The notes beneath the pieces were generated by a model. That model had not been told where the DNA came from. It was given only the letters and a program-made list of their open reading frames with translations, and searched no databases. From the NCBI RefSeq assembly GCF_041261205.1, contig NZ_JBGCCH010000008.1:62001-126000 (forward strand): 64,000 nt of DNA. Direction: 5' to 3'. Position 1 is the stretch's first letter. Each line of letters begins with the position of its first letter. The position numbers and the translations under genes were made by a program. Origin of the DNA: Catenulispora sp. MAP5-51. GTDB taxonomy: Bacteria; Actinomycetota; Actinomycetes; Streptomycetales; Catenulisporaceae. Below, piece after piece: positions 1 through 64,000 of this stretch.

Positions 1-76
1 GCACGTCCCGGTAGAAGGCGACCGACTCGTCGGGGTCGGAGTGCGGCAGGAAACTGGCGTGAATGGTGAGGTCCAT
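1..76 (-). CDS. VOC/glyoxalase family protein, N-terminal fragment
   Basis: Only the first 25 codons are in the window; the gene runs off its left edge. They begin MDLTIHASFLPHSDPDES and continue VAFYRDV, the usual first strand and helix of a vicinal-oxygen-chelate domain (strand, then DPxxSxxFYRD). The ATG at 76 lies 11 bases after the stop of the AraC-type gene on the same strand, so the two probably form an operon with the regulator first. Substrate unknown. Confidence 0.7.
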   Translation of the reverse strand, partial: MDLTIHASFLPHSDPDESVAFYRDV

Positions 77-86
77 GCACTTCACC

Positions 87-530
<444 letters not shown>

Positions 531-657
531 GCGGTTGATCGTAGAGGACGGGGGTGACACGCACGGCTTCACCTGGACGGACGGCTTTCAGCCCATGTCC
601 GCCGCCGCTCCGGGTAGCTTCCGATAACGGAACCGAACCGCGCCGGAAGGACCCCTC

Positions 658-987
658 ATGCCCACAGCGATCCGCAGCCAAGTCATCCCGGTCTCCGACC
701 TGGCGGCCGCCAAGGCGATCTACACCGGCCTGCTCGGCGACCCGCACACCGACACGCCCTACTACGTCGGCTACAACGTCGACGGCTTCGAGGTCGCGCT
801 GACGCCGGGCGACGTCTCCGGCGGGCCGGTGGCCTACGCCGACGTCGACGACCTGGACACGACCCGGGACGGGCTGCTCGCCGCCGGCGCCACCGAGCGG
901 GACTCGCCGCGGCAGGTGGCGCCGGAGGCGCGGGTGTGCGTGCTGCTGGACAAGGACGGCAACGCGATCGGGCTGCGGGGCAAGTAG
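658..987 (+). CDS. VOC family (glyoxalase/bleomycin-resistance-like) protein
   Basis: A 109-residue single-domain protein. The N-terminus IRSQVIPVSDLAAAKAIYTG and the end VCVLLDKDGNAIGLRG match the strand-helix and closing strand of a VOC module. Several metal-ligand positions seen in true glyoxalases are not obvious, so the reaction is unknown. AAGGA sits just before the ATG. It is divergent from the AraC-type gene, which is its likely regulator. Confidence 0.8.
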   Translation: MPTAIRSQVIPVSDLAAAKAIYTGLLGDPHTDTPYYVGYNVDGFEVALTPGDVSGGPVAYADVDDLDTTRDGLLAAGATERDSPRQVAPEARVCVLLDKDGNAIGLRGK

Positions 988-1007
988 CGGGCCCGGTCAG
1001 GCCGTTC

Positions 1008-1517
1008 TCAGTTTGCGATGTTCAAGAAGGTGACCTTCACCGTGTAGCTCCGCGCGGTGGGACTCGTCGGCTCCGGCACGAACGTCATCGCGCCGGAGCC
1101 GCCGCACGGCACCAGCCACGTCGTGGGGATCGCGGCAGGGGCGAAGTACGAGCTGAACACGATGCTCTGTGACGCCGCCGAGGCGGAGGTGAAGCCGGCG
1201 ACGATCTGGCGTCCTTGACTTCCGGTGAAGCCGGACGGCGTCACCGGCGGCACGATGCTGCGCACCTCCGCGGTCTGGCCCTGGATCGGGTGCCCGACCG
1301 AGGTCGAGGTGACCGGCCCCGGGCACACGACGGTCACGACCGCGTCCGCGGTCTTGCCGTTGACCAGGCCGACGAAGGCCGTGTTCGGGGTGATCGGGAT
1401 GGGGTCCTGGGCCACGGCGGTCGCGGCGGTGGCGGCGGTCAGGGCAGGTACGACGGCCGCGCCGAGCGCGAGCGTGGCCGCGACCGCGAGGCGGCGCGCG
1501 GCGGGGGAGTGGGGCAT
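1008..1517 (-). CDS. Secreted protein of unknown function
   Basis: A 169-residue protein with a clear Sec signal peptide (MPHSPAARR, then an alanine-rich core ending near ATAVAQ). The mature part is Ser/Thr/Val/Pro-rich and has two cysteines about 70 residues apart (VVCPGPV and LVPCGGSG), which could form a disulfide in an immunoglobulin-like sandwich. AGGAGG lies 5-6 bases before the ATG at 1517, which fixes the start; the frame is open 20 codons further upstream. I do not recognise a family beyond a typical actinobacterial secreted protein. Confidence 0.75.
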   Translation of the reverse strand: MPHSPAARRLAVAATLALGAAVVPALTAATAATAVAQDPIPITPNTAFVGLVNGKTADAVVTVVCPGPVTSTSVGHPIQGQTAEVRSIVPPVTPSGFTGSQGRQIVAGFTSASAASQSIVFSSYFAPAAIPTTWLVPCGGSGAMTFVPEPTSPTARSYTVKVTFLNIAN

Positions 1518-1654
1518 GTGGGCCTCCTGAATCAGAACGCTGAGACTGTGGGGGGCGGTTCGGCGAGAAGGCAGCACGGAAGCTAGGACCGGCGCGCGGG
1601 GCCGTCAACGTCAACTGGCCGGTGAGCGCGGCAGTGTCGGTGTCCCGCCACCGG

Positions 1655-1711
1655 CCGCGTGTTCAGATACAGACCGCGTGTTCAGATACAGACCGCGTGT
1701 CCAGCCACAGA
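1655..1711. repeat. Three tandem 19-bp repeats upstream of the oxidoreductase gene
   Basis: Units at 1655-1673, 1674-1692 and 1693-1711. The first two are identical (CCGCGTGTTCAGATACAGA); the third keeps CCGCGTGT-CAG-ACAGA. They end 27 bases before the ATG at 1739, where a promoter or operator would lie. Regulator iterons or simple slippage would both fit. Confidence 0.7.
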
Positions 1712-1738
1712 CGCGGCGGGCTCCCTAGGCTCTCCGCC

Positions 1739-2590
1739 ATGCACATCGGATTCGCGCCCCACCGCCTGTGGCCCACCGATCCCGCCGACCTCGCCGCCGT
1801 CCTGGAGACCGCCCGGCTGATCGAACATCTCGGCTTCGACCACGTCATCGCGGGCACCCACCTGCTCGCCGGCGATCTGGGGCTGTCCCCGGACCCGCTG
1901 GTGATGCTGTCGGCGGTGGCCGGCGCCACCAGCCGCATCCGCGTGATCAGCAGCATCCTGATCGCCCCGCTCTACGAGCCGCTCGTCGTCGCGCACCAGG
2001 CGGCGACCCTGGACGCGCTCAGCGGCGGACGGTTCGTCCTGGGCGTGGGCACCGGCTGGGACCGCACCGAGTTCGAAGCCGTCGGCGTCCCTTTCGGCGA
2101 GCGTGGCAAGCGGACCGACGCGGCCCTGGCCACGATGCGTGCCCTGTGGCGCGGCGAATCAGACCTCTCTCTCGGTATGCCGCCGAGCACTCCGGACGGC
2201 CCGCCGGTCTGGGTCGGCGGCACCAGTGACGCGGCCCTGCGTCGGGCCCTGCGTTTCGGCGCGGCCTGGCACGGCTCCGGCGACCCCGGCGAGATCGCCG
2301 CGACCCGCGCCCGGATCGCTCGGCTCGCCGAGGGCACTGACCGCGACCCGGACACCCTGGCCCTGACCGTGGTCGGCATGCTGCTGCCGCCCGGCTTCGA
2401 GCTGTCCGGGAAGTTCCCCGGTCGCCTGCTCGGCGACGGCGACCGGCCGAGCCGCGAGAGCGTCGTCGACGAACTCGGCCGGCTGGTGGAGGCGGGGGTC
2501 GAAACGTGCTCGCTGTGGGCGCCGGTGGACGCCGAAGCGCTGCCGGACGTCCTGGCGTGGGCGGCCGAGGTGGCCGCCGAAATCCCCTGA
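1739..2590 (+). CDS. LLM-class (luciferase-like) F420-type oxidoreductase
   Basis: A 283-residue single-domain luciferase-like protein. It starts MHIGFAPHRLWPTDPADLAA, has the typical DHVIAGTHL and RIRVISSILIAPLYEPL strands, and carries the family signature LDALSGGRFVLGVGTGW followed by EFEAVGVPFGERG. This resembles the F420-dependent TIGR03619-like group. Substrate is unknown. The ATG at 1739 begins the conserved first strand; the frame is open further upstream but runs through the repeat array, so the longer start is unlikely. Confidence 0.85.
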   Translation: MHIGFAPHRLWPTDPADLAAVLETARLIEHLGFDHVIAGTHLLAGDLGLSPDPLVMLSAVAGATSRIRVISSILIAPLYEPLVVAHQAATLDALSGGRFVLGVGTGWDRTEFEAVGVPFGERGKRTDAALATMRALWRGESDLSLGMPPSTPDGPPVWVGGTSDAALRRALRFGAAWHGSGDPGEIAATRARIARLAEGTDRDPDTLALTVVGMLLPPGFELSGKFPGRLLGDGDRPSRESVVDELGRLVEAGVETCSLWAPVDAEALPDVLAWAAEVAAEIP

Positions 2591-2640
2591 CGACCAGGCC
2601 TTTTCCCGGTGTGGCGAACGTCACCACCCGGATGGCCCTC

Positions 2641-2708
2641 GTGGTGTACGAAACAGTTTCGTTTCGCGCTGGAAGGGTGCTACTGTACGAAACAGTTTCG
2701 TACACCAC
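2641..2708. promoter_or_regulatory. Twin palindromic operators for the TetR repressor
   Basis: A perfect palindrome with half-sites GTACGAAAC and GTTTCGTAC around a central A lies at 2684-2704. A second copy at 2645-2665 is intact on its left half and decayed at its right edge. The copies start 39 bp apart. The outer flanks also match in inverted orientation (GTGGTGTACG at 2641, CGTACACCAC ending 2708). The pair sits 50-115 bases before the TetR start. TetR regulators commonly bind such sites and repress themselves and the adjacent pump. Confidence 0.85.
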
Positions 2709-2759
2709 GCTGTCGTCCTCGGGGGACACCCGGGCGACACCCAGGCGAAAGGAGCGGCC

Positions 2760-3341
2760 ATGGAAGCCGGGCCCAAGCTCGATCCCGAGCGGGAGCAGGC
2801 CATCCTCGGCGCCACCCTCGAACTGCTGGCCGAGACCGGTTATGAGGCGCTGCGGCTGGACGCCGTCGCCTCCCGGGCCAAGGCCAGCAAGGCGACCCTC
2901 TACCGGCACTGGCCCGGCAAAGCCGAGCTGGTGGTCGACGCCATCCAGTGCTACGAGCAGGCCGACCTGGCCAACGAGACCGACACCGGCACGCTGCGGG
3001 GCGACATCTTGGCCACGCTGACCGGGATCCGGGATCTCATGACCGGGGACCTCGGCCAGCTCATGTCCGGGCTCTTGGCGGCCCTGCAGAAGGACGCGGA
3101 ACTGGCTGCGGCCGTGCGCTCTTCGATGGTCGAGGACAAGCAGCAGGTCACCCAGCGGATGCTGGACCGGGCCATCGCCCGGGGCGAGTTGCCGGCCGAC
3201 ACCGATCCCACAGTCTTCCCCGAAGTCGCCCCGGCGGTGATGTTCATGCGGATCTTCGTCAACGGCCAGACCGTCGACGACGAGTTCCTGATCCACCTGA
3301 CGGACAACATCCTGATTCCTCTGATGGTCCGAAGCCGTTAG
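2760..3341 (+). CDS. TetR-family transcriptional repressor
   Basis: A 193-residue regulator. The N-terminal DNA-binding domain spans roughly residues 12-58, with ILGATLELLAETGYEALRLD, then VASRAKASKATLYRHWPGKA, the canonical TetR recognition helix and YRHW motif. The C-terminal domain resembles the TetR_C group with the FPEVAPAVMFMRIFVNG tract. AGGAG precedes the ATG. Twin palindromes directly upstream are its probable autoregulatory operators, and the efflux gene 108 bases downstream is its probable target. Confidence 0.92.
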   Translation: MEAGPKLDPEREQAILGATLELLAETGYEALRLDAVASRAKASKATLYRHWPGKAELVVDAIQCYEQADLANETDTGTLRGDILATLTGIRDLMTGDLGQLMSGLLAALQKDAELAAAVRSSMVEDKQQVTQRMLDRAIARGELPADTDPTVFPEVAPAVMFMRIFVNGQTVDDEFLIHLTDNILIPLMVRSR

Positions 3342-3449
3342 GCGCCACCGGACCAGCCTTTCCAAGTAGAGACTCGCGCGACTCGAGGGGGCCGCGCGTC
3401 GATCGAGTGCTGCCGGAAACGGCCGCCCGTCGAAAGCGAGAAGAAGCGC

Positions 3450-4964
3450 ATGTCAACCACCACCGAAAGCCTGTCGCCGGCCGGTGCCGGCGCGGGCGCC
3501 GAGGCAGAAGCCTCGGCTCTCAATCCACGCCGCTGGGCGGCCCTGGTCGTCATCGCGATCGCGCAGCTGATGATCGTGCTGGACGGCACCATCGTGAACA
3601 TCGCGCTGCCGACCATGCAGCGCAACCTGCACATCTCCGACGTCAACAAGCAGTGGGTCATCACGGCCTACGCCTTGGCCTTCGGCTCGATGCTGCTGCT
3701 CGGCGGACGCGTGGCGGACTACACCGGCCGCAAGCGGGCCTTCATCATCGGCCTGCTCGGTTTCGCCGCGGCCTCCGCCCTGGGCGGCGCCGCGACCAAC
3801 GAGGCCATGCTCTTCGGCGCCCGTGCCGTGCAGGGCGTGTTCGGCGCGCTGATGGCCCCGGCCGCGCTGTCGCTGCTGACCGTGACCTTCACCGAGGAGA
3901 AGGAGCGCGCCCGGGCGTTCGGCGTCTACGGCGCCATCGCCGGCGGCGGCACCGCGATCGGCTTGATCATGGGCGGTGTGCTCACCGAGTACGCCTCCTG
4001 GCGCTGGACGCTGCTGGTGAACGTGCCGATCGCGGTCCTGGCGGCCTTCTTCGCCACCCGCGTGCTCAGCGAGAGCAAGGCCGAGGGCAACACCAAGTAC
4101 GACATCCCCGGCGCCCTGACCTCGACCGCCGGTCTGGCCGCCCTGGTCTACGGCTTCAACAAGGCCAACACCGACGGCTGGGGCTCCACGACCACCCTGA
4201 GCCTGCTGGCCGCCGGCGTGGTGCTCCTGATCGGCTTCCTGGTCATCGAGCTGCGCACGACGCACCCGCTGCTGCCGATGCGTGTCGTCCTGGACCGCAA
4301 CCGCGGCGGCTCGTTCCTCAGCTCCCTGCTGATGGGCGTGGGCATGTTCGGGGTCTTCATCTTCCTGACCTACTACCTGCAGCAGATCCTGGGCTACTCG
4401 GCGCTGAAGTCCGGCTTCGCGTTCCTGCCGTTCACCTTCGGCGTGATCGCCGGCGCGGGCGTGGCCACAAGGTTCCTGCCCCGCATCGGCCCGCGCCTGC
4501 TGATGGCCGTCGGCTTCGGCCTGGCCACGGTCGGCATGGTGCTGTTCACCGGGATCGGCGTGAGCACCTCCTACGCCACCCACGTCGTCCCGGCCGAGCT
4601 GGTCATGGCCTTCGGCATCGGCCTGTTCTTCGTCCCGCTGTCCTCGACCTCGCTGATCGGGGTCGCCGACCACGACGCCGGCGTGGCCTCGGCGCTGGTG
4701 AACACCACGCAGCAGATCGGCGGCGCCCTGGGCACCGCGATGCTGGTGACGTTCGCGACCACCGCGACGACGAACTACTTCGGCTCGCACGCCGCGCACG
4801 CCACCAACCAGTCGCTGCTGATCGCGCAGGCCTCGGTCCACGGCTACGTGACCGCGTTCATCTGGAGCGCCGTGATCCTGGGCGCGGCCACCCTGGTGGT
4901 CGCGACGCTGGTCAAGGCCCGCAAGGACGACCTGCCGGCCGGCGGCGCGGTCCACATGGGCTGA
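3450..4964 (+). CDS. DHA2-type MFS drug efflux transporter
   Basis: A 504-residue integral membrane protein with about 14 predicted helices, the size of DHA2 (EmrB/QacA-like) proton antiporters. Diagnostic segments are LDGTIVNIALPTMQ in helix 1, the motif-A loop GGRVADYTGRKRAF, and the motif-C-like helix GVYGAIAGGGTAIGLIMGG near residue 155. It follows the TetR gene and very likely exports a toxic compound sensed by that repressor. A strong hairpin closes the unit at 4989-5037. Confidence 0.92.
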   Translation: MSTTTESLSPAGAGAGAEAEASALNPRRWAALVVIAIAQLMIVLDGTIVNIALPTMQRNLHISDVNKQWVITAYALAFGSMLLLGGRVADYTGRKRAFIIGLLGFAAASALGGAATNEAMLFGARAVQGVFGALMAPAALSLLTVTFTEEKERARAFGVYGAIAGGGTAIGLIMGGVLTEYASWRWTLLVNVPIAVLAAFFATRVLSESKAEGNTKYDIPGALTSTAGLAALVYGFNKANTDGWGSTTTLSLLAAGVVLLIGFLVIELRTTHPLLPMRVVLDRNRGGSFLSSLLMGVGMFGVFIFLTYYLQQILGYSALKSGFAFLPFTFGVIAGAGVATRFLPRIGPRLLMAVGFGLATVGMVLFTGIGVSTSYATHVVPAELVMAFGIGLFFVPLSSTSLIGVADHDAGVASALVNTTQQIGGALGTAMLVTFATTATTNYFGSHAAHATNQSLLIAQASVHGYVTAFIWSAVILGAATLVVATLVKARKDDLPAGGAVHMG

Positions 4965-4988
4965 CCCGGGGCCAACCCGCACGGCCGA

Positions 4989-5037
4989 ACGACGGCCCGG
5001 GTCCGGCGGGAGTTCCCCGCCGGACCCGGGCCGTCGT
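4989..5037. terminator. 22-bp perfect hairpin, probable bidirectional terminator
   Basis: Bases 4989-5010 pair without mismatch to 5016-5037 around a five-base AGTTC loop. No T-tract follows, which is common for actinobacterial terminators. It lies between the convergent efflux gene (+) and the small gene ending at 5065 (-). Confidence 0.8.
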
Positions 5038-5064
5038 CATGTCGGTCGGAGCCCGCCCCACGGC

Positions 5065-5295
5065 TCAGCCGGGCGGCGGATCCTCCTGCTCCATCCGCAC
5101 GTACTCGAACACCGCGGCCTGCCCGGTGCCGATCGTGATGTGCTCCTGGGCGTAACGCCAGAGCCCCACCCCGCCTTCGCACGGGATCTTCAACTCCGTG
5201 ACCGCCTGGGTCGTGGTCACGACGCGGTTGTCCGTACGCACCCCGAGGGGCTCGGGGCCGCCCTGCAAGTAGACGACGTACACCATCGCGATCAC
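5065..5295 (-). CDS. Small hypothetical protein
   Basis: About 76 residues (VIAMVYVVYLQGG onward, ending EYVRMEQEDPPPG). A GTG at 5295 is preceded by GGAGGCGAGG; an ATG three codons later (5286) is the alternative start. The composition is normal for a folded cytoplasmic protein, with alternating hydrophobic strands and a single cysteine. No family recognised. It is convergent with the efflux gene and shares its terminator. Confidence 0.5.
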   Translation of the reverse strand: MIAMVYVVYLQGGPEPLGVRTDNRVVTTTQAVTELKIPCEGGVGLWRYAQEHITIGTGQAAVFEYVRMEQEDPPPG

Positions 5296-5450
5296 CGCCT
5301 CGCCTCCAGCAGACCACGCCCGGGGCGGCTGTGCACGTCGGTCGTCCACTGTTCGCCCGATGGTCACGCCACGCCGCCGATCAGGCCCGATTCGCGGTCG
5401 GTGAACCATAGACTTGATATCAGCGTCCGTATTCAGAAGGCAGGTGGAAC

Positions 5451-6461
5451 GTGCGCATCGTCCGCAGCACCCTGGCCGTGGCGCTGGGCCTCGGCCTGGC
5501 CCTGGCCGCGACGGCCACCGCGGCCGCCACGGCGAACGCGACGGCCGGCACGGCCGGCACGGCCGCCGCCCCGGCCCGGGTCGGCACCGCCTGGCCGCAC
5601 GCCGACGGCGGCTTGAACCGCTCGCCGTACACCGCCGGCCTGAGCCGCGCCACGGTCCCGGCCTCGACGATCCTGTGCGCGAAGGTGGCCGCCAAGGCCG
5701 GCTTCTCCTTCAACCGCACGGTGGCGACCTCGGCCGGCCAGGAGCCGCAGATCGTCGTCGCCATCGCGGTGGCGATGGCCGAGTCCAGCTGCGACCCGAG
5801 CGCGGTGAACGTCAACTCCGGCGGCTCGCGGGACCGCGGCCTGTGGCAGATGAACAGCGTCTACCACGCCGAGGTCTCCGACACCTGCGCGTTCCAGATC
5901 CAGTGCAACGCCGACGCGGCCTGGAACATCTCCGACCACGGCGCCCACTGGAAGCCGTGGGCCACCTTCACCAACGGCGCCTGGCGGACCTACCTCGCCG
6001 ACGCCCAGTCCGCGATCTCCGGCGGCTTCACGTTCCAGATCGTCGGCTCCGGCGGCGGGACGTGCCTGCACGCCGACAGCACGGACCACGCGGACGGCGC
6101 CCCGGTCCAGCAGTGGGCCTGCGACAGCAGCGACGCCTACCAGCAGTGGACCGTCGTCTCCAGCGTCGGCGCGCTGCCGATCCTGCGCAACGTCGGCGCC
6201 GGCACCTGCCTGGACTGGGACGGGACCAACACCGGCAACGGGCAGCCGATCCTCCAACGGAGCTGCGACGCCTCCGACGCGAGCCAGCAGTTCTCATTCC
6301 TGGGCAGCGGCCGGATGAACACCGACGGCCAGGCCCAGGCGCTGATGCAGAACAGCCACGCCGGCACGTGCGTGGCCGCCGACGGGACCGATCACACGAA
6401 CGGCGCGCCGATTTCGCAGGCGACGTGCGACGCCGGCGACGCCTACCAGATGTGGGACTAG
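5451..6461 (+). CDS. Secreted lysozyme-like protein with C-terminal ricin B-type lectin domain
   Basis: A 336-residue exported protein. A signal peptide covers about residues 1-30, followed by an Ala-rich linker. Residues about 70-190 look like a goose-lysozyme/transglycosylase-type domain: IAVAMAESSCDPSAVNVN places the likely catalytic Glu near residue 111, followed by RDRGLWQMNSVYH. Residues about 195-336 are a ricin-type beta-trefoil with QxW-type repeats (QQWACDSSDAYQQWTV, DASQQFSF, DAYQMWD). It probably cuts cell-wall peptidoglycan or a related glycan while the lectin docks it to a sugar polymer. Confidence 0.82.
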   Translation: MRIVRSTLAVALGLGLALAATATAAATANATAGTAGTAAAPARVGTAWPHADGGLNRSPYTAGLSRATVPASTILCAKVAAKAGFSFNRTVATSAGQEPQIVVAIAVAMAESSCDPSAVNVNSGGSRDRGLWQMNSVYHAEVSDTCAFQIQCNADAAWNISDHGAHWKPWATFTNGAWRTYLADAQSAISGGFTFQIVGSGGGTCLHADSTDHADGAPVQQWACDSSDAYQQWTVVSSVGALPILRNVGAGTCLDWDGTNTGNGQPILQRSCDASDASQQFSFLGSGRMNTDGQAQALMQNSHAGTCVAADGTDHTNGAPISQATCDAGDAYQMWD

Positions 6462-6488
6462 GCGCCGGCTCGGATGGGGGACCAGGCG

Positions 6489-7307
6489 TCAGCCCCGGCG
6501 GCGGGGCCTGGCGGCCTTGGCGGTCTTGGCAGGCTTGGCGGTCTTGGCAGGCTTGGCGCCCTTGCCTCGACCGCCCGACCCGGCGCTCTTACCCCGACCT
6601 CCTGAATCACCGCCCTTGGGCTTCGCCTGCGCTTTCGCCTTCTCTTTCGCCTTCTCTTTCGCCTTCTCCTTCGCGGCCGCCGCCGGCGCCCCGCGTCCCC
6701 GCGTACTGTTCACCGTCCGCCCCCGGACGATCCCGATGAACTCCTCGACGAGATCGGTCGTCTCCCCCTCCGGCCAGGACAGGGCGACCTGCGACTGCGG
6801 CACGTCGTTGACCGGCCGGTACGTGAGGTCCTTGCGGTGGTGCAGCCGGGCCAGCGACTGCGGCACCAGCAGCAGCCCCACCCCGGCGGCGACCAGCTCG
6901 ATCGCGTCGGCGGTGGTCTCCGGCCGGGAGATCGCGGGGCGGCCCGGCAGCGTCAGCGTCTCCCACGGCAGGCAGTCGTCCATCGGGTGCTGCACGATGT
7001 AGTCGGCCAGTTCCCCGGCCGCGACCTCCTCGGCCGCGGTGAGCTCGTGGTCCTTGGGCACCACGACCACGGTCGTCTCGGCGTAGAGCGGGATGGCGCT
7101 GAGCACGCCGCGGTCCACCGGCAGCCGCACCAGCCCGGCGTCGGCGTCCCCGCCGACCAGGGCCGGGCCCGCCTCCTCCGCCGTCACCGCGACCAGCTCC
7201 AGCGGCACCTCGGGCAGCCGCTCGCTCCAGGTGCGCACCCACTTCGCCGGCGTCACGCCGGGAACGTAGGCGAGCCGGAAAGTCGGGGAGTCCTGCGTGC
7301 CTGTCAC
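6489..7307 (-). CDS. LysR-type substrate-binding domain protein without a DNA-binding domain
   Basis: 272 residues from a GTG at 7307. The body (FRLAYVPGVTPAKWVRTW through VALSWPEGE) is a complete LysR effector-binding domain, but the usual N-terminal helix-turn-helix is absent and no in-frame candidate exists upstream. The last 60 or so residues are a Lys/Ala-rich then Arg/Gly-rich basic tail (KEKAKEKAKEKAKAQAK), which could bind nucleic acid nonspecifically. It is divergent, with a 57-base gap, from a DUF5997 gene; I recall this pairing in other actinobacteria, which suggests a joint function. Confidence 0.8.
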   Translation of the reverse strand: MTGTQDSPTFRLAYVPGVTPAKWVRTWSERLPEVPLELVAVTAEEAGPALVGGDADAGLVRLPVDRGVLSAIPLYAETTVVVVPKDHELTAAEEVAAGELADYIVQHPMDDCLPWETLTLPGRPAISRPETTADAIELVAAGVGLLLVPQSLARLHHRKDLTYRPVNDVPQSQVALSWPEGETTDLVEEFIGIVRGRTVNSTRGRGAPAAAAKEKAKEKAKEKAKAQAKPKGGDSGGRGKSAGSGGRGKGAKPAKTAKPAKTAKAARPRRRG

Positions 7308-7364
7308 CCGGTCAGGGTACCTGCCGAGATCGGCACCGCCGCGCTCCTCGGTAGGCTTGGACCC

Positions 7365-7838
7365 ATGACGTCGCAGAAGTCCCCCCAGACGATGAAGCCC
7401 GCGACCGCGGCGAAGAAGCTGGGCGTATACCTTGAGGCCACCCCGGCAGAGTTCCAGGAAGGGGTCGTCTCCCGCGACGAGCTCGACGCGCTCCAGGCCG
7501 ACCCGCCGGAGTGGCTGCGCGACCTGCGCCGCGAGGGTCCGCACCCGCGTCCGGTGGTCGCCGCGAAGCTCGGCGTCTCGATCGCGGGCCTGGCCCGCGG
7601 CGGTGTCACCGAGCCCCTGACCACCGCGCAGATCGACGCGCTGAAGACCGACCAGCCGGAGTGGCTGCGGAACGAGCGGGCGATCCAGGGCGAGGTGCGC
7701 CGCGAGGCGGTGCGGGTGAAGGAGAAGCAGGAACAGGAGAAGAAGAAGGCTGAGAACAAGGCGGCCGAGGAGCGGCGGGCGGCGGCGCGCCCCGCTTCCA
7801 GGCCCGGCTCGCGACCTGGTTCGCGGCGGGGGTACTGA
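7365..7838 (+). CDS. DUF5997 family protein
   Basis: 157 residues. The N-terminal half has two related helical segments: KLGVYLEATPAEFQ..VSRDELDALQADPPEWLRDLR and KLGVSIAGLARGGV..LTTAQIDALKTDQPEWLRNER. So it is an internal duplication of about 55 residues sharing the xxPEWLR motif. A charged coiled-coil-like tail (KEKQEQEKKKAENKAAEER) and an Arg/Ser/Gly end follow. Function unknown. Its divergent partner also has a basic tail. A stem-loop with T-tract ends the transcript at 7930. Confidence 0.78.
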   Translation: MTSQKSPQTMKPATAAKKLGVYLEATPAEFQEGVVSRDELDALQADPPEWLRDLRREGPHPRPVVAAKLGVSIAGLARGGVTEPLTTAQIDALKTDQPEWLRNERAIQGEVRREAVRVKEKQEQEKKKAENKAAEERRAAARPASRPGSRPGSRRGY

Positions 7839-7894
7839 CGGACCCCGCCCTCGGGTACCGCCGTCCCGGCTCCGCCGGCGGTGTGAAGGAACGC

Positions 7895-7930
7895 AACCGC
7901 TCGTGCTCCCCACGGAGCGCGGGCGGTTTT
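7895..7930 (+). terminator. Rho-independent terminator
   Basis: A 15-bp stem (7895-7909 with 7914-7928, two G-U wobbles) around a CCAC loop, followed directly by TTTT. It lies 57 bases after the DUF5997 stop. Confidence 0.75.
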
Positions 7931-8074
7931 CGCATGCCATCTCAGTGACCTGTCTCCCGGGCTCTGGACAAGCCGATCTCGCGAGAGTAGAAAACAATCC
8001 ACATCTCTCCGCGAACATCTGCTAGGGATCTTGTGGTTTCACAGGGACCCCCGCCCGAGAGGACCCCGACCCTG

Positions 8075-9202
8075 ATGCCCCACCTGGACCGCCCCCTGAC
8101 CCGGCGCACCGCGCTGCGTGCCGGCCTCGGCGCCACCGCCGCGGCGGGCCTGGGCCTGCTGCCCCAGCTCGCCGCACCCGCCTCGGCCTCGGCCGCCACC
8201 GGGGGTGCCGACCTGTCCTTCATCATCGACTGCGCGGACTGGGACGCCCGGCCGCCGTCGTCGCCGCTGGTGATGCGGGTCGGTACGACGCGCAAGATCA
8301 TCGTGCACCACACGGAGTTCCCGAACGTCACGGACTACTCCCGGGCGCAGGCCATCCGGTTGGCCCAGGAGATCCAGAACCTGCACATGGACAAGAACGG
8401 CTGGAGCGACACCGGGCAGCACTTCACAGTCAGCCGCGGCGGCTACGTCCTGGAAGGCCGCCACCGCAGCCTGGAAGGGCTGACCGCCGGGACCGAGCAA
8501 GTCCAGGGCGCGCACTGCATCGGCGAGAACTCGCAGGGCATCGGCATCGAGAACGAGGGCACGTACTTCACCGAGACGCCGCCGGCGGTCCAGTTCCAGT
8601 CGCTGATCCACCTGTGTCTGACCATCTGCCAGCAGTACGGTCTCGGCGCGAACAACATCTTCGGGCACTGGGACTACAACGACACCGACTGCCCCGGCGT
8701 CGCCTTCTACCGCGAGTTCCCCACCCTGCGGCGCACCGTCGCGCGGTGCCTGGGCCAGCGCACGTTCCCGGACCGCACCTGGCCCGACGTCTACGACGGC
8801 AACGCCGGCCCGGTGATCCACGTGGTGCAATGGCTGCTGCTGAACCAGGGCTACACGGTGCCCACCGACGGCGGCTTCGACCCGACGACCGTCGCCGCGA
8901 TCCAGGACCTGCAGGGCAAGATCGGCGCCGTGGTGGCCTCCGACGGCACCGTCACCGATCCCACCTGGGAGGCCCTGGGCACGCCGATCCGCCAGGGCGA
9001 CAGCGGGAACGCGGTGCAGGCGCTGCAGTACATCCTGATCAACAAGGGCTACACACTCACCCAGAGCGGCGACTTCGACCACGACACGCACAAGGCCGTG
9101 CAGGACATGCAGCGGCTGCACAGCCTGGAGCCGAACGGCAAGGTCGACACCGGCACGTGGTGCGCGACGGTCGGCGGCATCGTCGCGAACGAGTTCGCGT
9201 AG
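8075..9202 (+). CDS. Tat-exported N-acetylmuramoyl-L-alanine amidase with two peptidoglycan-binding repeats
   Basis: About 375 residues. The twin-arginine signal LTRRTALRAGLG is followed by a hydrophobic stretch ending in ASASA. The amidase_2/PGRP-type domain is at about residues 45-215. Zinc ligands are likely the His of VHHTE (about 79-80), then GHWDYNDTDCPG (about 198-209). Two peptidoglycan-binding modules follow (VIHVVQWLLLNQGYTV.TDGGFD and AVQALQYILINKGYTL..SGDFD). It cleaves the amide bond between muramic acid and the stem peptide. I prefer the ATG at 8075, with GAGAGGA upstream, over the GTG at 8033. Confidence 0.88.
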   Translation: MPHLDRPLTRRTALRAGLGATAAAGLGLLPQLAAPASASAATGGADLSFIIDCADWDARPPSSPLVMRVGTTRKIIVHHTEFPNVTDYSRAQAIRLAQEIQNLHMDKNGWSDTGQHFTVSRGGYVLEGRHRSLEGLTAGTEQVQGAHCIGENSQGIGIENEGTYFTETPPAVQFQSLIHLCLTICQQYGLGANNIFGHWDYNDTDCPGVAFYREFPTLRRTVARCLGQRTFPDRTWPDVYDGNAGPVIHVVQWLLLNQGYTVPTDGGFDPTTVAAIQDLQGKIGAVVASDGTVTDPTWEALGTPIRQGDSGNAVQALQYILINKGYTLTQSGDFDHDTHKAVQDMQRLHSLEPNGKVDTGTWCATVGGIVANEFA

Positions 9203-9244
9203 CGGGTGCCGTGGGTGCAGGCGATGCAGAGGACGCAGTGATGG

Positions 9245-10381
9245 TCAGCTCGGACTGAGCTCATCGTCCTCCCACAGCGCGGGTTGGGTTTCGACGGCCC
9301 GCGCTGCCGGCTTGTCCATCACCCGGAAGTTCGTCGACTCCTGTTCGGAGTCCGACTCGGAGTCCGACTTCGGCCGCACCAGACCATAGGCCTTGGCGAA
9401 TTCGCGCACTGTGTTCGTGATCCGCTCCTGGTACCACGACGGGACGTAGGAACCGTTCCGGTACAAGGCGCGGTATCGCGGCACCAGACTGGGGTACGTC
9501 GCCTGCAGCCACTCGTAGTACCACTCGCGGGCCCCGGTCCGCAGGTGCAGCACGATCGGGGTGACCGAGCGCGCCCCGGCGTCCGCGATCGCCGCGACGG
9601 TGGCCCGCAACTGCTCCGTCGAATCGGTGAGGAACGGCAGGATCGGCGCCATCAGCACCGAGCACCCGAGGCCGGACTCGGCCAGCGTGCGGACGGCGTC
9701 CAGGCGGCGCGCGGGGCTCGGCGTCCCGGGCTCGACGGTCCGCCACACGCCCTCGTCCAACGAACCGATCGACATCGCCAGGTTCACCGGCACGTCCCGC
9801 GCGGCGGCTTGCAGCAATGGCAGGTCGCGCAACATCAGCGTGCCCTTGGTCAGGATGGAGAACGGGGTCCCCGACCCGGCCAGCGCCCCGATGATCTCCG
9901 GCATCAGCCGGTAGCGGCCCTCGGCCCGCTGGTAGCAGTCCACATTGGTCCCCATCGCCACCGGCTCCCGGTGCCACGACGGCCGCGCCAGCTCCCGCCG
10001 CAGCACTTCCGGCGCGTTCACCTTGACGACGATGCGCGTGTCGAAGTCGAGCCCGGGATCGAAGTCCAGGTAGGTGTGCGTCTGCCGCGCGAAGCAGTAG
10101 ACGCAGCGATGGCCGCACCCCCGGTAGGGGTTGATCGTCCACCCGAACATCGGCGAGGCCCCCGGCACCTTGTTGAGCACCGACTTGGCGCGCACCTCGT
10201 AGAACGTGGCGCCTCGGAACCCCGGCGTGTCGAAGGTGCGCACGACGGTGTCGGAGGCCGCGAACAACCCCGGCTGCACAGGGCCGGAGCCGGGGTCGGA
10301 CCCGGGGTCGGACCCGGCTCCGGGGCCGCCGGCCTCCGCCTCGTCGCTGTTTCCGCTGATCAGCTGCCCGGACCATCTCAT
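9245..10381 (-). CDS. Rv2578c-family radical SAM protein (spore-photoproduct-lyase-like)
   Basis: 378 residues. PYRGCGHRCVYCFARQTHTY contains the radical-SAM CX3CX2C cluster at about residues 90-97, as in the actinobacterial Rv2578c group related to spore photoproduct lyase. VAMGTNVDCYQRAEGRYRL and FSILTKGTLMLRDL are family blocks. It probably binds a 4Fe-4S cluster and SAM; the substrate is unknown, possibly a DNA lesion. The ATG at 10381 (MRWSGQ) is preferred over a GTG three codons earlier because a TATAGT -10 hexamer lies 8 bases before it, implying a leaderless mRNA. The C-terminus has an Asp/Glu/Ser-rich insert. Confidence 0.9.
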   Translation of the reverse strand: MRWSGQLISGNSDEAEAGGPGAGSDPGSDPGSGPVQPGLFAASDTVVRTFDTPGFRGATFYEVRAKSVLNKVPGASPMFGWTINPYRGCGHRCVYCFARQTHTYLDFDPGLDFDTRIVVKVNAPEVLRRELARPSWHREPVAMGTNVDCYQRAEGRYRLMPEIIGALAGSGTPFSILTKGTLMLRDLPLLQAAARDVPVNLAMSIGSLDEGVWRTVEPGTPSPARRLDAVRTLAESGLGCSVLMAPILPFLTDSTEQLRATVAAIADAGARSVTPIVLHLRTGAREWYYEWLQATYPSLVPRYRALYRNGSYVPSWYQERITNTVREFAKAYGLVRPKSDSESDSEQESTNFRVMDKPAARAVETQPALWEDDELSPS

Positions 10382-10388
10382 GGAAGCC

Positions 10389-10408
10389 ACTATAGAACGG
10401 ATGTTCGA
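10389..10408 (-). promoter_or_regulatory. LexA (SOS) box-like palindrome overlapping a -10 element
   Basis: On the minus strand 10408-10393 reads TCGAAC-ATCC-GTTCTA, one base from the actinobacterial SOS consensus TCGAAC-N4-GTTCGA. It overlaps TATAGT (10394-10389), a near-consensus -10 placed for a start at the ATG of the radical SAM gene. A LexA dimer here would block that promoter. The divergent glycosylase gene begins 160 bases away. Confidence 0.65.
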
Positions 10409-10457
10409 TCACAAGGCAAGCGCGACCCCGAAGCCGGCGCCGATCTGCTGGCCGGTG

Positions 10458-10538
10458 CAGATCGGGCTGGTACAGATCGGGCTGGTACAGATCGGGCTGG
10501 TACAGATCGGGCTGGTACAGATCGGGCTGGTACAGATC
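10458..10538. repeat. 15-bp minisatellite, 5.4 copies
   Basis: Five identical tandem units of CAGATCGGGCTGGTA from 10458 to 10532 plus CAGATC at 10533-10538. A degenerate half unit precedes it. It lies between the divergent radical SAM and DNA glycosylase genes. The 15-base period keeps one frame open (repeated IGLVQ), but no coding role is likely. Confidence 0.95.
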
Positions 10539-10568
10539 TCACCGACTTGACAGATACTGAATCCAGCG

Positions 10569-11489
10569 ATGGAACAGCCCCCGGACCGCACCGTGCACTG
10601 GCAGCCGGACTTCCCCGTGAACGCCCGGCTGACCCTGGCGAGCCTGCGCCACGGCGGCCGCGACCCGGCCCATCGCGTCGAGCCCGACGGCACGGTGTGG
10701 CGGGCCGCGCTGACCGCGACCGGCCCGGTCACCTACCGGATCCGGCAGCAGCGCCTGGACGATCTGCTCATCGAGGCCTGGGGTCCGGGCGCGGCCGGAC
10801 TGGCCGAGTCCATCCGCGACGAACTCGGCGCCGGCGACCGTCCCGAGGACTTCCACCCGGAGCACCCGCTGCTCCGTCAGGCGCAGCGCCGTCTGGTCGG
10901 GCTGCGGATCCCGGCCACGCGGCGGCTGTTCGAGGCGCTCGTCCCGGCCGTGATCGAGCAGCGCGTCGTCGGCCTGGACGCCGCCGCGGGCTGGACCCGG
11001 CTGGTCCGCATCCACGGCAGTTCCGCCCCCGCACCGGGCCCGGCCCCGGCCGGGATGATCGTTCCTCCGGCGCCGGCGGTGTGGGAGCGGATCCCCAGCT
11101 GGGACTGGCGCCAGGCGGGCATCGACCTGCAGCGCTCGCGCACCGTCACCCTGGCCGCCCGGCACGCGGCGCGCCTCGACCGGGCCGCCGCCGACCCCGC
11201 GGCGGCCTACCGCCTGATGGCCGCGCTACCCGGTGTCGGCGCCTGGACCGCCGCCCAGGTGGGCCATCGTGCCCTCGGCGACGCCGACGCCCTACCCGTC
11301 GGCGACTACCACCTCGGCCGCATGACCGGCATCGCCCTGCTCGGCCGTCCGCTCGAGGACGACGAGATCGAGGACTTCTACGAGCAGTGGCGCCCGCATC
11401 GCTACCGCGTCGTCCGGCTCCTCGAACTCACGCCGGGAGCCGCGCCTCGCCGTGCGCCGCGCGCACCCAGGAACCGGCCGCTGCATTGA
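10569..11489 (+). CDS. DNA-3-methyladenine glycosylase 2 family protein (AlkA-like, HhH-GPD)
   Basis: 306 residues. The HhH-GPD core is in the second half: LMAALPGVGAWTAAQVGHRA is the helix-hairpin-helix with the LPGVGxWTA signature (about residues 218-237), and ALPVGDYHLGRM supplies the likely catalytic Asp (about 246). The N-terminal domain is AlkA-like. It excises alkylated bases in base-excision repair. The start at 10569 is the first ATG after the minisatellite. Divergence from another repair-like gene across an SOS-like box supports damage-inducible control. Confidence 0.88.
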   Translation: MEQPPDRTVHWQPDFPVNARLTLASLRHGGRDPAHRVEPDGTVWRAALTATGPVTYRIRQQRLDDLLIEAWGPGAAGLAESIRDELGAGDRPEDFHPEHPLLRQAQRRLVGLRIPATRRLFEALVPAVIEQRVVGLDAAAGWTRLVRIHGSSAPAPGPAPAGMIVPPAPAVWERIPSWDWRQAGIDLQRSRTVTLAARHAARLDRAAADPAAAYRLMAALPGVGAWTAAQVGHRALGDADALPVGDYHLGRMTGIALLGRPLEDDEIEDFYEQWRPHRYRVVRLLELTPGAAPRRAPRAPRNRPLH

Positions 11490-11550
11490 GCCCGCGGATA
11501 TCGTTTCCTCGATCCGATCGAGGACGGTGAACGGACGGGGAGTGACCGCG

Positions 11551-12279
11551 GTGAACGATCCGGCCCATGGCGACGCCGATCCTCCGGTGGCGGTCTTCGA
11601 CCTCGACGACACGCTGTGCCGCGGCGACTCGTTCGTCCGCCTTCTGCGGGTCCTGCTGCTTCGAGGCCGCTGCCGGGCGGCGGTGGCGCTGGTGTCGGCA
11701 CCGGTGTCGGTACCGCTGTTCCGCTGGCCGCCGACGTGCCGCCGAGCCTTGCGCGCCCTCGTGTGGCTGGCCACCGTCGGGGTGCCGCCGGAGCGGTTCG
11801 AGGACCTGGTCCGGGAGTTCGCCGCCGGCCACGGCCGGGGCCGGATCGAGGTCACGATGCAGCGGCTGCGGGAACACCGCGAGCGCGGGGACCGCATAGT
11901 GGTGGTCACGGCTTGCTACGACCCGCTGGCCACGGCGGTGTGCCGGGAGCTGGGACTGGAGTCGGTCGAGGTGGTCGCGGGCGAGCTGAGCCGAGGCAGG
12001 CTCGCCTACCGGCTGGTGAACGGCTGCTTCGGCGAGGCGAAGGTCCGCCGGCTGCGCGAGGCCGGGATCCCGTTGCCCGTGGCCTTCGCCTACACCGACA
12101 GCGCGAGCGATCTGCCGCTGCTCACCCTCGCCGGCACCAGAGTCCTGATCGATCCGAGCCCCAGCACCGTGGCCCGGGTTCGGGCGGCGCTCGGCGATGG
12201 TTTCAGTGTCCTGCGGAGCGTGCCGGAACCTGAGTCCCCGTCCATAACACCGGGAAGCGGCTCGGCCGAACGGTACTAG
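11551..12279 (+). CDS. HAD-superfamily hydrolase (SerB-like, IB type)
   Basis: 242 residues. Motif I is VFDLDDTLCRGDSFVRLL with the nucleophilic Asp pair at about residues 17 and 19. Motif II is RIVVVTACYDP, the conserved Lys lies in GEAKVRRLREA, and motif IV is AYTDSASDLPLL. The helical cap after motif I identifies subfamily IB (phosphoserine-phosphatase-like). It probably removes a phosphate from a small metabolite. The chosen GTG at 11551 has GGGGAG 8 bases upstream; earlier in-frame starts would overlap the glycosylase gene. Confidence 0.85.
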   Translation: MNDPAHGDADPPVAVFDLDDTLCRGDSFVRLLRVLLLRGRCRAAVALVSAPVSVPLFRWPPTCRRALRALVWLATVGVPPERFEDLVREFAAGHGRGRIEVTMQRLREHRERGDRIVVVTACYDPLATAVCRELGLESVEVVAGELSRGRLAYRLVNGCFGEAKVRRLREAGIPLPVAFAYTDSASDLPLLTLAGTRVLIDPSPSTVARVRAALGDGFSVLRSVPEPESPSITPGSGSAERY

Positions 12280-12290
12280 CCTTGTCCGCC

Positions 12291-12666
12291 ATGTCCAGCC
12301 TTCTGATCGTCCTGTGCGGCCCCTCCGGATCCGGCAAGAGCCGCACCGCCACCGCATTGCGCGAGCGCTACGGCCGCGGACTGGCGATCGTCCGGCAGGA
12401 CGTGGTGCGGCGCGAGATCCTGCGGGAGCGGGACCTGCGTGGTGGAGGGCATCATGCACGCCGAGCGCCACCTCACCAAGCCGAACCACGACGACTGGAG
12501 CGTGGAGGACATGCGCGGCTGGTACGCCGAGGGCGACGTGCTGCCCGGCGGCGTCGACCGCGTCATCGGGCCGGACAGCGCCGAGCAGGACACCGTCGAG
12601 CGCGTCCTGGCCGAGACCGGCCTGCTCGCCGCCGACCGGCCGCGGCATCTCAGCCTCAGCGACTAG
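12291..12666 (+). pseudogene. P-loop kinase gene with two internal deletions and a frame change
   Basis: The ATG at 12291 opens a normal small-molecule kinase start: LLIVLCGPSGSGKSRTATAL (Walker A), RYGRGLAIVRQDVVRREILRE. At about 12434 the protein logic jumps frame to VVEGIMHAER, and then to HLTKPNHDDWSVEDMRGWY, ending GGVDRVIGPDS to HLSLSD at 12666. In intact relatives as I remember them, some 25 residues separate RERD from VVEG and about 35 separate the next two blocks. Both gaps are missing here and the reading frame is broken. I treat it as non-functional. Confidence 0.8.
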
Positions 12667-12676
12667 CGCTTAGCCC

Positions 12677-13402
12677 CTACTGCCCGGGGCCCTGGGACGA
12701 CGTCAGGTGCGCGAACACCACTACGTTCCCCAAGTACTGATAGTGCTTCTTGTCGAAGCCCGCACCGCACGTGATGACGCGCAGTTCGGCGCGCGCCGCG
12801 TCGTCGTAGACCTTGTCGTTCGGGAACGCCCGCGCGTCGTAGGCCTGGACGGCGTCGACGGTGAACACCGCCGTCACACCGTCGGAGCGGTCGACGTCCA
12901 CCTCCGCGCCCTTCTTCAGCGCGCCCAGGCTGTAGAACACCGCGGGGCCCTGGCTGTTGTCGACGTGTCCGGCGATCACCGCCGTGCCGATCTCGCCGGG
13001 GGAGGCGCCGCCGCCGTACCAGCCGGCGAGGTTGCGGTTCTGCTCCGGCGGTGCCGTCAGGACGCCGGTGGAGTCCAGGGCCAGCGACATCAGCGGCGCG
13101 TTCACGTTGATCGCCGGGATGCGCACCCGGGTCGGGGTGGCGGCCTCCAGGACCGGCGGGAGGTCCAGCGGCTGGAGTTTGTCGGCGTCCAGGGCCGGGG
13201 CGGGGTTCGCGGCCGCGGCGGCCGGGGCCGGGCCCGCGGCCTGGCCGAAGCCCTGCGCGGCGGTCGGCTGCGGCGGCGGCTTCGGGGTGTGCAGGCTGTC
13301 GGCCACCATCACGATGCCGACGCACAGTCCGAGCGACACCAGGGAGGCCGTCACCACGCCGCGTGCCGAGATCCCGAGCCGAGTCTTGTCCGCGTCCTTC
13401 AT
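12677..13402 (-). CDS. Class F sortase
   Basis: 241 residues. An N-terminal membrane anchor (about 16-33) is followed by a Pro/Ala-rich spacer to about residue 80. The catalytic barrel has RVRIPAINVNAPLMSLALD, IGTAVIAGHVDN (catalytic His near residue 147) and ELRVITCGAGF (catalytic Cys near 214), closing with LGNVVVFAHL. The usual late Arg is not obvious in the GFDKKHYQYLGN stretch. Class F sortases covalently attach surface proteins in actinobacteria. The gene lies just downstream of a His/Met-rich exported protein on the same strand, a candidate substrate. Confidence 0.88.
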   Translation of the reverse strand: MKDADKTRLGISARGVVTASLVSLGLCVGIVMVADSLHTPKPPPQPTAAQGFGQAAGPAPAAAAANPAPALDADKLQPLDLPPVLEAATPTRVRIPAINVNAPLMSLALDSTGVLTAPPEQNRNLAGWYGGGASPGEIGTAVIAGHVDNSQGPAVFYSLGALKKGAEVDVDRSDGVTAVFTVDAVQAYDARAFPNDKVYDDAARAELRVITCGAGFDKKHYQYLGNVVVFAHLTSSQGPGQ

Positions 13403-13415
13403 GGCGCGCCCTTCC

Positions 13416-13469
13416 AGGTGTGTCGAGGTGTCTGGGTGTTTCAGGTGTGTGGGGTGTTCAGGTGTGTCA
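13416..13469. repeat. GGTGT-rich low-complexity tract
   Basis: Irregular repeats of AGGTGTGT, GAGGTGTCT, GGGTGTTC over 54 bases in the gap upstream of the sortase start. On the sortase strand this is a C/A-rich leader. No ORF is credible here; it may be a slippage product. Confidence 0.7.
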
Positions 13470-13510
13470 GAGATCGGAAGTCCCAGCGGCCAAAGGAAGA
13501 CCCTGGCCTT

Positions 13511-13543
13511 AGCGCGCCCCGACCCGTGATCACGGGGCGCGCT
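13511..13543 (-). terminator. Hairpin terminator between surface protein and sortase
   Basis: AGCGCGCCCCG (13511-13521) pairs perfectly with CGGGGCGCGCT (13533-13543). An alternative 14-bp perfect palindrome, CCCGTGATCACGGG, sits at 13523-13536. It lies 26 bases after the stop of the surface-protein gene, so the sortase gene likely has its own promoter or is reached by readthrough. Confidence 0.65.
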
Positions 13544-13568
13544 CGACCAGGAGGTGTGTGCCGCCTAC

Positions 13569-14054
13569 TCAGCTCTCGCTGCCCGTGCGGCGGCGGCGCA
13601 GCGCCAGCGCCCCGGCCCCGGCCGCGCCCAGGATGCCCATGCCGCCGGCCATCTCGCCGCCGTTCACGCCCTGGCTGGTGCTGCCCACGCCGGTGTGCAT
13701 CGCACCGTGCGGGTGGCGGCGCATCATCATGTGGTGGTGGTCGTCCCGGTCCTTGCACGCCTCGACGGCGTTCCAGACCGCGGCCTTGGCCTTGTCCATC
13801 AGGTCGGAGATGTTCTCCTCCTCGGCGGTGCCGGGGTGGCCGTCGTCGGCGATCTGCTTCTTCAGGTCGGCGACGGCCCGGTCGTAGTCGTGCCGCGCCT
13901 TCTGCGCGTCGACGATCGCCGAGTGGCAGGCACCCTTGTCGTGCGAGCCGTGCCAGTCGTTCGTGGCCGTCGCCGCGTTGGCCGCCGGGGCGCCGACGAT
14001 GAGGCCCACGGTCAGCACGGCGGCGGCGGTCAGGGTGGTCTTGATGGAGCGCAT
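13569..14054 (-). CDS. Exported His/Met-rich protein, membrane-anchored C-terminus, possible sortase substrate
   Basis: 161 residues. The signal peptide ends near ANAA (about residue 28). The middle is a charged helix pair (IVDAQKARHDYDRAVADLKK and DLMDKAKAAVWNAVEACKDR). Then comes a striking metal-ligand tract, DDHHHMMMRRHPHGAMHTG, at about residues 104-122. The end is GGMGILGAAGAGALALRRRR, a short hydrophobic span and Arg cluster like the cell-wall sorting tail of sortase substrates. No LPXTG or LAXTG motif is visible before it. Cu, Ni or Zn binding is an inference from the tract. AAGGG precedes the ATG. Confidence 0.75.
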   Translation of the reverse strand: MRSIKTTLTAAAVLTVGLIVGAPAANAATATNDWHGSHDKGACHSAIVDAQKARHDYDRAVADLKKQIADDGHPGTAEEENISDLMDKAKAAVWNAVEACKDRDDHHHMMMRRHPHGAMHTGVGSTSQGVNGGEMAGGMGILGAAGAGALALRRRRTGSES

Positions 14055-14270
14055 CTGTCAGCCCTTTCGTTCACGGGCCGCGGCGCCTGGTGCGTCGCTG
14101 CTGGAGCCCCGTGTCACGAAACAGGCAATAGCCGCTATCCGGGCGGATGATGCGTGAAGTCTGATGATCGAACTCGTGGATACCTGGTCTCGGCCGCTCT
14201 GAATCTCCAGGTCAGAGCTCGTTTTCAGGGGATCTTAAGGTTCGACGATTCCGGCAGCCGAACGGGTGAG

Positions 14271-15461
14271 TCAGGACTCCCACAACTGCCGGAAGAAAGC
14301 CCGGATGTCGCCGACCAACAACTCCGGCGCCTCCATCGCCGCGAAGTGCCCGCCCCGGTCGAACTCCGTCCAGCGGACCAGGTTGTTGCTTCGTTCGGCG
14401 ATGTGTCGCAGGACGATGAAGTTCTCGGCCGGGAAGCACGCCAGCCCCGTCGGCGTCCGCGACGGCTCCGGCGCCGAGCCCCAGTACGGCGCGTGCGCAC
14501 GCTCGTAGTAGATCCGCGCCGAGGAGCCGGCCGTGCCGGTGAGCCAGTACAGCATCACGTTCGTCAGCAGGTGGTCGCGGTCCACGGCGTCCTCGGGGCA
14601 GTCCTGGGAGTCGGTCCACTCCTTGAACTTCTCCGCGATCCAGGCCAGCTGCCCGACCGGCGAGTCGGTCAGCGCGTAGGACAGCGTCTGCGGCCGGGTG
14701 GACTGCAGATCCGCGTAGCCCTGCTTCTCCTTCAGCCAGGCCTTCGTGCGCGCCCACGAGGCCAGCGTCCGCTCCTGCTCGGCCGGGCTCAGCGCGGCCA
14801 GCTCCTCGGCCGTGGGCTCCGCCGAGGCCGCGGCTCCGGGGATGAGGTTCAGGTGCACCCCGAAGACCTGCTCCGGGAACAGCCGCCCCAGCTCCCGCGA
14901 GATCCCCGACCCCCAGTCCCCGCCCTGCGCGCCGTACCGCTCGTAGCCAAGGCGCCGCATCAGTTCGGCGAAGGCCCGCGCCACCCGCAGGTGGTCCCAG
15001 CCGGTCTCGTGCGTGGGCCCGGAGAATCCGAAGCCGGGGATGCTCGGCAGTACCAGGTGGAAGGCGTCCGCCGGGTCGCCGCCGTGCGCGCGCGGATCGG
15101 TGAGCGGGCCGGCGATGTGCTCGAACTCGGCGAAGGAGCCGGGCCAGCCGTGGGTGACGATCAGCGGCGTGGCGTCGGGCTCCGGCGAGCGCAGGTGCGC
15201 GAAGTGGACGGTCGTGCCGTCGATCGTGGTCAGGAACTGCGGCCACTGGTTCAGCCGCGCCTCGGCGGCCCGCCAGTCGTACTCGTGCCGCCAGTACCGC
15301 ACCAGCTCGCGCAGGTAGTCGCGGGGCACGCCGTAGGCCCAGCCGACGCCCGGCAACTCGTCGGGCCACCGCGTGCGGTCCAGCCGGGAGCGGAGGTCCT
15401 CCAGGTCGGCCTCGGGGATCGCGATGCGGAAGGGCCGCAGGGAATTGTCGACGGGTGCCAC
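14271..15461 (-). CDS. Epoxide hydrolase (alpha/beta hydrolase with EH N-terminal domain)
   Basis: 396 residues, the usual length for the microsomal-type (EPHX1-like) bacterial group. The N-terminal EH domain (RIAIPEADLEDLRSRL..TRWPDELPGVGWAYGV) is followed by the oxyanion motif HGWPGSFAEFEHI. The nucleophile Asp lies in AQGGDWGSGISRELG and the charge-relay His in RGGHFAAMEAPELLV. It would open epoxides to diols, in detoxification or catabolism. The start is a GTG at 15461. Confidence 0.92.
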   Translation of the reverse strand: MAPVDNSLRPFRIAIPEADLEDLRSRLDRTRWPDELPGVGWAYGVPRDYLRELVRYWRHEYDWRAAEARLNQWPQFLTTIDGTTVHFAHLRSPEPDATPLIVTHGWPGSFAEFEHIAGPLTDPRAHGGDPADAFHLVLPSIPGFGFSGPTHETGWDHLRVARAFAELMRRLGYERYGAQGGDWGSGISRELGRLFPEQVFGVHLNLIPGAAASAEPTAEELAALSPAEQERTLASWARTKAWLKEKQGYADLQSTRPQTLSYALTDSPVGQLAWIAEKFKEWTDSQDCPEDAVDRDHLLTNVMLYWLTGTAGSSARIYYERAHAPYWGSAPEPSRTPTGLACFPAENFIVLRHIAERSNNLVRWTEFDRGGHFAAMEAPELLVGDIRAFFRQLWES

Positions 15462-15476
15462 GCCTTCGAAGCATAG

Positions 15477-15754
15477 TCGCGGCGATCATCGCCGGCGTCG
15501 CTGGAGGACCTGCCGGTCGGCGAACCGGCGCCGGGGGAGCTGCGGATCCGGGTCCAGGCGGTCGGGCTGAACCGGGCCGAGTCCCTGTTCCGGTCGGGTA
15601 TCTACATCGAGCAGGCGCGCAGCTTCCCGGCCCGGCTCGGCGCCGAGTCCTCCGGCGTGGTGGAGGGGCCGAGGTCGTCGAGGCGCACCGGTACCTGGAG
15701 TCCAACGCGCAGGTGGGCAAGATCGTGCTGACCGTGGGCGAGCAGTCCCGGTAA
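15477..15754 (+). pseudogene. Quinone oxidoreductase/zinc-type alcohol dehydrogenase remnant with a large internal deletion
   Basis: Codons from 15498 read SLEDLPVGEPAPGELRIRVQ, then AVGLNRAESLFRSGIY and LGAESSGVVEG: the N-terminal GroES-like part of an MDR enzyme. At about 15670 the frame shifts straight to EVVEAHRYLESNAQVGKIVL, then TV, the last 25 or so residues of the same family. The whole catalytic middle and Rossmann domain (roughly 240 codons by family length) is gone, and the first 20 or so codons are also missing. The 366-base gap between the epoxide hydrolase and the next gene holds nothing else I can identify. Confidence 0.85.
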
Positions 15755-15827
15755 GGGACGCTGCCGCTTCCCGATCGTTGTCCGGCGGGTCCGCACACAG
15801 CGCGGTCCGCCGGATAACCTCAGTGCC

Positions 15828-17009
15828 ATGATCGATATGACCAGGGTCCTGGAGGACACCCCGGGTGCGGCGCAGCGGGTCTTCCTGAACAGCGCCGGCA
15901 GCTCGCTCATGCCCGCGCCGGTCCTCGCCGAGGTGCTCGACCACCTGCGACGCGAGACCGAGATCGGCGGCTACGAGGCCGCCGACGAGCGCGAGGCCGA
16001 CCGCGAGGCCGGCTACGCCGTCTTCGCCGAGCTGCTCGGCTGCCGCCCCGACCAGGTCGCCTTCAGCGACAGCGCGACCCGCTCCTGGCTGGCCGCCCTG
16101 GACGCGGTCCCGCTGGCCGCCGGCGACCGGATCCTGGTCGGCGAGGTCGAATACGGCGGCAACGCCATCGCGCTGCTGATGCGCGCCCAGGCCGTCGGCG
16201 CCACGATCGAGGTGGTGCCCAGCGACGCCGACGGCACGTTCGCCGACGACGCCCTGAAGGCCATGCTCGACGAGCGGGTCAAGCTGGTCTCGGTCGTCCA
16301 CGTCCCCACCAACGGCGGCATCATCGCCGACGTGCGCCGCATCAGCGACACCGTCCACGCGAACTCCGACGCCCTGGTCCTGCTCGACGCCTGCCAGGCC
16401 GTCGGCCAGCTGGCCGTGGACGCCGAGGCCCTGGACGCCGACATCCTCACCGGCACCGGCCGCAAGTGGCTGCGCGCCCCGCGCGGCACCGGCTTCCTGG
16501 TGGTCCGCGACCGCGCCAAGGCGGTCCTGCGCCCCAAGCTCGCCGACCTGCAGGGCGGCACCTGGACCGGCGCCGACAGCTACGTCCTGCGCGACGACGC
16601 GCGGGTGTACGAGCTCTGGGAGTGCGACAACGCCGGGCGCCTCGGCCTGATCGCCGCCGCCCGGTACCTGCTGGACCTCGGCCCCGCCGAGGTGGAGCGC
16701 GAGGTCACGCAGCGCGGCGCGTACCTGCGCGCGGCGCTGGCCGAGATCCCCGGCGTGACGGTGCATGACCTCGGCGCGCGCAAGAGCGGCCTGGTCACCT
16801 TCAGCGTCGCCGGGAAGTCGGCGGCGGACGTGCAGGCCGCGCTGGCCCGGCGGGACATCGCGGTGAGCGTCAGCCACCGGTCCTCAACGGTCCTCGACAT
16901 GACCCGGCGCGGGCTGACCGAGATCGTGCGCGCCTCGCCGCACTACTTCGTGACCGAGGCGCAGCTCGACACGGCGGCCGCGGCGGTGGCGGAGTCGGCA
17001 CGGGACTGA
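15828..17009 (+). CDS. Aminotransferase class V-fold PLP-dependent enzyme
   Basis: 393 residues of fold-type I. RVFLNSAGSSLMPAPVL marks the N-terminus, DALVLLDACQAVGQLAVD holds the PLP-binding Asp, and ILTGTGRKWLRAPRGTGFLV carries the Schiff-base Lys near residue 212. It resembles the class V group of cysteine desulfurases and the ergothioneine lyase EgtE, but nothing nearby fixes the substrate. The 3' end overlaps the convergent LysR gene by 67 bases. Start is the ATG at 15828, with an ATG three codons later as alternative. Confidence 0.85.
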   Translation: MIDMTRVLEDTPGAAQRVFLNSAGSSLMPAPVLAEVLDHLRRETEIGGYEAADEREADREAGYAVFAELLGCRPDQVAFSDSATRSWLAALDAVPLAAGDRILVGEVEYGGNAIALLMRAQAVGATIEVVPSDADGTFADDALKAMLDERVKLVSVVHVPTNGGIIADVRRISDTVHANSDALVLLDACQAVGQLAVDAEALDADILTGTGRKWLRAPRGTGFLVVRDRAKAVLRPKLADLQGGTWTGADSYVLRDDARVYELWECDNAGRLGLIAAARYLLDLGPAEVEREVTQRGAYLRAALAEIPGVTVHDLGARKSGLVTFSVAGKSAADVQAALARRDIAVSVSHRSSTVLDMTRRGLTEIVRASPHYFVTEAQLDTAAAAVAESARD

Positions 17010-17884
17010 TCCGTCGCCGCCTTCTCCGCCGCCCGCACGAACGCCGCCACCGCGCGCGAGGTCGCCTGCTGCGGCCAGGCCAGCGAGAACTCCGAGTCCG
17101 GCACGTCCGCCACCGTCCGGTAGGCGATCTCAGGCCTCGGATACCGCCGCGTCACCGACAGCGGGAGGAAGCACACCATGCTGCCGACCTCGACCAGCCG
17201 CAGGATCTCGGTCAGGTCGGCCACGGTGTGGCGGCGCCTTGCTCTTCCGGCGGCTTCGGGCTCGCCGGCCTTGGCAGGGAACTGATCCGCGGGTCGCCCG
17301 CCAGGCAGTACATACCCCGCCAGATCGGCAGGCCGCAGCGTGTTCCGCGCCGCGAGCGGATCCGAGGCGGCCATCGCCAGCAGCGTGGGCTCGCTGATCA
17401 GCGGCTCGGCATCCAGCCCGGCCGCGTCATACGGCGCCAGGACGATCGCCGCGTCCGCCCGGCCGTCGCGCAGCGTCTGCGCCTGCTCACCGATGCCGAC
17501 CAGCACCAGCTCGACCTCGCAGGCGTCCGGTTCCTCGGCGAACGCGGCCAGGATCCCCGGGAGCAGCCCGGCGTCCAGGTCCGCCTTCAGTGCGACGCGC
17601 AGCGTCGGCGAGGGCGCCCCGGCGTGCCGGGTCCGGCGTTCGGCGGCGGCGACCGCGTCCAGCGCGATCCGCGCGTCGCGCAGCAGCACCTCGCCGGCCG
17701 GCGTCAGCTCGACCCGGCGGGTGGTGCGGGTCAGGAGCCGCACGCCGAGCTCGTCCTCCAGCTGCTGGACCGCGCGCGACAGCGGAGGCTGTGTCATGCG
17801 CAGCCGCTCGGCCGCGCGCCCGAAGTGCCGCTCCTCGGCGACCGCGACGAAGTACTCCAGGCGCCGCAGGTCCAGGCCATTCAT
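16943..17884 (-). CDS. LysR-family transcriptional regulator
   Basis: 313 residues. The N-terminal winged HTH reads LRRLEYFVAVAEERHFGRAAERL..TQPPLSRAVQQLEDELGVRL (residues about 6-52), followed by the effector domain from about residue 90 (LRVALKADLDAGLLPGIL). It is divergent from the NAD(P)H-binding gene at 18006 with a 121-base gap, the normal layout for a LysR regulator and its target. Its C-terminal coding end overlaps the PLP-enzyme gene. Confidence 0.92.
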   Translation of the reverse strand: MNGLDLRRLEYFVAVAEERHFGRAAERLRMTQPPLSRAVQQLEDELGVRLLTRTTRRVELTPAGEVLLRDARIALDAVAAAERRTRHAGAPSPTLRVALKADLDAGLLPGILAAFAEEPDACEVELVLVGIGEQAQTLRDGRADAAIVLAPYDAAGLDAEPLISEPTLLAMAASDPLAARNTLRPADLAGYVLPGGRPADQFPAKAGEPEAAGRARRRHTVADLTEILRLVEVGSMVCFLPLSVTRRYPRPEIAYRTVADVPDSEFSLAWPQQATSRAVAAFVRAAEKAATDQSRADSATAAAAVSSCASVTK

Positions 17885-18005
17885 GCCACCACGGTATCAA
17901 TCGCTGCCGGATCGGACCTTCAGGTGCGGACGGCCCGCCGGGTTGACTGGATGGCGCGTCAAGATCACGAACCCTCCCGGATGCCTGAAAGGCGGACGCC
18001 CCGCG

Positions 18006-18944
18006 ATGATCGTCGTCACCACCCCCACCGGCCAGATCGGGCGCCGGCTCGTCGACCTGCTGCTGGCGGCGCCGGAACCGGCGGATGCCCAGCTTGTCCG
18101 GACTGTCCGGGTCATCACCCGCGACCCGGACGCGCTGGACCCCGCCGTCCGCGACCGGGTCGAAGCCGTCGCCGGCTCCCACCGCGACCCCGCGGTGCTG
18201 GACCGGGCCTTCGACGGCGCCGACTCGGTCTTCTGGCTCGTCCCGCCGGACCCCCGCACCCCCGGCAGCGCGACCGAGCACTACCTCGGCTTCACCGGCC
18301 CGGCGTGCGAAGCCCTCGCGCGGCACCGGGTCCGCCGCGTCGTCGCCGTCACCAGCCTCGGCCACGGCTACCCGCACCAGGCAGGCACGCTCAGCGCCGC
18401 CTTCGCCATGGACGCCGCCTTCGCCCGCACCGGCGTCGGCTACCGCGGCCTTGCCGCGCCGTTCTTCCTGGAGAACCTGCTCGCCCAGGCCGCCGCCATC
18501 CGCGAGCGCGGCGAGTTCGCGATGGCCCTGGACGCGAACCGCCCGCTCGCGGCCGTCGCCGTGGACGACATCGCCGCCCTCGCCGCCGAGCTGCTGCTCG
18601 ACCCCGCCTGGAGCGACCAGGCCATGGTGCCGGTGAGCACCCCCGAGGACCTCACCCCCGGCCGACTGGCCGGCATCATGTCCGAGGTCCTCGGCAGCCC
18701 GGTGCGCTATCGGCAGACCAGCGTCGAGGAATTCCACGCCATGCTGCTCGGCCACGGCGTCGCCGAAGGCTGGGCCCGGGACGTCGCCACCATGGTGCGC
18801 GCCCAGAACGACGGCATCTACGACGCCGAACCGCACCTCCCGCCGCGTCTGTCACAGCCCACTGACTTCCGCGCCTGGTGCGAGCGCCGTCTGGAGCCCG
18901 TCTGGAGGAAACCTGAAGCGGGGGCGCCGAAGCTGGAAACATGA
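18006..18944 (+). CDS. NmrA-like/NAD(P)H-binding family protein
   Basis: 312 residues. MIVVTTPTGQIGRRLVDLLL is the dinucleotide-binding GxxGxxG-like start, followed by ADSVFWLVPPDP and RRVVAVTSLGHGYPHQAG. It belongs with atypical short-chain dehydrogenases that sense or reduce with NAD(P)H. The catalytic Tyr-Lys pair is not evident, so a redox sensor or quinone reductase is possible. The ATG at 18006 begins the Rossmann strand. It ends in an ATGA overlap with the next gene. Confidence 0.85.
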   Translation: MIVVTTPTGQIGRRLVDLLLAAPEPADAQLVRTVRVITRDPDALDPAVRDRVEAVAGSHRDPAVLDRAFDGADSVFWLVPPDPRTPGSATEHYLGFTGPACEALARHRVRRVVAVTSLGHGYPHQAGTLSAAFAMDAAFARTGVGYRGLAAPFFLENLLAQAAAIRERGEFAMALDANRPLAAVAVDDIAALAAELLLDPAWSDQAMVPVSTPEDLTPGRLAGIMSEVLGSPVRYRQTSVEEFHAMLLGHGVAEGWARDVATMVRAQNDGIYDAEPHLPPRLSQPTDFRAWCERRLEPVWRKPEAGAPKLET

Positions 18945-19540
18945 CCGTAACCGCGACCGAGACGACGACGGCACCGGCCCCGCGCGGACGGGTCCGCATC
19001 GCGATCGTGAGCCCCGACATCCTGGCCCGCATCCGCCAGGAGTTCGCCAGCAGAGGCCTGTCGGTGAGCATCGACCGCCTGCCCGCGCTGGAGCTCACGG
19101 TCGAGCCCGGCCCCGGCGCCCCGCCCGCCGCGGCGGCGCTGGCCGACGTCCTGAGCCGGCTGGCCGGACCGGCCGCGCACAAAGGCCCGGCGGCCAGCGC
19201 GCACTACCAGCTGTCCCTGGTCGCCGAGCCCGTACGCCGTGACTCCGCGCGTCCCGAGCCCGCGCCCGCCGGGCCGGACCATCACCGGCACCCGCCGACG
19301 GCCCCCGACCACCGGCGCCCGCCCGGCGCCCGCACCCGCGCGCACAACCTCTCCCCGCGCGAGGCCGAGGTCATGACCTGCATCAGCCGCGGCATGCCGA
19401 ACGCCGCCATCGCCGAACGCATGCGGCTGAGCCAGAAGACGGTCAAGAACCACGTCAACCACATCTTCGCCAAGCTCGGCGCGCGCAGCCGCGTCGAGGC
19501 GGTGCTGATGTGGCAGGGACGCGAGACCGCCGCGGCGTGA
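18941..19540 (+). CDS. LuxR-type HTH regulator with atypical N-terminal region
   Basis: 199 residues. The C-terminal domain LSPREAEVMTCISRGMPNAA..RMRLSQKTVKNHVNHIFAKL is a standard LuxR/GerE helix-turn-helix (about 137-190). The first 80 residues (GRVRIAIVSPDILARIRQEF) have a receiver-like start but no acidic phosphorylation pocket. A Pro/His/Arg-rich linker (GPDHHRHPPTAPDHRRPPGA) joins them. Translation is coupled to the NmrA gene by a 4-base overlap. Confidence 0.85.
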   Translation: MTVTATETTTAPAPRGRVRIAIVSPDILARIRQEFASRGLSVSIDRLPALELTVEPGPGAPPAAAALADVLSRLAGPAAHKGPAASAHYQLSLVAEPVRRDSARPEPAPAGPDHHRHPPTAPDHRRPPGARTRAHNLSPREAEVMTCISRGMPNAAIAERMRLSQKTVKNHVNHIFAKLGARSRVEAVLMWQGRETAAA

Positions 19541-19571
19541 GGAGGCGGGGGCTGGGCGCGGGGCCGCCCCT

Positions 19572-19643
19572 TGCTCGGTCTGCTCGGTCTGCTCGGTCTG
19601 CTCGGCCTACTTAGGCTGCTCGGCCTACTCGGCCTACTTGGCG
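19572..19643. repeat. Eight 9-bp tandem repeats running through the DUF1801 stop codon
   Basis: Units of TGCTCGGTC (three identical), then TGCTCGGCC, TACTTAGGC, TGCTCGGCC, TACTCGGCC and TACTTGGCG, from 19572 to 19643. The TAG stop of the DUF1801 gene (19636-19634 on the minus strand) is inside the last units. Unit gain or loss would leave the protein unchanged because the stop is in the innermost copy. Confidence 0.9.
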
Positions 19644-19984
19644 GCGTCGATCTCGGCGGCCCGGAACCGGATGATGTCGTCGAGCACATCGTCCGGGACC
19701 GGCTGCCCGAGACCGAACCGGATCGTCCCGCTGGACAGCGAGAATCCGGGCAGCCGCTCCGCGACCCGCGCGACCACCTTCCCGCTGAACGGATACAGCG
19801 CGAGATGCTTCGCGGTCTGCATGGTCGCCATCAGTCCTTTGCCCTGATACAGCAACGCGGGCATCGAGTAACTGCGCCCCTCGACCGCGTCGGGGACCAG
19901 CTTCAGCGCCCGGCGGCGCATGCCCTCGAACAGCTCGCCGACATCCGGCGGCAACGTCGCGTAGTAGTCGCTGACTTCGCCCAC
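19634..19984 (-). CDS. DUF1801 (YdhG-like) domain protein
   Basis: About 116 residues from a GTG at 19984; an ATG at 20020 is the alternative start. Family blocks are VSDYYATLPPDVGELFEGMR, GRSYSMPALLYQGKGLMATM, HLALYPFSGKVVARVAERLP and SSGTIRFGLGQPVPDDVLDD, matching the small DUF1801 proteins that include frataxin-like YdhG. Its role is unclear; iron handling is suggested for some relatives. It starts just downstream of the large SARP gene on the same strand, so co-transcription is likely. Confidence 0.82.
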   Translation of the reverse strand: MGEVSDYYATLPPDVGELFEGMRRRALKLVPDAVEGRSYSMPALLYQGKGLMATMQTAKHLALYPFSGKVVARVAERLPGFSLSSGTIRFGLGQPVPDDVLDDIIRFRAAEIDAAK

Positions 19985-20034
19985 CTTGCCGAGGTTAGTG
20001 CCTGCGCCGGATCCCGGCATCCGCAGGCCATCGC

Positions 20035-22911
20035 TCAGGCGGCGGCCACGCTCCCCGCCAGCTGTAGATCCCCCAAGAACTCCAGCACGTCCTTGGCCTC
20101 CTCGGCCGCCAGTTCCTGGAACTGCGCCAGCGCCCGCCTGGCCATCGCCGCGGCCGCCTCGCGCTCCGCTGCCAGGACCCGTGCCAGGGCCAGCAGCGCC
20201 AGTCCTTCGTGATACCGGTCGCCGGCAGCCTGCGTGACCCGCAGCGCACGCGCCAGACAGGTCTGCGCGGCGGCGGCGTCGCCCAGCCCGTTGCGCGCCA
20301 ACCCCAGGTTGATCAGCAGGTTCGCCTCCAACAGCGGGCTTTTGCAGACGCGGGCGTCGGCGAGTCCGGCCTCGGCGTGCGCGACCGCCTCGGACCAGCG
20401 CCCCGTCTCGGCGTACACCTCGCACAGCGCGTCCTCGGCCGCCGCGCGGTGATACCCGTCCCCGCAGCCCTCGGACAGCGCCACCGCTTCCAGCGCCGCG
20501 GCCAACGCCCGCTCGTACTCCTTCGCCACCCGCGATACCGAGGCCAGCGTTGCCAGCAGCCTGATACGCAGCAGCGGATCGTCGGACGGCTCCAGCAGAT
20601 CCAGCCCACGGCACAGGTCCGCCACCGCGACGTCGGTCCGTCCGATCCGGCAGTGCGCGACGCCGGTGTGGTTCAGCAGCACCGCACGCGCCCGGCGCTC
20701 GCCCGAAGCCTGCGCCGACCGCGTCGCGATCCGCAGCAGGTCCAGCCAATCAGCCGCCGAGCCGCACGCGTAGAAGTAGTCGAACATCAGATACGTCAGG
20801 CGCCACGTCGACAGGTGGTCCGCCGACCGCGCCGTGCTGCGAATGAGGGCACTGATATTCGGCCACTCCTGCGCGCACCACCGCAGGAACTCCTCCTGCC
20901 CGCCGAACGGCTGCGGCTCATGGCACCACGACCCGGCATCGGCCCCCACCTCGATGATCCGCCGCCGCCCCGCACCCACCATGCGTGAGAGCGTGGCCGT
21001 GTACCACGCGCTTACCCGATCCCGCGCGGCCCGGACCTCCCCGTCCGGCAAGGACCGAGCCAGCTCCCTGATATAGGTGCGGGTCAGGTCGTGCATCGTG
21101 TACCGATCACCGTGCTGCTCCAGCAGATGCTGCGCGCTGAGCCTTTGCAACAGCTCCGAGGCGCGCGGGACCGGCACGTCCAACAGCGCCGCCGCGCAGT
21201 GCCGCGTGATGCTCACGCCGGGGAACGCCCCGAGCATCCGGCAGGCGCGCGCCGTGTCCGGGTCCAGCGCGTCGAACGAACACGCCATGACGCTGCGGAC
21301 CGAGCACAGGTCGTCGTTCTCCAGGCGCAGCGTGTCCAGGCGCTGATGTGCGTCCTCCAGGTTCCCGACCAGGTCCGCGATGCTGCCGCCGCGCGCGGTC
21401 ACCAGCTGCTCAGCCGCGATCCGCAGCGCGAACGGCAGGTGGTCGCACAGCTGCGCCAGCCGGCGTGCGGCCGGGGCCTCGGCGCTGACCCGCTCCGCGC
21501 CGACCGCGTCGGCCAGCAGGCCCAGCGCGTCGGCGTCGGCCAGCGGAGCCAGGGTGACGCGCCGCGCCGCGTACTTCACGGCCAGCCGTCCGAGCCGCTC
21601 CCGGCTGGTGACCAGGACGAAGCTGGATCCGGTGCCCGGCAACAGGTCCTCGACCTGCTCGGCCGAGCGCGCGTTGTCCAGCAGGATCACCATCCGCCGG
21701 CCGGCCACCAGGCTTCGCCACAGGGCCACGCGCTGCTCGTGCTCGGCCGGGACCGTCGGGACGCCGAGCGAGGCCAGCAGCTGGTGCAGCGCCGCGGACG
21801 GGGTGAGCGCCGGATGCGTGGGGTCGAAACCGCGCAGGTTGATGTAGATCTGGCCGTCCGGATAGGCCGGACGCAGCAGGTGCGCGCACCGCACCGCCAG
21901 CGTGGTCTTGCCGATGCCGCCGACGCCGACCACCATCACGACCCGCGGCCAGGAGGCCCCCTCGGCCCGGCCCTGCTCCAGGACCTGCCGCAGCTCGTCG
22001 GCCCGGCCGACGAACGAGGCGCTGTCGTGCGGCAGCTGCGCGGGCGCGGCCGGCCGTGCCACCACTGCGTTCTCGGCCGGCCGCGCGACCACCGCGTCAT
22101 CGGCCGGTGCGGGCGGCTTCCCGGTCACGCCGCGCCGGCTCGGCGCGTCCTGGGCCAGGATCGCCATCTGCACCGCGCGCGTCGAGGCCTCCGGCTCGAT
22201 CCCGAGCTCCTCGGCCAGCACCCGGTGCAGCATCTGGTACTGGGCCAGGGCGTCGGCGGTGCGCCCGCTGCGATGCAGGGCCATCATCAGCGCCGAGCGC
22301 AGCCGCTCGTCGAACGGATGCGCCCGCGCGTGCACCGCCAACTCCTCGGCCGCCGCCGCGAGATCGGCCGACCGCGCGCCGCCGGCCTCGATCATCAGCT
22401 CGGTCCGGTCCACCAGCAGCCGCAGCCGCATGCCGGCCAGCCGGGCGCGCTGCTCGGCGGCGAACGGACCCGGCAGCGCCTCCAAGGGGCGGTCGCCGCG
22501 CCACAACGCCAGCGCGCAGTCCAACGCGGCGATCGCGGCCTGCCGGTCGCCGCGATCGCGGGCCGACCGCGCCAGCGCGGCCGAGTGCTCGGCCCGGTTC
22601 AGGTCCAGCGCCGGCGGATCCAGCCGCAGCAGGTAGCCGGAGCCGCCGGCGACCAGCCGATCACCGAGCCCTGACAAGCTCCGTCGGAGCCCGGAGACGT
22701 ACGTGTGCAGGTTCCCGGCGGCGGTCATCGGGACGTCCTCGCCCCAGATCCGGTCGATCAGCTCCCCGCGCGCCACCACGGTGTCCGCGCACATCGCCAG
22801 CGCCGCGAACAACGCCCGCTGCTTCGGGGCCCCCAGGGCGATCTCCCGGCCCCCGGCGAACGCCCGCAGCGGACCCAGGACCTCGACACGGAGCCGGTCA
22901 CCGTCTTCCAT
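20035..22911 (-). CDS. SARP/AfsR-type regulator (BTAD + NB-ARC ATPase + TPR)
   Basis: 958 residues. An OmpR-type winged helix covers residues 1-95 (LRVEVLGPLRAFAGGREIAL, then GAPKQRALFAAL). A bacterial transcriptional activation domain follows to about 250 (ending HRVLAEELGIEPEA). The NB-ARC ATPase has a P-loop VVGVGGIGKTTLAVRC near residue 330 and ILLDNARSAEQVEDLLPG as Walker B. TPR-like helices fill about 620-950. It is the AfsR layout that activates secondary metabolism or secretion genes. GGGAGGG before the ATG at 22911 fixes the start. Divergent from nothing close; the type VII-like locus lies just beyond on both strands. Confidence 0.93.
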   Translation of the reverse strand: MEDGDRLRVEVLGPLRAFAGGREIALGAPKQRALFAALAMCADTVVARGELIDRIWGEDVPMTAAGNLHTYVSGLRRSLSGLGDRLVAGGSGYLLRLDPPALDLNRAEHSAALARSARDRGDRQAAIAALDCALALWRGDRPLEALPGPFAAEQRARLAGMRLRLLVDRTELMIEAGGARSADLAAAAEELAVHARAHPFDERLRSALMMALHRSGRTADALAQYQMLHRVLAEELGIEPEASTRAVQMAILAQDAPSRRGVTGKPPAPADDAVVARPAENAVVARPAAPAQLPHDSASFVGRADELRQVLEQGRAEGASWPRVVMVVGVGGIGKTTLAVRCAHLLRPAYPDGQIYINLRGFDPTHPALTPSAALHQLLASLGVPTVPAEHEQRVALWRSLVAGRRMVILLDNARSAEQVEDLLPGTGSSFVLVTSRERLGRLAVKYAARRVTLAPLADADALGLLADAVGAERVSAEAPAARRLAQLCDHLPFALRIAAEQLVTARGGSIADLVGNLEDAHQRLDTLRLENDDLCSVRSVMACSFDALDPDTARACRMLGAFPGVSITRHCAAALLDVPVPRASELLQRLSAQHLLEQHGDRYTMHDLTRTYIRELARSLPDGEVRAARDRVSAWYTATLSRMVGAGRRRIIEVGADAGSWCHEPQPFGGQEEFLRWCAQEWPNISALIRSTARSADHLSTWRLTYLMFDYFYACGSAADWLDLLRIATRSAQASGERRARAVLLNHTGVAHCRIGRTDVAVADLCRGLDLLEPSDDPLLRIRLLATLASVSRVAKEYERALAAALEAVALSEGCGDGYHRAAAEDALCEVYAETGRWSEAVAHAEAGLADARVCKSPLLEANLLINLGLARNGLGDAAAAQTCLARALRVTQAAGDRYHEGLALLALARVLAAEREAAAAMARRALAQFQELAAEEAKDVLEFLGDLQLAGSVAAA

Positions 22912-23084
22912 GCGCACGCCCTCCCTGCCCGATCCCGTGCCACCCGGCGAATGTTGCTTCGCTTGCGATTCGGAGTGGTATTCGCATTGTTTACGCTTGG
23001 ATCGGTGCCAGGTCAAGATGTCAGCGCTCTGACGTGCGTCGACCGGGTCCGCCGGAGGGCCGCGGACCCGGTTCGATCACTGCT

Positions 23085-24731
23085 TCACGCGTGTTCCAGC
23101 GGCCGCTTCCCGTGCAGCCGCACCGGCTCGTTCAGCAGGCCGGTGTCCAGCGTCCCGGCGGCGTCGGCGACCAGTCGCCAGCCGGCGTTCTTCGGACTGC
23201 CCAGGACCAGGACGGACCAGCGACCGTCTCCGGCGCCGGCCAGCGCGCCGACACGCTCGGGTTCGCGGCCGCTCGGCGCGTGCGCCAGGACCAGGACGCC
23301 GCCGTCGTTCTCCTCCAGCGTGGCCGCTGCGGCCTCGATGGTCGGCGCGTCCTCGACGCCGGGCAGGTCCTCGGCGCCGGAGCCGAAACCGATCCGCAGG
23401 ACCGTGGTGCCGCGCGACCACGGGCTGCCGGACAGTTCGCGGATCCAGTCGGCGATCAGCGGCCTGGTGTGCCGTCCGTCGCCCTCGATACTGATCAGGC
23501 CGTGCGCCTCGGCCAGGTTCAGCAGCACTCGGCCGGAGTCGGTGTCGCCGGCGGACACCAGGCGCGGATACGGCGTGGGCAGCGCGTCGTCCACCGCCGC
23601 GCTTTGCAGCAGCCGCAGCGGCGCGGTCCAGGTGCGGCCCTGGTCGTCGGCGCTCCAGCCCTGCGGCGGCTGTTCGTCCGGGCGGGCCAGGCGCAGCGTG
23701 ATGGTGTCGGTGCCGACCACCACCGCGGCGACCCCCGGCAGCGGACGCCCGCCGGTCGAGCAGGCCGTCGCCAGCGTCCGCAACACCCGGTCGACGGTCC
23801 AGGCCGCCGCGTCGTCGCGGGGTGCGGCCGGACGCGGCTTGCCGGAGCGGCGGGCCCGCATCCGGGTGCCGAGCTTGGCGAAAAGGCCCGCACGCAGCGC
23901 CCACCACACCGCGCCGGCCACGATCAGGACCGCCGGCACGATCGCCAGGATCAGCACCAGCGCGCCGCTCGAGGACTTCGAACCGCTCGAAGCCGCCGGC
24001 GCGCCGGCCGACGCGGAAGGAGCGCCGGCCGAACCGGACGCCTTGGGCGCCGAGGCAGAGCCGGAGCCAGAACCAGAACCCTTCGATGCCGAAGGCTGTC
24101 CGGCGGTCGCGGGTCCGAGATGCGGCAGCGGACCGGCGATGAACCCGTCCCCCTTGGCGTCTTCGGGCAGCTTCACGAACCAGCCGGGAACGATCTTCGC
24201 CGGATCGGTGAGCGTCCCGCCGTTGGGCTCCTTGCGATCCTTGTTGAGGGCGAAGAGGTCCTGAGCCCGGTTCGGGTCGCCCAGGAACCGCTGCGCGATC
24301 TCGGCCAGGAACTCCGGCTTCCCCTGGTAGCTGTCGGTGACCCAGTAGTACTTCACGAGCGTGCCGCTGGGATCGGGGTGCACCGTCGGGATCACGCCGG
24401 TGATCACCCCGTCGCCCTTGGCATCGCCCGGCAGTTGCAGGAACCAGCCCGGCCGGATCACGGTCGGGTCGCTGACCGTGTCGCCGTCAGGCTCCTGACG
24501 TCCCTTGTTCAGGTCGAAGATATCGGTCGCGCGGTTCCCGTTGCCCAGGACGCGTTGCGCGATCTCGAACAGGAACTCCGGCTGCCCCTGATAGCTGCTG
24601 GACACGGCGTAGTACTTGACGGCGGGCGGGGCCGAGCCCGTCGCCGCCGTCGCCGGGTGCGGACCGGTGATCAGGACGAACGCGGCCGCGGCGACGGACG
24701 CCAGGGCGCGGCGCAGCGTGGTCACCGACAT
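23085..24731 (-). CDS. LysM-like repeat membrane protein linked to type VII secretion locus
   Basis: 548 residues. A signal peptide occupies about residues 1-30. Two similar extracytoplasmic repeats follow (VKYYAVSSSYQGQPEFLFEI and VKYYWVTDSYQGKPEFLAEI, each ending PGWFxxLP), resembling LysM modules. A Ser/Gly/Ala linker leads to one transmembrane helix at about 250-274 (ALVLILAIVPAVLIVAGAVW). The rest is a cytoplasmic alpha/beta domain without recognised motif. It is divergent from the WXG100 gene at 24931. A likely job is anchoring the secretion motor to the cell wall, an inference from layout and context. Confidence 0.7.
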   Translation of the reverse strand: MSVTTLRRALASVAAAAFVLITGPHPATAATGSAPPAVKYYAVSSSYQGQPEFLFEIAQRVLGNGNRATDIFDLNKGRQEPDGDTVSDPTVIRPGWFLQLPGDAKGDGVITGVIPTVHPDPSGTLVKYYWVTDSYQGKPEFLAEIAQRFLGDPNRAQDLFALNKDRKEPNGGTLTDPAKIVPGWFVKLPEDAKGDGFIAGPLPHLGPATAGQPSASKGSGSGSGSASAPKASGSAGAPSASAGAPAASSGSKSSSGALVLILAIVPAVLIVAGAVWWALRAGLFAKLGTRMRARRSGKPRPAAPRDDAAAWTVDRVLRTLATACSTGGRPLPGVAAVVVGTDTITLRLARPDEQPPQGWSADDQGRTWTAPLRLLQSAAVDDALPTPYPRLVSAGDTDSGRVLLNLAEAHGLISIEGDGRHTRPLIADWIRELSGSPWSRGTTVLRIGFGSGAEDLPGVEDAPTIEAAAATLEENDGGVLVLAHAPSGREPERVGALAGAGDGRWSVLVLGSPKNAGWRLVADAAGTLDTGLLNEPVRLHGKRPLEHA

Positions 24732-24930
24732 CGGGGCCTCCTCGGGTGCGCGGGGGAGCGGACAGGGTTCTCCGACCCCTGAATCGTTCGCCCGGCCCGG
24801 CGTGGGTGTCAACGCAGAACCCTGGGTCCCTGGGCCCATGTCCGCAGATCAGAGCCTGGTTCACGGCCGCGGGCCGCGCCTAGCGTGTCGAGTGTCCGCC
24901 GCACACGAACTTCGAAGGGAGCATCCACCG

Positions 24931-25230
24931 ATGCCGAACCTCAACGTCACCTACGGGGAGATGTCGGACGCCGCGACGCGGATGCGCAACGACAAGGCCG
25001 ACATCGACGCCAAGATCGCCGAGTGCAAGAGCATCGTCGACCAGCTGACCGCCAGCGGCTTCGTCACCGACCAGGCCTCCGGCCGGTTCGACGACGTGCA
25101 CAACGAGTTCGTGACCTCCGCCGGGCAGTTGATGGACTCCCTGGACCAGCTGTCGCAGTGGCTGGACAAGGCCGTCTCGGCGATGCAGGACATGGACACG
25201 CAGATGGCGCAGTCCCTGCCGCAGAAGTAG
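24931..25230 (+). CDS. WXG100-family (ESAT-6-like) protein
   Basis: 99 residues, all helical: MPNLNVTYGEMSDAATRMRN, then a second helix from FDDVHNEFVTSAGQLMDSLD. The central turn reads TASGFVTD where most relatives have WxG, so the signature is degenerate (SGF), but length, two-helix pattern and acidic character fit. GAAGGGAG precedes the ATG. It is followed 53 bases later by the FtsK-like ATPase, the usual secretion partner. Confidence 0.8.
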   Translation: MPNLNVTYGEMSDAATRMRNDKADIDAKIAECKSIVDQLTASGFVTDQASGRFDDVHNEFVTSAGQLMDSLDQLSQWLDKAVSAMQDMDTQMAQSLPQK

Positions 25231-25283
25231 AGGCAGCACAGAGGTAATCACCGCAACCACACCACTCGCGGGAGGCGACGGCC

Positions 25284-28200
25284 ATGCGCATGATGATCAC
25301 GGTGGCCGGGCCCGGCAGCCGGTCCCACGACGTCGTCGTGGACGCCGACCCCGCGACGCCGGTCCGGGACGTCGTCAAAGGGCTGCTGGACGCCATCGGC
25401 GCCGACGCCGGCCACACCGCGGGCGACCCCGTCGGGGAGGAAGTGTTCCTCGACGGAGCCCGCGTGGACCTCTCCGGTCCGATCAGCGCCGCCGGGATCC
25501 ACGACGGCGCCGTCCTGTGGCTGGGCGCCCCCGGCGCGGCGGGGGAGTCCGGCCGGCCCGGCGGCCCGGGCTCCGGGCTGGTCACCGTCCGCGCCGTCGC
25601 CGGCCGGGACAGCGGCCGGGTCTGGTATCTCGGGGCCGGCGTGCACCAGATCGGCTCGGATCCGTCCTGCGCGGTCCGGCTCGGCTCGGACCAGCCCGGC
25701 GTCGTGGCGACGGTCCGGGTGAGCCTGGACGCCTCGGTCCGGATCCGTCCGGCCGTCCTGCGCGAGCCGCCGGAACTGGACCGGATCGCGCTGCCCGACG
25801 CCGAGACCACATGGCCGCAGGCCGCCTTGCTGCGGATCGGCGAGTCCCGCTACGAGCAGGCCGCGGTCCGCCAGCCCGACGCGATGATCGAGGTCTCGCC
25901 GGAGGGCGAGTGGCTCGACTACAACCGGCCGCCCCGGCTGCTGCCGCCGCCGCAGCGCACCTCCTTCCGGCTGCCCGCCGCGCCCGCGCCGGCCCGGCCC
26001 AGCCCGATGCCGTGGATCACCGCCCTGCTGCCGGCCGGGCTCGGCCTGGTGATGATGGCCGTGATGAAGAATCCCAGCTATCTGCTGATGGCCTTCTTCT
26101 CCCCGGTGATGATGGTCGGCAACTGGCTCAACGGCCGCCGGACCGGCAAGATCGGCCACCGCCGGATGCAGGCCGAGTACGTCGAGCAGCTGGCCGCCGC
26201 GGAGCAGGAGATCGCCCGGGCGCTGGAGTCCGAGCGCCTGCGGCTGCGGGCCTCCAGCCCCGACGCCGCCGAGCTGCTGCTGATCGCGACCGGACCGCGC
26301 AGCCGGCTGTGGGAGCGCCGCCGCAGCGATCCGGACCACCTGCTGGTCCGCGTCGGCCTGGCCGACCTGGACAGCGCGGTCGCCGTCGAACAGCTCGAGG
26401 GCCCGCAGCGCACATCGCAGCACCGCGTGGCGCACGACACCCCCGCGGCCTTCTCCATCGCGCGGGCCGGCGTGGTCGGTGTGGCAGGTCCCGGGGAGTG
26501 GCCGCGCCGGACGGCGCGCTGGCTGGTCGGCCAGATCGCGGTCCTGCAGAGCCCGCGCGACCTTCAGCTGTACGTGCTCACCGATCCCGCCGGCGACAGC
26601 CTGTGGGACTGGGCCACCTGGCTGCCGCACGCCCGGCCGAGCCTGGGCCAGCGGGCCCTGACCCTGGTCGGCGCGGACGCCGAGACGCTCAGCCACCGCG
26701 TCGCAGAGCTCGGCGATCTCATCGCGGCCCGGCAGCGCTCCCGGCTCGACGCCGGCACCGGCGCGGTCCAGGCCGATCCGGACGTCGTGGTCGTGCTCGA
26801 CGGCGCGCTGCGGCTGCGCGCGCTGCCCGGCGTGGTCACGGTCCTGCGCGAGGGCCCGGCGGTCGGCGTCTACAGCGTCTGCGTCGACGCCGACGAGCGC
26901 ACGCTGCCCGAGGAGTGCACCACGATCCTGGCCGGCGGCATCCCCGGCCGGCCGGTCGGCCTGCGCCAGCAGCGGGCCGCACTGATCGAGCCGATCCTCG
27001 CCGACGAGGTGAGTGCGGACTGGTATCCGGTGGTGGGCCGCCGCCTGGCGCCGCTGCGCGACGTCAGCGAGGTCGCCGGCGGCATGGCGCTGCCGGACGC
27101 GGCACGCCTGCTGGACCTGCTGGACCTGCGCGAGCCCAGCCCGGCCCTGATCAGCGGCCGCTGGCAGGCCGGCGGCCGCAGCACCAAGGCGGTCATCGGG
27201 GCCTCGCTGGACGGCCCCTTCGCCCTGGACCTGGTCGCGCACGGCCCGCACGGGCTGGTCGCCGGGACCACCGGCTCGGGCAAGTCAGAGTTCTTGCAGA
27301 CCTTGGTGGCCTCCCTGGCGGTGGCCAACCGGCCGGACGCGATGACCTTCGTGCTCGTGGACTACAAGGGCGGCGCGGCGTTCAAGGACTGTGTCGAGCT
27401 CCCGCACACCGTCGGCATGGTCACCGACCTGGACACCCACCTGGTCGAGCGGGCGCTCACCTCGTTGGGCGCGGAGCTGACGCACCGCGAGCGGCTGCTG
27501 GCCGCCGCCGGGGCGAAGGACCTGGAGGACTACCTCGACTACGCGACCAGGAACCCCGAGCTGGCACCGATTCCGCGGCTGCTGATCGTGATCGACGAGT
27601 TCGCCTCGATGGTCCGGGAGCTGCCGGACTTCGTCACCGGTCTGGTGAACGTCGCGCAGCGCGGCCGGTCCCTGGGCATCCACCTGATCCTGGCCACGCA
27701 GCGGCCCTCCGGCGTGGTCTCCGCGGAGATCCGTGCCAACACCAACCTGCGGGTGGCGCTGCGGGTCACCGACGCGGGGGAGAGCACCGACGTCATCGAC
27801 GCCCGCGACGCCGCGAACATCTCGCAGGCGCATCCCGGCCGCGCCTATGCCCGCCTCGGTCACAGTTCTCTGCTGCCGTTCCAGACCGGACGCGTCGGGG
27901 GACGGCGGCCGAGCCGGGACCGGGCCGTCGCCGCGCCCGCGCCGTTCCTGCGTCCGGTGGCCTGGCTCGACCTGGGCCGTCCGGCGCCCGAACGGCCCGC
28001 CTCGGCTGCCGAGACCGACGTGGTCACCGACTTGTCCGTACTGGTCTCGGCCCTGAAACAGGCCACTGATCTGCTCGGCCTGCCGCCGCAGCGCCGGCCC
28101 TGGCTGCCGCCGCTGCCGACTTCCACGGTCGTGGAGCTCGCCGCCGAGCCGACGGCCGGCGGGTCCGGCGGGTCCGGCGGGTCCGGGTCAGGCAAGTCCG

Positions 28201-29759
28201 GCGGGTTCGCCGAGCCGGTGTTCTCTTGGGCGCTCCAGGACCTCCCGGCGGCCCAGAAGCAGGAGCCGGTCACCATCGACCTGGCGACCTTCGGCCACTT
28301 CCACATCATCGGCGCGCCGCGCTCGGGCCGCTCGCAGGCCCTGCGGACCATCGCTGCCGCCGCGGCCTGCGCGGCCTCGGTGCCCGACCTGCACCTGTAC
28401 GGACTGGACTGCGGCAACGGCGCGCTGCTGCCGCTGAGCAAGTTCCCGCACTGCGGCGCGATCGTGCAGCGCTCAGAGACCGAGCGCGCCTCCCGGCTGC
28501 TCAAGCGGCTGCACGCCGAGGTGCTCAGCCGGCAGCGGGTGCTCGGCGAGGGCGGGTTCGCCGACGTCACCGAGCAGCGCCGGGCCGGCGCCCCGGGCGA
28601 GCGGCTGCCGCACATCATGCTGTTGCTGGACCGCTGGGAAGGCTTCATGGGCACGCTCAGCGAGCACGACAACGGCTCGCTGACCGACATCGTCCACACC
28701 CTGATGCGCGAGGGCGCCAGCGTCGGCGTGCACGTGGTGATCGCCGGCGACCGGAGCCTGATGTCCGGGCGTATCAGCTCCCTGACCGAGGACAAGCTGG
28801 TGCTGCGGCTGCCGGACCGCTCCGACTACTCCCTGGTCGGCCTGAACCCGCGCACCGTCGCGGAGAACCTGCCTCCCGGGCGCGGCTATCGTTCCGCGGG
28901 CGCGGTCGAGACGCAGGTCGCGCTGGTCGCCGCCGACCCCTCCGGGCCGGCGCAGGTCGCCGCGTTGCGCGATCTGGCGAGCCGTCTTGCCGAACGCGAG
29001 GCCGACGTCCCGAAGGCCCAACGCCCCGGCCGGATCGCGGTGCTGCCCGCGCAGCTGACGTTCGAGGAAGCCTGGGGCTACCTGGAGGAGGAACGGCAGC
29101 AGCCCTGGGCGCTGCTCGGCGTCGGCGGCGACGAACTGGAACCGGTGGGTGCCGCGCTGTTCGCCGACCGGCCGACGTTCCTGATCGCCGGCCCCTCCGG
29201 ATCCGGCCGCAGCACCGCGCTCGCGGTGATGGCCGAGTCGCTGCTGCGCACCGGCGCCGAGATCGTGATCGGCACGCCGAGCGTGACACCGCTGGCCGCG
29301 CTGGTCGGACGGCCGGGCGTGCGCGGCGTGGTGAGCTCGCCGGACCCGACCGAGGAGGAACTGGCCGCGCTGCTCGACCCGGGCGAGGGCCCCGTGGCGC
29401 TGATCCTCGACGACGGCGAGGCCTGGCGCGAGTGCCGGGCCCGCGAATGGCTGCGTGCCTACGTCCGCACCGGATCGGGCCGCAGACGCGGGCTGGTCCT
29501 GGGCGGCGAGATCGGCTCGGTGGCGATGGGCTTCTCCGGCTGGCAGGCCGAGGTGAAGAAGAACCGCCGCGGCGCGCTGCTGTCCCCGCCGGACCTGAGC
29601 AACGGCGACCTGGTCGGTATCCGGCTGACCCGCTCGCAGTTGGCACCGCGCGTCGTACCCGGAGCCGCGCTGGTCCACCTCGGCGACGGCGTCCTGATGA
29701 CCGCGCAGATTCCCATGGTGAAGGCAGAGCTTCCGACCCACAGACCCAAGGAGGGCTGA
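25284..29759 (+). CDS. FtsK/EssC-like type VII secretion ATPase with N-terminal FHA-type domain
   Basis: 1,491 residues. The first 75 or so form a small beta domain (MRMMITVAGPGSRSHDVVVD), then an FHA-like region (VWYLGAGVHQIGSDPSCAVRL, about 115-160). Two transmembrane helices lie at about 242-282. Three ATPase modules follow: the first is canonical (AGTTGSGKSEFL near 660; Walker B LLIVIDEFASM near 768; ATQRPSGVVS); the second is degenerate (GAPRSGRSQ near 1010); the third has AGPSGSGRSTAL near 1302. Domain order and FHA start resemble Firmicutes EssC more than mycobacterial EccC. GGAGG precedes the ATG. It should drive export of the WXG100 proteins beside it. Confidence 0.9.
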   Translation: MRMMITVAGPGSRSHDVVVDADPATPVRDVVKGLLDAIGADAGHTAGDPVGEEVFLDGARVDLSGPISAAGIHDGAVLWLGAPGAAGESGRPGGPGSGLVTVRAVAGRDSGRVWYLGAGVHQIGSDPSCAVRLGSDQPGVVATVRVSLDASVRIRPAVLREPPELDRIALPDAETTWPQAALLRIGESRYEQAAVRQPDAMIEVSPEGEWLDYNRPPRLLPPPQRTSFRLPAAPAPARPSPMPWITALLPAGLGLVMMAVMKNPSYLLMAFFSPVMMVGNWLNGRRTGKIGHRRMQAEYVEQLAAAEQEIARALESERLRLRASSPDAAELLLIATGPRSRLWERRRSDPDHLLVRVGLADLDSAVAVEQLEGPQRTSQHRVAHDTPAAFSIARAGVVGVAGPGEWPRRTARWLVGQIAVLQSPRDLQLYVLTDPAGDSLWDWATWLPHARPSLGQRALTLVGADAETLSHRVAELGDLIAARQRSRLDAGTGAVQADPDVVVVLDGALRLRALPGVVTVLREGPAVGVYSVCVDADERTLPEECTTILAGGIPGRPVGLRQQRAALIEPILADEVSADWYPVVGRRLAPLRDVSEVAGGMALPDAARLLDLLDLREPSPALISGRWQAGGRSTKAVIGASLDGPFALDLVAHGPHGLVAGTTGSGKSEFLQTLVASLAVANRPDAMTFVLVDYKGGAAFKDCVELPHTVGMVTDLDTHLVERALTSLGAELTHRERLLAAAGAKDLEDYLDYATRNPELAPIPRLLIVIDEFASMVRELPDFVTGLVNVAQRGRSLGIHLILATQRPSGVVSAEIRANTNLRVALRVTDAGESTDVIDARDAANISQAHPGRAYARLGHSSLLPFQTGRVGGRRPSRDRAVAAPAPFLRPVAWLDLGRPAPERPASAAETDVVTDLSVLVSALKQATDLLGLPPQRRPWLPPLPTSTVVELAAEPTAGGSGGSGGSGSGKSGGFAEPVFSWALQDLPAAQKQEPVTIDLATFGHFHIIGAPRSGRSQALRTIAAAAACAASVPDLHLYGLDCGNGALLPLSKFPHCGAIVQRSETERASRLLKRLHAEVLSRQRVLGEGGFADVTEQRRAGAPGERLPHIMLLLDRWEGFMGTLSEHDNGSLTDIVHTLMREGASVGVHVVIAGDRSLMSGRISSLTEDKLVLRLPDRSDYSLVGLNPRTVAENLPPGRGYRSAGAVETQVALVAADPSGPAQVAALRDLASRLAEREADVPKAQRPGRIAVLPAQLTFEEAWGYLEEERQQPWALLGVGGDELEPVGAALFADRPTFLIAGPSGSGRSTALAVMAESLLRTGAEIVIGTPSVTPLAALVGRPGVRGVVSSPDPTEEELAALLDPGEGPVALILDDGEAWRECRAREWLRAYVRTGSGRRRGLVLGGEIGSVAMGFSGWQAEVKKNRRGALLSPPDLSNGDLVGIRLTRSQLAPRVVPGAALVHLGDGVLMTAQIPMVKAELPTHRPKEG

Positions 29760-30043
29760 TGGCCGATCTCATCGTCCGCGACGACCTGGTGAGTCTGGTC
29801 AGCGACCTGAACTCGCTGATCGGCGAGTTCGAGGGCGCGCTGGACGTCCAGAACGAGGACAAGGGCCTGTGGGGCCAGCACAACGCCAACTCCTCGATGG
29901 GCGACTTCGCGGCCAACTGGCGCATCCACCGCGACGCGATGGTCAAGGACATGAAGACGCTGCGGGACTCGGTGGACAAGGTCAACCAGGCCTGGGCGCA
30001 GGGCGATCAGCAGCTGCGCGACAGCCTGAACACGAATTCGTGA
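29759..30043 (+). CDS. Second WXG100-type small protein
   Basis: 94 residues, two amphipathic helices (LVSLVSDLNSLIGEFEGAL and DAMVKDMKTLRDSVDKVNQA). The turn carries LWGQHN, a WG pair standing for the WxG signature. The ATG overlaps the ATPase stop by one base (TGATG), so it is translationally coupled to the motor. It probably forms the secreted heterodimer or chaperone partner with the 99-residue protein or the larger downstream protein. Confidence 0.8.
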   Translation: MADLIVRDDLVSLVSDLNSLIGEFEGALDVQNEDKGLWGQHNANSSMGDFAANWRIHRDAMVKDMKTLRDSVDKVNQAWAQGDQQLRDSLNTNS

Positions 30044-30059
30044 GCCGGCAGGAGGAGCT

Positions 30060-31514
30060 GTGAGCATCCGCAACCTCGGCAGCTGGGAAGCCCTGGGCCT
30101 GGACTCCGACCCGGTCCACGCCGACCCGGACGCGGTGGCCGAGGCCCAGACGCACTACCAGAACGTCGCCACCACCATCGACGACGCCGTGTCCCGCCTG
30201 CAGAAGGTGATGGACGACAACTCCGAAGGCCTCGTCGGCCAGTACATCGACGGCCTGCGCAAGAGCGCCGGCGACCTGCACGACAAGCTGCAGAAGGCCG
30301 GCGTCCGCTACCACGACGTCGCCGACCAGATCAAGATCTACGAGCAGCCGCTCCAGGACGGCCTGGACGAGACCGCCGGCGCGCTGAACGACGCGAACAC
30401 GGCCGCGGGGCAGCAGAAACAGGCCACCGGCATGCCCGACCCGCAGAAGGGGTCCGACGGCACCGTCTCGCCGCAGGAACAGCAGAAGGGCACGGACAAG
30501 ACCAACGCCGAGAACCAGGCGAACGACGCCCTGACCGCCGCCAAGAACCGGCTCAACAACGCGCTGGACGCCCTGAACACCGCCGGCAAACGGTTCGGCG
30601 ACGCCGTCAACAGCAAGAACTACGACGACGGGCTCAGCGATACCTGGAAAGACAAGATGGACGAGATCCTGGGCTGGTTCAGCAAGATCCTGGGCTACAT
30701 CGGCATGGCGCTCGGCGCGATCGCGCTGCTGATCCCGGGGCTGGACGTGGTCGTGCTGGCCGGGGTGGTGGTCGGCGCCGCGTCCCTGATCGTGAACTCG
30801 ATCCTGTACGCCGACGGCAAAGGCAGCGTCCTGGACGTCGTATTCGGCGCGGTGGGCCTGGGCCTGGGCTTCATCGGGGTCGGGGCCTCCCAGATCGCCA
30901 AGGGGCTCGCGAACGACGCCAAGACCCTGGCCGGCCTGGCCGAACACCCCGGCGCGCCGCAGCTCGGCTTCAGCGACACCGCCTTCGGCGAGGACTTCGG
31001 AGGCATCAACCTGCGGCCGATCGGCGGCGGCCCGGCCGCCGGGCCGAACCCGTCCACCATGAACGACCAGTGGCTGTTCGACCCGGCGAGCAACGCGGCC
31101 TCCAACTGGCAGCACCTGTCCGACTGGTACAACAACCCGGTCACCAACAGCGCCCTGGGCTGGCTCGGCGGCAAGCTCGGCGGGCTGCCCGGCCAGCTGG
31201 GCAACTGGGGCAGCAAGATCGGCACCCAGCCCGAGATCGGGTTCTGGGGCTCGGCCGGCCAGCAGCTCACCGACGCCTGGAACATGTGGAAGGGCCTTGG
31301 CTCCAACCCTCTGAAGACCATCGGCGACTGGGCCGGCGTGCTCGGCGGCTGGAGCGGCTACAAGGGGCTGTCCGGGATCCTGGGCGCCGTCGGCGGCAAG
31401 ATGAACCCGGCCTGGTACGTCTGGGGCGGCTTCAACGCGCTGTTCGGCCTGGGCATCGGCATCTCCTACACCGGCGGCCGGGAATCCGGTCTGATCCCGG
31501 CGGTGAACCCGTGA
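30060..31514 (+). CDS. Large ESX-type putative secreted/membrane protein
   Basis: 484 residues from a GTG preceded by AGGAGGAG. Residues 1-110 are helical like a WXG/LXG N-terminal targeting domain (HYQNVATTIDDAVSRLQKVM, KSAGDLHDKLQKAGVRYHDV). A Gln/Lys/Asp-rich linker follows. A hydrophobic block at about 210-270 holds two or three membrane-spanning segments (LGYIGMALGAIALLIPGLDV and VVVLAGVVVGAASLIVNSIL). The last 180 residues are rich in Gly, Trp and Asn (NWGSKIGTQPEIGFWG). No toxin domain recognised. It is probably the main substrate of the locus. Confidence 0.65.
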   Translation: MSIRNLGSWEALGLDSDPVHADPDAVAEAQTHYQNVATTIDDAVSRLQKVMDDNSEGLVGQYIDGLRKSAGDLHDKLQKAGVRYHDVADQIKIYEQPLQDGLDETAGALNDANTAAGQQKQATGMPDPQKGSDGTVSPQEQQKGTDKTNAENQANDALTAAKNRLNNALDALNTAGKRFGDAVNSKNYDDGLSDTWKDKMDEILGWFSKILGYIGMALGAIALLIPGLDVVVLAGVVVGAASLIVNSILYADGKGSVLDVVFGAVGLGLGFIGVGASQIAKGLANDAKTLAGLAEHPGAPQLGFSDTAFGEDFGGINLRPIGGGPAAGPNPSTMNDQWLFDPASNAASNWQHLSDWYNNPVTNSALGWLGGKLGGLPGQLGNWGSKIGTQPEIGFWGSAGQQLTDAWNMWKGLGSNPLKTIGDWAGVLGGWSGYKGLSGILGAVGGKMNPAWYVWGGFNALFGLGIGISYTGGRESGLIPAVNP

Positions 31515-31537
31515 CGAGCCGTGAGGAGGCACCGGTG

Positions 31538-32263
31538 ATGACAGCGGACGATGAATCCGCCGAGATCGCAGTGCCCTGGTTCTGGGGCCGAGTCCCGGAT
31601 CCGGGCGCCACCGACCAGGCCCGGCAGGCCTGGGCCGACCGCGTGGTGGAGATGTTCGCCGAGTGGACCCGAGACGGCTGGGACGAGGACTTCCGCACCA
31701 GCTGGATCACCGAGGGCGGCCTGCCCGAGGACTTCCCCTTCACCGCCGAGAACGTCGGCCGCGGCATCGCGCGCTGGCTCACCGACCGGGCCGCCACCCT
31801 GCCGCCCTGGCAGCGCATGGCCTGGGGGACCGCCTTCGTGCAGGGCTGGCCGCGCTGGTCGCCGGTGCCGGTGGTGGTCGAGTACCGCGCCCCGGCCGCA
31901 GACGACCCGATCTATCTGATGGAGCTGGTCGGCGCCGGCTCTTCCCCCGCCGCTTCTTCCCCGGACATCGACTACGGCCGGCAGATCGAGTACATCACCA
32001 CGCCCTACGGCGACGGGCTCCGGGTGCTCAGCGTGCACAGCACCCCCGACCGCTTCGCCTACGGCCGCCTGGACGCCGCGATGCGCCTGGACTGGCCGGC
32101 CGCCGAGGGCCGGCCCCCGGCGCGGGTCGACGTGCTGCTCACCACGCGCGTGGTGGACCTGCAGCTGCTGGCGCTGATCGGGCCCGGCGTGGAAAAGCTG
32201 ATGCAGCAGATCGCCGAGCACCCGCAACCGATCGCACCGGCCCGCCAAGGGGTGAACCGATGA
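31538..32263 (+). CDS. Hypothetical protein of the type VII-like locus (A)
   Basis: 241 residues. Trp-rich start (VPWFWGRVPDPGATDQARQA) and helical body (IARWLTDRAATLPPWQRMAWG), then a beta-rich half (YGRQIEYITTPYGDGLRVLS). No signal peptide or membrane span, so cytoplasmic. GAGGAGG eight bases before the ATG decides the start; in-frame GTGs lie just upstream. It overlaps the next gene by 4 bases. No family recognised; placement at the end of the cluster suggests an accessory or chaperone role. Confidence 0.65.
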   Translation: MTADDESAEIAVPWFWGRVPDPGATDQARQAWADRVVEMFAEWTRDGWDEDFRTSWITEGGLPEDFPFTAENVGRGIARWLTDRAATLPPWQRMAWGTAFVQGWPRWSPVPVVVEYRAPAADDPIYLMELVGAGSSPAASSPDIDYGRQIEYITTPYGDGLRVLSVHSTPDRFAYGRLDAAMRLDWPAAEGRPPARVDVLLTTRVVDLQLLALIGPGVEKLMQQIAEHPQPIAPARQGVNR

Positions 32264-32964
32264 TCGACCTCGAACTGGTACTCCCGGCCGGCTGGGCCGT
32301 CCTGCCCACCGCCCCGGACACCGAGCGCGTCCGCAAGTGGGCCATCGACCGCGTCATCACCCGCGCCCTGCCGGCAAGCCTGCCCCGCGACCGTGCCGAA
32401 CCCTGGCGCCGCGAACTGCGCAAGCAGCTGACCACCGCCACCGACGAGGCCGGCCGCAACGGCGCGCGCTGGGTGGTCCTGCCGCTGCGGGAGTTCAACG
32501 GGACCCGCATCCCGGGTTCCCTGCTGCTGACCATCCTGGAGGACCAGGACCCCCAGGACCCCGAGCGCCTGCTGGCCTCGATCCTGGACGACGCCGGTCC
32601 GAACGGCTCCTGCCTCGACGTCGGCGGCGCTCCGGCGGCGCGCATCTCGGCGGTGATCCACCAGCAGATGTACGGCAAACAGACCGCCGGCGTGCGCGTC
32701 TCGTACTACCTGCCGCACCCCGAGCGTCCCGGCGTCTGGGGCCTGCTGACGTTCACCGTGCTGGCCGGTGCCGACGCCGACACCGACTCCCCGCTGGTCC
32801 GTGGCGTCGTGTTCCTGTTCGACACCATCATCTCCACACTGCGCTGGGTCGAGCGCACCGCGGCGCCGACCCAGGACGAGGTGCTGGCGATGGTGACGGC
32901 GACAGTTGCGGAGATTGAAGGAGCACAGATTGAAGGAGCGGTCGCCGAGCCACAAGCCCTGTGA
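32260..32964 (+). CDS. Hypothetical protein of the type VII-like locus (B)
   Basis: 234 residues. Starts MIDLELVLPAGWAVLPTAPD with an Arg-rich helix (PRDRAEPWRRELRKQL), then alternating strands (RWVVLPLREFNGTRIPGSLL, VRVSYYLPHPERPGVWGLLT). The conserved-looking core could be a small alpha/beta partner fold. An ATGA overlap couples it to the previous gene, so the pair is likely made in equal amounts. It is the last gene before the palindromic element. Not recognised. Confidence 0.65.
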   Translation: MIDLELVLPAGWAVLPTAPDTERVRKWAIDRVITRALPASLPRDRAEPWRRELRKQLTTATDEAGRNGARWVVLPLREFNGTRIPGSLLLTILEDQDPQDPERLLASILDDAGPNGSCLDVGGAPAARISAVIHQQMYGKQTAGVRVSYYLPHPERPGVWGLLTFTVLAGADADTDSPLVRGVVFLFDTIISTLRWVERTAAPTQDEVLAMVTATVAEIEGAQIEGAVAEPQAL

Positions 32965-32993
32965 GACCCTGCGGCCGGCTTCCCGGTCCTCGC

Positions 32994-33001
32994 TCATTAT
33001 C
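32994..33001. repeat. Left target-site duplication
   Basis: TCATTATC, identical and in the same orientation as 34059-34066, directly abutting the outer G of the left terminal repeat of the element at 33002. Confidence 0.85.
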
Positions 33002-34058
33002 GGCGCCCCTGACTCATGTGCGGTGGGTGGGTGTGGCTGGTTGCGGTTTGTTTGTGGGCTGATAGTCACAGGCGTTTCTTGACGGCTTCGCGCATGGTTT
33101 ACGGGATCCGTTGGGTGGCGCGGTTCGGGGGTGGCGCTGGTTTCGCGGGGCGGCGGTGGTTTGGGTAGGTGGTCGGGTCTACTGCGAAAATCAAAGGCAC
33201 GAGCAAGGGCACGAGCAAGGTCAAGGGCTTACAGGCGCCTCCGGCGGCGCCTGCGCGGCGAGCGGCCTCGCTCCGGGGGGTGGGGGCCGCGTTGTCGGGC
33301 GGCGGTTGTTGCTTGTGGTCGCCTTTGTCCCGGATTCCCCGCCGCTTCAGCGCCCGGAGGGAACCATCCCGGCCTGGGCGGTATCAAGCCGGATCACTGT
33401 TGCTGTGGCCCAGTATCGGCGGCTTGACACCGCCCAGTCCGGGATCGTTGTGCAAGCACCGCCGAAGCGACGGGGAATCCGGGACAACCCCGGCCTGTGG
33501 GAAGGATTCCCGCACCACACGCACGCACCGCCTGGCCGCCGCTGTGCCTCACGGAGTGGACCCGGTCCACACCACAGACCGGGGTTGTCCCGGATTCCCC
33601 GTCGCTTCGGCGGGCGAAGCCAAGCAGGCCGGGCCGGTGGTATCAAGTCGCTGATACTAAACCACGGCGGCGGCGATCCGGCTTGATACCACCGGACCGG
33701 TCTGCTTCCGTTAGGCGACGATGCGACGGGGAATCCGGGACAGAGGCGACCACAAGCAACGTCCGCCGGCAGCCAGCAGCGCGGCTCCCCACTCCCCGGA
33801 GCGAGGCCGCTCGCCGCGCAGGCGCCGCCGGAGGCGCTCTTGACTGTCGCCTCTGACTGTCGCAGTTGATCTTGACTGTCGCAGTAGAACCGACCACCTA
33901 CCCACACCACCGCCGCCCTGCGAAACCAGCGCCACCACCGACCCGCGCCACCAACGGATCCCGCCAACCCTGCGCGAAGCCGTCAAAAAACGCCTGTAAA
34001 CCACCCACCCCAGCCGCACCCACACGAGGAACTGACCCACACAGAGGTCAGGAGCGCC
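33002..34058. mobile_element. 1,057-bp palindromic non-autonomous element (MITE-like) with TIRs and 8-bp target duplication
   Basis: The ends are inverted repeats: GGCGCCCCTGAC at 33002-33013 and GTCAGGAGCGCC at 34047-34058 (one mismatch in 12). Homology continues inward on both arms, for example GGCGTTT-TTGACGGCTTCGCGCA, GGCGCTGGTTTCGC-GGGCGG and a 42-base GC-rich block at 33236-33277 mirrored at 33796-33837. The two arms of about 500 bases are inverted copies with the centre near 33530. Perfect 8-bp duplications flank it. No transposase or other credible gene is inside; its ORFs are mirror images of each other. The family is not identified; an 8-bp duplication is seen in ISL3, IS256 and ISAs1 relatives. 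Confidence 0.85.
33326..33742. repeat. Four alternating copies of a 27-nt box around two stem-loops
   Basis: The box TGTCCCGGATTCCCCG-(C/T)CGCTTC-GCG occurs at 33326-33352 (+), 33460-33486 (-), 33586-33612 (+) and 33716-33742 (-). Between the first pair lies an 18-bp inverted repeat (33374-33391 with 33420-33437, one mismatch, core GGTATCAAGCC). Between the second pair lies a perfect 14-bp one (33634-33647 with 33682-33695, GGTATCAAG core). The middle boxes extend into a further 20-bp inverted repeat (GGGACAACCCCGG-CTGTGG, 33481-33500 with 33573-33592). Confidence 0.9.
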
Positions 34059-34066
34059 TCATTATC
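34059..34066. repeat. Right target-site duplication
   Basis: TCATTATC, abutting the outer C of the right terminal repeat. Its last two bases form part of the stop codon of the relic gene read on the minus strand. Confidence 0.85.
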
Positions 34067-34253
34067 AGGGCGCAAAGATCTCGGTCGTCCACTGCTTCTC
34101 GTCGGTGCCGAGCAGCGTGATGCGGTCGAGCAGCCCCGCGGCGCCGCCCAGCTCCTTGTACGTCCGGAAGTCGCCCGAGGAAATCACACAGACGTCGAGC
34201 CCTCCCGACGTCCTGCACTCGGCCCCCTTGGACTGGTGGACGTTGCCAGATCC
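34065..34253 (-). pseudogene. C-terminal remnant of an unidentified gene next to the element
   Basis: An open frame of 62 codons without a start codon, following an in-frame TAG at 34256-34254. It reads VCVISSGDFRTYKELGGAAG, then LLDRITLLGTDEKQWTTEIF, ending AP and TGA at 34067-34065. Composition and flow look like genuine protein, but the N-terminal part is missing. The stop region (TGATAATGA) is the target duplicated by the insertion. No family recognised. Confidence 0.5.
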
Positions 34254-34325
34254 CTAATGCGCGGGGACAGGCCGCGGGTTGCATGGCACGCCCACAGTCC
34301 CGCCACCGGTTGTACGCTGAGCCCT

Positions 34326-34625
34326 GTGACCCACCGGGCAGCGACCGCCGCGAGTCTGCTCGCCGCCGTCGCCACGCTCCTGGCGCTGGTCGGCGGCCAG
34401 AACACGGCTGTGCTCGTGGCCTCGGCGACCGCCCTGGCGCTGCTCGCCGCCACACTGCGCCGCAGTGCCTTCGCGGTGCTGATGGCCGGGACCGCCGTGG
34501 CCGCGCAGACCGCCGCCGCCGCGCGTTCCTCGTTGCGCGATACCGCGTTCCTGCCGCAACGCGACCCCGACGCGGACGGCAGACCTCATCCCCGAGCCCC
34601 GGGATCGGACCCCGCGACCGTCTGA
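34326..34625 (+). CDS. DUF6412 family small membrane protein
   Basis: 99 residues from a GTG at 34326 (VTHRAATAASLLAAVATLLA). Two hydrophobic segments cover about residues 7-50, then a basic helix, and the family end TAFLPQRDPDADGRPHPRAPG. I recall DUF6412 proteins encoded directly before a YidC/Oxa1 gene in streptomycetes, which is also the order here. It may assist that insertase. The frame is open upstream of the GTG, but those codons overlap the remnant gene on the other strand. Confidence 0.78.
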   Translation: MTHRAATAASLLAAVATLLALVGGQNTAVLVASATALALLAATLRRSAFAVLMAGTAVAAQTAAAARSSLRDTAFLPQRDPDADGRPHPRAPGSDPATV

Positions 34626-34730
34626 CCGGTTGCTGGGTCCTGTTCCCCGTTCCACTCCTCTTTCCAGCACCGGCCCGCACGGTCCATCTCGCCGATCTCA
34701 TCCGTCCGCAAGATGCCCGAAGGGTCCACC

Positions 34731-35516
34731 ATGTCGCTCTACGCTGTGCTCACCCCTGCCATCGTCGCCGCGTACCACGCCGTGACCGGCCTGTCCGTCC
34801 TGCTCGTCCCGGTCCTCGGCGGTCTCGGACCGGCCGCCGCGATCGTCATGTTCACCGCCGCCGTCCGCCTGTGCCTGCACCCGCTGAACCGGGCGCAGAT
34901 GACCGCCCAACTGGCCTCGCAGAAGCAACGCGCGGCCCTGGCGCCGGCCGTCCAGAAGCTCCAGCGCAAGTACAAGCACGACCCGATGCGCGTCCAGCGC
35001 GAGACCGTCGAGCTCTACCGGGCCGACGGCGTGAAGCTGGCGCCCGGCATCGGCCTCGGGCTGGTGCAGATCCCGGTGTTCATCGTGGTGTACCGGCTCT
35101 TCGTGGCGCCGACCATCGGCGGGCACCACAACGCGCTGCTCAGCGACCGGCTGTTCGGCGTCGGCCTCGGCTCGCACCTGCGCGACGCCTTCGGCGGCGC
35201 GGGCTCGGCGGGCTCCACGGGCTCCACCGTGCTGCTCGGGCACGTCGCGGTCTTCGCGGCGCTGATCGCGGCGCTCGCCGCGCTCGCGACGTGGTCTTCG
35301 CGGCGGATGCGGAACAGCGCCGCGGCCGAGGCCGTTCCGGGCGCTGCTCCGGCCGGGGTCCAGGGCGCGGGAGTGGCCAAGCTCATGGCCCTGATGCCGT
35401 ACTTCACGGTCCTGGGAGCGGTCGTCCTGCCGTTGGCCAGCAGCCTTTACGTGGCCACCACGACCCTGTGGACGCTGGTGGAACGGCGCCGCCTGGTCGC
35501 CCCCGCTCAGTCCTGA
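34731..35516 (+). CDS. YidC/Oxa1-family membrane protein insertase (short paralogue)
   Basis: 261 residues. MSLYAVLTPAIVAAYHAVTG opens the first membrane region; RLCLHPLNRAQMTAQLASQK contains the positively charged groove residue (Arg) and cytoplasmic loop; KYKHDPMRVQRETVELYRAD and GIGLGLVQIPVFIVVYRLF are family hallmarks. It inserts proteins into the cytoplasmic membrane, with or without SecYEG. It is shorter than the main YidC and probably a second copy paired with DUF6412. GAAGGG precedes the ATG at 34731; an ATG at 34713 is an alternative. Confidence 0.88.
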   Translation: MSLYAVLTPAIVAAYHAVTGLSVLLVPVLGGLGPAAAIVMFTAAVRLCLHPLNRAQMTAQLASQKQRAALAPAVQKLQRKYKHDPMRVQRETVELYRADGVKLAPGIGLGLVQIPVFIVVYRLFVAPTIGGHHNALLSDRLFGVGLGSHLRDAFGGAGSAGSTGSTVLLGHVAVFAALIAALAALATWSSRRMRNSAAAEAVPGAAPAGVQGAGVAKLMALMPYFTVLGAVVLPLASSLYVATTTLWTLVERRRLVAPAQS

Positions 35517-36004
35517 ATGATCCACTGGGCGCCGTCGACCAGCTCGCGGACGACGTCCAGATGCCCCGCGTGTGTGGCGGTCTCGGTGATGTGGTGCAGG
35601 ACGATCTGCCGTACCGAGTCCAGCCGCCACGTCCCGAACACGTACTCCGGCCACCACGTCGGCGCCGCGTCCAGGTCGCACTCGGCGAGCACCGCGTCCG
35701 AGAGCGCGGCCTCGGCGCGGTAGCGCGCGAACACCTCCTCGGCCGGGAGGTCAGAGCCCTGCTTCCACCCGTTGGGCTCCCGCCGCTCCACCGCGTCGAT
35801 GACCTCCTGGTCGCGCGCGATGACGCCGCGGAACCAGAACCGCTCGTCGTCGTGGGTCAGGTGGCTCAGCAGCGCCAGGCAGGTCCAGCCGGACGGCAGG
35901 ATCGGCCGGCGCAGCGTCTCCTCGTCCAGGCCCTCCAGGGCGCCGAGGACGTGCTCGCGCTGGATGCGGAGGTAGCGGAGGAGGTTCGCGCGCTCATCGG
36001 TCAC
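35507..36004 (-). CDS. DinB/DUF664-family protein
   Basis: 165 residues, four-helix-bundle pattern: RANLLRYLRIQREHVLGALE, LALLSHLTHDDERFWFRGVI and IVLHHITETATHAGHLDVVR. The three His (THDD, LHH, THAGH) are at the positions of the DinB metal site. Actinobacterial members often act as thiol (mycothiol) transferases, but the substrate here is unknown. The gene is convergent with YidC, overlapping it by 10 bases. Confidence 0.88.
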   Translation of the reverse strand: MTDERANLLRYLRIQREHVLGALEGLDEETLRRPILPSGWTCLALLSHLTHDDERFWFRGVIARDQEVIDAVERREPNGWKQGSDLPAEEVFARYRAEAALSDAVLAECDLDAAPTWWPEYVFGTWRLDSVRQIVLHHITETATHAGHLDVVRELVDGAQWIIQD

Positions 36005-36066
36005 CCCGCGAACTCTAGAACTCCTCAGGACTTCTCAGGAGGGCGGTGACAGACGGCCTTGCCAAC

Positions 36067-36114
36067 TGGAAACGATTTTCATATGCTCTAGACGGCACTT
36101 GAAAATGGTTTTCA
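36067..36114. promoter_or_regulatory. Two Zur boxes
   Basis: TGAAAATGGTTTTCA at 36100-36114 is a near-perfect palindrome of the actinobacterial Zur-box type; TGGAAACGATTTTCA at 36067-36081 is a second copy, 33 bases upstream (about three helical turns). Both sit within 75 bases of the zinc-binding lipoprotein gene. Zinc-loaded Zur would repress the transporter. Confidence 0.88.
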
Positions 36115-36136
36115 TCATCATAGAGGGGGGCTCACC

Positions 36137-37096
36137 ATGTCCACGAGCCTGAAGCGCGCGGCCGGCGGCCTGCTGGCGATCGGAGCCGCGGCGGCGCTGG
36201 CCGCGGGCTGCTCGACCAAGTCCGCTGTGCCCACCGGCTCCGGCGGGTCCGATGGTTCCGCCGGTTCCGGCGGGTCGAAGATCGCGGTGGTCGCCGCGGA
36301 GAACTTCTGGGGGTCGATCGCCCTGCAGCTCGGCGGGTCGCACGTGGTCGAGACCTCGATCATCACCAACCCCGACACCGACCCGCACTCCTACGAGGCG
36401 ACCCCCGACGACGCCAAGCTCATCGCCGGCGCGCGGCTGTTCATCCAGAACGGCATCGGCTACGACACCTCCTGGGCCCCCAAGCTGGTCTCGGCCAACC
36501 CGGCCTCCGGCCGCGACGTGCTGACGGTCGGCGACGTCGTCGGCCTCAAGGACGGCGACAACCCGCACCAGTGGTACTCCCACGACAGCGTCTACAAGGT
36601 CATCGACGCCATCGTCGCGGAGTACAAGAAGCTCGACCCGGCCGACGCCGCCTACTTCGACGCCCAGAAGCAGACCTTCGAGACCACCACGCTGGCCACC
36701 TACAACCAGCTGGAATCCGACATCAAGACCACGTACGCCGGCACGCCGATCGGCGCCTCGGAGTCCATCGTCTCCCCGCTGGCAGACACCCTCGGCCTGA
36801 AGATGGCCACCCCGTACTCCTTCCTGAAGGACATCTCCGAGGGCAACGACCCCTCCGTCGCGGACAAGACCACCATCGACGGCCAGATCAAGGGCAAGCA
36901 GATCAAGGTCTACGTCTACAACTCCCAGAACTCCACGCCGGACATCGCCGCCCAGGTGAGTGAGGCCAAGGCGGCCGGCATCCCGGTGACCACCGTGACC
37001 GAGACCCTCTCCCCGGCCTCCGCCACCTTCCAGGACTGGATGGTCGGCGAGTTGCAGGGGCTGAAGACGGCGCTGGCGCAGGCGACAGGACGCTGA
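36137..37096 (+). CDS. znuA: Zinc ABC transporter substrate-binding lipoprotein
   Basis: 319 residues. A lipobox LAAGC places the acylated Cys near residue 25, followed by a Gly/Ser linker. The mature domain is a ZnuA/TroA-type metal binder: KIAVVAAENFWGSIALQL, TDPHSYEATPDDAKLI (His near 92), NPHQWYSHDSVYKVI (His near 146), SESIVSPLADTLGLK. It captures Zn (or Mn) outside the membrane and delivers it to the permeases encoded downstream. Zur boxes directly upstream favour zinc. AGAGGGGGG precedes the ATG. Confidence 0.92.
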   Translation: MSTSLKRAAGGLLAIGAAAALAAGCSTKSAVPTGSGGSDGSAGSGGSKIAVVAAENFWGSIALQLGGSHVVETSIITNPDTDPHSYEATPDDAKLIAGARLFIQNGIGYDTSWAPKLVSANPASGRDVLTVGDVVGLKDGDNPHQWYSHDSVYKVIDAIVAEYKKLDPADAAYFDAQKQTFETTTLATYNQLESDIKTTYAGTPIGASESIVSPLADTLGLKMATPYSFLKDISEGNDPSVADKTTIDGQIKGKQIKVYVYNSQNSTPDIAAQVSEAKAAGIPVTTVTETLSPASATFQDWMVGELQGLKTALAQATGR

Positions 37097-38043
37097 TGAT
37101 GAGCGACAGTCGTCTGTGCAACGCCGGCAACGACCCGGTCGCGGTCGTCGAACTGCGCGGCGCCTCCGCGGCGGTCGGCGGCCGCACCCTGTGGGGCGGC
37201 GTCGACCTGACCGTCGAGTGCGGCGAGTTCGTCGCCGTCCTCGGCCCCAACGGCGTCGGCAAGTCCACGCTCATCAAGGTCCTGCTGGGCGTCCTGCCCG
37301 CCGCCTCCGGCGAGGTGCGCGTCCTGGGCCACCGGCCCGGCGGCGCCGGCGCGCAGATCGGCTACCTCCCGCAGCGCCGCTCCTTCGACGCCTCGCTGCG
37401 CATCCGCGGTGTCGACGTCGTCCGGCTCGGCCTGGACGGCGACCGCTGGGGCGTCCCGCTGCCCGGCACCCGGCGCTTCGCCGCCCGCCGCCGGGCCGAA
37501 CAGGCTCGCGTCGGGGAGGTCATCGAGTTGGTCGGCGCCTCGGCCTACGCCCACCGCGCCATCGGCGAGTGCTCCGGCGGCGAGCAGCAGCGGCTGCTCA
37601 TCGCCCAGGCCCTCGTCCGCCGGCCCCGGCTGCTGGTGCTGGACGAGCCGCTGGACTCCCTGGACCTGCCGAACCAGGCCTCGGTCGCGGCCCTGATCGG
37701 GCGGATATCGCGCTCGGAGGACGTGGCCGTGGTGATGGTCGCGCACGACGTGAACCCGATCCTGCCCTACCTGGACCGGGTCGTGTACCTGGCCGACGGC
37801 GGCGCGGCCTCCGGCACCCCGGACGAGGTCATCACCACCGAGACCCTGTCGGCGCTGTTCCGCACGCCGGTCGAGGTGCTGCGGGCCTCGGACGGTCGGC
37901 TCGTCGTGGTCGGCGGCCCGGAGGCCCCGGCGCTGCACACCGACCGGCACTCCGGCCAGCGCACCGATCTGCAATCCGGCCAGCGCACTGATCCGCACAC
38001 CGACCGGCATGCCAGGGGTGCGGAGGCCGGCCATGCCCGCTGA
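37096..38043 (+). CDS. znuC: Zinc ABC transporter ATP-binding protein with His/Arg repeat tail
   Basis: 315 residues. Walker A GPNGVGKSTLIK (about 51-62), signature ECSGGEQQRL, Walker B RLLVLDEPLDSLDL and switch His in VMVAHDVNP. The C-terminal 35 residues are an unusual tail with repeats of SGQRTDxxxD and HTDRH. Some metal ABC ATPases have His-rich tails that may sense zinc; that is an inference here. The ATG overlaps the stop of the binding-protein gene by one base. The tail overlaps the start of the permease gene. Confidence 0.92.
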   Translation: MMSDSRLCNAGNDPVAVVELRGASAAVGGRTLWGGVDLTVECGEFVAVLGPNGVGKSTLIKVLLGVLPAASGEVRVLGHRPGGAGAQIGYLPQRRSFDASLRIRGVDVVRLGLDGDRWGVPLPGTRRFAARRRAEQARVGEVIELVGASAYAHRAIGECSGGEQQRLLIAQALVRRPRLLVLDEPLDSLDLPNQASVAALIGRISRSEDVAVVMVAHDVNPILPYLDRVVYLADGGAASGTPDEVITTETLSALFRTPVEVLRASDGRLVVVGGPEAPALHTDRHSGQRTDLQSGQRTDPHTDRHARGAEAGHAR

Positions 38044-38935
38044 CTCCGGCCTGTCCTGGAACCCCCTGACCGACATCCAGCAGATGTGGCAGCTGGACTC
38101 GATGGTGAACGCCTACCGCGCCGGCACGATCGTCGCCGTCCTGGCCGCCGTCGTCGGCTGGTTCATGGTCCTGCGCCGCCAGACCTTCGCCGGCCACACT
38201 GTCGCCCTTGCAGGCTTCCCCGGCGCCGCCGCAGCGGTCTTCCTCGGCATGAGCGCCTCCTGGGGCTACTTCGGGTTCTGCGTCGGCGCCGGAGCGGTCA
38301 TCGCGGTGCTGGCGCGCAACGGCAAGGGCGGGATGGCCGAGGAGTCCGCGCTCACCGGGATCGTGCAGGCCTTCACACTGGCCTGCGGGATGCTGTTCGT
38401 CGCGCTGTACAAGGGCTTCCTCAACGGGGTCAACTCCCTGCTGTTCGGCAGCTTCCTCGGCGTGACGCCCGGCGACATCGCGGTGCTGGCCGCGGTCGCC
38501 GCCGCGGTGCTGATCGTCATGGCCCTGATCGGCCGGCCGCTGCTGTTCGCCTCGGTCGACCCGGCCGTCGCCGAGGCGCGGGGCGTCCCGGCACGGGCGC
38601 TGGGGGTGCTGTTCCTGGTGCTGCTGGGCGCCACCACCGCCGAGGTCTCGCAGATCACCGGCTCGCTGTTGGTGTTCGCCCTGCTGGTGATGCCCGCCGC
38701 GACGGCGCAGCGGCTCACGGCGCGTCCGGGGCTGAGCCTGGTCCTGTCGGTGGTGTTCGCGCTGGCCGTGACGTGGTTCGGGCTGGGCGCGGCGTACTTC
38801 TCGCCGTATCCGATCGGGTTCTGGATCACGACGTTCGCCTTCGGGTGCTACCTGCTGGCGAACGTGTACGGGTTCCTCGCACGCTCGCGCGGAACCGGAC
38901 GGCGGCACGTCGTGGAAGCCTTGGGGGCCTCATGA
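38033..38935 (+). CDS. znuB: Metal ABC transporter permease (first)
   Basis: 300 residues, about eight or nine hydrophobic helices. Family blocks: LRRQTFAGHTVALAGFPGAA, GMLFVALYKGFLNGVNSLLF, VDPAVAEARGVPARALGVLF and GSLLVFALLVMPAATAQRL, typical of the ABC-3 (ZnuB/MntB) family. The start at 38033 is the ATG that overlaps the ATPase gene by 11 bases; an in-frame ATG lies 8 codons earlier. It ends in an ATGA overlap with the second permease. Confidence 0.9.
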   Translation: MPADSGLSWNPLTDIQQMWQLDSMVNAYRAGTIVAVLAAVVGWFMVLRRQTFAGHTVALAGFPGAAAAVFLGMSASWGYFGFCVGAGAVIAVLARNGKGGMAEESALTGIVQAFTLACGMLFVALYKGFLNGVNSLLFGSFLGVTPGDIAVLAAVAAAVLIVMALIGRPLLFASVDPAVAEARGVPARALGVLFLVLLGATTAEVSQITGSLLVFALLVMPAATAQRLTARPGLSLVLSVVFALAVTWFGLGAAYFSPYPIGFWITTFAFGCYLLANVYGFLARSRGTGRRHVVEALGAS

Positions 38936-39840
38936 GCATGTTCAGCCATCCGTTCATGGTCTACGCGCTGCTCGGCGGCACCGGCATCGCAGCAGCCTGC
39001 GGCGCGGTCGGATTCTTCCTGGTGCTGCGCGCCCAGGTCTTCACCGGCGACGCCCTGTCGCACGTGGCCTTCACCGGCGCCCTGGCCGCCCTGGCATTCG
39101 GCATCGACCTGCGCATCGGCCTGTTCGCCGCGACGATCGCCGTGGCACTGCTCCTCGGCGCCCTGGGCCGGCGCGGCCGGGCCGACGACGTGGTGATCGG
39201 CAACGTCTTCGCCTGGATCCTCGGCCTCGGCGTCTTCTTCCTGACGATGTACACCACCGACCGCTCCGGCTCAGCCTCCGGCAACGGCTCGGCGACGATC
39301 AACGTCCTGTTCGGCTCGATCCTCGGCCTGTCCGCGAACCAGGCCCAGACCGCCCTGTGGATCGGCCTCGGCGTGGTCGCGGCCCTGCTGACCATCGCAC
39401 GCCCACTGCTGTTCGCCACCCTGGACGAGGCCGTCGCCGCCGCCCGCGGCGTCCCCGTCAGAGTGCTGGCTTTCGTGTTCCTGGCCCTGGTCGGCGCGGC
39501 GACAGCCGAGGCCACGCAGGCGGTGGGCGCGCTGCTGCTGCTCGGCCTGGTCGCCGCCCCGGCCGGGACCGCACTGGTGCTGACCGACCGGCCGTTCCGC
39601 GGCCTGGCCTTGGCCATCGCGCTGGCGGTGGGGGAGATGTGGGTCGGGTTGACGCTGGCGTACTTCGTGCCGCGGATGCCGCCGAGTTTCTCGATCACGG
39701 CGGTGGCCACGGCGGTGTACGCGGTCGCGATGATCCATCGGGCGATCGCTCGGCGACGGGTCACGGCCGCGCGGTCGGCGGCGGTGCCGAGCGTCCGCGC
39801 TGCGGAGCCGGTCCCCGCCACCGATGTCGTCTCCGCCTGA
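38932..39840 (+). CDS. znuB: Metal ABC transporter permease (second)
   Basis: 302 residues, ABC-3 family: GFFLVLRAQVFTGDALSHVA, VVIGNVFAWILGLGVFFLTM, LDEAVAAARGVPVRVLAFVF, LLLGLVAAPAGTALVLTDRP. It is a diverged paralogue of the previous permease, so the channel is probably a heterodimer. The 4-base overlap (ATGA) ensures coupled translation. The last 25 residues are a low-complexity Ala/Val/Pro tail. It is the last gene of the zinc operon. Confidence 0.9.
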   Translation: MSMFSHPFMVYALLGGTGIAAACGAVGFFLVLRAQVFTGDALSHVAFTGALAALAFGIDLRIGLFAATIAVALLLGALGRRGRADDVVIGNVFAWILGLGVFFLTMYTTDRSGSASGNGSATINVLFGSILGLSANQAQTALWIGLGVVAALLTIARPLLFATLDEAVAAARGVPVRVLAFVFLALVGAATAEATQAVGALLLLGLVAAPAGTALVLTDRPFRGLALAIALAVGEMWVGLTLAYFVPRMPPSFSITAVATAVYAVAMIHRAIARRRVTAARSAAVPSVRAAEPVPATDVVSA

Positions 39841-39858
39841 GGAGGCTGTCAGGTCAGG

Positions 39859-41121
39859 TCAGGCCCGGCGCTCGTGGGCCGGCTTCCGGTGTGCCCGTGC
39901 GAGCACCACCAGAACAATCACGCACAACACCGCGGCGCCCCAAGCGAAATACTGCACCGCCGTGAGCAGCCCCACCCGCGTCGCGACGAAGCCGACGCCC
40001 ACCACCGGGACGCCGACGCCGAGGTACAGGATCACGAAGAAGCTCGACAGCACGTCCGCCCGCCGGTCCGTTGGGGCCGCGCTGTTGATCGCGGTCAGTC
40101 CGCCGAGGAACGTCAGTCCCTGCCCGAGTCCGGCCACCACTGTCGCGGCCAGTAGCAGGGGCAGCGAGGAGATGCTCCCGGCGATCGCGAGCGATACCAG
40201 CCCGAGCGCCAGCAGCGGCAGGCCGGCGATCTCCAGGCCGCGTGCCGAGCGTCCGTAGCCGAGGACTTGCGCCGTTGCCGAGCAGGCCAGCATCAGGGCC
40301 ACCGCCGCGCCGCCGAGGAACAGGTTCTTGCTTCCGGACAGCGTCGCGACGTAGGTCGGGATCAGCGTGAGGAACAGGCCCACCACCGCGAACGCCGCGA
40401 AGCACGCGGTGCCGCTGGTCGCGAACTCCGACCGGAGCGCGGCCGGGATCTCGGGACGTCGCGGGCGCCACCGGGTCCGGGCGTTGTTCGCGGGCAGGGT
40501 CAGGACCACGATGACCGCCGGTACCAACAGCCCGATCTCCAGCACGAACGGGAACACCCGCGGTGCCGGTGCGTACTGCGCCAGGAATCCCGCCAGCAGC
40601 GGGCCGAATCCGAGGCCGCCGGCCGTGGCCACGGTCGAGACCAGTGCCGCCTTGCGCCGGTCGCCGCGCGGTTCGAGCTCGGTCAGCGTCGCGGTCAGCG
40701 GGCCCGTCGCCGCCCCGATCGCGACCCCCTGCAGGATGCGCCCCGCGAACAACCACGCTGTGCTCGACGCCATCGCGAACACCAGCGCCCCGCCGGCGGC
40801 GACGAACAGCGCCGGCAGCAGCATCACGCGATACCCGACGGCATCGGCGGCCGGGCCGACCACGAGCAGCGAGGGAATCAGGACCGCGACATAGGCGGTG
40901 AAGATCAGCGTCAGGGTCAGCGGCGAGAAGTCGAACCGCGCCTCGTAGCCCTTGTACAGGGGCGTCGGCAGGTTCGTGCCGGTCAGCAGGATCAGGAACG
41001 TGTACGCCGTCCCCCAGAACCGGACCCGCTTGCCCGCCGCCGACAGCGCCGGACCGGGCGGCGAGCCCCCGCCCTCCAACGTCCCAGCGCGTGCGGCAGC
41101 AGTAAGGCGATCGAGCGCCAT
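39859..41121 (-). CDS. MFS transporter
   Basis: 420 residues, 12 predicted helices. TGTNLPTPLYKGYEARFDFS in helix 1, VVGPAADAVGYRVMLLPALF (motif-A-like but without the usual DRxGRR), LFAGRILQGVAIGAATGPLT and LVSTVATAGGLGFGPLLAGF are typical of drug or small-molecule exporters. GGGAGGG eight bases before the ATG at 41121 fixes the start. It is divergent from an ArsR-type regulator, with two matching palindromes between them. Confidence 0.9.
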   Translation of the reverse strand: MALDRLTAAARAGTLEGGGSPPGPALSAAGKRVRFWGTAYTFLILLTGTNLPTPLYKGYEARFDFSPLTLTLIFTAYVAVLIPSLLVVGPAADAVGYRVMLLPALFVAAGGALVFAMASSTAWLFAGRILQGVAIGAATGPLTATLTELEPRGDRRKAALVSTVATAGGLGFGPLLAGFLAQYAPAPRVFPFVLEIGLLVPAVIVVLTLPANNARTRWRPRRPEIPAALRSEFATSGTACFAAFAVVGLFLTLIPTYVATLSGSKNLFLGGAAVALMLACSATAQVLGYGRSARGLEIAGLPLLALGLVSLAIAGSISSLPLLLAATVVAGLGQGLTFLGGLTAINSAAPTDRRADVLSSFFVILYLGVGVPVVGVGFVATRVGLLTAVQYFAWGAAVLCVIVLVVLARAHRKPAHERRA

Positions 41122-41139
41122 GAGCCCTCCCGTGGCAGC

Positions 41140-41186
41140 ATGTTCGGATATCCCGAACATAGCAGATGTTCGGGAATCTCGAACAT
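41140..41186. promoter_or_regulatory. Twin 21-bp palindromic operators
   Basis: ATGTTCGG-ATATC-CCGAACAT at 41140-41160 and ATGTTCGGG-AAT-CTCGAACAT at 41166-41186. Both have arms ATGTTCG/CGAACAT and are spaced 26 bases centre to centre. They fill the 84-base gap between the MFS gene and the ArsR-type gene. The arms resemble a LexA half-site (GTTCG), but the spacing and context fit the local regulator. Confidence 0.85.
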
Positions 41187-41205
41187 GGTGCCCTAGAATG
41201 GCCCC

Positions 41206-41550
41206 ATGGCCAGCCGCACCGCCACCGAACTCACCCACCCGCCCCGCGCCGACCTCCGCTTCACCGCCGTCATGGCGGCCCTGAGCGACCCGATGCGCCT
41301 GGCGATCGTCGCCCGCCTCGCCGACGTCGAGCCGGACGGCGAACTCGCCTGCGGAGAGGTTCAGCTCCCGGTGAGCAAGTCGACCCAGAGCGGCCACTTC
41401 CGCACCCTGCGCGAAGCGGGCGTCATCCATCAGCGCGATGAGGGCACCCGGCGCCTGAACCGGCTGCGGCGCCACGACCTCGACGAGCTGTTCCCCGGCT
41501 TGCTGGATCTGGCGATCCCGCAGGGGCGCGAGGTGTGGGCGGGGTTCTAG
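41206..41550 (+). CDS. ArsR-family HTH repressor
   Basis: 114 residues. AALSDPMRLAIVARLADVEP is the ArsR helix pair, QLPVSKSTQSGHFRTLREAG the recognition helix (VSKSTxSHHxxxLREAG type), and VIHQRDEGTRRLNRLRRHDL the beta wing. Two cysteines common in metal-sensing members are absent except the one in ELACGEVQ, so it more likely senses an organic ligand or redox state. It lies divergent from the MFS gene and 19 bases from the paired palindromes. Confidence 0.9.
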   Translation: MASRTATELTHPPRADLRFTAVMAALSDPMRLAIVARLADVEPDGELACGEVQLPVSKSTQSGHFRTLREAGVIHQRDEGTRRLNRLRRHDLDELFPGLLDLAIPQGREVWAGF

Positions 41551-41717
41551 CCTGCCGACGCGAGATATCAGGCCCCTGGCTGCGCGACCTTCATGGACTG
41601 TGCGGCCTCATAGACTGCGCGACCAGAGCCGCGATGATCGAGGACGGCCTGACGAAGATCACCCCCGTCACCTCGATCGCCGCCGACGGGACCGTCCCGC
41701 TCGCTGCGGAGGAGGCC

Positions 41718-41876
41718 TCACAGCGGCTCCGCGAAGCCGTGGGTGTGGTGCTTCACCGGGCTTGCCGGCCTCAAGCTGAGCCTGATCGCCTGCTCGAAGT
41801 GGAACGGCAGGGTCTGGCGCGGCATGAGGGCTCCGCCGCCGATCGCCAGGATGTGCTTGCGTCCGTCTGCAGCCAT
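41718..41876 (-). pseudogene. Possible peptidase-E-like N-terminal remnant in a 514-base decayed gap
   Basis: From the ATG at 41876: MAADGRKHILAIGGGALMPR, then QTLPFHFEQAIRLSL, which resembles the start of the class-I-glutamine-amidotransferase-like peptidase E group, then an unrelated short end and a stop at 41718. On the plus strand, 41633-41740 reads MIEDGLTKITPVTSIAADGT followed by VPLAAEEASQRLREA, which also looks like a coding remnant of another gene. The whole 41551-42064 interval seems to be decayed coding DNA; I see no intact gene or RNA in it. Confidence 0.4.
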
Positions 41877-42064
41877 GCCATCGACCGTAACGCACCTCAA
41901 AACCGCAGCCCGAGGGGTCTGCCGGGGTCAGAAGTTGCGCAGTGGCGTTGGGCGAGGCAGGCTGGCCCGCGAAGCGGTGCCGTCGCGGGATTTTCCTCAA
42001 CGCGGCGCGCCGTACTCCCCGTTCAACCGGCCCCGTACCCGGTGCCGACGTTAGTTTGGTGCCC

Positions 42065-42898
42065 ATGGACGCGATCGACGTTGCGGAGCTGGCCTTGAGT
42101 CTTCCGGACATTGACCCTTCGCAGCCCAGCCCGGCCCGGATCTACGACTTCTGGCTCGGCGGCAGCCAGAACTTCGAGGCGGACCGCGAGGCCGGGCGGC
42201 GGGCGGCCGATGCCATGCCCACGCTGGTCGGCGCGATCCGGGCCAACCGGGCCTTCCTCGGGCGGGTGGTGCGCCATTTGGCCGGTACCGCTGGGATCAG
42301 CCAGTTCCTGGACCTCGGGTCCGGGGTGCCGACCGTGGGCAACGTCCACGAGGTGGCCATGGAGGTCAACCCCGAGGCGCGCGTCGTCTACGTGGACGTG
42401 GACCAGGTCGCCATCGCGCACGCCCGCATGCTGCTGTCCCAGACCCCCAACGCCGTGGCGATCCTGGCGGACCTGCGCCGGCCCGACAGCGTCCTGGCGC
42501 ATCCGCTGCTGCGGCAGACCCTGGACCTGTCCAAGCCGGTCGCCGTCCTGATGAACGCGGTCCTGCACTTCGTCCCCGACGGCGACGACCCGGCCGGCAT
42601 CGTCTCGGCCTACGTCGACGCCGCCGCGCCGGGCAGCTACCTCGCGCTGTCCCACGCGGCCCCGGACCTGGCGCATCCCGGCGAGCAGCAGCAGATGCTG
42701 GACGACTACCAGCGTTCCACGCGCGTGCCCTTCATCAACCGCGAGCCCGAGGTGATCCGGGGATGGCTGGCCGGGTTGGAGATCCAGCCGCCCGGGCTGG
42801 TCACCGTCGACCAGTGGCAGCCGGAGCCGAACACCGCCGAGACGCCGATCCTGCGCACCTACGGTGTGCTGGCGCGCAAGCCGGCGTCGGCCTCGTAA
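42065..42898 (+). CDS. SAM-dependent methyltransferase, DUF574 (Methyltransf_19) family
   Basis: 277 residues. PSPARIYDFWLGGSQNFEAD is the hallmark start of this actinobacterial family, followed by RANRAFLGRVVRHLAGTAGI, the SAM-binding FLDLGSGVPTVGNVHEVA, VVYVDVDQVAIAHARMLL, and VAVLMNAVLHFVPDGDDPAG. Many copies occur per streptomycete genome and substrates are unknown. The ATG at 42065 begins just ahead of the family block. It is convergent with the large synthetase gene, 20 bases away. Confidence 0.9.
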   Translation: MDAIDVAELALSLPDIDPSQPSPARIYDFWLGGSQNFEADREAGRRAADAMPTLVGAIRANRAFLGRVVRHLAGTAGISQFLDLGSGVPTVGNVHEVAMEVNPEARVVYVDVDQVAIAHARMLLSQTPNAVAILADLRRPDSVLAHPLLRQTLDLSKPVAVLMNAVLHFVPDGDDPAGIVSAYVDAAAPGSYLALSHAAPDLAHPGEQQQMLDDYQRSTRVPFINREPEVIRGWLAGLEIQPPGLVTVDQWQPEPNTAETPILRTYGVLARKPASAS

Positions 42899-42918
42899 GC
42901 GGTCTGCTGAACCTCCTG

Positions 42919-45900
42919 CTAATCCTCGGAATCCCAGTGCGCCACGGGGTTCCCGTGCCACCGGGTGCCGGCACGCAGCCGGTCGCCGCGCATCACCAGT
43001 GAGTACGGCCCGGCGACCGCCGCGTCGTCGAGCTGCGTGCCCGGCAGCGCGATGGCGTGCGGCCCGAGGGTCGCGCCGCGTCCCAGCCGCACCGTGTCCA
43101 TCCGCATCAGCCGGTCCTGGAACAGGTGCGTCTGCAACACCACGCCGCGGTTGACCGTCGCGCCGTCGCCCAACGTCACCAGGTCGGTCTCGGGCAGCCA
43201 GTGGCTCTCGCACCACACGCCCTTCCCGATCCGCGCCCCGAGGCTGCGCATCCACATGTTCATGAACGGCGTCCCGATCAGGGACGCCCCGAGCCAGGGC
43301 ATCCCCAGCTCCTCGATGAACGTGTCGAACAGTTCGTTGCGCCAGACGAACGAACTCCACAGCGGCTTCTGCCCGACCCGGAACCGGCCGACCAGCACCC
43401 ACTTGGCCAGCGTCGTCAGCAGGCACGCGACCACGCCGGTGGCCAGCAGCAGCCCCATCGCGACCGGCAGGGCGCCGTAGAGCCCGAGCTTGTCGTACGC
43501 GGCCTGCACCCCTATCACCGCCAGGTCCGCCAGCAGGACCGTCAGGAACAGCGGAAGCCAGCGGCACAGCTCCACGCATGCGCGCGCCGCGACCAGCCGG
43601 AACGGGGGGTCGTACGTCCGCGCCGAGTTCTCCCCGCCCTCCACCTGCCGCTGCACGGTGAACGCCGGCCGTCCCAGCCACGAGTCGCCGGGGGAGGTGC
43701 GCGGCGGGGTGTCGGAGTGCACGCCGATCAGCGATTCGTCGGCGACCCGCCGGAACGGCCCGACGATCCCGGAGTTGCCGACGAACGCCCGCTTCCCGAC
43801 GTGCGCGGGCCCCAGCCGCAGCCAGCCGCCGCGGATCTCGAACGGCGCGATCAACGTGTCGTCGGCCAGGAACGCATGGTCGTCGACCTCCATCAGGCTG
43901 GGCAGCGCCAGCACGGTCGAGGCCTCCACACGCCGCCCGATCCGCGCGCCCAGCATCCGCAGCCACACCGGCGTGGCCAGGCTGGCGTAGAGCGGGAACA
44001 GCGCGACCCGCGAGGTCTCCATCAGCCGGTGCACGACCCACACGTTCCACGCGACGCGGCCGTGCGCGGCGTACACGCCCGGCACGATCCTGCGCGAGAG
44101 CACCCGCACCACCACGGCGGTCAGCAGCATGTAGCAGACCACGGTGACCAGGGTGAACGGCACCGACGACAGCAGTATCAGGTTGGCCAGCGCGCCGGGC
44201 TCGGGATGGGCTCCGCGCCACAGGTAGAGCGCCACCAGCGCCGGCGCCGCCGCGAGCAAGGGCAGCAGCTGCATCATCGGCAGCGTGACCATGTAGGCCA
44301 GGGTCCAGGACCGCGACTGCCGGTACTGCGGCGGCGGCCACTTGAACGTCGGCGCGTTCTCGTCGCGCCGCGCCGGCGTGCCGTGCCAACGCTCGCCTTC
44401 CGGCACGGTGCCGGACACGCAGCTGCCGGCCATGACCTCCGCTCCGGCGCCGATGTCCGCGCCGGGCATCAGCATCGACCGGGTCCCGACCGAGGCGTGC
44501 GGGCCGATCCGGATGCCGCCGACGTGCAGCAGGTCGCCCTCGATCCACCAGCCCGCGCAATCCACCTCCGGCTCCAGGACTGCGCCGTCGCCGTACGCGG
44601 CCATGCCGGTCACCGGCGGCAGCGAGTGCAGCTGGACGTCGCGTCCGACCCGGCACCCCAGTATCCGCGCGTAGCGGGACGCCATCGGGGTGCCGGCGAC
44701 CCCGGCCACGCTGAACGCGCCGACCAGCCGCTCGGCGGTCCACAGTCGCAGGTGGGTCCAGCCGCCGCGGTGGTAGGAGCCGGGCTGCAGGTTGTGGGTG
44801 AACACCCGCGCGCCGACCCCGCTGATCACCATGCGCGCCGGGGCGCTGCCCAGGGCCAGCCAACTGCCGACGATCAGCCACCAGGAGGCGTGCGGGGCCC
44901 ACTTCACCGGTCCGATGACGTCGTCCATCGCGGCGATCCCGAGCACCCACGGCACGGCCGTGACGACGAACAGGATCGCCAGCACCACGGCCTGGTACAG
45001 CCCGGCGGTGGCCGGCGTCAGGTGTACGCGGCGGTGCCGCACCCGAGGCTTGCCGGCCTGGCCGCCGGCCCGCTCGGAGGCGTCCAGGAACCGGGTCAGC
45101 TCCGGCAGCTTCGGGTGCTGATACAGGTCCTTGACGGTGAACCCGGGGAACCGGTCGCGCATCTCGCCGACCAGCCGGGCCGCGGTCAGGCTGCTGCCGC
45201 CCAGGCCGAAGAAGTCGCTGTCGGCCTCGACCGGGACGCCCAGAAGCCGTTGCCACTGCTCGGCTATCCAGCCCGCGGTGCCGCCCAGGCCCGCGGCCGA
45301 ACCGGCCGCCGACGCGGAGTCGTGGTTGGTCGGATGGCCGGGCAGCGGCCACGGCAGGGCTTTGCGGTCGACCTTGCCCGAGGTGCGGGTCGGCAGGTCG
45401 TCGACCAGGGCCAGCACCGGGACCAGCGCCGGAGGGAGGCGCTGGAGCAGCAGTTCGCGCGCGGCGTTCTTGTCGAAGGTGCTGTCGCCGCCCGCCGCGC
45501 CGCTGTTCGCAGCGAAGCCGCCGCTGCCGCTGTCGGCCGCAGAACGCTGGTGCGGGATCGTGCCCGGCTGCGGCGCCGGGCCGTCGACGACGAGGTAGCC
45601 GACGAGCACCTGCCCGCCGGCCGGGCTGTCCTTGACCGCCGCGGCGGCCGCGCGCACGCCGGGCAGCGCCTGCAACGCCGCGTCCACCTCGCCGAGCTCG
45701 ATCCGCCGGCCGCCGATCTTCACCTGCTCGTCGGCCCGGCCGACGAAGATCAGCCCTTCGTGCTCGGCCCGCACCAGGTCGCCGGTGCGGTAGACGCGCG
45801 GGCTGCCCAGGGCGGGGTGCGGTGCGAACTTCTCGGCGTCCTTGGCCGGGTCCAGGTAGCGCGCGGTGCCGACGCCGCTGATCAGCAGCTCGCCGGTCTG

Positions 45901-46971
45901 GCCCCAGGGCACCGGCGCGCCCTGGGCGTCGACCACGGCCAGCTCCCAGCCGTCCAGCGGCGTCCCGATCCGCACCGGCGATCCGGCGCGCATCAGCGAG
46001 GCGCAGGCCACGACGGTGGCCTCGGTCGGGCCGTAGGTGTTCCAGAACTCCCGGCCCGGCACCGCCAGCCGCTCGACCAACTCCGGCGGGCACGACTCGC
46101 CGCCGACGATCAGGAGCCGGACCCGGTCCAGCGCTTCGGCGGGCCACAGCGCGACCAGCGTGGGCACCGTGGAGACCACGGTGATGCCGCGCTCGACGAG
46201 CCAGGGGCCCAGGTCGGTGCCGGCCTTCACCAGCGAGCGCGGGGCCGGGACCAGGCAGGCGCCGTGCCGCCAGGCCAGCCACATCTCCTCGCAGGAGGCG
46301 TCGAAGGCGACCGACAGCCCGGCCAGCACCCGGTCGCCGGGCCCCAGCGGACGCTCGCGGACGAACAGCCGCGCCTCGGCGTCCACGAACGCGGCGGCCG
46401 AGCGGTGCGAGACCGCGACCCCCTTGGGACGCCCGGTGGTCCCCGAAGTGAAGATCACCCACGCGTCGTCGCTCAGCGCCGGCGGCCCCGGCCGGCGCCC
46501 GGGCGTCCCGGGCCCGGGACGGATCGAGCGGCCCTCGCCGAGCACCACGCACACCGCGGCGTCCTGCCAGATCATGTCCGCGCGCTCGTTGGGATCGTCC
46601 ACGTCGACCGGCACATAGGCGCCCCCCGCGACCAGCACGGCCAGGATCGCCACGTACAGATCGAGGGTCCCGGACGGCACGCGCACGCCGACCTTGTCGC
46701 CGGGCCCGACGCCGAGCCCGCGCAGCGTGCCGGCCAGCGCCTCGACCGCCCCGCGCAGCTCGCGGTAGGTCAGCACAGTCCCCGCCGCTTCCAGCGCGGG
46801 GGCCTCGGGATGAAGGGATGCCGTCGCATCGAGGACGTCGACCAGGGTCCGTGCCGACGCGGCCTGCGCCACCGGCCAGACCGCATGGTCTGTATCGGAC
46901 ATGAAGGGCGGCGAGGCAGGCAGGATGCGCCCGAGGGGCATGGTCGTGACCGTGTCCTGGGTGGGTTGCAT
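42919..46971 (-). CDS. Pls/PosA-family nonribosomal peptide synthetase (A-T plus membrane and left-handed-helix domains)
   Basis: 1,350 residues. An adenylation domain spans about residues 40-520 (VIFTSGTTGRPKGVAVSHRS near 175, NTYGPTEATVVA, GTPLDGWELAVV, VYRTGDLVRAEHEGL). A carrier domain carries FFGLGGSSLTAARL, phosphopantetheine Ser near 592. The C-terminal 700 residues alternate membrane helices with three hexapeptide-type beta-helix blocks (near 830, 1020 and 1260-1320: GPHASVGTRSMLMPGADIGA, EVDDHAFLADDTLIAPF, GDGATVNRGVVLQTHLFQD). That is the layout of epsilon-poly-lysine synthetase relatives: one amino acid is activated and polymerised at the membrane. Start at 46971 or at 46902. Confidence 0.88.
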   Translation of the reverse strand: MQPTQDTVTTMPLGRILPASPPFMSDTDHAVWPVAQAASARTLVDVLDATASLHPEAPALEAAGTVLTYRELRGAVEALAGTLRGLGVGPGDKVGVRVPSGTLDLYVAILAVLVAGGAYVPVDVDDPNERADMIWQDAAVCVVLGEGRSIRPGPGTPGRRPGPPALSDDAWVIFTSGTTGRPKGVAVSHRSAAAFVDAEARLFVRERPLGPGDRVLAGLSVAFDASCEEMWLAWRHGACLVPAPRSLVKAGTDLGPWLVERGITVVSTVPTLVALWPAEALDRVRLLIVGGESCPPELVERLAVPGREFWNTYGPTEATVVACASLMRAGSPVRIGTPLDGWELAVVDAQGAPVPWGQTGELLISGVGTARYLDPAKDAEKFAPHPALGSPRVYRTGDLVRAEHEGLIFVGRADEQVKIGGRRIELGEVDAALQALPGVRAAAAAVKDSPAGGQVLVGYLVVDGPAPQPGTIPHQRSAADSGSGGFAANSGAAGGDSTFDKNAARELLLQRLPPALVPVLALVDDLPTRTSGKVDRKALPWPLPGHPTNHDSASAAGSAAGLGGTAGWIAEQWQRLLGVPVEADSDFFGLGGSSLTAARLVGEMRDRFPGFTVKDLYQHPKLPELTRFLDASERAGGQAGKPRVRHRRVHLTPATAGLYQAVVLAILFVVTAVPWVLGIAAMDDVIGPVKWAPHASWWLIVGSWLALGSAPARMVISGVGARVFTHNLQPGSYHRGGWTHLRLWTAERLVGAFSVAGVAGTPMASRYARILGCRVGRDVQLHSLPPVTGMAAYGDGAVLEPEVDCAGWWIEGDLLHVGGIRIGPHASVGTRSMLMPGADIGAGAEVMAGSCVSGTVPEGERWHGTPARRDENAPTFKWPPPQYRQSRSWTLAYMVTLPMMQLLPLLAAAPALVALYLWRGAHPEPGALANLILLSSVPFTLVTVVCYMLLTAVVVRVLSRRIVPGVYAAHGRVAWNVWVVHRLMETSRVALFPLYASLATPVWLRMLGARIGRRVEASTVLALPSLMEVDDHAFLADDTLIAPFEIRGGWLRLGPAHVGKRAFVGNSGIVGPFRRVADESLIGVHSDTPPRTSPGDSWLGRPAFTVQRQVEGGENSARTYDPPFRLVAARACVELCRWLPLFLTVLLADLAVIGVQAAYDKLGLYGALPVAMGLLLATGVVACLLTTLAKWVLVGRFRVGQKPLWSSFVWRNELFDTFIEELGMPWLGASLIGTPFMNMWMRSLGARIGKGVWCESHWLPETDLVTLGDGATVNRGVVLQTHLFQDRLMRMDTVRLGRGATLGPHAIALPGTQLDDAAVAGPYSLVMRGDRLRAGTRWHGNPVAHWDSED

Positions 46972-47170
46972 GAAGTTTTTCTCGAGTCGTCGTAGCCGTT
47001 GATGACGTCAGGCCCGGCAGCCCTCGGGTGGCGACGCGACCGGCCATGCTCGTCCCATTATGGCTGCCTGTTTGGTAAGAACGGTGTTAAGAGCTCCTTA
47101 ACGCGTGGCCGCGCCGATCTTGCGGTAGGTTCCAGCGACTACGACGCACTCGAGGCCTTGAGGAGTTGCA

Positions 47171-47944
47171 GTGAGCGGGGATTTTCCGTCCGACCGGTGG
47201 CGCGCGCGTCTGGGGACGCTGCGGCAGGTGGTGCGCCAGGAGATGGTGACACGCCAGGTCGCCGCGCATGTGCCGGACCAGCCTGCCCGGCGCGTGCTGG
47301 ACATCGGGTGCGGGCAGGGGACGCAGGCGCTTTCGTTGGCGCAGCGTGGTCATTCGGTCACTGGACTGGACTCCTCGGAGCAACTGCTCGACGTCTTCCG
47401 CACCGCCCTGGCCACCGAACCTGAGGACGTCCGCGAGCGCGTGCACCTGGTGCGCGGCGATGCGGTGGCGCTCGGCGAGCTGTTCGCGCCGGATGCCTTC
47501 GACGTGGTGCTGTGCCATGGCGTGCTGATGTACTTCGCGGACCCGGCGCCGCTGCTCGACGCGATCGCCCACGTGGTGGCACCCGGCGGGCTGGTGTCCC
47601 TGCTGGTGCGCAACGGGGACGCGCTCGCGATGCGGCCGGGGCTGCTCGGCGACTGGGAGACGGCGAACGCCGCCTTCGAGGGCACGGGCTACCACAACCG
47701 CATCGGCGTGGACGCGCGCGCCGACCGCCTGGACGAGCTGACCGCTCAGCTGGAGCGGCGCGGACTGACGGTGCCGCAGTGGTACGGGGTCCGTGTCTTC
47801 ACCGACGCGGCGGCCTCGGACGCGGAACTGCCCGACGAGGCCACGTTGGAGGCGGTACTGCACGCGGAGGAACGGGCCGGTCGCACCGATCCGTACCGGC
47901 ACGTCGCAGCACTCTTGCATGTCATCGCCACGCGGGGCGCCTGA
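47171..47944 (+). CDS. Class I SAM-dependent methyltransferase (CmoA/SmtA-like)
   Basis: 257 residues. A GTG start with AGGAG 7 bases upstream. The Rossmann motif I is RVLDIGCGQGTQALSLAQRG (about 41-60), followed by VTGLDSSEQLLDVFRTAL and the motif FDVVLCHGVLMYFADPAPLL. The phrase FEGTGYHNRIGVDARADRLD is shared with SmtA-like proteins. Substrate unknown. It is divergent from the Pls-type synthetase across a 199-base gap, so a link with product modification is possible but not shown. Confidence 0.85.
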   Translation: MSGDFPSDRWRARLGTLRQVVRQEMVTRQVAAHVPDQPARRVLDIGCGQGTQALSLAQRGHSVTGLDSSEQLLDVFRTALATEPEDVRERVHLVRGDAVALGELFAPDAFDVVLCHGVLMYFADPAPLLDAIAHVVAPGGLVSLLVRNGDALAMRPGLLGDWETANAAFEGTGYHNRIGVDARADRLDELTAQLERRGLTVPQWYGVRVFTDAAASDAELPDEATLEAVLHAEERAGRTDPYRHVAALLHVIATRGA

Positions 47945-47955
47945 ACAGCTCCCGC

Positions 47956-49329
47956 CTATCGCGCGGGCGCGTTCCCGGCCAGCAGCACGGCCAGCAGCAG
48001 CAGAACCGACGCGCCCGCCAGCTCCACCATGACGTTCCGCCGCAACGCGCCCTCGCTCCCGCCGGCCTCCCGCCACGTCGCCACGATCCCGCGCGAGCCC
48101 CGGGCGACCCCGAGCACGCACAACAGGATCGCGACCTTCGCCAGCAGCAGGCGGCCATAGGTGGTGTCCGTCAGCCCACTGACACTCCCCACCTCCCGCC
48201 ACGCCTGGTACAGCCCGGTGGCCACCAGCACCCCGACCGCCGCCAGCGCCAACCGCGAGAACCGCCGCACCACCGAGGCCACCGCCGCGCCCCGCCCGGC
48301 CACCAGCACCGCCACCACGAACAACCCGCCGACCCACACCGCCATCGCCGCGACATGCAAGGTCAGCGCGACCATCGCCACCGGCGCCCCGCCGCCGGTC
48401 GCAGCGTGCCCGGTCGCCCCCCACGTCGCCGCCACCACCACGATGAACGCCAACGGCACCCCCGGCCCCGCGGCCCGCCGCAGCACCGCATCCCCGACCA
48501 CGGCCGCCACCGCCAGCAGGATCAGGCGCGCCATGAACGCATGGCCCTCGCGCGTCGCGAGCGTCACGGACCACAGCGACCGGTCGAGCAGACGCGTGAG
48601 CGGCAAACCACGCGCCGCCGGTGCGTAGCCGGTGACCTGGATCAGGGTTCCGATGAGCAGGAGCGACCAGCCGAACGCCGCCGGCCAGGTGGGGGTGGCG
48701 GCTTCGAGGACGGGCCGGTTCGCGGCGGGCGCGAGCACGAGTTGGTCTTCGGGCGCCGCACCCTCCGCCGCACCCTCCCCACCGCCGGCCAGCCCCAAGC
48801 CTTCCCCCTGCCCCCGCCGCCGATACGTGTGCAGCCCCGCGACTCCGCCGATCATCGCCAGCCCGGCGAAGCCGAGCCACTGGCCGGCGTCGTAGACCGC
48901 GCTGGTCAACCGATTGTGTCCGAGTCCTGCGACACTCGCCGGGGTGCTCGCCGCGCCGACCGCGAACATGACCGTGCCGGAACTGGCGTGCCCGTCGTCG
49001 GCCGCCGTCACCTGCCACACCACCACGAACGTGCCGTGCTTGGTGTCGGGCGCCAGGTCCACCGCCAGGCTGTCGGCGCCGGAGGGGCCGGTATGCGGCG
49101 CCCCGGAGTCCAGGCGGCGGCCGTCCGGGCCGATCACCTTGACCGCGCTGAGCCGCAGCACGATCTCCTCGGAGTACCGCAGCGTGACCACCGTCGGCTC
49201 GCCGCCCACGACAGCATCCTGCGAAGGTGTCGCCGCCACCAGCTCCGCGTGCGCCGAAGCGGGCCCGGCCACCACGACCAGCGCCGCGACCACGGCCGCG
49301 CACACCGTCAGAATCCGCCTCAGTGACAT
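47956..49329 (-). CDS. CopC-CopD fusion copper-handling protein
   Basis: 457 residues. The signal peptide ends in ASA and the mature N-terminus begins HAELVAATPSQDAVVGGEPT, with the copper-binding N-terminal His of CopC (about 27). The CopC barrel continues to about 125 (VVVWQVTAADDGHASSGTVM supplies a second His). The rest is a CopD-type membrane domain of about eight helices with conserved His (GATGHAATGG, LTLHVAAMAVWVGGLFVVAV). It handles or imports copper at the envelope. It overlaps the upstream gene by 10 bases. Confidence 0.9.
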   Translation of the reverse strand: MSLRRILTVCAAVVAALVVVAGPASAHAELVAATPSQDAVVGGEPTVVTLRYSEEIVLRLSAVKVIGPDGRRLDSGAPHTGPSGADSLAVDLAPDTKHGTFVVVWQVTAADDGHASSGTVMFAVGAASTPASVAGLGHNRLTSAVYDAGQWLGFAGLAMIGGVAGLHTYRRRGQGEGLGLAGGGEGAAEGAAPEDQLVLAPAANRPVLEAATPTWPAAFGWSLLLIGTLIQVTGYAPAARGLPLTRLLDRSLWSVTLATREGHAFMARLILLAVAAVVGDAVLRRAAGPGVPLAFIVVVAATWGATGHAATGGGAPVAMVALTLHVAAMAVWVGGLFVVAVLVAGRGAAVASVVRRFSRLALAAVGVLVATGLYQAWREVGSVSGLTDTTYGRLLLAKVAILLCVLGVARGSRGIVATWREAGGSEGALRRNVMVELAGASVLLLLAVLLAGNAPAR

Positions 49330-49838
49330 TCCCCTGCCGCCTTCCGCTCAGCCACCAGCGCCGCGACCCCGCCTCGATACCCGGCCAGCGTCTCCGCGTC
49401 CGGCTGGAACCGCCACGCCCCACCCTCGTAGACCACCGTGCTGTTCCCGGCCGCAGAACCCTGATGCCAGTCGAGCCGCACGGTCGTCGCGTTCACGTCC
49501 GTCGCCGTGTTGATGACGTACGGCTCGCCCAAAGCCGGCCGGCACCGCGTGTTCAACTCCACGAAGTCCGCCTGGCTCAACGCCGCCTGTCCCGCCGCCG
49601 ACCACAGCCCCCATGCCTGCGCCCACCCGCCGCCGGACAACAGCCCGAACTCCTGGGTGGCCACCGATCGCGCGCGCACCATCGAGGGACCCGAAGCCGC
49701 CGCCGGGCCCTCATGGGACGCGGATCCCCGCGACCAGTCCGCCAGCGCCGAATTGGCCGCGAACACCACGATCACCACCGCCGGCAGCACCCACCACCCG
49801 GCGGCCCGACCGCGCAATCCCAGGCGCGCAGCGCGCAT
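49320..49838 (-). CDS. Membrane-anchored hypothetical protein coupled to CopCD
   Basis: 172 residues. One N-terminal transmembrane helix (WWVLPAVVIVVFAANSALAD, about 15-34), then an extracytoplasmic alpha/beta domain (VATQEFGLLSGGGWAQAWGL, STVVYEGGAWRFQPDAETLA) with two Cys (NTRCRP and the C-terminal GECH). The 3' end overlaps the CopCD start by 10 bases, implying coupled expression. The fold resembles an NTF2-like shape, which I cannot confirm. Its last residues GECH could hold a metal. Confidence 0.6.
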   Translation of the reverse strand: MRAARLGLRGRAAGWWVLPAVVIVVFAANSALADWSRGSASHEGPAAASGPSMVRARSVATQEFGLLSGGGWAQAWGLWSAAGQAALSQADFVELNTRCRPALGEPYVINTATDVNATTVRLDWHQGSAAGNSTVVYEGGAWRFQPDAETLAGYRGGVAALVAERKAAGECH

Positions 49839-49913
49839 CAGTGCCTCCCCTTCGACGGTGACAGCGCGAGAACGGGGCGGCGGCCCTGAGCCCTGCCGCC
49901 GCCCCGCCGCGCA

Positions 49914-50627
49914 CTAGTTCGTGAGCCGGTTGGTGCCGTAGTGCAGCACCATGCTCTGGTTCCCGCTCAGGTCCAGGTCCGCCGTGAACCGCAGCGAGTC
50001 CCGGATCTGCTGGTTCGTGATCGCCGTGCTCGGCGCCCCGCCCCAGGTGTAGGTGAACGTCTGCCCGGGGCCGACCTGCCGCTGCGACAGCGGCACGTCG
50101 TGGAAGCCCAGCCGCGCGATGTAGAACGACGTCCCGTCGCCGCGCGGCACCTCCAGGTAGTCCTGCTGCGGGTGCCCGTACGACACCGAGGCGGTGTACG
50201 AGTGGTCGTCCGAGCTCGACGGCGCGCGCCAGATCAACACCGCGCAGTCCGTGGCCAGCGTCTCGGAGGAGGTGTTGGTGAACGTGAACGTCCAGTCCCC
50301 GTACCACTGGTCACCGCTGTACGAGACCGCCTCGGACAGCCCGACGTTGCTGCTGAACTGCGTGGTCAGCGGCTCGCTCAGGACCGGGTTGGCCCCGCTG
50401 ATCGGGTGGTTCACGCCGGTGGCGCAGCGCTCCAGCGGCGAGCTGTACTGCGAGGGCTGGCCGGTCGGCACGGCCTGCGTGTAGGTGGCCGGCCCGGCCG
50501 AGACCGCCGAGGTGCTGCTGCTGTCGGCGGCGGCGCTGCCGCCGGTGCCCAGCGTGGCGATTCCGGCCGCGATCGCGGCGGTGGCCAGGCCCGCGGCCAG
50601 GCCCCGTCTGGTGGAGATGCGTTGCAT
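49914..50627 (-). CDS. Secreted protein of unknown function
   Basis: 237 residues. The Sec signal peptide begins MQRISTRRGLAAGLATAAIA and ends near AAA at about residue 34. The mature protein is a beta-rich single domain (GDWTFTFTNTSSETLATDCA, QTFTYTWGGAPSTAITNQQI, SMVLHYGTNRLTN) with two Cys (ERCATG and ATDCAV) likely disulfide bonded. It looks like a carbohydrate- or lipid-binding sandwich. No family recognised. AAGGACT precedes the ATG at 50627. DasR-like sites lie 290 bases upstream. Confidence 0.65.
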   Translation of the reverse strand: MQRISTRRGLAAGLATAAIAAGIATLGTGGSAAADSSSTSAVSAGPATYTQAVPTGQPSQYSSPLERCATGVNHPISGANPVLSEPLTTQFSSNVGLSEAVSYSGDQWYGDWTFTFTNTSSETLATDCAVLIWRAPSSSDDHSYTASVSYGHPQQDYLEVPRGDGTSFYIARLGFHDVPLSQRQVGPGQTFTYTWGGAPSTAITNQQIRDSLRFTADLDLSGNQSMVLHYGTNRLTN

Positions 50628-50912
50628 GCGGGAGTCCTTTCTGCAATCAGGACGGTCCCGGCAGGCATGCCGGGAACCGGGGTGGTGCCGTGGCATGGCG
50701 CCGTGTCCCGACGTAAGACAGAGCGCTGACAGCCGCCCCACGTCCGACGACGGCGCTGCGCGGTGAGGGAGCCCGGCGCCGCCGTCGTCCGCACGTCACG
50801 TGGAAAGGCGAGGTGGTGAAGATCCGCATATACGGGTTTTGTGATGCGGGTAACCCTTCGTCATGGATGGTCTACTGCCGTGCGCATTCCGCGTCAAGGG
50901 TTTCCGGCGCCT

Positions 50913-50937
50913 TGGTCTAGTCCATTAGGTCTAGACC
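50913..50937. promoter_or_regulatory. Paired DasR-like (dre) sites in a 444-base gap
   Basis: A perfect core GGTCTAGACC sits at 50928-50937. A degenerate copy TGGTCTAGTCCA lies at 50913-50924, 14 bases centre to centre. The consensus of the GlcNAc regulator DasR is ACTGGTCTAGACCACT, and paired 12-bp copies of this kind are known in Streptomyces chitinase promoters. The gap 50628-51071 between two divergent genes holds no other gene. Confidence 0.5.
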
Positions 50938-51071
50938 CATGTCGGGCGACCGCGGAAAAGGGCCACGCCAAGGGCCGTGCAAGGGGATCACGCCGACATG
51001 ATCATCTTTACTCTCGGCCGGAAACGCTTACGCAGGTGGCGTCTGGTGCGTGCGATCTGATAGATGTCATT

Positions 51072-52049
51072 GTGACTACCGCACCGCGCACCACGGCGCA
51101 CTCCACGGCCCACTCCACCGCCACCCCGAACGCCGCCGCCTCCGGCACCTGGCAGCTCGGCGACCGCACGATCCACCGCCTCGGCTTCGGCACCATGCGC
51201 CTGACCGGCACCGGAGCCTTCCACCACGGCACGCCCCGCGACCGGGACGCCTCGATCGCCGTGGTCCGCCGAGCCGTCGAACTCGGCGTGAACCACATCG
51301 ACACCGCGGCCTTCTACTTCTCCACCCTGCGCTCCGCCAACGAGATCCTCAGCGCGGCTCTGGCCCCGTTCGCCCCCGACGACGTCCTGGTCGCCGCCAA
51401 GGTCGGCCCGCGCCGCGACCGCGCCGGCGCCTGGGAGAAGGCCGCAAACCCCGAGGACCTGCGCGGCGACGTCGAGCAGAACCTGCGCGAACTCGGCCGC
51501 GACCACCTGGACCTGGTCTACCTGCGCAACATGCGCTGGGACTCGATCGCCGACCACTTCGGCGCCCTGGCCGACCTGCGCGAGGCGGGCCTGGTCCGCC
51601 ACCTCGGCGTGTCCGGCATCTCGGTGGCGCAGCTGCACGAGGCGCGCGCCATCGCCCCGGTGGTGTCCGTCCAGAACAAGTTCGGCCTCGACGACACCGC
51701 CTCCCTGGACCTCCTCCACACCTGCGGCGACCTCGGCATCGCCTTCGTCCCCTTCTACGCCATCGCCGGCGCCCGCACCGAAGCGGCCGGGGTGGCACCC
51801 GACCAGGCGGCCGGGGCCAGGTCCGCCGCCGGGCCTGGTGCCGAGGCCGAGGAGGACCGCGCGGCGAGCGCCGCCGAAGCCCACGGCGTCAGCCCGCAAC
51901 AGATCCGCATCGCCTGGACCCTGTCTCAGGGCCCGCATGTCCTGGCGATCCCCGGCACCGGCGACGTGGCGCACCTGGAGGCGAACATCGCCGCCGGGGC
52001 GATCCGCCTGACGCCGGAGGACCTGGAGCTGCTGGCCGGGACCGGCTGA
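51072..52049 (+). CDS. Aldo/keto reductase
   Basis: 325 residues from a GTG at 51072. The AKR barrel has GFGTMRLTGTGAFHH, VELGVNHIDTAAFYFSTLRS (catalytic Asp and Tyr near 72 and 77), VLVAAKVGP (Lys near 102), LDLVYLRNMRW (the usual His is replaced: LRN where most relatives have LHR) and IPGTGDVAHLEANIAAG at the NADPH site. A Gly/Ala/Glu-rich insertion of about 30 residues interrupts helix 7 (ARTEAAGVAPDQAAGARSAA). The start codon has little leader, so a leaderless mRNA is possible. Confidence 0.87.
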   Translation: MTTAPRTTAHSTAHSTATPNAAASGTWQLGDRTIHRLGFGTMRLTGTGAFHHGTPRDRDASIAVVRRAVELGVNHIDTAAFYFSTLRSANEILSAALAPFAPDDVLVAAKVGPRRDRAGAWEKAANPEDLRGDVEQNLRELGRDHLDLVYLRNMRWDSIADHFGALADLREAGLVRHLGVSGISVAQLHEARAIAPVVSVQNKFGLDDTASLDLLHTCGDLGIAFVPFYAIAGARTEAAGVAPDQAAGARSAAGPGAEAEEDRAASAAEAHGVSPQQIRIAWTLSQGPHVLAIPGTGDVAHLEANIAAGAIRLTPEDLELLAGTG

Positions 52050-52151
52050 AACCCTGCGGCGGTGGAGCGGAGCGACGCTCCGGCGCGGGCACCGCACTGC
52101 TCACGACGAGCTCATCCTGGAGCTGCTGCTCCAACCGGCTCCAACCGTGCT

Positions 52152-52631
52152 CTAACCGACCAGCGTCTCGAAGGAATCCAGCACCCGCGCCAGCCCGAAC
52201 TCGTAGGCGTGGTCCGCGTCGTACGCGGCCCCGTGCGCCTCCCCGGCGGCCGAGCCCACCCGCACGGCCGTCGGGTACTTCTCGGCGTCGAAAACCTTCT
52301 CCAGCAACGGCGCGTTCGCCTGCCACCACTGCCGATCGCTCATCGCGCTCTCGGCCTGCGCGGCGCGGGTGTCCGCGGCGCTGCGGGCCCAGGCCTGGAC
52401 GAAGGCGAGCAGGTGCGTCAGGCAGTCGTCCCGGGCGACGTCGTCGAGCCCCGTGTCGTCGAACGCGGCGAGTTCGTGTTCGTACTCGCCCATCAGGCCC
52501 GGGCCCAGCGGCGGACGCGCCGTCGAGACCTCCGCGGCCCACGGATGCCGCTCGAACAGCGCCCGGTTCTCCTCGGCGACCGCCGCAACCCGCTCGCGCC
52601 ACGGCCGGCCGGCGGTGTCCGGGCGCGGCAT
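52152..52631 (-). pseudogene. TetR-family regulator lacking its DNA-binding domain
   Basis: The 159-residue frame is a TetR C-terminal ligand domain: RERVAAVAEENRALFERHPW, PLGPGLMGEYEHELAAFDDT, CLTHLLAFVQAWARSAADTR. The helix-turn-helix (about 50-70 residues) that should precede it is missing, and the upstream DNA encodes the tail of a VOC gene on the other strand. Without the HTH it cannot bind DNA, so I call it a remnant even though its frame is open from an internal ATG. Confidence 0.78.
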
Positions 52632-52706
52632 CGCGGGTTCCAGGTGCGCGATCCCAACGGGGTGATCGTGCAGGTGGTGGACTGGAACGCGGCCGTGGCC
52701 GGGTAG
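52632..52706 (+). pseudogene. C-terminal VOC/glyoxalase remnant
   Basis: Codons read RGFQVRDPNGVIVQVVDWNA followed by AVAG and a stop. This is the last strand of a VOC domain (VRDPxGVxVQxxxW). Nothing of the remaining domain is present. It abuts the headless TetR on the opposite strand. Confidence 0.75.
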
Positions 52707-52716
52707 CGCTCGATTC

Positions 52717-52760
52717 GGATCCAGACAGGTTGGATCCAGACAGGTTGGATCCGAACAGGG
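52717..52760. repeat. 15-bp tandem repeat, three units
   Basis: GGATCCAGACAGGTT at 52717-52731 and 52732-52746, then a degenerate GGATCCGAACAGGG. It sits between the VOC remnant and the terminator of the next gene. Confidence 0.85.
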
Positions 52761-52761
52761 C

Positions 52762-52793
52762 GAAAGCCGGGCGGTCGGGCCCGCCCGGCTTTC
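52762..52793 (-). terminator. Hairpin terminator of the MsiK/UgpC gene
   Basis: A 13-bp stem (52762-52774 with 52781-52793, GAAAGCCGGGCGG) around TCGGGC, 19 bases beyond the stop codon of the minus-strand ATPase gene. The minus-strand exit has three T residues. Confidence 0.75.
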
Positions 52794-52811
52794 CCGTTCC
52801 GCGTCAGCGGA

Positions 52812-53906
<1,095 letters not shown>

Positions 53907-54036
53907 CCCGACCTTACCCTTCCGACCGGCAGGAACGTGCCGGACGATCCGAATCCGAGGGGTCAGCGCGCGCCTCCGTCGAAGGCGCCGCCGCTGTTGC
54001 TTAGTGACGGTACTCCGGGAAATCGCGGTGTCCAGG

Positions 54037-54084
54037 CCGGTGCGACATCGATGTCTGATTCCGGTGCGACGTCGATGTCTGATT
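54037..54084. repeat. 24-bp tandem duplication
   Basis: Two units, 54037-54060 and 54061-54084, differing by one base (core GCGACATCGATGTCTGATT). Each contains the ATCGAT palindrome. The pair lies in the 207-base gap between the ATPase start and the mycothiol-enzyme stop. Confidence 0.85.
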
Positions 54085-54113
54085 CGCGGACCGCGGGGCG
54101 ACTGGTTCCGAGG

Positions 54114-54884
54114 CTATTCGGGCTCCCAGTCCCGCAGCAGCTCGAACAGGCGCCGGGACCCGACGACCTCCGCGTCCGCGATCTGCAGGCGGTCATAGAA
54201 GGTCATGACCAGCTCGTGGGCGGTGCCGCGCATGGTGGCGTCGGCCGGTGCCGCGTCCGCCTGGGGAAGCCGGGCACTGCGCGCGCCGTCGGCAGACAGC
54301 GACAGGCGCCAGGCGGGGCCCTCGGCGGCCACGAAGTCCAACTCGGCGGGCTCGTGCGGCCACGCAGACGAGGTCGCACAGCCGGTGGACAGGATGTCCC
54401 CGATCGCGTCGAGCGCCACCTCGGTCGGCACCGGCTGCCCGTCGCCCACGGTCACCTGCGCGTCGTAGATGTGCACGCTCATCTCCACGAGCTGGTGCCA
54501 CGCCACGGCACCGGCGGTCTGCGGCGACTCCGAGTCCTCCCACCACGTCCAGCACGGGGCGTCGGCGCCGGCGTCCCGAAACGCGTCCACCATGCGCCGC
54601 GTCGCCGTGGCCGACCAGGCCAGCAGCGTCTCACGCTCCCTCGGCGCGGCATCAGCGAAGTCCTCCCGGCCTCCCGGCGGAGCATCCGCCGGCCCGGCGG
54701 CGACGACGGCACCCCAGTAGCACTGCCCCGCGCCCATGTGCTGCACGAGATCCCACAGCGTCCACCCGGGACAAGTCGGTACCTGCGCGTCCAGGGAAGG
54801 GGCGGAGGCGACCGTCGCACGCAGGACCGCGGCCTGCTCCTCGAGAAGCCGCAGCCGGTCGGGGAATCCCAGATTCTGATACAC
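54114..54884 (-). CDS. Maleylpyruvate isomerase-family mycothiol-dependent enzyme
   Basis: 256 residues, DinB-like N-terminal helical bundle plus C-terminal domain. VPTCPGWTLWDLVQHMGAGQ holds the first metal-site His, WHQLVEMSVHIYDAQVTVGD the second and third. GTAHELVMTFYDRL is the typical C-terminal block. The family uses mycothiol, the actinobacterial low-molecular-weight thiol, for isomerisation or detoxification; this member's substrate is unknown. Confidence 0.88.
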   Translation of the reverse strand: MYQNLGFPDRLRLLEEQAAVLRATVASAPSLDAQVPTCPGWTLWDLVQHMGAGQCYWGAVVAAGPADAPPGGREDFADAAPRERETLLAWSATATRRMVDAFRDAGADAPCWTWWEDSESPQTAGAVAWHQLVEMSVHIYDAQVTVGDGQPVPTEVALDAIGDILSTGCATSSAWPHEPAELDFVAAEGPAWRLSLSADGARSARLPQADAAPADATMRGTAHELVMTFYDRLQIADAEVVGSRRLFELLRDWEPE

Positions 54885-54943
54885 GGCGACTGTTTACCAG
54901 CACGATCCGTTGGCGGGCCAATGTTTTTCGCTCGCACCAGCCG

Positions 54944-55219
54944 CTAGAAGGGTCGACGCAGGCCGTGCCGTTCCAGAGCGTCGGTGTAACGCAGCAGGAG
55001 ACCATCCAGGTCCTCGATGAGGAACTCAGCCGCCTCCAGCGCTTCGGCAGTTTCGCCGGTGCGAAGTGCGTCCCGGATTTCGACGACATCGCGGCGCAGG
55101 CCCCACAGGCTGTCGCCTTGGATGAGCACGCCCGGAAACTGCCGCCCCGGTAGGCGCACGACCGCGTTGTTGCTGCCGTCGGTGAACAGGTCTGCCTCGA
55201 CTCGCTCGATCCCGCTCAC
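54944..55219 (-). CDS. Small hypothetical protein (DUF6959-like), coupled to a stress protein
   Basis: 91 residues from a GTG at 55219 (VSGIERVEADLFTDGSNNAV, VRLPGRQFPGVLIQGDSLWG, EALEAAEFLIEDLDGLLLRY). It resembles small proteins I recall as DUF6959, with the PGRxFPGVxxQGDSL motif; the match is from memory. Its GTGA overlaps the stop of the UspA gene by 4 bases, so the two are co-translated. Confidence 0.65.
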   Translation of the reverse strand: MSGIERVEADLFTDGSNNAVVRLPGRQFPGVLIQGDSLWGLRRDVVEIRDALRTGETAEALEAAEFLIEDLDGLLLRYTDALERHGLRRPF

Positions 55220-55659
55220 GGCACCACCGTCACGGGCCACTTCCCCGCCTTCACCAACCGCACCGCGACCGAGCCGACGATCCGGTGCCCGGTCTTCTGC
55301 GAAGCCCCGATCACCACCGCGTCGGCCCGCAGCTTGGTCGCGAAGTCGCACAGGCCGTGGAACGGGTCGCCTTCGCCGGTGTGGAACTCCCAGCGGGCGA
55401 CGGTGCCCTCCGGGAGGCGTTCGACGGCCTCCTCCATCTGGCGGCGGAGGTCCTCGGCGGTGGCGCGGTTGGCGGCGATCATCTCCGAGGCGGCGGTGGG
55501 GGAGACGCTGGCCGGGTAGGGCTGGATGTAGACGAGGGCCAGTTTGGCGCGCTGGCGGCGGGCCAGGCCGGCGGCGTAGGCGGCGGCGCGGACGGAGCTC
55601 TCGGAGCCGTCGACGCCCGCCATGATCACGAGCGGGCCGTCCGTGCCCAGTTCGAACAT
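55216..55659 (-). CDS. Universal stress protein (UspA family)
   Basis: 147 residues. VIMAGVDGSESSVRAAAYAA is the first strand and helix, ARRQRAKLALVYIQPYPASV follows, and ADAVVIGASQKTGHRIVGSV then KAGKWPVTVVP are the family end, with a partly preserved ATP-type GxxxxGxxxxGS run. It may bind ATP or sense stress. The ATG at 55659 begins with MFELGTDGPLV, a short extension common in actinobacterial members. Confidence 0.88.
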   Translation of the reverse strand: MFELGTDGPLVIMAGVDGSESSVRAAAYAAGLARRQRAKLALVYIQPYPASVSPTAASEMIAANRATAEDLRRQMEEAVERLPEGTVARWEFHTGEGDPFHGLCDFATKLRADAVVIGASQKTGHRIVGSVAVRLVKAGKWPVTVVP

Positions 55660-55771
55660 TGTGCGACTCCCGGCGTGTGGGGGGTGGCCGTGTGGGGACG
55701 TCGTGTGGTGCTACCTACCGAGCATACGGACCCGGCGCGCCGCCGCCCCCGTCCGGTGCCGGCGTCCTGGC

Positions 55772-55942
55772 TCAGGCGCCGCCGGTGATCTCCGCCAGAT
55801 CCGCCTCGGTAAGCTCCACCCGCACCGCGTCGACCACCGGATCGACCTGCTCGGCCCGCCGGAACCCGGCGATCGCCCCGCTCACCGCCGGGTTCGTCAG
55901 CGTCCACGCCACCGCGATCGCGTGGTCGCCATGATTCCTCCG
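55772..55942 (-). pseudogene. C-terminal aldo/keto-reductase remnant
   Basis: An open minus-strand frame reads LRRNHGDHAIAVAWTLTNPA, then VSGAIAGFRRAEQVDPVVDA to LTEADLAEITGGA and a stop at 55772. This is the last 50 or so residues of an AKR, including the (A)xAWxLxNPAVxGAIxGFRRxEQV cofactor-binding end. Nothing upstream continues the fold, so it is a truncated remnant. It is from a different AKR branch than the intact gene at 51072. Confidence 0.78.
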
Positions 55943-55989
55943 GAGTGATCGTCTGTCCGAAACGATACCTTCGGTCCGCTCACGTCAGG

Positions 55990-56859
55990 TCAGGCGCCAT
56001 GAGCGGCAGCCCCGACCTCCCCAGGCGCATTGGCGTACACGAACTCCTCGAACTCCCCGGCCGTCACGACCCGGAACCGGAAGTCCGGCTGCATCACGGC
56101 CAGCCGGTGCACCCCGAGCGCGGCGTAGTCGGCGACCACCTCCGGCGTCAGCTTCTCCGTCGGCGTGACGGTGACCGTCAGCTCGCTCGGGTCCCGCCCC
56201 GCCGCCGAAGCCGCGGCTCGCAGGGAGCTGATATCGTCCTCGGCGCGCGCCCTGTCCAGCCTGAACCCGTACCACCCGGAGCCGTACCGCACGGCCCGCC
56301 GGAACGCCGCCGGGGACCGGCCGCCGACCACCACCGGGATCCGCTCCTGGACCGGCCGGGGCCAGGCGTCCACACCGGAGAACGAGACGTGCGAGCCATC
56401 CATCGCCGGCGCCTCGTCGTACCACAGCGTGCGCATCGCCTGGAGGAACTCGTCCGCGCGGGCGCCCCGCCCCCGTGGCGTTACGCCCATCGCGGCCATC
56501 TCAGGCTCCAGATATCCCACGCCCACGCCGAGCACGGTTCGCCCCTCGCTGACAACGTCCAGCGAGGCCACCTCCTTCGCCAGCCGCACCGGGTTGTGCT
56601 GCGGCAGGATCAGCACGCCGGTCCCCAGCCGCACCCGGCGCGTCACGCCGGCGACCAGCGCCAGCGCGATCAGCGGATCGAGGATGGGGTAGTCCGGGTC
56701 CATCGGCGAGGGCGGTTGCCGAGGACTCGGCAGCACCACGTGCTCCGGCGCCCAGAGCGACTCGTACCCCAGCTCCTCGGCCAGCGCCCCGAACCGGCGC
56801 AGCCCCGCGGCCGTCGCGCACGGCCCCATCCCGATTCCGAAAACACCCACCACAGGCAT
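55990..56859 (-). CDS. LLM-class F420-type oxidoreductase
   Basis: 289 residues. MPVVGVFGIGMGPCATAAGL, LGYESLWAPEHVVLPSP, RRVRLGTGVLILPQHNPVRL and VASLDVVSEGRTVLGVGVGY are the luciferase-like blocks; VPVVVGGRSPAAFRRAVRYG follows. It resembles the TIGR03619-type F420-dependent group, with the usual absence of a second domain. Start ATG at 56859; a GTG four codons earlier is possible. It is divergent from the LuxR-type gene at 57033. Confidence 0.85.
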   Translation of the reverse strand: MPVVGVFGIGMGPCATAAGLRRFGALAEELGYESLWAPEHVVLPSPRQPPSPMDPDYPILDPLIALALVAGVTRRVRLGTGVLILPQHNPVRLAKEVASLDVVSEGRTVLGVGVGYLEPEMAAMGVTPRGRGARADEFLQAMRTLWYDEAPAMDGSHVSFSGVDAWPRPVQERIPVVVGGRSPAAFRRAVRYGSGWYGFRLDRARAEDDISSLRAAASAAGRDPSELTVTVTPTEKLTPEVVADYAALGVHRLAVMQPDFRFRVVTAGEFEEFVYANAPGEVGAAAHGA

Positions 56860-57032
56860 CGCATCGACCACGTCCCGACGCTACGAGCACGCCCGAACCC
56901 GCGACAAGCGAGCGTTCGGCATGAGCCTCATGCCGTACGCGCATGTGCGCGCGGTGATTCCCGGAATCGGCCGGGCGACAGGCGCCGGATGGTTCACCAT
57001 GTGACAGGGGGAGAACTGGAAGGAAGACACCG

Positions 57033-58085
57033 ATGGACGGACCGTCCGGAACCGGACAGGGGGAGGACGTCCTGGCGTCCGTGTACGCCTGGGTGGTCGC
57101 CGAACGGCGGCGGGACGACGCCGACGTGCCGCGCATGGCCGCCGAACTCGGCCACAGCGTGGCGGACTGCGAACGCGCCCTGGCCTACCTGGAGGAACGC
57201 CACGTCCTGATCCGCGACGGTGCCTCGATCCGCGCGGCCAGTCCCGACGTCGCCGTGGCCGCGCTGGTCGGCCCGCGCGAGAGCGCGCACCGGCAGGCCG
57301 AGCTGGACCTGCTGGACGACCGCGCCCGCACCGACCGGCTGCGGGCCCGGCTGGCCGCCCTGGCCCCGGCCTACTCCGAGCTCGCCCGGGCCGGCGGCTC
57401 GCCGGGCGTCGACGTCATCGAGGACATGCACGCCGTCAGGGCCCTGATCGCCGACGTCACCACCACCTGCGAGACCGAGATCCTGGCCTGCCAGCCCGGC
57501 GGCGGGCGGCCGCCCCGGGCGCTGGCCGAGGCCCTCCCGCGCGACCTGGAGCTGTTGCGGCGGGGCGTCGCGCTGCGCAGCCTGTATCAGCACACTGCGC
57601 GCTTCCACGTGCCGACCCAGGACTACGCCGAGGCCGTGCTCGCCGAGGGCTCCCAGATCCGCACCGTCGCCGAGATCCCCGGCCAGATGATCGTCGTCGA
57701 CGCCCGGACCGCCTTCCTGCCGCACGTCCACCACGAGTTCGGCGCGATCGTCGTCCGCGAACCCTCGGTCCTGGCCTACCTGTGCGCGGCCTTCGAGCAG
57801 TCCTGGAACCTCGGCACGCCCTACCAGACCGGCCCCTCGGCCGCCCGCATGGCCGTGACCGAGATCAAGTCCTCGATCCTGACGCTGATGGCCAACGGGC
57901 TGAAGGACGACGTCATCGCCAAGCGCATGGGCCTGTCGGTGCGGGCCTGCCGCGGCCACGTCGCCGAGCTGATGGAGACCTTCGGCGCGCGCAGCCGCTT
58001 CCAGGCCGGGGTGATCGCCGCACGCCTGGGACTGCTGGAGCCGAAAGGGGTCGGCGGGACCCCCGAGACCGGCCCGGAGGCGTGA
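57033..58085 (+). CDS. LuxR-type regulator with TrmB-like N-terminus
   Basis: 350 residues. The N-terminal 70 form a winged helix like TrmB (EDVLASVYAWVVAERRRDDA, VADCERALAYLEERHVLIRD). The middle is a phospholipase-D-like fold region (VDVIEDMHAVRALIADVTTT, EILACQPGGGRPPRALAE). The C-terminal 55 residues are LuxR-type (ILTLMANGLKDDVIAKRMGL, SVRACRGHVAELMETFGARS, RFQAGVIAARLGLL). This architecture is frequent in streptomycete secondary-metabolite clusters; its target here is unknown. AGGAAG precedes the ATG. Confidence 0.85.
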   Translation: MDGPSGTGQGEDVLASVYAWVVAERRRDDADVPRMAAELGHSVADCERALAYLEERHVLIRDGASIRAASPDVAVAALVGPRESAHRQAELDLLDDRARTDRLRARLAALAPAYSELARAGGSPGVDVIEDMHAVRALIADVTTTCETEILACQPGGGRPPRALAEALPRDLELLRRGVALRSLYQHTARFHVPTQDYAEAVLAEGSQIRTVAEIPGQMIVVDARTAFLPHVHHEFGAIVVREPSVLAYLCAAFEQSWNLGTPYQTGPSAARMAVTEIKSSILTLMANGLKDDVIAKRMGLSVRACRGHVAELMETFGARSRFQAGVIAARLGLLEPKGVGGTPETGPEA

Positions 58086-58145
58086 GCGGCCGTGCACGGG
58101 CCGTACACAGGCCGTCCGGAGATCAACCGCGGGTACCGTGATCCC

Positions 58146-58682
58146 ATGCGTATCTGTGTCTTCCTCTCCGCCGCCGACCTCGACGAGCGCTACACCGCTC
58201 CGGCCCGCGACTTCGCCGAGCGGCTCGGCAAGGGCGGCCACACGCTGGTCTGGGGCGGCTCCGACGTCGGCCTGATGAAGGTCGTCGCCGACGGCGTCCG
58301 CGACAGCGGCGGCCGGCTGGTCGGGGTGTCGGTCGCCTTCCTGTCCGGCAAGGCGCGCGCCGAGGCCGACGAGATGGTGGTCGCCGCCGACCTCGCCGAG
58401 CGCAAGCGGCTGCTGCTGGAGAAGGCCGACGCGGTCGTGGTGATGGTCGGCGGCACCGGCACCCTGGACGAGGCCACCGAGATCCTGGAGCTGAAGAAGC
58501 ACGGCCACACCGCCAAGCCGGTCGTCCTGCTGAACACCGCCGGCTTCTACGACGGCCTGAAGCAGCAGTTCCAGCGCATGGAGGACGAGGGCTTCCTCCC
58601 GGTTCCGCTGGCCGATCTGGTGCGCTTCGCCGACGAGCCGGCCGAGGCCCTGGCATATCTGGAGTCTGCGACGCAGGGCTGA
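58146..58682 (+). CDS. LOG-family (TIGR00730-like) protein
   Basis: 178 residues. MRICVFLSAADLDERYTAPA, LVWGGSDVGLMKVVADGVRD, ERKRLLLEKADAVVVMVGGTGTLDEATEIL (family motif PGGxGTxxE appears as VGGTGTLDE), KPVVLLNTAGFYDGLKQQF. It is a Rossmann-fold nucleosidase related to cytokinin-activating LOG proteins; it would hydrolyse nucleoside 5'-monophosphates. The ATG at 58146 matches the first strand. A stem-loop with T6 follows the stop. Confidence 0.9.
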   Translation: MRICVFLSAADLDERYTAPARDFAERLGKGGHTLVWGGSDVGLMKVVADGVRDSGGRLVGVSVAFLSGKARAEADEMVVAADLAERKRLLLEKADAVVVMVGGTGTLDEATEILELKKHGHTAKPVVLLNTAGFYDGLKQQFQRMEDEGFLPVPLADLVRFADEPAEALAYLESATQG

Positions 58683-58716
58683 GACCCGCCCGGAATTCAC
58701 GAAAGAGTGAAGAGAT

Positions 58717-58765
58717 CGGCGCGCCTTTCGCAAATATCCGGATGATGCGCGCCGGCCGGTTTTTT
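58717..58765 (+). terminator. Terminator of the LOG gene
   Basis: CGGCGCGC (58717-58724) pairs with GCGCGCCG (58747-58754) across a 22-base loop. A GCCGG stretch and TTTTTT (58760-58765) follow. It is 34 bases past the stop codon. Confidence 0.55.
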
Positions 58766-58829
58766 CGCCACTTTCGCCAGGTGCTCCCCGCCTGGTCATG
58801 GCTTTGGCGTATTGCTACGTTGCGGCTCG

Positions 58830-60107
58830 ATGACCCTTATGGCGAGCCCTGTCTCCCCCACCCGTCTCCCACCGCCGCCCGTTAAGGTGGCGCTACGCGC
58901 CGCTGCTCCGATTATGTGCGCGTTGCTCGGCACCCTCCCGGTGCCGGCGTTGTTCTCCGGCGCGGACTGCTTTCAGCCGCGCCTGGAGCTGTCGGTCACG
59001 GTGAACGGGCACGCGGCGTCCCCGGACCCGCTGATCAGAACCGGTGGCCAGGTCCGCGTCGTCTACCGGTTGAGCAACACCGGCGACTGGCCCGCGGCGG
59101 GCATCAAGCTGGCCGCCGCGGGCGAGACGGTCGTCTGCCCCTCCGGCGGCGCACAGGTGCCGGAGCTGAAGCCGCACAGCAGTGTGGTCTGCACGGCCGT
59201 GCTCAGCGCGGCCGCCGGAAGCCATGACACGACGGTCACCGCGACCGGGCATGCCTGGCTCTGGCCGTTCGACCACGACGGCGACCACGACAGCGACCAT
59301 GACGGCGACCACGGCGGCGATCACGACAGCGATCGCGACGGCGACCACCACGGCGACGACTGGGACCAGCCGGTCTCGGTCTCGGCGCCGGTCGGTTACC
59401 GGGGAGTCGGCGGGCTCATAGCCGCGACCGACTCGGTCTCCGTCACGCCGACCGCGACCGGCGGCCGGACCACCTTCGCGTATACGGTCACTGACACCGG
59501 CAATCTGCCGGTCTACGCCACACTCTCCGACCCGCTGGTACCCGCCGGCGACATCAGCTGCGGCACGGGATCCACGGAGATCCAGCCCGGCGCGGTAGCC
59601 CACTGCACCGCGACCGTCGATCTGCCCGCGGGGGTGCATACCAGCACCCTGACAGTCGCCGCGAGCGACCGGACCTCGACCGCCGGATCCGACGGCGGCA
59701 CCGTTCCCCCGCCGGCCCTTTCGGCGTCCGTATCGGCCCGGTTCACCGTGGTGGCGCTCCCGCCGCCTCCGCCGACCCCCACGCCGACGCCGACGCCGAC
59801 GCCGGCCCCGCCAACACCGACGCCGACAAAGCCGCCGCCGACGCCCACCCCCACGCCGCCGCCTCCGCCGGCCCCGACTCCCACGCCGACCCCGACGCCC
59901 ACTCCGACCCCCGCCCCGAGCGTGCGCTCGGCGCCGCCCCCGCCGCGTCCCACGCCGCCGGCGCCGTCCCCGACCCCCAAAGCACCCCCGCCCGTGCCCA
60001 AACCGGCGCAACTCGAGCGTCCGGGAGTCAAGACCCCCCTGTTCCTCCTCGTCATGATGATGCCGGCCGCCGGCGCCGCCGCGGTGTTCGCGGCACGCCG
60101 GAAATAG
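58830..60107 (+). CDS. Surface stalk protein with Asp/His repeat and Pro-Thr region
   Basis: 425 residues. A signal-like hydrophobic stretch covers about 24-42. Two domains of a DUF11/Ig-like kind follow: one at about 50-140 (VRVVYRLSNTGDWPAAGIKL) and one at about 195-300 (TTFAYTVTDTGNLPVYATLS). Between them is a 32-residue block of repeated DHDGD/DHDSD units. After 305 comes a Pro-Thr-Pro stalk of about 90 residues, then a membrane helix (LFLLVMMMPAAGAAAVFAAR) and Arg-Arg-Lys. The acidic block could bind Ca or Zn; its DNA is a 12-bp repeat at 59270-59365. Starts at 58830 or 58839 are possible. Confidence 0.75.
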   Translation: MTLMASPVSPTRLPPPPVKVALRAAAPIMCALLGTLPVPALFSGADCFQPRLELSVTVNGHAASPDPLIRTGGQVRVVYRLSNTGDWPAAGIKLAAAGETVVCPSGGAQVPELKPHSSVVCTAVLSAAAGSHDTTVTATGHAWLWPFDHDGDHDSDHDGDHGGDHDSDRDGDHHGDDWDQPVSVSAPVGYRGVGGLIAATDSVSVTPTATGGRTTFAYTVTDTGNLPVYATLSDPLVPAGDISCGTGSTEIQPGAVAHCTATVDLPAGVHTSTLTVAASDRTSTAGSDGGTVPPPALSASVSARFTVVALPPPPPTPTPTPTPTPAPPTPTPTKPPPTPTPTPPPPPAPTPTPTPTPTPTPAPSVRSAPPPPRPTPPAPSPTPKAPPPVPKPAQLERPGVKTPLFLLVMMMPAAGAAAVFAARRK

Positions 60108-60126
60108 ACCCGCGGGAGAGCGGCGA

Positions 60127-60876
60127 ATGTCGAATGTGATCAGTGGTCTGATCGTCGTGGCCGTGGCAGGCCTGATCGGTGCTTTGGGCCTGCTGGTGAG
60201 GGTCCGCGTGTTCCCGGGGAAGGAGGACGAGGAGCGCGAGGACGTGGCCGGCTACGTGACCATGATGGTCGGCGTCATGTTCGCCCTGATCCTGGCCCTG
60301 GCGCTGGTGTCGGTGTGGGAGGACAAGGACAGCGCCGAGGGCCACGTCGCGGCCGAGGCGAGCAGCCTGAACGAGGTCTACCTGCTGGGCGCCTCGATGC
60401 TGCCCGCCGACCAGCTGAGGATTCAGGCGGCGGCCGACGCCTACGCCGGCTACGTCGTGCACACCGAGTTTCCGGCCATGCGCGCCGACAAGGAGATCGG
60501 CGACACCGGTTGGCAGCTGTTCACCAATCTGCGCACGGCGTTCCTGAACTCCGACGTCTCCACCCCGGCCCGGCAGGCCGTGCTCTCCGACGCGACGACC
60601 CAACTCAGCACCCTGTCCGACGCCCGCCGCGGACGCCTGGACGACGCCGGCAAACGCATGCCCTCGGTGCTGTGGATCGGGCTCGTCCTCGGCGGCGTGC
60701 TGACCGTCGCGCTGACATTCATCTACGGGATCGAACAACGGTTCACCCATATCGGCATGGTGATGGGACTGGCCGCGCTGATCGGGTTCATGCTGATCCT
60801 GATCTACAACCTGGACAACCCCTTCAGTCAGGGGACCGGAGCCGATTCCGAGCCCTTCACCAGGTACTTCCCCTGA
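60127..60876 (+). CDS. DUF4239 family membrane protein
   Basis: 249 residues. Two N-terminal helices (VISGLIVVAVAGLIGALGLL and GYVTMMVGVMFALILALALV) surround the REDVAG loop, an extracytoplasmic helical region follows (SSLNEVYLLGASMLPADQLR), then two C-terminal helices (VLWIGLVLGGVLTVALTFIY, VMGLAALIGFMLILIYNLDN, with PF). This is the DUF4239 pattern; function is unknown. It lies 19 bases after the stalk-protein gene, so an operon is likely. Confidence 0.85.
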   Translation: MSNVISGLIVVAVAGLIGALGLLVRVRVFPGKEDEEREDVAGYVTMMVGVMFALILALALVSVWEDKDSAEGHVAAEASSLNEVYLLGASMLPADQLRIQAAADAYAGYVVHTEFPAMRADKEIGDTGWQLFTNLRTAFLNSDVSTPARQAVLSDATTQLSTLSDARRGRLDDAGKRMPSVLWIGLVLGGVLTVALTFIYGIEQRFTHIGMVMGLAALIGFMLILIYNLDNPFSQGTGADSEPFTRYFP

Positions 60877-61022
60877 GTGCCAGCGATATCAGAGCTCGAT
60901 GACATCAGGGCTCGGTGACGGAACCAGGTCAACTGACCCAGACGATTGTTCGGAAACCCTTCCGCAACGTGTTACTCGGTAGTAGCGTGCGCCGCGCCAC
61001 CCATCCCGGAAGGAGACCGAGC

Positions 61023-64000
61023 ATGCACATCCGTGCCCGAACGATGGCCGCGGCGGTGACCGCGCTGGTAGTCGGCGGTGCCCTCGCGGTGCCCGCGGTG
61101 ACGGCCTCGGCCGCCTCCGCGGGAGCGCTCAAGGCCAGGACGGCGGCGGCCGTCCCGGCCTCCGGCGCCGCCGACTACTGCCTGGGCCAGTGCAACGACA
61201 TCCTGCCGCCCGGCGAGAACGGCAGCGCCACGACCGCGCAGATCCTGTGGTTCAAGACCACCGGCAACCGCCCGGCGAACACCGACGACCAGCTCGGCAA
61301 GTACGCCAGCCTGGTCGACGGCTACACCGGCCTGACCAACAGCACGCTGGGGAACTTCTTCGACAACTCCTCCTTCGGCGTCCCGGCCAACCAGGTCGCC
61401 AGCACGCTCAACCCCGGCGGCCGCGGCGACGTCACCATCACCCGCGACCAGCAGGATATCCCGCACATCTACGGCACCACCCGCTCCGGCGCCGAATACG
61501 GGGCTGGATACGCCGCGGGCCAGGACCGGCTGTGGATGATGGACGTCTTCCGGCACGTCGGCCGCGGCGAGCTGAGCGGCTTCGCCGGCGGCGCGGCCGG
61601 CAACCGCCAGCTGGAGCAGCAGTTCTACCTCAACGGCGCCTACACCGAATCGGATCTGCAGGCGCAGGTCGACCGCGTGAAGAGCAGCGGTACGCGCGGC
61701 GCGCAGGCCTACCAGGACATGACCGACTACCTGGCCGGCCTGAACCAGTACATCGCCGACGTGAAGGCCGGCGACGACTTCCCGGGCGAGTACGACCTCA
61801 CCGGCAACGCCAACATCCTCACTGGTGACGGCATCCAGAACTTCCAGCCCACCGACCTGGTCGCGATCGGCTCGGTCGTCGGGGCGCTGTTCGGCGCCGG
61901 CGGCGGCAACCAGGTCGCCTCGGCGCTGGTGAAGGAAGCCGCGGAGGCCAAGTACGGCGTGACCCAGGGCGACCAGGTGTGGAACTCCTTCCGTGAGGAG
62001 AACGACCCCGAGGCGAACCTGACCCTGCACGACGGCCAGTCGTTCCCCTTCAACGGCACCCCGGCGAACGCTTCCGGCGTGGCCATGCCCGACGCGGGTT
62101 CGGTGACGCCTCAGCAGGTCGTCTTCGACCCGACCGGCTCGGCCGCCACTGCCTCCACTGCCTCCACCACGGCGGCCGCGAAGGCTCCGGCGGTCCCGAC
62201 CACCGCCACCGGTCAGGCGGCCGCCAAGTCCGCGACGTCCGCCGCGAACCTCAAGGCCGATCCGGCACTGGCCAAGGACAAGAACTCCATGGCCGACGGC
62301 GTGCTGCCGGCCGGGCTGTTCCAGACCAAGCGCGGCATGTCCAACGCGCTCGTGGTCTCCGGGCAGTACACCGACACCGGCAACCCGGTCGCCGTCTTCG
62401 GCCCGCAGACCGGTTACTTCGCCCCGCAGCTGCTGATGCTGGAGGAGATTCAGGCCCCTGGCATCAGTGCCGAGGGCGCCGCCTTCGCCGGCCTGAACTT
62501 CTACGTCGAGCTCGGCCGCGGCGCCGACTACTCCTGGAGTGCCACCTCGGCGGGCCAGGACATCATCGACACCTTCGCCGTCCAGCTGTGCAACACCGAC
62601 GGCACGCCGGCCACCAAGGACTCCAACGCCTACCTGTACAACGGCGTCTGCACGCCGATGCAGCAGATCGAGCGCGACGACTCCTGGAGCCCGACCGTCG
62701 CCGACGGCACGGCGGCCGGGTCGTACAAACTCATCGCGTTCAGAACCAACTTCGGCATCGTGCAAGCGCGGGCCACGGTCGGCGGTAAACCAGTCGCCTA
62801 CACACAACTGCGCTCCACGTACCAACACGAGGTCGACACCATCATCGGCTTCCAGATGTTCAACGACCCGAGCGTGGTGACCGGCCCGGCCGGCTTCCAG
62901 CAGGCGGCCTCCAACATCACCTACACGTTCAACTGGTTCTACGTCGACTCCCAGCACACCGCCTACTACAACTCGGGCCTGAACCCGACGCGCCCGGCCA
63001 CCGACGACCCGAACCTGCCGATCACCGCCGACGCCGCGCACCAGTGGCTGAACTGGGATCCGAGCACGAACACGGTCGCCAACACGCCGTTCGCCACGCA
63101 TCCGAACTCCATCGACCAGGACTACTACGAGTCCTGGAACAACAAGATCGCCCAGAACTACACCGTCTCGGGCTTCGGCGACGGCTCGATCTACCGCAGC
63201 AACCTGCTCGACGAGCGCATCAAGGGCCTGATCACCTCCGGCACCAAGGTCACCCGGGCCAACCTGACCCAGGCGATGGAGGACGCGGCCGTCACCGACC
63301 TGCGCGGTGAGAAGCTGCTGCCGGAGCTGCTGCAGGTGATCGGCACCCCGACCGATCCGACGCAGGCCGCCGCCGTCAACGAGCTGAAGACCTGGCTCGC
63401 CGACGGCACCAAGCGCAAGGAGACCTCGGCCGGCAGCAAGACCTACGCCGACTCCGACGCCATCCGCATCATGGACGCGTGGTGGCCGCTGCTGGTGCAG
63501 GCCGAGTTCCAGCCCGGCATGGGCGCCGACCTGTACTCGGCGATGACCGGTGTGCTCTCCGTCGACGACTCGCCGTACGGCGGCTCGGAGGCCGGGGTGT
63601 CGCACAAGGGCTCCTCGTTCCAGTCCGGCTGGTACTCCTACGTCGACAAGGACCTGCGCTCGGTCCTGGGCCAGCAGGTCTCCGGCCCGCTGGCGCAGAC
63701 CTACTGCGGCGGCGGCAACCTGGCGAACTGCCGCTCGGCGCTGCTCTCGGCGCTGTCCACGGCCGCCGCCACCCCGGCGAGCTCCGTCTACCCGGCCGAC
63801 TCCGTGTGCTCCGCGGGCGACCAGTGGTGCGCCGACTCCATCCAGCAGCACCCGCTGGGCGGCATCACCGACGCCCAGAGCAACTGGCAGAACCGGCCGA
63901 CGTTCCAGCAGGTCGTGCAGTACCCGGCGCACCGCAGCGCGAACGTCTCCGACCTGGCGGCGGCCGGCACCGCGACGGCGTCCAGCTCCCAGTCGGGCTA
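61023..64000 (+). CDS. Penicillin acylase-family hydrolase, truncated by the window end
   Basis: At least 992 codons; the 3' end is outside. Signal peptide at about 1-30 (MHIRARTMAAAVTALVVGGA). The alpha subunit contains ITRDQQDIPHIYGTTRSGAE and GYAAGQDRLWMMDVFRHVGR. A Ser/Thr/Ala/Lys-rich linker at about 365-425 precedes the self-cleavage site; the N-terminal-nucleophile Ser440 lies in KRGMSNALVVSG. GPQTGYFAPQLLMLEEIQAP belongs to the beta subunit. Periplasmic or secreted amidohydrolases of this family cleave acyl-amides, including antibiotics and quorum-sensing lactones. AAGGAG precedes the ATG. Confidence 0.9.
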   Translation, partial: MHIRARTMAAAVTALVVGGALAVPAVTASAASAGALKARTAAAVPASGAADYCLGQCNDILPPGENGSATTAQILWFKTTGNRPANTDDQLGKYASLVDGYTGLTNSTLGNFFDNSSFGVPANQVASTLNPGGRGDVTITRDQQDIPHIYGTTRSGAEYGAGYAAGQDRLWMMDVFRHVGRGELSGFAGGAAGNRQLEQQFYLNGAYTESDLQAQVDRVKSSGTRGAQAYQDMTDYLAGLNQYIADVKAGDDFPGEYDLTGNANILTGDGIQNFQPTDLVAIGSVVGALFGAGGGNQVASALVKEAAEAKYGVTQGDQVWNSFREENDPEANLTLHDGQSFPFNGTPANASGVAMPDAGSVTPQQVVFDPTGSAATASTASTTAAAKAPAVPTTATGQAAAKSATSAANLKADPALAKDKNSMADGVLPAGLFQTKRGMSNALVVSGQYTDTGNPVAVFGPQTGYFAPQLLMLEEIQAPGISAEGAAFAGLNFYVELGRGADYSWSATSAGQDIIDTFAVQLCNTDGTPATKDSNAYLYNGVCTPMQQIERDDSWSPTVADGTAAGSYKLIAFRTNFGIVQARATVGGKPVAYTQLRSTYQHEVDTIIGFQMFNDPSVVTGPAGFQQAASNITYTFNWFYVDSQHTAYYNSGLNPTRPATDDPNLPITADAAHQWLNWDPSTNTVANTPFATHPNSIDQDYYESWNNKIAQNYTVSGFGDGSIYRSNLLDERIKGLITSGTKVTRANLTQAMEDAAVTDLRGEKLLPELLQVIGTPTDPTQAAAVNELKTWLADGTKRKETSAGSKTYADSDAIRIMDAWWPLLVQAEFQPGMGADLYSAMTGVLSVDDSPYGGSEAGVSHKGSSFQSGWYSYVDKDLRSVLGQQVSGPLAQTYCGGGNLANCRSALLSALSTAAATPASSVYPADSVCSAGDQWCADSIQQHPLGGITDAQSNWQNRPTFQQVVQYPAHRSANVSDLAAAGTATASSSQSG

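What the first reader, a model, noticed from the sequence alone, without database searches (positions are those of the whole stretch)
32994..34066. Gene-less 1,057-bp palindromic element with TIRs and a perfect 8-bp target duplication
Seen: identical TCATTATC on both sides, terminal inverted repeats GGCGC(C/T)CCTGAC, and inverted homology between two arms of about 500 bases whose centre falls near 33530, exactly midway between the ends. No transposase or other credible gene is inside. Known: 8-bp duplications occur in ISL3, IS256 and ISAs1 relatives. Inferred: a non-autonomous (MITE-like) element, unusually large and built as a near-complete inverted repeat, which may be a new family.
Basis: partly seen in the sequence, partly recalled or inferred. 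Interest (0 to 1): 0.82.

Follow-up and report, generated by a model that had tools for sequence, protein, structure and literature searches.

The report
Kilobase palindromic jumping element, ISL3-type
This gene-less stretch is one copy of a large family of mobile DNA, about 1,000 bases long and folded almost entirely as a mirror image, that a soil actinobacterium and its close relatives carry in many copies and that was most likely moved by the transposase of an ordinary insertion sequence.

Summary
Window 33002-34058 is a 1,057-bp non-coding element with inverted ends, an exact 8-bp target duplication (TCATTATC) and arms that pair along nearly its whole length. It is one of at least 49 copies in its genome. 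The family's core motif was found in 5 of 245 genomes of the order, all in one genus (Catenulispora, by inference). Ten of 33 copies keep an exact 8-bp duplication (0.4% in mismatched pairs). Related species have the neighbouring genes without the element. The mobiliser is most likely an ISL3-family transposase: one relative has a complete 1,403-bp ISL3 element with nearly the same 24-bp ends and an 8-bp duplication, and the window's genome keeps a remnant of it. An IS256 transposase inside one copy is a later insertion. I read this as template switching or recombination between arms. New variant of a known kind (MITE-like).

The parts
32994..33001 (.). left copy of 8-bp target site duplication TCATTATC
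   Evidence: read directly; exact match to 34059-34066
33002..34058 (.). whole palindromic non-autonomous element, 1,057 bp
33002..33025 (+). left terminal inverted repeat
   Evidence: first 12 bases as in the motif; 4 mismatches to the 24-position end motif, so not itself among the 57 hits
33068..33285 (+). outer left arm, inverted against 33787-33997
   Evidence: inverted repeats I5, I1, I3 (91%, 91%, 98%)
33325..33487 (+). nested hairpin H1 in left arm
   Evidence: inverted repeats I7, I8
33459..33500 (+). left inner stem flanking the loop, 98% complementary to 33572-33613
   Evidence: inverted repeat I6
33501..33571 (.). 71-nt central loop, found in both orientations among copies
33572..33613 (-). 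right inner stem
   Evidence: inverted repeat I6
33586..33742 (-). nested hairpin H2 in right arm
   Evidence: inverted repeats I9, I10
33787..33997 (-). outer right arm
   Evidence: inverted repeats I5, I1, I3
34035..34058 (-). right terminal inverted repeat
   Evidence: exact match to the 24-position end motif (C8:96035-96058)
34059..34066 (.). right copy of target site duplication

Best explanation
The element is a non-autonomous, MITE-like DNA transposon of a genus-wide family. An ISL3-family transposase supplied by a separate, full-length insertion sequence acts on its roughly 24-bp ends and inserts it at octamers with an A+T core (NNWWWWNN), which are duplicated (matching ends and duplications are shown; binding and catalysis are inferred). 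The inner 900 bp or so are a nested palindrome unrelated to the transposase gene. During replication or recombination the two arms act as templates for each other; this flips the loop and sometimes the whole core, and tends to keep part of the arms alike (both orientations are shown, the likeness only for the outer arm segment; the mechanism is inferred). In the window's genome the partner was found only as a broken remnant, so this copy is probably immobile now unless another ISL3 transposase can act on it.
For: Copies: 39 places plus 10 partial ones. Duplications: 10 of 33 copies exact and 13 of 33 with at most one mismatch, against 0.4% and 1.1% of 1,056 mismatched pairs. Orthologous loci without the element in G008, G009 and G002. 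Partner: L126 in G004, 1,403 bp, ends GGCGCCCCTGACTTATCCGTGGGT and GGCGCCTCTGACTCATCCGTGGGT (2 and 4 mismatches to the motif), duplication CATTTTTC; its protein passes the cut-offs of Pfam PF01610, PF13542 and PF14690 and NCBIfam NF033550. A remnant of the same transposase (PF01610, E 6e-28) directly abuts an end with 1 mismatch to the motif in the window's own genome. Of 31 more distant transposase loci from named genomes, 8 show ends of a like plan (mostly GGCTC...GTGGGT) with 8-bp AT-rich duplications. Loop orientation 14:12 with 1 ambiguous of 27 copies in G000, 8:3 with 1 ambiguous of 12 in G006, 0:2 in G008; core against ends 16:5 with 6 ambiguous of 27. Outer arm segment: identity within copies 0.890 against 0.852 +/- 0.007 when arms are re-paired, 0 of 5,000 (25 copies). 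Template switching that homogenises arms and inverts spacers is described, in yeast, in PMC8604942 (abstract and passages seen).
Against: No intact copy of the matching ISL3 element was found in the window's own genome, and nothing close to it in G006 or G008, which also hold the palindrome; draft assemblies could hide one. IS and palindrome share only their ends. Twenty of the 33 end pairs have two or more mismatches in the duplication; some are wrongly called ends (e.g. L007, L116, L118), others may be old copies. The end motif is in clear excess over its reversed control in G000 (57:1), G006 (36:1), G001 (21:0) and G004 (20:3), but not in G008 (5:4). At the empty loci only G008 gives a sharp right edge (34065); in G009 and G002 the alignment starts at 34050, nine bases inside the element, which I take for chance extension, and the left intergenic stretch has diverged everywhere. 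Over the first 490 bp of each arm, ends and hairpins included, within-copy identity is below the median between copies in 25 of 28 copies; of three segments tested, only the outermost shows a within-copy excess. No transposition has been observed.
Confidence: 0.87

Rival explanations
1. The parent is an IS256-family element: one copy (L057) has an IS256 transposase between the arms and an 8-bp duplication outside, so the palindromes would be its deletion derivatives.
For: L057 is 2,541 bp with an exact outer duplication and a 451-aa transposase with PF00872 between the arms; IS256 elements also make 8-bp duplications.
Against: The IS256 piece is a 1,525-bp IS with its own ends and its own 7-of-8-bp duplication (GCGTGGTG/GTGTGGTG) inside the loop. 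Of 12 loci of relatives in G012, 11 show the same kind of ends (GTGTAAG) with 8-bp duplications, and none of the 12 shows a trace of the arms. Only one full copy was found in the window's genome, against at least 49 palindromes.
Confidence: 0.04
2. The element is mobilised by a different ISL3 transposase, such as L128 in the window's own genome (ends GGCTCTTCGC...GTGGGT), rather than by the L126 type.
For: L128 has an open 417-aa frame, lies in the same genome, is 54% identical to L126, and its ends share GGC at the start and GTGGGT at the end of the motif.
Against: Its ends have 6 and 7 mismatches to the 24-position motif, against 2 and 4 for L126 and 1 for the remnant L107. Four weaker ISL3 matches in the same genome were not followed.
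Confidence: 0.12
3. A long structured RNA or regulatory palindrome kept by the host at gene ends and spread by duplication, not by transposition.
For: Very stable fold; the window copy lies about 38 bp past the stop codon of one gene and at the end of a remnant gene on the other strand.
Against: 8-bp duplications at scattered sites, absence from orthologous loci, no Rfam match reaching the curated threshold.
Confidence: 0.04

Closest known systems
ISL3 family insertion sequences (complete example here: L126 in G004, by inference C. acidiphila)
   Same: 24-bp ends of nearly the same sequence, 8-bp AT-rich target duplications
   Different: the palindrome has no transposase gene and shares only the ends with the IS
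Bacterial MITEs (reviews PMC2229807 and PMC10969869, passages seen)
   Same: no transposase, terminal inverted repeats, target duplications, many copies, strongly base-paired
   Different: those summarised in PMC2229807 are about 100-200 bp; this one is about 1,000 bp, nested, with both orientations of its centre among the copies
TIMEs, Tn3-derived miniature elements (PMC4133298, passages seen)
   Same: trans-mobilised elements defined by the ends of a known transposon family, inserting in AT-rich DNA
   Different: Tn3 ends and 5-6 bp duplications; no full-length palindrome is mentioned in the passages seen
PATEs of Haloquadratum (PMC3119063, passages seen)
   Same: transposase-free repeats with palindromes
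   Different: PATEs lack terminal inverted repeats and target duplications and are related to IS605 types; both features are present here
Foldback elements of eukaryotes (recalled, not tested)
   Same: long inverted-repeat arms around a small centre
   Different: different transposase families and hosts

Membership tests
MITE (non-autonomous, trans-mobilised element) | terminal inverted repeats shared with an autonomous transposon | tested here: met
   ends of L126 match the 24-position motif with 2 and 4 mismatches; the end abutting the remnant in L107 with 1
MITE (non-autonomous, trans-mobilised element) | no transposase gene inside | tested here: met
   five ORFs tested are not conserved among copies; the IS256 gene in L057 is a nested insertion
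MITE (non-autonomous, trans-mobilised element) | target site duplication of the partner's length | tested here: met
   8 bp, exact in 10 of 33 copies and in L126
MITE (non-autonomous, trans-mobilised element) | small size (100-200 bp in PMC2229807; approx. 30-300 bp in PMC4133298) | tested here: not met
   950-1,125 bp in the 15 copies without inserts (of 19 rows, L057 and L058 have inserts, L224 is the IS and L037 I take for a chance pair); so MITE-like, not a MITE in the strict sense
ISL3-mobilised | transposase with ISL3 domains in the partner | tested here: met
   PF01610, PF13542, PF14690 and NF033550 over their cut-offs
ISL3-mobilised | partner transposase acts on the ends of the palindrome | not testable with these tools
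   needs a transposition assay
IS256 derivative | ends of the IS256 type seen in relatives (GTGTAAG near the end) | tested here: not met
   outer ends are GGCGCC...GTGGGT; the IS256-type ends lie inside the loop of one copy
   no ISAs1 search was made
PATE | no terminal inverted repeats and no target duplication | tested here: not met
   both present

The most novel reading that the evidence does not exclude
The palindrome is not a passive passenger: the element moves or multiplies through a folded-back intermediate in which one arm is copied from the other, so that each round of movement can flip the centre and renew part of the arms. This would make it a foldback-type transposon of bacteria that borrows ISL3 ends. 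(Odds lowered from 0.08 to 0.07 on recheck, because arm likeness is shown for one segment only.)
Probability: 0.07. Interest if true: 0.75.

Novelty: new variant of a known kind. Interest (0 to 1): 0.45.

Why it matters
It adds a kilobase-sized, nearly fully palindromic class to the bacterial elements that borrow a transposase, here of ISL3 type. It also gives a natural series of dozens of related inverted repeats in one genome in which spacer inversion and arm conversion can be counted. Long palindromes are regarded as a threat to genome stability (abstract openings of PMC7999016 and PMC3315005 in the listing), so a genome with about 50 of them is a good test case. A practical point: at least 11 of the 87 contigs of this draft have a match within 200 bp of an end (positions).

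Tried and rejected
Rejected: IS256 as parent. Rejected: PATE-like element. Rejected: structured RNA family (one search gave only sub-threshold microRNA matches, none in three copies). Expected but not found: a simple master-copy pattern in which left arms resemble left arms more than right arms; in the outer segment same-side and cross-side identities are equal (0.851 and 0.849). Against homogenisation of the whole arm: inner stems within copies 0.936 against 0.947 between; segment next to the hairpin 0.906 against 0.914 (same side) and 0.901 (cross side); whole-arm comparison lower within than the median between in 25 of 28 copies. Only the outermost of the three segments showed an excess, and that one was then tested by permutation, so it was picked after looking. 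Tried without result: an insertion shared by two species with the loop in opposite orientation, which would have shown inversion in place; three pairs of loci share a flank, but the insertion points were not shown to be the same. An exact scan of genome contigs for the core pattern gave 0 stretches, but near relatives may be left out of that collection, so the genus restriction rests (245 genomes drawn from a larger group). Literature: ten searches listed no report of this family that I recognised; only open-licence papers are held there, and ISfinder could not be searched.

Full report
What is there. Window 33002-34058 is flanked by an exact duplication TCATTATC and ends in GGCGCCCCTGAC / GGCGCTCCTGAC in inverted order. 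The two halves pair along the length: six inverted-repeat pairs of 42-81 nt with 78-98% complementarity, plus shorter ones. On folding with RNA parameters, 836 of 860 paired bases sit near mirror positions, at -841 against -564 +/- 19 kcal/mol for 10 control stretches of the window. Each arm contains a hairpin of its own (33325-33487, 33586-33742), and a 71-nt loop is at the centre. Of the ORFs that overlap it, five of 109-206 aa were tested; each is open over 90% of its length in only 0 to 3 of 25 other copies, so I take the element as non-coding.

Copies. A search of its own genome (10.9 Mb, 87 contigs) gave 89 matches on both strands, which I merged by hand to 39 places; 40 of 249 first-look candidates were scored, so this is a lower bound. 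A search for a 24-position end motif with up to 3 mismatches gave 57 hits against 1 for the reversed control. Of 20 stretches fetched around such ends, 10 held further homologous DNA at places not yet counted, so at least 49 copies or pieces. Eleven contigs have a match within 200 bp of an end, as expected for a repeat that breaks short-read assemblies. It is not an assembly artefact, because the single-contig genome G004 also holds the family.

Distribution. All 9 other genomes of the genus have matches, 3 to 46 each; of 31 genomes outside the genus, 8 have one or two short matches with E no better than 1e-6. A core pattern with up to 2 mismatches was found in 5 of 245 genomes of the order, all of this genus and 5 of its 10 members; the other five members have only the weaker matches. 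The end motif is in excess over its reversed control in G006 (36:1), G001 (21:0) and G004 (20:3) but not in G008 (5:4). G004 has 10,467,782 bp, the published length of Catenulispora acidiphila (PMC3035231, passages including the abstract), so the genus is Catenulispora by inference.

Target duplications. With ends chosen by motif alone, 33 copies from four genomes had both ends called. Ten have identical 8-bp flanks and 13 differ at one position at most; among 1,056 mismatched pairings the shares are 0.4% and 1.1%. Some of the 33 are wrong pairings (L007, L116, L118), which lowers the share; G008 gave no copy with both ends. The 13 duplicated octamers are 64% A+T against 30% in the loci, with A or T in nearly all of positions 3-6.

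Empty sites. In G008, G009 and G002 the gene left of the element is followed directly by sequence homologous to window 34066-34219 or 34230, without the element. In G008 this is the 3' end of an open 398-aa frame on the other strand, and homology resumes at 34065, inside the last two bases of the duplication. In G009 and G002 the alignment begins at 34050, nine bases inside the element end, which I take for chance extension. The empty loci read GAGTCAGGG or GAATCAGGG where the window has TCATTATCAGGG, so the octamer itself is not seen there; these are different species with flanks 69-90% identical, and the left intergenic stretch has diverged. In G001 and G006 the distance between the left gene and the next conserved stretch is only about 140 and 55 bp and holds no element.

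Mobiliser. One end in the window's own genome (L107) runs straight into the C-terminal part of an ISL3 transposase (PF01610, E 6e-28). A search of 10 genomes for PF01610 found a complete one in G004 (L126): 1,403 bp, a 425-aa protein over the ISL3 cut-offs of Pfam and NCBIfam, ends differing from the motif at 2 and 4 of 24 positions, and the duplication CATTTTTC. G002 has pieces of it 58-93% identical on four contigs; three of its loci examined carry ends of this type. Of 31 more distant transposase loci from named genomes, 8 gave paired ends of a like plan, mostly GGCTC...GTGGGT, with 8-bp AT-rich duplications; 20 gave no pair, and 3 gave a pair that is out of register or that I take for chance. 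IS and palindrome share only the ends. Apart from the remnant, the window's genome has one open ISL3 relative (L128, 54% identical to L126) whose ends have 6 and 7 mismatches to the motif, and four weaker PF01610 matches that I did not follow.

The IS256 red herring. Copy L057 carries a 451-aa IS256 transposase between its arms. It is a separate 1,525-bp IS with its own ends and a 7-of-8-bp duplication in the loop; 11 of 12 loci of relatives in G012 have such ends with 8-bp duplications, and none of the 12 has arms.

Invertible centre. Using the two hairpins as landmarks, the loop has the window's orientation in 14 and the opposite one in 12 of 27 copies examined in G000 (1 ambiguous), 8 and 3 of 12 in G006 (1 ambiguous), 0 and 2 of 2 in G008 (first seen). 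Relative to the ends, the core is in the window's order in 16, reversed in 5 and unclear in 6 of 27.

Arm likeness. In the outer arm segment (130-290 bp outward of the hairpin core), the two arms of a copy are 0.890 identical, against 0.852 +/- 0.007 when left and right arms are re-paired at random, 0 of 5,000 permutations reaching the value (25 copies); left-left and left-right comparisons between copies are equal (0.851, 0.849). This does not hold for the whole arm: the inner stems and the segment next to the hairpin show no excess, and over 490 bp of arm, where ends and hairpins differ by side, within-copy identity is below the between-copy median in 25 of 28 copies. Template switching between arms is known to homogenise arms and invert spacers (PMC8604942, a yeast study, abstract and passages seen). 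Recombination between the arms would serve as well; the data do not separate the two.

Verdict. An ISL3-type, non-autonomous element of MITE character, too large for the usual size definition, nested-palindromic and with its centre in both orientations. Shown: copies, ends, duplications, loci without the element, near-identical ends with an ISL3 IS, both orientations. Inferred: transposase action in trans, the mechanism of inversion, and that the family is stranded in the window's genome.

Noticed in passing
34066-34240: Only the 3' end of a gene remains here. G008 has at this locus an open 398-aa frame without Pfam match and, beyond it, an intact SigE-family ECF sigma factor gene, both missing at this place in the window; G009 and G002 have like spacing, but their genes were not checked.
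   Followed up: partly
L058 loop (about 990-1240), L060, L061: Three further copies have roughly 200-240 bp inserted in the loop; the insert in L058 has GTGTAAG-type ends like IS256 elements (read by eye), so the loop is hit repeatedly by other elements.
   Followed up: partly
L217, L218, L234, L236: Four G006 copies are inserted at the same octamer CATTTTGT with different left flanks; all four right flanks start TTAG, and L234 and L236 (L218 more loosely) look alike by eye further on, which hints at a preferred or repeated target.
   Followed up: no
L243 (G001:C722:29995-30275): A 281-bp short element with two ends of the same type: a size class closer to ordinary MITEs; its flanking octamers differ at 3 positions as called.
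   Followed up: no
L106, L109, L114: Solo ends of the same type; L106 and L109 share 62 bp and L109 and L114 45 bp from the end inward, then unrelated DNA: perhaps worn remnants of a smaller relative.
   Followed up: no
25284-32964: Genes left of the element look like a type VII (ESX-like) secretion locus; recalled from the look of the translated ORFs, not tested.
   Followed up: no
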